Positions 1 through 23,824 of a DNA stretch of 23,824 nucleotides are shown here, one piece after another. The stretch is from a virus. The DNA is taken from the IMG/VR virus record IMGVR_UViG_3300028653_000056, positions 1-23,824 of that record; one strand, written 5' to 3'. The notes under the pieces were generated by a model that saw nothing but the letters and a program-made list of their open reading frames with translations, ran no database searches and had not been told where the DNA came from. Positions within the stretch are counted from its first letter, which is position 1, and each line of letters opens with the position of its first letter. A program made the position numbers and the translations under genes.

Positions 1-9
1 CCTCCTGTG

Positions 10-699
10 ATGGTGGGAGATATTCAGAACAGAAAGCCTACTCCAGTAACAACCAAGAATCTGTTCGTACATCACGACTCCCACCCTGTGGTGTTTGATG
101 TGGCGCTACTGCGTAAGTACGGGACAGACTGGTTTGAGTGGGAAGCTGAGACTTTGTGGAAGGAAATCAAAGAAGACTTCCACGTGCCATCCATTTCAGA
201 TCATGCGAAGGCTAAGATTCAAGCAATCAAGACACTTCACATAGGGCAGATGTACTGGACAAGCTGGGAGGTGTTCTGTTGGATCACACAGGCATTGAAC
301 AACAACATTCCAGACTGGCAAGTACTTCAGAAGCCGTCTATTGCACAGCTATTCAGCAGTGTAGACTCGGCGGAGATGGTGAGGTCAGGTGAGGAGTTCT
401 CTCTTGAGGTACAGAGTTTTGTAGCTGCCAGTGTGTTGGATGAGAACGTTCTGTATGCTCCACATCCCATAGCATTCTGTCAAAGTGAGATCGACAGGTA
501 CTTGAAAGACAGAGGGCTAGAGTCCTCAGACTTGATCACAGAGGTGCAGCAGAAGTATAGGGAGATCATACGCACTCCAGAAGGCTTGACTTTGGGGGAA
601 AACTCTGTTGACATACAAGTAGCTAAACTGAAGGTTGCGTGGGATTATCAAGCTCTAAGGAACAAGCAACTCAAGGAACAGTTGCTGTTACTAACATGA
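10..699 (+). CDS. Unrecognised phage protein upstream of the portal block
   Basis: This encodes about 229 residues, is soluble-looking and rich in Trp, Glu and Lys, with no transmembrane segment, signal peptide or motif I recognise. The ATG at 10 is preceded in frame by a GTG at 7. A TGA at 8-10 in another frame would give a TGATG overlap with a gene lying upstream of the window. The reading frame is open to the window edge, so a start further upstream is possible. Its stop overlaps the next start as ATGA (696-699), so it is probably translationally coupled to the following gene and then the portal. A neck, connector or other head-assembly role is a guess from position only. Confidence 0.75.
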   Translation: MVGDIQNRKPTPVTTKNLFVHHDSHPVVFDVALLRKYGTDWFEWEAETLWKEIKEDFHVPSISDHAKAKIQAIKTLHIGQMYWTSWEVFCWITQALNNNIPDWQVLQKPSIAQLFSSVDSAEMVRSGEEFSLEVQSFVAASVLDENVLYAPHPIAFCQSEIDRYLKDRGLESSDLITEVQQKYREIIRTPEGLTLGENSVDIQVAKLKVAWDYQALRNKQLKEQLLLLT

Positions 700-1538
700 G
701 ACACATCACTCAGGCCCATATGAATGCACTGGTAGAGCAGCTTCAGAAGGAGGCTGCTTTTCCACTATCTAACATTCGTAGGCTTATACCAGCCGTGCGG
801 GAGGGTCTTAGCAGCAGGATGAGCACCTACGGTGGTAAACTGGCCGTAGGTGCTGGTGCAGGAGCATTGGTAGGGGCTGGTACAGCGGAGCCTGGGGAGA
901 GGCTTCAAGGTGCTTCCAGAGGGGCACTAGTTGGTGGCGGATTAACTGGCATTGGCTTACTAGCTACCAAGGGTGGTAGAGAGGCAGCGAGTAAGGCAAC
1001 CAAGAAGTTCTGGGATAGGTCTAAGTACCAGTTCACAGGTCATGGTATAGAAGGTACGCCAGCGGAACGGCTTACCAAGGCCAGAGAACTGGGAGTGCTT
1101 CCGGAACTAGCAGTGAAGCCTAGTGCTTCAGATTTAACTAGAGCTGCCGCGCAGCAACACGCATTCGAACAAGGTTGGTTGACTGTGCCTGGTGCTGTGC
1201 ATGGAATGGTTACACATCCAGGTAAGATGTTGCACAACTCTTGGAATAGAATGGGGCAAACCGAGAAGGGGTTGACTGGTGCTGCTGGAGTTGGCATAGG
1301 ATTGGATGCTGCAAGACCCAGTGAGCCTGGTGGTCCCGGAAGAATAGAACGCACACTAGGTGATGCAGCCAGTACCGTAGGTTATACCGTGGGCCCTTCT
1401 GGGCTATTGCCTAGTTATCTGCTTGGACATTGGGCGGGGAAAGCAGGTGCGGGAGTCGGTAAAACTATAGGCAACTTAGTACCTAACTCAGCCGCTCAGG
1501 CTATGCCAGAAACTCTTATGCAGGGGAGTGTACAGTGA
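696..1538 (+). CDS. Gly/Ala-rich protein with glycine-zipper-like hydrophobic segment, upstream of portal
   Basis: This encodes about 280 residues. I start it at the ATG that overlaps the preceding stop (ATGA) rather than at an in-frame GTG 57 bases upstream, because the overlap arrangement recurs in this window. From about residue 45 to 95 there is a Gly/Ala-rich stretch with small-residue spacing (for example AVGAGAGALVGAG and GALVGGGLTGIGLL), typical of glycine-zipper hairpins that insert into or pack against membranes. A second Gly/Ala-rich part lies near the C-terminus. No enzyme motif is visible. It is coupled to the portal by a GTGA overlap. A membrane-active or internal virion protein involved in DNA entry is possible, but this is inference. 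Confidence 0.8.
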   Translation: MRHITQAHMNALVEQLQKEAAFPLSNIRRLIPAVREGLSSRMSTYGGKLAVGAGAGALVGAGTAEPGERLQGASRGALVGGGLTGIGLLATKGGREAASKATKKFWDRSKYQFTGHGIEGTPAERLTKARELGVLPELAVKPSASDLTRAAAQQHAFEQGWLTVPGAVHGMVTHPGKMLHNSWNRMGQTEKGLTGAAGVGIGLDAARPSEPGGPGRIERTLGDAASTVGYTVGPSGLLPSYLLGHWAGKAGAGVGKTIGNLVPNSAAQAMPETLMQGSVQ

Positions 1539-4500
1539 GCGTGGGTCTAGGTGGTGCAGACTCCTCTGCCCTCCGTTTTTCTAGAACTAGAGGACGTACC
1601 GGCAGCTCTTCCGATTACGGTCTGCAATACCCTAGCCCGTTCTTTGATATCGGGCAGACCTACTTGCCGGCAACGGTCAAGCAGATGTTCCGATGGTGCC
1701 GATACTACTTCTTGGTGAACCCTCTGATCAATGCGGTAGTCTCCAAGATGGCAGATTATCCCATTACAGACATCATTCTTGATACTGAGAAGCAGGACTT
1801 GAAGGATAGCTGGAATGAGTTTCTAAATGGGCAGCTCAGGTATCGTCCTTTTCAGATCGAAATAGGTTTGGACTTTTTCGCTTATGGTAACAGTCTTGTA
1901 AGTATCTTTTATCCGTTTGTAAAGATGCTTCGTTGCACTCGATGTGGTTTTGAGAAGCAAGCATCAGATGCTATCTACCGGTTCATGAATTTCGAGTTTC
2001 ACTGGCAGTGTGAGCAGTGCGATCATGCGGGCATAGCCAAGGTCAGAGATCACTATATTAAGGCACCCAAGGGTATCAGGCTACTCAGATGGAACCCGGA
2101 AGACATAGATATCAGGTACAACGACATAAGTGGGGAGTACGAGTACTACTATTCGATCCCAGTGCAGCTGAAGAACGATATCATAATAGGCAAAAAATCA
2201 GCGGTAGAAAGTATACCTCAACTGTTCATTGATGCTCTCCGATTGAGGAAAGCTGTCGTGTTCAGCAGGGACAACATCTACCATTTCAAACGTCCTACTC
2301 TCGCCGGTAAGGATAGAGGCTGGGGCACTCCTTTGATCTTGCCTGTGTTGAAGGACTGCTACTACCTTCAGATCCTCCGAAAAGCTCAAGAGGCTATATG
2401 TCTTGAGCATATTGTTCCTCTGAGAATGCTGTTCCCACAAGCTGGATCAGCCACTAGCGACCCGTTCTGCGTTGCATTAGATAGCTTTGTAGAGACCAGG
2501 GATGGGATCAAACCTGCTGGAGAGGTGCAGCAGGGTGAGTTTATGAAGAATCATCATGGTGAGTGGGAGCCGGTAAAGTGCATTCTCGATCGACCCATTC
2601 AACCTGGTGAGAAGTCATATGAATTTACCATTGCTTCTTTGTCTGCTTTCCCGTTCAAAGTTTCCGAAGAGCACCCTCTATTGGCTGTTAAACGGCCTGT
2701 ACCTTCTCGCGGTTATGATGGAATTGAAGAGCCGGATTTCATACAGGCACAATCTATAGAAAAGGGTGACTTTGTCTGTTATCCACGTAGACGAGTGACG
2801 TGGGATAGACTGGAGTTAGACCTGCACGACTACCATCCAGAACGTGCCTTTAGTGCAACATACGTCTACCGTCGCTTGAATCAGGAGGCTGCGGACATCT
2901 ATGAATATTTGGAGGAGAGTGGAGTACCAGAGTTCAAACATAGAGACAAAGCAACCTTCCTGGAGGAGCATGGTTGGACAGATCAAAACTATCTGAACGC
3001 TCGAAATGCGTTCACTCAGAGTGAGTCTATAGATCGAATACCTAGATTCTTACCAGTAACCGAAGATCTGGCTTACCTTATTGGCCTTTATGCAGCAGAG
3101 GGTAGTCCAAAAGATACTGGGGCATCTCTAGCTTTGAATTCTGCTGAAGAAGATATCATGGATCGAGTAGACTCCACATTGGCTGGAATGGGGTTCCAAC
3201 CTGGTCACAGATATACTAGAGAGCACTCAACTCAATATGATATTGGAGATGTTTTCCTGGGTGGTTTACTAGTACAATTGTGTGGAAAAGGCGCAGCAAA
3301 TAAACATCTACCAAGGTTGATTACAGAAGCTCCAGATCACATAGCTCTTAGAGCCGTGGAAGGTGTACTAGCTGGTGATGGCTGCTCTTTCAATACTTCT
3401 ACATGTAGAGAGGGATTGAAGACTGTAAGTCCACAGCTTGCTGTGGATGTCAGAACCCTTCTCCTATCTTTTGGTTTGATTGCGACAGTGCAAAAAGCCA
3501 TACCTGGCCCAGACGAGAGAGCCAAGCTGCCTTACTATCAAGTTAATCTTAACGGCTCTCAGGCGGATGAGTACTGTGCTTTAATTCAAGGCAAAGCACC
3601 TCAGATAGGTGTCAGTAGGTGTGGCTTTATACGTGGCGACTATGTTTATTTGCGTGTTAGTGCTCGCAGGGAAGCCCCAGAGGTGAAGACAGTTCGTGGC
3701 TTCCAGATGTCTCGATCAAAGTCCTTCTGTGTTGTTGGTGTAGCTACGCACAACACTACAGTGAATCTTCAGGACTGGCATGATCAGATCGCAGGAGAGA
3801 TCAGACGCTGGAGGGCGGATAATTCGTATATTCCTATACTCCCATTACCGATAGGTCAGGAGACAATAGGTGGTGATGGTCGGGCCCTACTATTGAGCCA
3901 AGAAATCAGGGTATGGTCCGAGCACATTGTTGCTGGTATGGGAGTTCCAAATGAGATCATATTTGGTGGTCTATCATACTCCGGATCAAATGTTTCTTTG
4001 CGTATGCTCGAGAACATGTTCTTGGGCTACCTGTCAGATCAGTTGTCTTTGCTAAGGTGGGTAATTGACAGGACGGCATCCTACCTAAGCTGGCCTAAGG
4101 TAGGAGCAAGGTTCAAGCCATTCAAGATGGCGGACGATCTACAGAGAAAGGCGTATCTCTTTCAGCTTAACCAAGCTGGCAAGATGTCTGATGAGTCTCT
4201 ACTTGCCGATGCTGATTTTGATTCGGCTAAAGAAGATAAGATCATGGAGATGGAAGCTTCTCGTCGTGTTTCAGCGATGAAGAAGCAAAGACTGTTACAG
4301 GCGGAGATGGAGGGAGAAGCCATGCTTGTTACAGCAAAGTGGCAGAACAAAGCACAGGCTAAGGCTATGGTAGAGCAAGCTGCCATACAGACGGAAGCAG
4401 CCAAGGAGCAGATGACTTTCCAGTCAGAGATGCAGAATGGGATGATGCAAGATCAGGTTGCGGCACAGACAGGCCAACCAGCACCGCAGAAGTCTCCAGA

Positions 4501-4864
4501 CTTAGCTTCTACTCCAAGAAACCCAGCTTTGATCTCACCTCCAAAAGAGATTACATCCCCACTTACCATGAGTAGCATTCAGAAGCATCCGGCTTCAGCT
4601 ACCAATTCAGATATCGCGAGCGGTACGAATGTAGACTTGTTGTATGTGGCGAGAAAGTTGGCGGACAAGATATCAAGGCTTACTCCTGCAGAGAAGCCGG
4701 TAACACTCAGACGTCTTCAAGAACGTAGTCCAGAGTTGCACGATACGGTTGTTGGGCTAATGATGAGTGGAGCGAACGGACCAACAGCCGCTTCAGCTGC
4801 TACTGCAAGATCTCTGCCTATGCAGAAACCTCCACAGCGCGGGGCTGAAGCGGCCTTGGTGTGA
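1535..4864 (+). CDS. Portal protein, interrupted by an intein
   Basis: Portal proteins form the dodecameric ring at the capsid vertex through which DNA is packaged and ejected. The GTG start at 1535 overlaps the upstream stop (GTGA) and has a strong AGGGGAG ribosome site at 1522-1528. The precursor has 1109 residues; residues 312-740 are an intein, leaving about 680. The N-terminal part contains an unusual zinc-ribbon-like CX2C-X21-CX2C (Cys134, 137, 159, 162). The C-extein has portal-like features: a region around GRALLLSQEIRVW, then LENMFLGYL, and a long Ala/Glu/Gln/Met-rich helix at about 900-985 followed by a Pro/Ser-rich tail. The portal call rests on overall sequence character and on linkage to terminase and spike genes. 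It is converging with minus-strand genes, with only 7 bases between the stops. Confidence 0.82.
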   Translation: MSVGLGGADSSALRFSRTRGRTGSSSDYGLQYPSPFFDIGQTYLPATVKQMFRWCRYYFLVNPLINAVVSKMADYPITDIILDTEKQDLKDSWNEFLNGQLRYRPFQIEIGLDFFAYGNSLVSIFYPFVKMLRCTRCGFEKQASDAIYRFMNFEFHWQCEQCDHAGIAKVRDHYIKAPKGIRLLRWNPEDIDIRYNDISGEYEYYYSIPVQLKNDIIIGKKSAVESIPQLFIDALRLRKAVVFSRDNIYHFKRPTLAGKDRGWGTPLILPVLKDCYYLQILRKAQEAICLEHIVPLRMLFPQAGSATSDPFCVALDSFVETRDGIKPAGEVQQGEFMKNHHGEWEPVKCILDRPIQPGEKSYEFTIASLSAFPFKVSEEHPLLAVKRPVPSRGYDGIEEPDFIQAQSIEKGDFVCYPRRRVTWDRLELDLHDYHPERAFSATYVYRRLNQEAADIYEYLEESGVPEFKHRDKATFLEEHGWTDQNYLNARNAFTQSESIDRIPRFLPVTEDLAYLIGLYAAEGSPKDTGASLALNSAEEDIMDRVDSTLAGMGFQPGHRYTREHSTQYDIGDVFLGGLLVQLCGKGAANKHLPRLITEAPDHIALRAVEGVLAGDGCSFNTSTCREGLKTVSPQLAVDVRTLLLSFGLIATVQKAIPGPDERAKLPYYQVNLNGSQADEYCALIQGKAPQIGVSRCGFIRGDYVYLRVSARREAPEVKTVRGFQMSRSKSFCVVGVATHNTTVNLQDWHDQIAGEIRRWRADNSYIPILPLPIGQETIGGDGRALLLSQEIRVWSEHIVAGMGVPNEIIFGGLSYSGSNVSLRMLENMFLGYLSDQLSLLRWVIDRTASYLSWPKVGARFKPFKMADDLQRKAYLFQLNQAGKMSDESLLADADFDSAKEDKIMEMEASRRVSAMKKQRLLQAEMEGEAMLVTAKWQNKAQAKAMVEQAAIQTEAAKEQMTFQSEMQNGMMQDQVAAQTGQPAPQKSPDLASTPRNPALISPPKEITSPLTMSSIQKHPASATNSDIASGTNVDLLYVARKLADKISRLTPAEKPVTLRRLQERSPELHDTVVGLMMSGANGPTAASAATARSLPMQKPPQRGAEAALV
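2468..3754 (+). other. LAGLIDADG intein in the portal protein
   Basis: This is a 429-residue in-frame insertion, portal residues 312-740. It begins with Cys312 (CVALDSFVETRDG, block A). The block B histidine is His380 in SEEHPLL. It ends in ATHN740, and Thr741 is the first C-extein residue. Two LAGLIDADG endonuclease helices are present: LAYLIGLYAAEG at 512-523 and GVLAGDG at 610-616, each with its catalytic acidic residue (Glu522, Asp615). Splicing would join DPF to TTVNLQDW. The exact boundaries are deduced from intein conservation, not from an empty-site homologue. All splicing residues expected of a class 1 intein are present, so it is probably active. Confidence 0.9.
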
Positions 4865-4871
4865 TCTACGT

Positions 4872-5264
4872 TCACCTCTTCTCTCTATCTGCCTCTAGTG
4901 TTGTCTGCTTTAGTTGTCTCCAGTGAAACCTGGAAACGCCCTGAGACTTGGCGTCTGCAAGTAGCAGCTGGAACTGCTTGAATACGATGTCTATTTTTTG
5001 TGCTTCTTCATCTTCGTGGTACTTATCTATTAGTATCTGTGCGATGAGCCTGGGATACCAGTAAGCCTCTATGTACTCTCGCTGCTTTCCATTGGGGTAT
5101 CTACTACCTCTAGGGTTGTAGATAACTGATAGCCCAGACTCCGCACTCATCAAGTGCAACCATACATTGATCGGATTCTCTACTACCAGCAGACACACGT
5201 CATTGATGTTTTTCCAGGTCACTTGAGGCAGCCGGGGATCTACTATGCCAGTCCCAGTTGCCAT
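4872..5264 (-). CDS. Unrecognised 130-aa protein, last gene of inverted cluster
   Basis: This encodes 130 residues with no zinc motif, membrane segment or domain I recognise. It looks soluble and mixed, with a helical, charged C-terminal half ending in Arg/Glu/Lys. The start is well supported: on the minus strand an AAAGGAG ribosome site lies about 9 bases upstream of the ATG. It follows the Cys-rich gene after a 19-base gap, so the two are probably co-transcribed leftward. It converges on the portal gene with no clear terminator between them. Confidence 0.8.
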   Translation of the reverse strand: MATGTGIVDPRLPQVTWKNINDVCLLVVENPINVWLHLMSAESGLSVIYNPRGSRYPNGKQREYIEAYWYPRLIAQILIDKYHEDEEAQKIDIVFKQFQLLLADAKSQGVSRFHWRQLKQTTLEADREKR

Positions 5265-5283
5265 TTTGATCTTACTCCTTTCT

Positions 5284-5715
5284 TTAGTCTCTGTTTTCTA
5301 ACACATCCAGAAGACAGCCTCTGCATAAGATCATGGGTTTAGCAGAGCCATCTTCCACGAACACCTCTTCCTCTAGATCTATGTGACCCAGAGTTACTTG
5401 ATTCCCATATGGGTTCATATCAAAGTCTTGCCCGCAGACAGCACAATATCTAGTGCTGTAGGTGTGCTCCTCCTTGTCGACTGCCCCATAACTCTGCAGG
5501 AAGCAGTCAGCATGACAGACTCTGATCTCAACATCAATCCCCTCAGGTAGTTCTTCTAGGGGTGCATCTGCCCATGCATGGAACACGAAAAAGCTTGGGT
5601 CCTTTTGCATGGGCAGTACTTTTCCATTTTCAATCACTACTATTTCTGCGTTACCTAGAGTGGCAGCGCAGAGAAGTTCACAGGGCGAATTCGGTCTGAC
5701 GATTAGTGCGCACAT
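5284..5715 (-). CDS. Cys-rich, probable zinc-binding protein
   Basis: This encodes 143 residues. The C-terminal half holds paired cysteines suited to a treble-clef or zinc-ribbon fold: Cys67/His68/Cys71, Cys91-X2-Cys94 (YCAVCG), His111 and Cys131-X2-Cys134 (LCRGC). The N-terminal half is predicted beta-rich, and the protein is acidic overall. No catalytic motif such as HNH is evident. The ATG at 5715 is the only start in this frame, because a stop lies 18 bases upstream. It begins inside the preceding membrane microprotein gene (38-base overlap) and has no good ribosome site, suggesting translational coupling. Possible roles are a DNA-, RNA- or protein-binding regulator; none can be assigned. 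Confidence 0.75.
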   Translation of the reverse strand: MCALIVRPNSPCELLCAATLGNAEIVVIENGKVLPMQKDPSFFVFHAWADAPLEELPEGIDVEIRVCHADCFLQSYGAVDKEEHTYSTRYCAVCGQDFDMNPYGNQVTLGHIDLEEEVFVEDGSAKPMILCRGCLLDVLENRD

Positions 5716-5782
5716 GTCTGATAGGAAGCATCAGTATTGTCATGAACGCTGCCAAGAAGCTGAAAACAAAGTGCCACATCAT
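5678..5782 (-). CDS. Small single-helix membrane protein (34 aa)
   Basis: This small ORF starts at the ATG that overlaps the stop of the acidic peptide gene (ATGA, 5779-5782) and ends inside the Cys-rich gene. The peptide begins MMWHFVFSFLAAFMTILML, a hydrophobic run long enough to span a membrane, followed by a basic tail with Arg and His (RHVRTNR). This polarity suggests an N-out, C-in single-pass protein. Coupling on both sides supports real translation. There is no SAR or lipobox signature. It could be a small holin-like, antiholin or host-interaction peptide; all of these are speculative. It is too short for most gene finders. Confidence 0.5.
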   Translation of the reverse strand: MMWHFVFSFLAAFMTILMLPIRHVRTNRQTEFAL

Positions 5783-5910
5783 TCTGCACCTTGTTCTGTC
5801 ACATCCTTTCCTTCCTCTGCTTGGTTTTGTTCACCGTCGATCTCTCCATTTATTTCATTTTGGAGATCGTCCATAGCTCCGCTCTTTTCGTTCGGGTCGG
5901 ACTCAAGCAT
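5779..5910 (-). CDS. Short acidic peptide (43 aa)
   Basis: This encodes 43 residues, very rich in Glu, Asp, Gln and Asn, with essentially no hydrophobic core; it is probably disordered. The ATG at 5910 has an AGGGG element about 9 bases upstream on the minus strand. A second in-frame Met (residue 13) is preceded by GGAG at a short distance. Its stop overlaps the ATG of the membrane microprotein. Highly acidic small phage proteins are sometimes DNA mimics or inhibitors of host nucleic-acid-binding proteins, but nothing here proves that. The composition and the overlap argue that it is coding. Confidence 0.5.
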   Translation of the reverse strand: MLESDPNEKSGAMDDLQNEINGEIDGEQNQAEEGKDVTEQGAE

Positions 5911-6028
5911 CTAACGTAACCCCTGTACTTAGGTGTTGCCTCTGTGTCAACCTAGACACAGCCAGAAGCAAAGCTTTTTCTTCTGTACTGTACTTATAAC
6001 GCTTTCTGACGCACAATTTCGTGCCCAT
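5903..6028 (-). CDS. Doubtful small basic ORF at head of inverted cluster (41 aa)
   Basis: This frame could encode a 41-residue basic peptide beginning MGTKLCVRKRYKYS and continuing with a helical Leu/Ala-rich segment. Its stop overlaps the start of the acidic peptide gene by 8 bases, in the style of the other couplings here. There is no convincing ribosome site upstream of the ATG at 6028. The segment also contains a 7-bp inverted repeat and an AT-rich hexamer that could be regulatory DNA instead. I list it only as a candidate. Confidence 0.25.
   Translation of the reverse strand: MGTKLCVRKRYKYSTEEKALLLAVSRLTQRQHLSTGVTLDA
5942..5961. promoter_or_regulatory. Inverted repeat in the divergent region upstream of the polymerase gene
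   Basis: CTGTGTC, a 6-base spacer, then GACACAG form a perfect 7-bp dyad. It lies between the leftward cluster and the rightward polymerase gene. There is no T tract after it, so an operator or RNA hairpin is more likely than a rho-independent terminator. TATAAC hexamers occur nearby at about 5994 and 6067-6072. None is paired with a well-spaced -35 box, so no host-type promoter can be called with confidence. Confidence 0.35.
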
Positions 6029-6074
6029 CGAGCGTGTCTTCTGGTAGCTTGAGTATTGGTAACACCTATAACAT

Positions 6075-6080
6075 AGGAGA
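6075..6080 (+). promoter_or_regulatory. Strong ribosome binding site of the RNA polymerase gene
   Basis: AGGAGA is followed by TATAC and the GTG start at 6086. The AGGAGATATAC string also matches the well-known T7 gene 10 leader just before its start codon. This site fixes the GTG as the start and predicts efficient initiation for a very long gene. Confidence 0.75.
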
Positions 6081-6085
6081 TATAC

Positions 6086-9000
6086 GTGGCACGTATTGTC
6101 CCGGCAGAGGGGTTTGATCTCCTCAAAGACCGAGTACAAAAAGCAGTCAGCGGTCTCTTTCCGATAGTAGGGAAGAAGAACACGCTAGAGTTACATGATG
6201 TAGCTGTCAGAGATGACCTGGACAGTGGCGATTTTAGGTCTCAGAAAGCGGCCAAGCTGGAGGGTAAGTCGTGGGCGGTACCAGTAGAGGCTACGTTATC
6301 CCTGAAAGACAATGCTACTGGTAGGGTAGTAGATAGGCAAAAGATCAAGCTGATGAGCTTGCCTAAGACTACTAATCGATACAGTTACATAGTAGATGGT
6401 CAGGAGTACCAGGTAGACAACCAGTGGCGGTTGAAGCCTGGCGTATACAACATGGTCAAGGCTGACGGTGCACTAGAGTCACATTTCAATGCCCCTGGTG
6501 GTGGATTCAAAGTTCATTTTGATCCAGCTTCTCATGCTTTCTCTATGGAGTATGGCAACTCCAACATACCACTCAAGCCACTGCTGCATGCTATGGGAGT
6601 GCCGGAAGAGGAGGTAGAGAAACGGTGGGGTAAAGATATAGCAGTCGCTAATCATGCGGACATGCCGAAGGCATTGTCCAAATTCTACAAGGCTGACACA
6701 GGTCTCAAGCCCTCATCCACCATGACTCCAGAAGATACTCGAGCACATTTCTGGCAAGTCATGGACAATACCAAGATGAATCCAGATGTCAACATGCTCA
6801 CGTTAGGTAAGGCACACTCCAACGTGACAGGTGCCGCGCTACTGGATGCATCAGACAAGCTACTCAAGATTTCTCGTGGTGATGCCAAGCCAGATCCTAG
6901 AGACGCCATCATGTTCAAAGACCTCCACTCTATGGAGGATTTCGCAGCTGAGAGAATAACTCGCGGCTCTAAAGACATACTACGTAAGATCGGAAATACA
7001 GTAGATAAGAAGGACAAAGTCAGAGATATCATAGCTCCAGATACCTTTAATAAGCATGTACGGTTGATGTTTACCAAGAACTCCCTGGCTTCAACACCCA
7101 GTCAAACCAATCCTCTTGAAATGATCTCAGCCCAGTTCAAAACTACCATCACAGGGGAGGGCGGTATCAAGAGTGAACATACGGTATCTGATGAGGCAAA
7201 GTTGATAGACCCGTCTCACTTGGGCTTCTTGGACCCTATACATACTCCGGAAGGAAAAGATACAGGCATCACTTTACGCCTTCCCATAGGTGTGACCAAG
7301 AAAGATCACGATGTTACCATCAAGATGTACAACCTCCATACAGGCAAAAATGAGGATGTTAACCCTACTATTGCTTACAAGTCCCACGTAGTTCTACCAG
7401 ATCAAGTAAAGTGGGTGGATGGTAAACCAGTACCTATTGGGCCCTCTATCAAGATAAGCGGTATCGAGAATGAGATTTATGATGGCTCTATGAAGGGTGC
7501 AGACTATGTGATGCGAGACCCAATGCAAATGTTTTCATTTGCATCGAACCTTATTCCGTTCATGCCCGCAGATCACCCCAATAGAAGTACCATGGCCGGC
7601 AGACAGATGGAGCAGGCAGTATCTCTGCTACATAGAGAGGCACCTCTTGTTCAGAGTTTGGCTGGCGCACATAGCTTCGAGCACATGGTGGGTGGTTTTG
7701 CTAGTCATCATACACGAGATGATGGCACAGTTACTCAGATCAAACCAGATGCCATAGTCATCGAGGGAGAAGACGGAAAAAGGCGCGAGGTACATATTTA
7801 CGATCATTTTCCGTTGAACGAGGATAAAGCATTCTTACACTCTACGCCACTTGTAAAGGTTGGGGATAAGGTAAAGGCTGGGCAGATAATAGCGGATACC
7901 AATTTCAGTAGGGGTGGCGTGTTGGCGATGGGTAACAACCTACGAGTTGGTTTCATGCCATACAAAGGCTTGAATTATGAAGATGGTATTGTAGTCACAG
8001 AGAGCGCAGCTAAAAAACTTACCTCCGAGCATCTACACAGGCACACAATAGAAAGAGATGTATCACATGTTTTGGATAAGCGAAAATTCCAGGCGTATAT
8101 ACCTACCGGAATGAACAGATCCCAGGCTGATAAGCTAGATGATGAGGGTGTGATCAAACCGGGCACAGTAGTGATGCCTGGCGATACTCTAATAGCCGCT
8201 CTTCGTGCTTCAAACGAATCAGAGAAGCGCGAGGATGTGCAACTATCCAAGTTGCACAAATCTATTGTACGACCATTCAAAGATGCAAGTGTCACATGGG
8301 ACAACGACTACCCAGGAGTAGTGAAAGAGGTAGTTAAGACTGGGGCCGATGTTGCTGTTCACGTAAAGACAGAAGAGCCTCTAGAGATCGGTGACAAGAT
8401 TTGCGGTCGCCACGGCAACAAGGGCATAGTCACCTGCCACGATGAGTCAACTGAGATATTGACAGATCAAGGTTGGAGATACTTTAAGGATCTTGACAGA
8501 ACAGAGTTGATCTGTACACGTAATATTCTAGGTGAGATAGAATATCAACAGCCTACAGCCTATATAGATCAGCCGCACAAGGGAAGGATGTACAAGTATG
8601 CTGGGCGCAGGTTGGATGTTCTTTGTACCCCCGAACACAATCACTATGTTCGTGGTCGAGGGCAGGAACAGTTTAAGCTGTTGTCTGCGGAGAAATGTTT
8701 TGGTTTGCCAAAGATACACGTGCGTACTGGTAAATGGTATGGAGTTGATCTAGACAAAATCGTTATTCCAGGCAGGCCACGTAACAGTAATCATCAGGCT
8801 GAAGAATTTTGTGAATCTAGGGAATATGACGCTGACGATTTTCTAGAATTCTTTGGTTATTGGATTACAGAAGGTTGTCTGGGCAATGATTCGCATATTA
8901 CCATTGCCCAGACAAAAGAGATACACCCGGACGTGTATGTTAAGATCACAGCTGTGTTACAGCGTATGGGGTATAGTACTTGTGAACAACCTACTGTAAT

Positions 9001-12000
9001 CGTTATTTCTGATCCAAGACTACACACTTGGTTAAAGCAATTTGGTAAGGCTAAGGCGAAGTTTATTCCACGTGATTTCATGATGGTCTCACAGAGGCAG
9101 TTACGTATTCTCGCAGATGCTCTGTTTGAGGGTGACGGTGGGGTCTATTACAGAGAGAAAGATAATCACACTAGGTATGAACTATTTACATCATCACAGA
9201 GATTATCTGACGACTATCAAGAACTGGCACTAAAGCTTGGTATGTCTGCCAATGTCAAGCCTCAGAAAGGAGAATACGGAACTGAATACGTAGTACGTTG
9301 GTCTCTGAAGGATGAGGTGTGGACTAATAACGATCGTAGATTTGATAATGAGAGTTGGGTAGATTATGTTGGTCGAGTCTACTGCGTGGATGTACCTAAT
9401 CATGTGATCTATGTGCGCAGAAATGGCATTCCGGTATGGTCCGGCAACTGCATCGTACCAGATCATGAGGCCCCATACACTAAGGATGGCAGGCCCCTAG
9501 ATGTGCTATTAAATCCACTGGGGGTGACTGGTAGAACTAACCTTGGTCAGGTACTAGAGGTTGCTGCAGGTAAGATTGCGGAGAAGACGGGCAAGACCTA
9601 CTTTACTAAGAACTTCAAGCCGGATGCAGATTTACATGCTCAGGTCACACAAGACCTGGCTAAGCATGGATTGACAGACAAAGAAACCGTCTTCGATCCT
9701 ATGAACGGAAGACCCATGGGTGATGTTCTCGTGGGCCCCATGCATATGCTCAAGCTTCATCATCAAGTGGAGAAGAAACTAAGTGCTAGAGCTTTAGGCT
9801 ACGGCTATGCCTATGACAGAAACAAAATACCTCAAGGTGGTGGCCCACACGGTGCTCAGTCTTTAGGTGTACTGGGTTTATACGCCATGCTGGGGCATGG
9901 AGCAGTTGCCAACCTGCGCGAGATGAACACTTGGAAAAGCGATGCAGGGCAGGGAGATCAGTTCTGGACTGCTCTGCAAGCTGGGGAAATGCTTCCTACA
10001 CCTAAACCTACGTTTGCATATAATAAGTTTATCAGCTTGATCAAGGGTCTGAATGTGAACGTGGAGAAGACTGGTAACAGCTTGATACTTTCTCCGATGA
10101 CGGATAAGCAAGTACATGAGATGAGCAACGGAGAGCTCAAAGACCCATCCAAAATGACAATTGCTAAGACCATGCGGCCTGAACCAGGTGGTCTCTTTGA
10201 TCCCAAAATTACGGGTGGTTTGGAAGGAGATCGGTGGTCACACTTTGTTTTGCCTGAGGCATTTCCAAACCCAGTGTTTGAGGGGGCTATAGTAAAACTG
10301 ACTGGTATCAAGACCAGTCAGTTTGATGGATTGATTGGAGGCACCTTAGCTTACGATCCTGCTACTGGTAAAATTGGCGACCCTTTGAAGATGAAGGGCG
10401 GATTAGTAGGAGGTAAGGCTTTCAATGCATTGCTGGGTAAGATTGACGTGAAAAAAGACCTAGCAGCTGCCTTGGAGAAGTTACAGAAGCCTACACTCAA
10501 GGGTTCTTACTTGGACGACGCCAATAAGAGAGTCAAGTTCTTGAAGGTGCTGGATAGATTAGGCGTCAGTCCAAAAGACGCATACATGATGCAGAGTGTG
10601 CCTGTGCTTCCACCATCCATGAGGCCACTACCCATCCTTCCAAATGGTACGATCAGTGAGGAGGACATCAATGGCCTGTATAAGAGCCTGCATTTGACTG
10701 CATCCAGATACGCAAAGATGTCTCCACTAATACCAGACGAAGATCAGTCTAAGGTGGAGCTAAGGCAAGAAGTGTATGATGGCCTACGTGCACTGTCTGG
10801 TATAGGTAGTTTCCCCCGTGGTAATCGTAGAGGTATCTTGGACTACATTGCGGGTAAGCGATATGTAGATGGAGTAAAGACTGGCCCTCCAAAAGAGGGG
10901 TTCTTCCAGGAGCAGTTGGTTACACGTAAGCAAGACATGACCATGCGCGGAACGATCATTCCTGAGCCGTCTCTAAGTTTGGATGAGGTAGGTATTCCTA
11001 AGTCTGCGGCACTCGAGTTGTACAAGCCTTTCGTTATTCGAGAGCTACGAAATTTAATGGGCATTTCCCCACTTCAAGCGCAGCAGAAGATGAGTGAGGG
11101 CGGAGATATAGTAGATCGAGCGTTGGACAGGGCTATACTTAGCCGTCCTATATTGTTGAAGCGAGACCCTGTACTACATAAGTATGGTATTCAAGCATTC
11201 AAGCCTCGTATCGTCAGCGGAAAAGCAGTACAGATTCATCCCCTAGTAACTAGCGGTTTCAATGCTGACTTCGACGGCGACTCTGTCCTAGGCGATATTC
11301 TAGTTGCACATCTAGATAAGACTGGGTGTGCTGAGGGCATGCCGCACACTGGAAGACTTTTTTCATATAAGATCATAGATTTAGCAAACTTCCCTCACCT
11401 GCCTGATCCGATTAGGACAACCGAGACAGGTGTTACTGTTTATGCTGTACCGCCCGGTACATTTGTTCCGGCATTTGATGGTGGCGCTTTCGATATGTCC
11501 GAGGTAACTGAATACTCGGTGCACCCGAACTGCGAGGAATGGAGGATAGAAACGGAAAGAGGCCGGGAAATGTTTGTATCCGAAGATCATAGCCTGGCGC
11601 TCCTTAACCCGGCCACCTTAGAAGTCTATGATGCTGTGCCTTCAACTGCAGAAGGTATGTGGTTACCGACTTTGCGGTATTTGAATCCTGGCCCAGCACC
11701 GGTACCGTCTTTGCCGGGCGTCGCAACAAAAAATGATAGGGCGCTAGCCATGCTGGAGGATGTGCCTGCTACATTTGATGTTGGTTGGTTTCTAGGTACA
11801 ACAGTAGGTGATGGTTGGGTTTCACAACGAGGCCCAAGTAAAGACTTTTTAGGCAAGCTCAAGGATGAGTCGGTAGTAGAGAGCCGTTCTGTGTTTCTTG
11901 CATATGGGGCAGACGGTAGGGACGTTGCAGATAAGTGGGATAATGTTGGTAAGTACATTTCTCAGAAAACACGTACGGGGGATATCTCAGCACCGCATAA

Positions 12001-14812
12001 GTTTGGGGAATACGAATGTCAGTCCTTCAAGTCAAGCATATGTTCTACTGCTCTAGGTCTGTGGCTAGAGCCCTTGATTGGAAAGGGTGCTGCTAACAAA
12101 CACCTACCTGATGGCTTTCTACATTTCCCTGTAGAGTTTCGCCAGGGGCTTTTCTGTGGTTTGATTGATACAGATGGTACTGTAAACTGGAGTAACGGAG
12201 TTAACAAAGCTCCGCAGTTCTCTATGTCATACAGCACTGTAAGTCCGGACTTGACAGAAAGTATACAACTTCTTGGTTTGTCTTTAGGGCTAGTACCTAG
12301 TTGTACAGCTACCCATACTCCGGCCGGCAAACCATCTTGGGTTATTACATTCTCTATTCGTACTGTGCAGGATGCTGATTGGATCAAGCTGGAACATACT
12401 GACAAGAGGGCAGCCCTAGAAAAGTTGCGAGACTCTAGTAAAGTAATATACGGTAGATCTGATCAAGTACCACTTCTAGATGCTGCCAAAGAAGAGTTGC
12501 TGGAGCACTTGCGTACTCTTGGTGCTGCCAAACGTAAAGGGCATGGCCATAATGCAGCCGCTTTTTCTAGCTACACAGTCCTCAGACAATCCAATGGCGG
12601 TGTAAGCCGTATCACTGTGCAGAATTTGAATGATTTGATTGATCAGTCTACCCGTTCAGAGTATCTCTCTAGGTGGTTTGCTCTCGCTATGAATGCAGAT
12701 GTTGGTTGGGATAGGGTAGTAGCCTCCAAAGCGACTGGTGAGATAAAAACCATGTACGATCTAAAGGTCCCAGGACCTTGGACCTTTACCATGGCTAATG
12801 GTGCTGCTGTTTGGGACTGTATGGGAGCTTTTGTACCAGTCGGTTCAGAGGCTGTTGCTGAAGCACACAAGATGTTTCCCTCTAACAACCTGTTTAGTCC
12901 TGCCACTGGTAAGCTGATGTACTCTCCTTCTGGCGAGAGTAGATTAGGGTTGTATGGGCTTACACGTGCAGGGGCTGCTACTAGTCACGAGTTCTCTACC
13001 ATTCAAGATGTAGAAACTGCGGTGAGAAAGGGCACTGTCAAGCTAACAGATCAAGTGAAGGTTGGTGGCATACACTCTACCGTAGGTAGGTTCATGGTGG
13101 CTGGAGCTTTACCGGAGAGTATGCGAGGAGAGTATCTTGGTAGGAAGGAACCTCTCAATGCATCAGCACAAGAGGAGCTGATGACTCGCATTGCAAAGGA
13201 ACACAAGAACGAGTATGGGCAGTCTATAAACAAGCTCAAAGATCTGGGAAACATGTGGGCCACTCAGACTGCGTTCTCTGTTGGTATGTCAGAGTTAGCT
13301 CCTGATAGAGAAGCAAGGAATAGGATTCTTGCCAAAGCGGACGATCAGGTATCCAAGTTAACTGGTGCAACCAAAGATGCAAAGACTGTTGAGATATATG
13401 CTAAAGCAACAGATGAGATGGATAAACACTTTAGGGCTATTTCGGAAGAGGGTAACAACCTGATGCTGTTGCACAACATGGGTATGAAGGGTGGTACGAA
13501 TACTATTCGTCAGATACGTGCCGCGCCGATGCTCATGGCTAATCACAAAGGAGAGATTATACCTAGCCCTGTACGAAAGTCTTATGCCGAGGGACTAGAT
13601 ATTGCCGGCTATTGGACAGCCACAAGTGGTGGCCGTAAGGGTGTTATCCAAAAGGTTCAGGCAGTTCAAGAACCTGGTCATATCACCAAGCAGGTAATGA
13701 ACTCTACTATGAATAATCTCATCTTAGATCATGACTGTGGAACAGATAAGGGAATTTCTCTTTCTATTGATGAGAAGGACATTTTAGACCGATTCACAGC
13801 CGCAGATGTCAAGCTCGGTAATAGGATTATCAAGTCGGGCACGCTTATTACACCAGAACTCAGGAGTGCTTTCCGGAACAACAACGTGGGCAAGGTAGTC
13901 GTCAGGTCTCCACTTCGTTGTTTGCATGGACCTGGACTGTGTCAGAAATGTTTTGGCTATACTGAGGATGGTCGATTGCCAGAAGTAGGATTAAATGTAG
14001 GTGTACTTGCTGGTCAAGCCATAGGTGAGCGCGCTACTCAATTGGCTATGAAGGCTTTTCACCAAGGGGGCACTGCATCATCCAAGTCTTCACTAGTAGA
14101 TCAGTTTAACCAAGTCCAGGACTTGTTGCTGTTCCCAAAGCAGTTGCCAGGCTCAGCTACCCTCAGCACCGTATCTGGAAAGGTGACTAAGATTGAGAAA
14201 GACTCAGCCGGTGGTCACAACGTGATCATAGAAGAAGAACGTCACTACATCCCACAGTCGAGAGGGGTACCAGTGTATGACAAGAAGCCGTTGGCGGTCG
14301 GTACAGAGGTCAAGAAAGGTATGCCCATTTCAGAGGGCCGCGTGAACCCACACGAGATGTTGCCCTTAACTGGTATTGAACCAGTGCAAGCCCTATTGGC
14401 CAGCAATCTTGCTGACATGTATGAGGGGCAGGGAATTCGTAGACGTAATCACGAGGTTGTGATCAAAGCTCTTACTAACCTCACCAAGATTAAAGACGCA
14501 GGTTCTTCTACTCATTACATTCGTGGCGACTTCGCGCCCACCACATTTGTGTCCTCACTGAATAGGGGGATGGCTAAGGGCGAGCATCCCATAGTTCATG
14601 AGCCTATACTTAAGGGCGTCAATGTTTTGCCGTTAGATATGCAGGAAGACTGGATTGCAAAACTCAACCACGAGGGTCTGGCAAATACTGTAATCGATGC
14701 TGCACAGCAAGGGTGGAGATCAAACCTGCATAGCCTCCATCCAGTGCCTGCTGTGGTATATGCTGCAGAGCTAGGAAAACCCCCCAAAGATTTGCCAGGA
14801 TACTTCTACTAA
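6086..14812 (+). CDS. Fused beta-beta' DNA-directed RNA polymerase with two inteins
   Basis: The 2908-residue precursor fuses homologues of both catalytic subunits of cellular RNA polymerase. Beta motifs: NRSTMAGRQ (499-507), YEDGIV around Glu632-Asp633, GRHGNKG (774-780), the GRPLDVLLNPLGV region after intein 1, and LREMNTWKSD (1277-1286). Beta' begins near RPEPGGLF (1364-1371) and continues with a MRPLP element (Arg1513), HKYGIQAF (His1698) and the Mg2+-chelating NADFDGD (1726-1732). It then has a bridge helix (GMKGGTNTIRQIR, 2466-2478), a zinc site (Cys2551, 2612, 2619, 2622) and a trigger loop (MKAFHQGG, with His2659). The beta' N-terminal zinc site is absent. Removing intein residues 784-1121 and 1733-2244 leaves about 2058 residues. 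It would transcribe phage genes; its place among structural genes raises the possibility of virion packaging. No sigma-like protein is seen nearby. Confidence 0.95.
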   Translation: MARIVPAEGFDLLKDRVQKAVSGLFPIVGKKNTLELHDVAVRDDLDSGDFRSQKAAKLEGKSWAVPVEATLSLKDNATGRVVDRQKIKLMSLPKTTNRYSYIVDGQEYQVDNQWRLKPGVYNMVKADGALESHFNAPGGGFKVHFDPASHAFSMEYGNSNIPLKPLLHAMGVPEEEVEKRWGKDIAVANHADMPKALSKFYKADTGLKPSSTMTPEDTRAHFWQVMDNTKMNPDVNMLTLGKAHSNVTGAALLDASDKLLKISRGDAKPDPRDAIMFKDLHSMEDFAAERITRGSKDILRKIGNTVDKKDKVRDIIAPDTFNKHVRLMFTKNSLASTPSQTNPLEMISAQFKTTITGEGGIKSEHTVSDEAKLIDPSHLGFLDPIHTPEGKDTGITLRLPIGVTKKDHDVTIKMYNLHTGKNEDVNPTIAYKSHVVLPDQVKWVDGKPVPIGPSIKISGIENEIYDGSMKGADYVMRDPMQMFSFASNLIPFMPADHPNRSTMAGRQMEQAVSLLHREAPLVQSLAGAHSFEHMVGGFASHHTRDDGTVTQIKPDAIVIEGEDGKRREVHIYDHFPLNEDKAFLHSTPLVKVGDKVKAGQIIADTNFSRGGVLAMGNNLRVGFMPYKGLNYEDGIVVTESAAKKLTSEHLHRHTIERDVSHVLDKRKFQAYIPTGMNRSQADKLDDEGVIKPGTVVMPGDTLIAALRASNESEKREDVQLSKLHKSIVRPFKDASVTWDNDYPGVVKEVVKTGADVAVHVKTEEPLEIGDKICGRHGNKGIVTCHDESTEILTDQGWRYFKDLDRTELICTRNILGEIEYQQPTAYIDQPHKGRMYKYAGRRLDVLCTPEHNHYVRGRGQEQFKLLSAEKCFGLPKIHVRTGKWYGVDLDKIVIPGRPRNSNHQAEEFCESREYDADDFLEFFGYWITEGCLGNDSHITIAQTKEIHPDVYVKITAVLQRMGYSTCEQPTVIVISDPRLHTWLKQFGKAKAKFIPRDFMMVSQRQLRILADALFEGDGGVYYREKDNHTRYELFTSSQRLSDDYQELALKLGMSANVKPQKGEYGTEYVVRWSLKDEVWTNNDRRFDNESWVDYVGRVYCVDVPNHVIYVRRNGIPVWSGNCIVPDHEAPYTKDGRPLDVLLNPLGVTGRTNLGQVLEVAAGKIAEKTGKTYFTKNFKPDADLHAQVTQDLAKHGLTDKETVFDPMNGRPMGDVLVGPMHMLKLHHQVEKKLSARALGYGYAYDRNKIPQGGGPHGAQSLGVLGLYAMLGHGAVANLREMNTWKSDAGQGDQFWTALQAGEMLPTPKPTFAYNKFISLIKGLNVNVEKTGNSLILSPMTDKQVHEMSNGELKDPSKMTIAKTMRPEPGGLFDPKITGGLEGDRWSHFVLPEAFPNPVFEGAIVKLTGIKTSQFDGLIGGTLAYDPATGKIGDPLKMKGGLVGGKAFNALLGKIDVKKDLAAALEKLQKPTLKGSYLDDANKRVKFLKVLDRLGVSPKDAYMMQSVPVLPPSMRPLPILPNGTISEEDINGLYKSLHLTASRYAKMSPLIPDEDQSKVELRQEVYDGLRALSGIGSFPRGNRRGILDYIAGKRYVDGVKTGPPKEGFFQEQLVTRKQDMTMRGTIIPEPSLSLDEVGIPKSAALELYKPFVIRELRNLMGISPLQAQQKMSEGGDIVDRALDRAILSRPILLKRDPVLHKYGIQAFKPRIVSGKAVQIHPLVTSGFNADFDGDSVLGDILVAHLDKTGCAEGMPHTGRLFSYKIIDLANFPHLPDPIRTTETGVTVYAVPPGTFVPAFDGGAFDMSEVTEYSVHPNCEEWRIETERGREMFVSEDHSLALLNPATLEVYDAVPSTAEGMWLPTLRYLNPGPAPVPSLPGVATKNDRALAMLEDVPATFDVGWFLGTTVGDGWVSQRGPSKDFLGKLKDESVVESRSVFLAYGADGRDVADKWDNVGKYISQKTRTGDISAPHKFGEYECQSFKSSICSTALGLWLEPLIGKGAANKHLPDGFLHFPVEFRQGLFCGLIDTDGTVNWSNGVNKAPQFSMSYSTVSPDLTESIQLLGLSLGLVPSCTATHTPAGKPSWVITFSIRTVQDADWIKLEHTDKRAALEKLRDSSKVIYGRSDQVPLLDAAKEELLEHLRTLGAAKRKGHGHNAAAFSSYTVLRQSNGGVSRITVQNLNDLIDQSTRSEYLSRWFALAMNADVGWDRVVASKATGEIKTMYDLKVPGPWTFTMANGAAVWDCMGAFVPVGSEAVAEAHKMFPSNNLFSPATGKLMYSPSGESRLGLYGLTRAGAATSHEFSTIQDVETAVRKGTVKLTDQVKVGGIHSTVGRFMVAGALPESMRGEYLGRKEPLNASAQEELMTRIAKEHKNEYGQSINKLKDLGNMWATQTAFSVGMSELAPDREARNRILAKADDQVSKLTGATKDAKTVEIYAKATDEMDKHFRAISEEGNNLMLLHNMGMKGGTNTIRQIRAAPMLMANHKGEIIPSPVRKSYAEGLDIAGYWTATSGGRKGVIQKVQAVQEPGHITKQVMNSTMNNLILDHDCGTDKGISLSIDEKDILDRFTAADVKLGNRIIKSGTLITPELRSAFRNNNVGKVVVRSPLRCLHGPGLCQKCFGYTEDGRLPEVGLNVGVLAGQAIGERATQLAMKAFHQGGTASSKSSLVDQFNQVQDLLLFPKQLPGSATLSTVSGKVTKIEKDSAGGHNVIIEEERHYIPQSRGVPVYDKKPLAVGTEVKKGMPISEGRVNPHEMLPLTGIEPVQALLASNLADMYEGQGIRRRNHEVVIKALTNLTKIKDAGSSTHYIRGDFAPTTFVSSLNRGMAKGEHPIVHEPILKGVNVLPLDMQEDWIAKLNHEGLANTVIDAAQQGWRSNLHSLHPVPAVVYAAELGKPPKDLPGYFY
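8435..9448 (+). other. LAGLIDADG intein in the beta half of the RNA polymerase
   Basis: This 338-residue insertion (polymerase residues 784-1121) directly follows GRHGNKGIVT. Block A is CHDESTEILT with Cys784. Block B is TPEH with His851. The C-terminus is WSGN1121, followed by Cys1122. Penultimate Gly replaces the usual His. LAGLIDADG helices are FLEFFGYWITEG (919-930) and ALFEGDG (1012-1018), with acidic residues intact. Splicing restores GNKGIVT-CIVPDHEAPY, which aligns with bacterial beta. The +1 Cys replaces the residue (usually Lys) found there in bacterial beta. Confidence 0.92.
11282..12817 (+). other. Atypical Ser1...Asp LAGLIDADG intein in the beta' catalytic loop
   Basis: This 512-residue insertion (polymerase residues 1733-2244) directly follows NADFDGD. 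It starts with Ser1733 in SVLGDILVA, matching block A but with Ser in place of Cys. Block B is SEDH with His1835. Block F is MYDLKVPGPWTF. The C-terminus is VWD, with Asp2244 where Asn is usual and Trp where His is usual; Cys2245 follows. LAGLIDADG motifs are VGWFLGTTVGDG (1899-1910) and QGLFCGLIDTDG (2020-2031). Splicing yields NADFDGD-CMGAFVPVG, aligning with bacterial NADFDGDQMAVHVPLS. It is the longest of the four inteins, with roughly 150-200 residues between the second motif and block F. Confidence 0.9.
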
Positions 14813-14853
14813 TGCATAAACCACCCAAAGATATAAGAGGGGCGGTCTGAGCT

Positions 14854-16098
14854 ATGGCCGCCTCCTTCAAGAACTCGGCCGCTAGAACGGGTAATAGAAC
14901 AGCCAGGTTCGAAACGGGTGTGGTTGCAAGTGTGAATGTCCAGAACATGACAGTGGATTGGACTGCCCAGCATAGTGGGAAGCAGATGGCTGGGGTGCAG
15001 GTGATGTCGCCATACTTACACTACAACAATGGGGAGGGTTTCTCCTGTTGCCCGGAAGTAGGGGCAATCTGTGTTCTGTGCTGGCCTTCAGACGAGGAGT
15101 CTCCCTTCGTCATGGGGTTCATCACAGCTCCTGAGATAGTGGGGGCTGTGTCTGGAGATGTGCAACAGGAGTCACAAGACCCGGACGTAGAAAGTCCTGA
15201 CGACATGCCTCCAGCTCAGACTACCAACTCAGGCGGTACGACCACACCCAAGACTACAGATGCCAGCTATCGTGCTGGCCGTCCAGTGATGAACCCAGGG
15301 GATATATGGATACAGGGTAGGGATGAGAACTTTTTGATCTTAAAGAGGGGTGGAGTACTACAAATAGGATCTACGAACATTTGTCAACGCGCCTATGTTC
15401 CCATCTCTAACTTCATTCGTGACTTTTGTGAGAACTACGAGCTCAACACAGCAGCTGGCTCTTTGTCTTGGTTAGTACACCCGGTAGAGAGAGATCCTGG
15501 GGGCAATGCACCCACAGAGTTTACCCTTCTTACCAGAGAGTTCGCCCAAGATAAAAGTGCCTCCATTAAGGTGAGCGTGGGCTCTCTGGATTCTGAACCA
15601 ACTCCTCCAGGTGGTCCTGATGGCGATAAAACGTACATAGAAATTGTGATTGCACCAGGAGCTATGGATCCTTCTAGTGGTGTAGTATCGGGAGACCCAG
15701 TCTATGTACTTAGGCTATCTAAGAATGGCTACTCTTACTCCATGCAGGCTGGCTCTCGTACGATAGAGGTGAAGCAGAATGATTCCTTAACGGTTGGCGG
15801 TAACCAAACCATTCAGGTAACTAAAGACCGTTCAGTAACTGTGCAAGGTAAGGTTACTGAAACTATCACAGGTGAACATAATATTACTGGTTCAGACTCA
15901 AGCACCGAGACTTGGGGTAAGATCAAGACAATCACGGCAGCCCTCACTAAAATAGGTGGTCCTGACGCTTCCGAGCCAGGCGTTCTTGGGCTACAGTTAT
16001 TGCAGTGGCTTGCTACTCATACACATGTGCCGTACTCTCCACCTGTACAGGCTGGAGCACTGCAGTCCATACTTGCTAAGAAAGTGATGCTCAAATAG
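14854..16098 (+). CDS. Baseplate spike protein (gp5/VgrG/gpV-like)
   Basis: This encodes 414 residues of a predicted trimeric tail-tip spike used to pierce the host envelope. Residues about 18-92 resemble the N-terminal OB-fold of baseplate assembly protein V and VgrG (ETGVVASVNVQ ... GFSCCPEVGAICVLCWP ... PFVMGFI). A Pro/Thr/Asp-rich linker follows at about 95-135. The C-terminal part contains short repeating strands of the beta-helix type (DSLTVGGNQTIQV, DRSVTVQGKV, ETITGEHNI). It ends with an ATHTHVPYSPP tip-like segment. No lysozyme domain is present. AGAGGGG upstream serves as the ribosome site. The family assignment is from pattern recognition, but the domain order is characteristic. 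Confidence 0.82.
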   Translation: MAASFKNSAARTGNRTARFETGVVASVNVQNMTVDWTAQHSGKQMAGVQVMSPYLHYNNGEGFSCCPEVGAICVLCWPSDEESPFVMGFITAPEIVGAVSGDVQQESQDPDVESPDDMPPAQTTNSGGTTTPKTTDASYRAGRPVMNPGDIWIQGRDENFLILKRGGVLQIGSTNICQRAYVPISNFIRDFCENYELNTAAGSLSWLVHPVERDPGGNAPTEFTLLTREFAQDKSASIKVSVGSLDSEPTPPGGPDGDKTYIEIVIAPGAMDPSSGVVSGDPVYVLRLSKNGYSYSMQAGSRTIEVKQNDSLTVGGNQTIQVTKDRSVTVQGKVTETITGEHNITGSDSSTETWGKIKTITAALTKIGGPDASEPGVLGLQLLQWLATHTHVPYSPPVQAGALQSILAKKVMLK

Positions 16099-16101
16099 AT
16101 C

Positions 16102-16383
16102 ATGCCTCTTGTTGCTTCCGCAATGTCTGATGCCATCTTTGCTTTACTGGTAGCAAAGCCTATAGGCACTAAGCCTGTAATGTCTCCCATTCAGACTCCC
16201 AAACCTGATGGCACAGTAGATGTGAAGTCGACAGTCACGGCACTGTTACCTGTTACGTTGGACCCGACTTTAGCAAAACTGATCGCAGACTCAGTAGCCA
16301 CAGCTGTATGTGCACAAATGACATCTGCTGCATTGGTTGTGGGAACTTGCTCGGTAGGACCAGTCACTGGTCAAATCACGTGA
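16102..16383 (+). CDS. Small baseplate-linked hypothetical protein
   Basis: This encodes 93 residues, rich in Ala, Val, Thr and Pro, with no charged clusters. The first 20 residues are hydrophobic but broken by Lys and Pro, so a true membrane anchor is doubtful. It starts 3 bases after the spike stop without a clear ribosome site, implying coupling; an in-frame ATG about 24 bases later is an alternative start. Small proteins ending in a Gly/Thr/Val-rich strand (GPVTGQIT) often sit beside spike genes in tailed phages. A structural role is inferred from position only. Confidence 0.7.
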   Translation: MPLVASAMSDAIFALLVAKPIGTKPVMSPIQTPKPDGTVDVKSTVTALLPVTLDPTLAKLIADSVATAVCAQMTSAALVVGTCSVGPVTGQIT

Positions 16384-16393
16384 GGAGATCAAA

Positions 16394-18409
16394 ATGGACC
16401 TGTTTCTAGACAACGCACCTATTCAGATTGAAAAGACAGGCATGGAGGCAGGTCTAAGCGAGGATGCCAATGATTGGCCTCAACAGATCTTAGATGAACT
16501 GTATCGGCAAGTGCCTTATGCCAGTGACTATGCACCGAAGGTTGTACTTCGATCTATCGACGCAGACCGGAGATATGGTCTTGGTCAGATTGAACTCCTC
16601 AACAAGATGGCGATCAATCCTAGGGATGATGACACTCCTGATGTGCTGAAGGGCAGACAAAAGGCTCTGATCCCAGTCATCATCCAGGACGGTAAGCTCA
16701 AGCCCTTGGATATTCTGATGTACGACGGAAAGGTAGAGCCTCTGACGGATGAGAGACTGAAGAAGGCTCTGTTTAGGCCCAACCTGTTTGAAGCGATTCG
16801 TGAACGTCCTGGCGATATCTCCTTGATCGAACAACTATACCCACCTCATAGGCAATACGGTGGTGCTCGTGGCCCCATAATGGCAGATATCGGTGCGGCG
16901 GGAATGGGCAAGGAGAGTAGTGCCCAGCCACAATGTCTGTTTGATGCCATCCTCCCGACCATCACGGAGGAGCAGGCTGCGGAAGTTATCGAGAAGATGG
17001 GTGCTGATAACTCCGTCACGTTCGCACAAGTGACAAAGAATCCAGTAGTTGGTGAGTTCTTGCACAAGCTAGGCCATGCCTCTCTACAGGAGGCTAGGGG
17101 CTCGGACTACCTGAAGAAGGTAGCTGGGGCCATCAAACCCAACGTCATCCAAATTCAAAAGATCGAAGGTGGATTCCGGATCAAGACAGCAAATACTGAA
17201 GCTCTGATTCCAGACTTTCAAGACATTCCTCGCCCGGCAGCAGTAGGTGCACTAGGTGGGGATATGGTATCTAGGGTGGAGGCTGATGGTACAACAACCA
17301 TCACCACTCAACCTGTGGTCAAGGAGACACTTCTAGATATTCAGATCGAAGTAGTCAACAAGTTTGGTCTCTACAAGGTGAAGACACAAGACGAGAACCG
17401 AGAGCTGGTAGGATGGGTATTCCCAAAGGTCATGGACTTCAGTGGAACTCTACTACCCATGGCTTTGTTCACTAATGGCAGTGAGTCGGCTATGCAAGAG
17501 AACATCGCTGGTGTATCTCTTGGTCGGCACACAGATCTATTGGACACAGACCCTGAAGGCTTTGGCTCTTTCTACTATGCTACCCCTGAAGGTGCTATCG
17601 CGTTTGTGCCCATCAATATTCATGCGACTATCGAAACACCAGAGGGTACTGGCTTCAAATGTGACACCGTCACTGGTGAGCAACTGATCATAACGAAGTT
17701 ACCGGGGCTCAAGGAGGTGTCCATGATTGAGGAAGGACACTATGGAATTCCTGAGGACTGTGGCTTCTTGTCTTTTAACGAAGTGGTTGACCTGGCATCA
17801 TCTCCAGATGAGTACACCAAGGTGGCAGAAGCTCGTGCTCTATCAACTGCTGTACGTGTGATCACAGATAGCGGAAAGAACTTCACCTTCCAGGGAGAAA
17901 CCATAGACAAGTTGGCCGGAGTCATGGAGTCTGTGTGCTTGAGTAAGGACGATGCCGTCTTCTTGGGTACTGTACTAGGGCAAGAACCAGTACAGTTTGA
18001 GAAAGATCTGGTTGGTATGCGGAAACAAGCAAGCCAAGAGCTGTGGTTTCCAGCTAGACAGGTCACCCTATTCAATGACTGCTTCCAAAAGGCTAAGTCA
18101 GCAGCTGCTGACTACTTGAAGAGCTTGCCCAACCTCCGGGCTTATTTACTCAAGGAAGCAGCCATGCTCGAGGACCCAATGGCGGTGGATAAGATATTGT
18201 CAGTGGGGTTCATCAATCCAGAGAACGTCACTATCTTTGCCAGCTACGTACCAGAATTCGAAGCAGTTATACGGAAGTTAGCGGAGTTATTGGTGGCTAC
18301 ACGTATGGGTCTCAATTCTGTAGATGAAGGTGCGCTTCAGCGTTCTATGATTCATTTGGACAAGGTTGTTGCTGGTTTGAAGACACTGGGTAGTTTGCCA
18401 CAAGCATAA
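16394..18409 (+). CDS. Large unrecognised probable virion protein
   Basis: This encodes 671 residues. The ribosome site GAGGAGATCAAA directly precedes the ATG. There is no enzyme motif, signal peptide or membrane segment. The middle section (about 240-460) appears beta-rich, with a Thr-rich VEADGTTTITTQPVV segment. The C-terminal 150 residues look helical, including a Leu-rich KLAELLVATRMGL stretch. It sits between the spike-associated small gene and two genes leading to terminase, so a tail, baseplate or head structural role is plausible. I do not recognise the family. Confidence 0.8.
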   Translation: MDLFLDNAPIQIEKTGMEAGLSEDANDWPQQILDELYRQVPYASDYAPKVVLRSIDADRRYGLGQIELLNKMAINPRDDDTPDVLKGRQKALIPVIIQDGKLKPLDILMYDGKVEPLTDERLKKALFRPNLFEAIRERPGDISLIEQLYPPHRQYGGARGPIMADIGAAGMGKESSAQPQCLFDAILPTITEEQAAEVIEKMGADNSVTFAQVTKNPVVGEFLHKLGHASLQEARGSDYLKKVAGAIKPNVIQIQKIEGGFRIKTANTEALIPDFQDIPRPAAVGALGGDMVSRVEADGTTTITTQPVVKETLLDIQIEVVNKFGLYKVKTQDENRELVGWVFPKVMDFSGTLLPMALFTNGSESAMQENIAGVSLGRHTDLLDTDPEGFGSFYYATPEGAIAFVPINIHATIETPEGTGFKCDTVTGEQLIITKLPGLKEVSMIEEGHYGIPEDCGFLSFNEVVDLASSPDEYTKVAEARALSTAVRVITDSGKNFTFQGETIDKLAGVMESVCLSKDDAVFLGTVLGQEPVQFEKDLVGMRKQASQELWFPARQVTLFNDCFQKAKSAAADYLKSLPNLRAYLLKEAAMLEDPMAVDKILSVGFINPENVTIFASYVPEFEAVIRKLAELLVATRMGLNSVDEGALQRSMIHLDKVVAGLKTLGSLPQA

Positions 18410-18423
18410 GTCTGAGGGCTGTC

Positions 18424-19332
18424 TTGGAGATCAATCGCAGTCCAGCAGAGTTCTTCTGTATGTTTTTGCTGTCCCAGCAAAAACACGATGTGAACACGAT
18501 TATGCACATCATGGAAGATCATAATCTCTATGCGGTGGGGGCCAGATACATAGAGCGTTTGAAGGAAAAGATGCTTCCTTTTCCAGAGCCTTGGGCACCA
18601 ACGCCCAACCTGGGAACCGAAAGTGAGCAACTTGCTACTCGCGAATATCTGCACACGTATGGTATACACGATCTGTGGTACCCCAATGCTGCCGCTCAAG
18701 AAGCTTTCCAGATTCTTGGTAATCCAGGGCTAAGAGAAAACACAGAGCAACTCCTGCTGTCTCCCCTTCGTGTAGAAGAGATAGTCAGGAGATTGAATGA
18801 GCACCACAAAGTCAAACTGACTGCGGAGGGAGTAGAGGCATTTGGCCACTACTTCTGGAATCGTAAGCTACTCTCTATGGGAGAGTGGGTTGCGTTCATG
18901 GAGGATAAGCCTGCTGCTTACTCTCGTATCACTGCTTTAAGGGCTTCCCCAGACACAGCAGACATGGTTGTACCCTGGTTGGCAGGGATGTCGGGCCCTC
19001 CTTCCAGCATCAATACTGGGGCAGTAGCACGTCGTATGCGTGACGTAGCATTCTTGAAGGTGCTGGAGATTGAAAGAGAACCAGCATCCTTAGATCATGC
19101 CAACATGATGAGTAAATACATGTCTGTCATCAAGGCTGCTGAGGACGAGATGCGCCAGAGTGATGTGGCTCTGCGTGAAGTTCTGAACGCCTTCGAGAAG
19201 TTCCGCATGAAGAAAGATGATCGTAAGATTCCTGCTATTGAAGATGTGGCTGGTGTAAACTATAGCCAGTCTGGAAGTGGAACCGATACAATGTCAGAGG
19301 CCGACCGATTACTGGAGGAAGCAGATGGCTGA
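18424..19332 (+). CDS. Helical unrecognised protein; possible small-terminase or structural role
   Basis: This encodes about 302 mostly helical residues. I choose the TTG at 18424 because GAGGG lies 5 bases upstream; an in-frame ATG at 18460 is an alternative. A segment reading RVEEIVRRLNEHHKVKLTA and then GHYFWN resembles the helix-turn-helix-like pattern seen in some small terminase subunits. That likeness is weak, and no other hallmark is present. The C-terminal part is a charged helix. It overlaps the next gene by 8 bases. Its position shortly upstream of the large terminase gene makes a packaging role worth testing. Confidence 0.75.
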   Translation: MEINRSPAEFFCMFLLSQQKHDVNTIMHIMEDHNLYAVGARYIERLKEKMLPFPEPWAPTPNLGTESEQLATREYLHTYGIHDLWYPNAAAQEAFQILGNPGLRENTEQLLLSPLRVEEIVRRLNEHHKVKLTAEGVEAFGHYFWNRKLLSMGEWVAFMEDKPAAYSRITALRASPDTADMVVPWLAGMSGPPSSINTGAVARRMRDVAFLKVLEIEREPASLDHANMMSKYMSVIKAAEDEMRQSDVALREVLNAFEKFRMKKDDRKIPAIEDVAGVNYSQSGSGTDTMSEADRLLEEADG

Positions 19333-19861
19333 GAAACTTGATCTGAAGATAGTACCATTCGTAGCAGACAAACACGAGCATGAAGCTGTAGATACATTGC
19401 CTACCAAGACTGTTACTACAGGAGCTATCGCTGACGCAGTTCCTAAGTTCAAGGAACGGACTATCGGTAAACTGTTTGCAGAGTTCGGGGCTAAAGATGG
19501 TTTATTGATCTATCACTTCTACCACTCAGATCGAAAGACCATATTCGATGCTGCCACAAAGAAGATGGATGAGAATCGTTCAGCAGAGGCAAGACAATCT
19601 ATAGCAGAATTGGCCAATGGTGCTTTAGAGGAGACTCCTTGGTGGCCCTCTATGCGGGCAAGTGTGGCGGCTGCTATATCAGAACTGTTTAGGGATACAC
19701 CAGTTGATTTGAAGTATGTGCCAGAGGTAGATAGCTGGTCTGCGGTTATGCCTATGGAGACTATGCCTCTTGGAGTGCAGAGCCCGGAGCATATAGCTGC
19801 GCTAGTACTTAATGTGGCACATAGACTTGGTCAAGTAGGGGTAGTAAAAGAAGAGGGTTAA
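19325..19861 (+). CDS. Unrecognised 178-aa protein preceding terminase
   Basis: This encodes 178 residues, with charged helices (about 40-110) and no membrane segment or catalytic motif. I start it at the ATG at 19325, with GGAGGA 6 bases upstream, rather than at an in-frame ATG 48 bases earlier that lacks such a site. The start overlaps the preceding stop by 8 bases, so the two are probably translated together and may act together. It is the last gene before a GC-rich hairpin and a roughly 230-base gap. Confidence 0.78.
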   Translation: MAEKLDLKIVPFVADKHEHEAVDTLPTKTVTTGAIADAVPKFKERTIGKLFAEFGAKDGLLIYHFYHSDRKTIFDAATKKMDENRSAEARQSIAELANGALEETPWWPSMRASVAAAISELFRDTPVDLKYVPEVDSWSAVMPMETMPLGVQSPEHIAALVLNVAHRLGQVGVVKEEG

Positions 19862-19866
19862 ATTCT

Positions 19867-19884
19867 GGCCGGCAGATGCCGGCC
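19867..19884 (+). terminator. GC-rich hairpin after the structural operon
   Basis: GGCCGGC, an AGAT loop and GCCGGCC form a perfect 7-bp, all-GC hairpin 6 bases after the stop. It lacks a following T run, so it does not fit a standard rho-independent terminator. It could stabilise the transcript's 3' end, cause pausing, or terminate by another route. Confidence 0.4.
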
Positions 19885-20088
19885 TGGTTGACGAGTTAGG
19901 GCCACCACAACTCTTGCAGCTATTTTGAACCTTCCCCCACCCACACCGTTAGTGCTGGAGTCAAGATTCCCTTACTCGTCAGTTTTGTATCTTTTTGGGC
20001 GAGCATTCTAGGAATGGTGTGGTGGCTATCTTCCATTCCTATCAATATCCTTATAGCACACTACGCCAACAATTTTTCACGGATCGTC
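19885..20088 (+). promoter_or_regulatory. Gap before terminase, probable leader region
   Basis: About 200 bases with no convincing gene. It contains a C-rich run (CTTCCCCCACCCACACC) near 19930 and a T-rich stretch near 19990. An ATG at 20014 could extend the terminase by 25 hydrophobic residues, but it has its AGGA directly against the start codon. No promoter with normal spacing is evident. Confidence 0.3.
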
Positions 20089-23000
20089 ATGGCAACAATT
20101 ACGTTAGCGGAAGCCGATCTTCTCAGATCTGCGCACACTATACCAATCTCATACTGTTTTGATGATCACGGGGTGGTGGAACCCGTCTTCGATTATTCTG
20201 AAGATGGTGAGGCCGTTGACTTTGGTATTGATGAGGAACCAGAAGATGTGTGCGCAGCAAATGCCGTAACATCCTCGTCGATGTTAGGAGTATCTCCATC
20301 TGAATTTGCAGAAACAGCTATACGCATACCTGAAGCTGGGCGCATATCGGATTTCTCCTTTACAGGTAGAGAGTATCTACGAAAGGTATATGACACTCCG
20401 GCAAACAAAATACTCTTACTTTGCGGACGCCAGACTGAAAAAACGACAACGCTGGGCAATCGTATGCTCTGCTATTCTGCACTGGTTAACAACTTTAGAT
20501 CTTTGTACGTAGCTCCGTCAGCAGAGCAGGCAAAGGTGTTTTCTAATGATCGTATCAAAGATCCTATAGAAGCATCGCCAATGCTTCGGGCCTACACAAC
20601 TTCGGCTATCAACCAGGCCGTGTTTTTCAAGAAGTTCATAAACTATTCTCAAATACGACTTCGATACGCATACCTCAATGCCGATAGATGCTTGGTCGGC
20701 TCCTCACGTTTGCAGTTAGCAGATGGATCTTTTCCGGCAATAAAGAATTTGGTAGGTAAGTCCATTAATTTGATCTCTGCGGATGATCACGGAAGGCCAT
20801 TAGTTACACGCGGGGTTCGGGTAAGGTGCACTGGTATTAGAGCTGTGGTTGACGTCTTTACTTCATTTCCCATACCGTTAGGGACTACGCTTGATCATGA
20901 ATACTTTACCAAAAGAGGTTGGGTACGTGCGGACTCCCTAAGAAAGGGCGATTTTGTTGCTGCTCCACATGCAGGTATGCTGTGTACCGCAAATACCTAT
21001 ATAGGTGTGGATTTTGCTTGGCTACTGGGGGCTATGACTGCCGAAGGTAGTAGTGTGCTACCGTCAGATGTAAAGTTCACCAACACTGATGTTGATTTCT
21101 TGACCGACTTTGAAGCACACAGTAAAGCAGTTGGGCTCGTTCTAGGCAGTAGGATACCTGATAAGCGTTCAGCTAAAGTTGCGTACTCATTGAGTCTGTA
21201 TTCAGATACTCGTGGGCAAGGAATAAACGGGGTCAAGAAGAGGCTGTGGGAGCTAGGAGAATTTGGCAAGGATGCTTTAACTAAACGTGTACCCAGCTGT
21301 ATTTTCACAGCTACATTAGTCGAGAAGTGTGCATTTCTACACGCGCTATTTCGTGGTGATGGCTGGTGCTGTAACGAAAGTTCTTTTGCCCGCGCAGGAT
21401 ATTCCACATCATCCTATGGTTTGGCAGAAGACCTTATATTCATACTGTGGTCCTTAGGAGTACGCTGTGCGCTTCGTAAAAAGAAGCCAAGTACGAAACA
21501 TGCATCCGTAAGTTACGTGATCGATTTATCTACTACGGCTACGCACAAGCTTTTATCTTTGATCGGAAATTTTAGGGCCGAGTTACCTACTCGTGCTACA
21601 CCAGGTAAATCCATCTTAGATCGAATTCCTTTCTCGTATACACAGTTGCGAGAGCATTTGAAATCTGGATACGGGCTTAGTACACATGCAGCGTGGAAGA
21701 AGCATCGTATTCAATTGCGCCCTGGAAACAGGAGGGACAGCATAGGGCGCGGAGTACTTCTAAGTATAGCTAACAAGCTTAAAGATAAGTTCCTACTAGA
21801 TATGTGCGACCCTTCAATTTCTTGGGTAGAAGTAAAGTGTATCAAGAAGAGATCTAAAAAAGAGACGGTGTATTGCTTAGATGTGCCAAACCATAAACGA
21901 TTTGTGGCTAATGGTTTGGTAGTACATAATTGTCGTGGTATTCCTGCGGATCAAGTTTTGATCGATGAGATTCAGGATATCTTGGTCGACAATATCCCAG
22001 TCATAGAACAATGTGCGTTTCACTCTTCGTACAAATTGTTCATGTACTCGGGCACACCTAAATCCGTAGACAATACTATTGAGTACTACTGGAGCGAGTT
22101 CTCTTCACAGAATGAGTGGGTAGTACCTTGTGAAAGGCATGGATTACCTAGTGATTCAAGTACTTGGCATTGGAACGTATTGGCGGAGAAGAACATAGGG
22201 TCTTTAGGCTTGATCTGTGATAAGTGTGGTGAATCTATATCCGCACGTCACCCTAAGGCGCAATGGGCCGCTATGAATCCCATGCGGCCGGACAACAAGG
22301 ACAAGGTAACTTTCGAGGGATACCGCATTCCTCAAATCATGGTTCCGTGGGTAGATTGGGCGGAGGTACTAATAGCGCAAGAGCAATATTCTCGTTCACA
22401 GTTCATGAACGAAAAGCTCGGCAGGTCTTATGACTCCGGTATACGCCCAATTACCAGAGCACAGTTACAGGCTGTATGTAAGCCTGAGATCGTACTAGGA
22501 GATATCGAATCCTTCCGCAGATTAGCGCAGGGTATATCAGTCTATGCAGGCATAGACTGGGGTGGAGGTACTGACAGCAGCTTCACGCATATTTCGTTTG
22601 GTGGTTATTTTGGTACCGGTAACTTCTCCATCATTTGGTGTCACAGATTTACCGGCCAAGATTTAGATCCAGAGAAGCAGATCGAACTGATCACACAGAT
22701 GTTGTCCCAACTAAATGTCAAGCTTGTGGGCGTAGACTATGGTGGCGGTTTCTACCCCAATGACAAGCTCATCAAACGTTTTGGTTCCCGTAAGATAATG
22801 AAGTTTCAATACAATCCCCGGCAGAAAAAGAAGATTTACTGGGAACCGAACCTGCAACGTTGGATGTGCCACCGTACGGAAGTTATGAGTGACGGGTTTA
22901 ATGCACTGAAGGCAAAGAAGATAGATCTCCCGAGATGGGAAGATTATCAAGACCCTCACGGTACCGACATACTCAATATTTTCACAGAGTACAACGTGCG

Positions 23001-23154
23001 TGTCCGTATGAATGAGTACAAGAAGCCGCCTGGAAAGACTGATGATGCATTTCACTCTATGCTTCTGTGCCTGCTAGCTTCTTGTATAGAGCGACCACGC
23101 CCAGACATCTTTGCACCTATGCAGGACAGTGGTTTGATGGAGAATTATGGGTAA
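20089..23154 (+). CDS. terL: Large terminase subunit (ATPase-nuclease), interrupted by an intein
   Basis: TerL is the packaging motor: it translocates DNA through the portal and cuts concatemers. From the ATG at 20089 the precursor is 1021 residues; residues 201-614 are an intein, leaving about 607, normal for the family. The ATPase Walker A-like motif is CGRQTEKTTT at 112-121, with Glu117 where Gly is usual. Walker B is VLIDE, with Asp626-Glu627. A Cys681...Cys710-X2-Cys713 group may bind zinc. RNase H-like nuclease acidic residues are Asp823 (GIDWGGG), Asp883 (GVDYGGG) and Asp985/986 (KTDDAFH). I prefer this start because the upstream extension is an odd hydrophobic segment, though the ribosome site here is weak. 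Confidence 0.93.
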   Translation: MATITLAEADLLRSAHTIPISYCFDDHGVVEPVFDYSEDGEAVDFGIDEEPEDVCAANAVTSSSMLGVSPSEFAETAIRIPEAGRISDFSFTGREYLRKVYDTPANKILLLCGRQTEKTTTLGNRMLCYSALVNNFRSLYVAPSAEQAKVFSNDRIKDPIEASPMLRAYTTSAINQAVFFKKFINYSQIRLRYAYLNADRCLVGSSRLQLADGSFPAIKNLVGKSINLISADDHGRPLVTRGVRVRCTGIRAVVDVFTSFPIPLGTTLDHEYFTKRGWVRADSLRKGDFVAAPHAGMLCTANTYIGVDFAWLLGAMTAEGSSVLPSDVKFTNTDVDFLTDFEAHSKAVGLVLGSRIPDKRSAKVAYSLSLYSDTRGQGINGVKKRLWELGEFGKDALTKRVPSCIFTATLVEKCAFLHALFRGDGWCCNESSFARAGYSTSSYGLAEDLIFILWSLGVRCALRKKKPSTKHASVSYVIDLSTTATHKLLSLIGNFRAELPTRATPGKSILDRIPFSYTQLREHLKSGYGLSTHAAWKKHRIQLRPGNRRDSIGRGVLLSIANKLKDKFLLDMCDPSISWVEVKCIKKRSKKETVYCLDVPNHKRFVANGLVVHNCRGIPADQVLIDEIQDILVDNIPVIEQCAFHSSYKLFMYSGTPKSVDNTIEYYWSEFSSQNEWVVPCERHGLPSDSSTWHWNVLAEKNIGSLGLICDKCGESISARHPKAQWAAMNPMRPDNKDKVTFEGYRIPQIMVPWVDWAEVLIAQEQYSRSQFMNEKLGRSYDSGIRPITRAQLQAVCKPEIVLGDIESFRRLAQGISVYAGIDWGGGTDSSFTHISFGGYFGTGNFSIIWCHRFTGQDLDPEKQIELITQMLSQLNVKLVGVDYGGGFYPNDKLIKRFGSRKIMKFQYNPRQKKKIYWEPNLQRWMCHRTEVMSDGFNALKAKKIDLPRWEDYQDPHGTDILNIFTEYNVRVRMNEYKKPPGKTDDAFHSMLLCLLASCIERPRPDIFAPMQDSGLMENYG
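20689..21930 (+). other. LAGLIDADG intein in the large terminase
   Basis: This 414-residue insertion (residues 201-614 of the precursor) starts with Cys201 (CLVGSSRLQLADG, block A). Block B is TTLDH with His270. It ends ANGLVVHN614, followed by Cys615. LAGLIDADG helices are FAWLLGAMTAEG (309-320) and HALFRGDG (418-425), both with acidic residues. Splicing joins YLNADR to CRGIPADQVLIDE, placing the junction only eight residues before Walker B. All canonical splicing residues are present. Confidence 0.93.
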
Positions 23155-23190
23155 AGAAAAGAACCACCCTGGGTGGTTCTTTTCTTTACC
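23150..23190. terminator. Bidirectional terminator between convergent genes
   Basis: A perfect inverted repeat has 20-base arms around one central T. The GC-rich inner stem (ACCACCC/GGGTGGT) is flanked by an A-rich left arm and a T-rich right arm (TTCTTTTCTTT), so it can act as a rho-independent terminator on both strands. The left arm contains the TAA stop of the terminase gene, and the convergent minus-strand gene ends just one base beyond. Confidence 0.88.
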
Positions 23191-23191
23191 T

Positions 23192-23758
23192 CTACAAATG
23201 CCCAGTGTCGAATACTTGCTTGTACTTCCGGTATAATCCGGCGCCATCATGAGCCATCGCCAATTTGCGTATCCTTTGAAGAGACTGAAGTAGTGCAACG
23301 CACATACTAGAAGCACTGGATTCTATTAGATGCGAGATGGCCCGGACACCGAGGGTGCTTTCCGATTCCAAATAGCGAAGGTGATTGAGCAATGTGTCTA
23401 GATATGTTGTGGTCATCGGAAACTGCCCTACACCTGTCTCGAAAGGTTCCCACTCCAATTGTGCAAGTGGAAGCTTGTCTGCGTCGCCGCAAACCTCGTC
23501 CAATTGTGCACGAGCTCTTCCTTCTGCTACAGCCTTGCCACGTCGCCTAGTTCCAGTATCTCTTTTGGCTGGCAAACACAATGCCATTCCAACGGCCCAC
23601 ATATTTGTTGGATTTGCTGTGGCACTGTGAACAAGTGTGACATTAAGAGCTGGTTCGAAGGGTGATCGTAGGATTCTTTGCCCTACGATAGTAAGGCACA
23701 CCTTGCCGTACGCGTGGAAGTAACGGATGGTGTTGTTTCTTTCCTGCAGGTCGTTCAT
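23192..23758 (-). CDS. Unrecognised 188-aa protein convergent to terminase
   Basis: This encodes 188 residues. The ATG at 23758 has ACGGAGATCTA upstream on the minus strand, a good ribosome site. There is a basic Lys/Arg-rich segment near residues 64-80 (KRDTGTRRRGKAVAEGRA). A helical C-terminal half contains SASSMCVALLQSLQRIRKLA. No membrane segment or catalytic motif is recognised. The basic patch could contact nucleic acid, but this is only a suggestion. Its orientation separates it from the structural operon, and it ends at the shared terminator. Confidence 0.8.
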   Translation of the reverse strand: MNDLQERNNTIRYFHAYGKVCLTIVGQRILRSPFEPALNVTLVHSATANPTNMWAVGMALCLPAKRDTGTRRRGKAVAEGRARAQLDEVCGDADKLPLAQLEWEPFETGVGQFPMTTTYLDTLLNHLRYLESESTLGVRAISHLIESSASSMCVALLQSLQRIRKLAMAHDGAGLYRKYKQVFDTGHL

Positions 23759-23824
23759 TAGATCTCCGTAAAGTATGTTTGGGAACCAGTATTCTTATAT
23801 CGGTATACGCTGGGCATTTCTAGT
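23759..23824 (-). promoter_or_regulatory. Upstream region of the last minus-strand gene
   Basis: This stretch holds the GGAG ribosome site of the minus-strand gene. Further upstream, AT-rich hexamers (TATACC, GATATAAG) could be part of a promoter. The window ends before a -35 box could be judged. Confidence 0.3.

Follow-up and report, generated by a model that had tools for sequence, protein, structure and literature searches.

Four small leftward genes, flanked by a portal-like gene and by the gene for a fused beta-beta' RNA polymerase (RNAP), appear, with somewhat better than even probability, to form a separate operon with a phage promoter to itself, a core maintained in the lineage and an exchangeable tail (the 130-aa gene). 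They lie in a virus record of 23,824 bases, possibly a fragment, which in its whole length is called the window here. The position of the genes, their overlaps, their conservation and the promoter-like motif that they share with other genes can be read directly from the DNA. The motif would be a real promoter, active earlier than, or separately from, the rightward structural genes, and the ORF overlaps would couple translation. The core comprises three protein families at a fixed site beside the phage RNAP, all nameless in the libraries searched, and gene callers may overlook two of them for their shortness.

Layout of the leftward genes

The long ORFs around the cassette run rightward. Between the portal-like gene (1535-4864, plus strand), which is convergent with the cassette, and the RNAP gene (6086-14812, plus strand), which is divergent from it, lie four ORFs, all on the minus strand. 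The first encodes a 43-aa acidic microprotein (5910-5779) with a helix-like short conserved motif, DLQNEINGEI. The second encodes a 34-aa single-span membrane microprotein (5782-5678), and its ATG overlaps the acidic stop in an ATGA-type junction. The third encodes a 143-aa Cys-rich zinc-knuckle protein (5715-5284; CxxxC, HxxC, CxxC, CxxC) and overlaps the membrane ORF out of frame by 38 nt. The variable tail of the operon is the gene for a 130-aa protein without family match (5264-4872), whose ORF ends 7 nt from the stop of the portal-like ORF. The inverted orientation in the portal-polymerase gap, both kinds of overlap and all four products had been described in the original prediction and are seen as described, and the pair statistics below place the ORFs above chance. 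Its right end, at 6028, needs correction: a basic ORF of 41 aa (6028-5903, minus strand) has its ATG there and is probably not a gene, since it begins upstream of the inferred promoter and its counterpart in locus L005 hits a stop at once.

The match of the portal-like ORF to a PHROG portal is weak (E 0.024); the ORF has a LAGLIDADG_3 domain, and its position is that of the annotated portal in Salmonella phage Arash. The RNAP ORF has Pfam Rpb2 and Rpb1 domains and two LAGLIDADG_3 stretches. LAGLIDADG or intein-like insertions were seen in these two ORFs and in terL (20014-23154). The RNAP and portal ORFs of L005 (2059 and 680 aa; 2908 and 1109 aa in the window) lack such insertions.

A core kept in related phages

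Relatives of the 143-aa protein were found at 5 loci, which represent three phages because L002/L003 and L005/L006 are near-identical here, and the cassette occupies the same place in all 5. With L008 and L013-L016 added from an RNAP scan (67 loci), the three ORFs follow one another as acidic, membrane, zinc-knuckle in nine near sequences (the window and eight loci), the zinc-knuckle ORF of L014 being incomplete as it runs off the contig end. The membrane and zinc-knuckle ORFs overlap by 38-41 nt in the five closest sequences.

Removal of one sequence that was too short and of duplicates reduced 68 sequences to 51 non-redundant regions upstream of RNAP. By a rule composed after several loci had been viewed, an overlapping acidic and membrane pair is present on the minus strand in 24 of the 51 regions, on the plus strand in none and in 0/1020 dinucleotide shuffles. 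Profiles trained on these 24 loci were run over all 51 regions. At 6 bits the membrane peptide was detected in 39/51 (15/27 of those held out), never on the plus strand and in 1/255 shuffles; loosening to 4 bits gave 3 plus-strand and 6 shuffle matches. The acidic peptide was detected at 6 bits in 32/51 (8/27 held out), with no match on the plus strand or among 255 shuffles. An iterated profile found a zinc-knuckle relative in 33 of 49 regions. Small zinc-knuckle ORFs were found by rule at 10 loci (plus-strand control, 1), of which 7 were retained; the candidates of L017, L059 and L071, which resemble the antisense of the portal gene, were dropped. A second zinc-knuckle scan yielded 3 loci, all on contigs found before.

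The 143-aa protein has a profile match to the zinc-knuckle family of a more distant set of loci, group B. The near and group B families align in hhalign with 89.6% probability over 113 columns (reversed control, 0.2%), a comparison that is not fully independent because the group B alignment was iterated with near members present, which were then removed. Relatives with the core have RNAP identity down to 42% over the first 771 residues. Because most related fragments examined have the core in this position, it has the look of a long-established functional part of these phages and not of a recent insertion.

Turnover of the tail

The 143-aa protein is 91% identical to that of L010 and 86% to that of L009, whereas the identity of the window's 130-aa protein to those of the same two phages is just 33% and 32%, and the L010 version is closer to that of L012; the cassette is therefore mosaic. 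Relatives of the 130-aa protein are 23-37% identical in 6 aligned loci, L016 is without the gene and L013 has an apparent second ORF related to it. From these comparisons, the 130-aa gene and extra genes are gained, lost and swapped. Comparison across related phages for gain or loss, which had been suggested as a check on the original prediction, gives a core that recurs and a tail that turns over.

The original prediction regarded the cassette as typical of morons or host-interaction genes. The mosaic downstream genes, gained or lost, would suit a moron-like accessory unit that was recently inserted whole and aids host interaction, as would absence from Arash and Vibrio phage D69, which loss would explain as well. 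Like phage morons, the cassette has small inverted genes, an orientation independent of its neighbours, its own putative promoter (a motif by sequence) and variable content. It differs from them in having a core that is found again and again at a single site in the lineage: the presence among close relatives is not sporadic, the pair and the zinc-knuckle ORF being found in nine of nine. The leftward unit of its own and the downstream turnover are thus retained from that prediction, but recent insertion of the whole is unlikely, since most of the relatives examined have the core in this position.

Several minor features were noted in this part of the locus. By eye, L009 carries an additional gene (8110-8756, minus strand), rich in SIEAGG-type repeats, that lies between its 130-aa gene and the portal. 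A strong hairpin separates the zinc-knuckle and 130-aa genes in L010, L008 and L012 (GGCAGCCCAC..GTGGGCTGCC; L012 version GGTAGCCCAC..GTGGGCTACC) and is absent from the window and L009. A frameshift, due either to assembly error or to decay, splits the zinc-knuckle ORF in one member of an otherwise near-identical pair of contigs (L006/L007 against L005/L012). No relation was seen between the 130-aa family and the group B 205-aa family, and a scan of viral contigs for the 130-aa protein gave 15 pattern-matching stretches, of which 0 were confirmed.

A motif shared by leftward genes

The promoter-like motif (5986-6020, minus strand) has GAAA at 6020-6017, TATAAG at 5998-5993 and an inferred start at 5986. 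Twenty sites define it as AA-N17-GnTATAAG-N5-TR (T, then purine). The pattern ATAAG-N5-TR occurs less than 200 nt from the RNAP start in 39/51 regions, never on the plus strand and in 4/255 shuffles; by this rule it is missing in 12/51. Nine whole records hold the motif 43 times opposite to RNAP, 2 times with RNAP and 2 times as the reversed pattern; each of the seven IMG/VR records among them includes a locus used for training or one nearly identical to it, cassette sites make up 4 of the 43, and G002 and G003 have sequence in common. Arash (7 sites) and D69 (11 sites) serve as the independent test, and there 18/18 sites are opposite to RNAP. For thirteen of the 18, the distance to an annotated leftward CDS downstream is 21-70 nt, and for three it is 121, 218 and 224 nt; one site is inside a CDS and one is without a nearby leftward CDS. 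A consensus scan found no sigma-70-type promoter for the cassette. As the motif before the unit also precedes leftward genes and is strand-biased, the cassette belongs, by its sequence, to a leftward regulon.

Early action of the cassette, which had been proposed in contrast to the late genes around it, is plausible and partly contradicted. The gene 121 nt from one motif site encodes an Srd anti-sigma factor, which would fit early expression. D69 site 109331, followed by a gene and then an annotated endolysin, and Arash site 101753, upstream of gp174 and then a 'structural protein', would not fit, and these two of the 18 sites reduce the confidence in early timing. The motif is testable in Arash, an isolated relative, and would help to show gene timing in phages with cellular-type polymerases. 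It was also seen before a leftward Cys-cluster gene about 7-7.7 kb upstream of RNAP in L012 (~2252), L013 (~2507) and L015 (~2871), all on the minus strand.

The inferred 5' leader (5911-5986, minus strand) would begin at the foot of a hairpin and contains two supported hairpins (5985-5963 and 5961-5942) and a possible third that includes the ribosome-binding GGGG. The first two retain pairing in 74/74 cells over five sequences with three both-side changes, which 18/500 shuffles match, so that support is modest. Folding z ranges from -1.34 (window) to -3.97. Such hairpins may be a general feature, since other leftward transcripts also seem, by eye, to begin with one. The DNA pattern of the third hairpin occurs in 36 stretches of viral_contigs, of which 3 matched window proteins, all from phages already in the set. 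Rfam gave no cassette match near threshold. A CTGGTA element upstream of several RNAP genes was dropped, having only scattered other matches in three sequences.

Predicted roles of the products

Conserved coding in relatives, on which the original prediction depended, is borne out by purifying selection on the 143-aa ORF (dN/dS 0.05-0.09; 4/7 pairs calculable) and the membrane ORF (0.11-0.41; 7/7 pairs). The 130-aa ORF gave 0.15-0.16 (2/7 pairs) and the acidic ORF 0.11-0.73 (6/7 pairs), the upper value of which counts against the operon reading.

In an alignment of 24 loci, the acidic peptide has a ten-residue motif with mostly hydrophobic residues at positions 2, 6 and 10, and this short helix may dock on a protein partner. 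The membrane peptide, single-span and 25-50 aa long in most relatives, would tether a complex to the inner membrane; binding to nucleic acid or protein would fall to the zinc-knuckle protein. Judged by this anatomy, the three core proteins might jointly act either on the host or on transcription of the phage. A narrower version is quite unlikely: the two microproteins, acidic and membrane, would together be a dedicated regulator, tethered to the membrane, that controls the multi-subunit RNAP of the phage itself or its early-to-late switch and is encoded divergently from this polymerase and kept in the lineage.

The cassette products have no naming match in any library searched, and INPHARED holds no record encoding a relative of the 130-aa protein or the L012 zinc-knuckle protein at E 0.01. 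Weak PHROG matches of the L012 zinc-knuckle protein (best E 0.0014, a family of unknown function) and of the membrane peptide (E 0.17) were set aside. The model of the 143-aa protein (pLDDT 87.5) has no Foldseek match in PDB or BFVD at E <= 0.001, which says nothing against a known fold, and its best VIA Z is 3.1; that of the 130-aa protein is poor (pLDDT 56.9). An RNAP query in genome_contigs gave no confirmed match and hence no host link.

The unit might instead serve mainly in transcription control, the leftward RNA timing the late genes by interference with portal mRNA and the peptides being minor. It is convergent with the portal-like gene across the 7-nt gap and divergent from RNAP, and the window has one more leftward motif, ahead of a candidate RNA that is antisense to the start of terL. 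What makes this reading very improbable is that the 143-aa and membrane ORFs are conserved as proteins and that, by eye, terminator-like hairpins stand before the portal end in L017, L018, L021 and L063. Least probable of all is a lysis-timing cassette with the membrane microprotein as a small holin-like lysis protein. The single short span in most relatives would suit it, as would the D69 motif site preceding the gene that adjoins the endolysin. Against it, the membrane peptide is accompanied by an acidic peptide and a zinc-knuckle protein, the surroundings of the unit yielded no endolysin, and the 130-aa and 143-aa proteins match no lysis family, although an adjacent endolysin or spanin gene may escape such matching.

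Distant relatives and known phages

Distant loci were inspected by eye, 12 at first, then 5 fully and 19 in part. Most have the ATAAG-type motif on the minus strand; a first micro-ORF is seen, and a membrane micro-ORF in most. Two layouts occur. The portal lies 0.2-0.8 kb upstream of RNAP in the first (e.g., L017, L018, L021, L036, L037, L042, L063 and L071) and about 4.2-5.6 kb away in the second, group B, with larger minus-strand genes between (extremes: 8.9 kb in L023 and 1.6 kb in L066). In group B, pairs of genes for a MoxR-type AAA+ protein and a DUF2201 metallopeptidase/VWA protein follow the zinc-knuckle gene within the inverted block (families from L058, the one locus tested); such pairs are absent from the window's cassette. 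In marine-type loci a comparable short motif is retained (by eye), but the acidic tail and the membrane peptide are missing, a point against the operon reading.

The N-terminal part of the RNAP is 32-34% identical to that of Arash and Vibrio phages D69, D148 and D181. As in the window, the portal of Arash and D69 lies just upstream of RNAP, and both have the same motif solely on the strand opposite to RNAP. Their portal-RNAP gap holds, however, a 92- or 97-aa ORF on the RNAP strand (L157 8655-8933; L158 8616-8909) and no inverted unit, which is therefore not essential to all such phages.

The mReC phages, as described in passages of the mReC paper, are tailed phages from metagenomes that carry beta and beta' sequences of cellular type amid structural genes. 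The window likewise encodes beta and beta' homologues (Pfam domains), but as one fused ORF. Its terL matches PF05876 (GpA_ATPase), whereas mReC terL, where Pfam matches (17 proteins), is given there as PF03237. A capsid protein of PF07068 is a further mReC trait; the window yielded no capsid gene. The words 'promoter', 'sigma' and 'intein' are absent from the text of the mReC paper, and the inverted unit is not described in the passages. The literature searched contained no description of it either, which is no proof of absence from print.

A candidate RNA antisense to terL

A candidate structured RNA lies antisense to the terL start (window 20055-19863, minus strand), with TATAAG at 20055-20050, an inferred start at 20043 and a terminator-like hairpin near 19880-19865. 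TATAAG is present at the terL start in 25/25 relatives examined (of 28, several of them identical; L154-L156 were left out), and the terminator-like hairpin in 16/19 sequences, window included. Rfam gave no match near threshold for this region. Core folding reaches z <= -2 in 12/19 sequences, is -1.27 in the window and is near 0 in four. The loop of the 5' hairpin, GCCACCACA, could pair with a downstream TGTGGTGGC.
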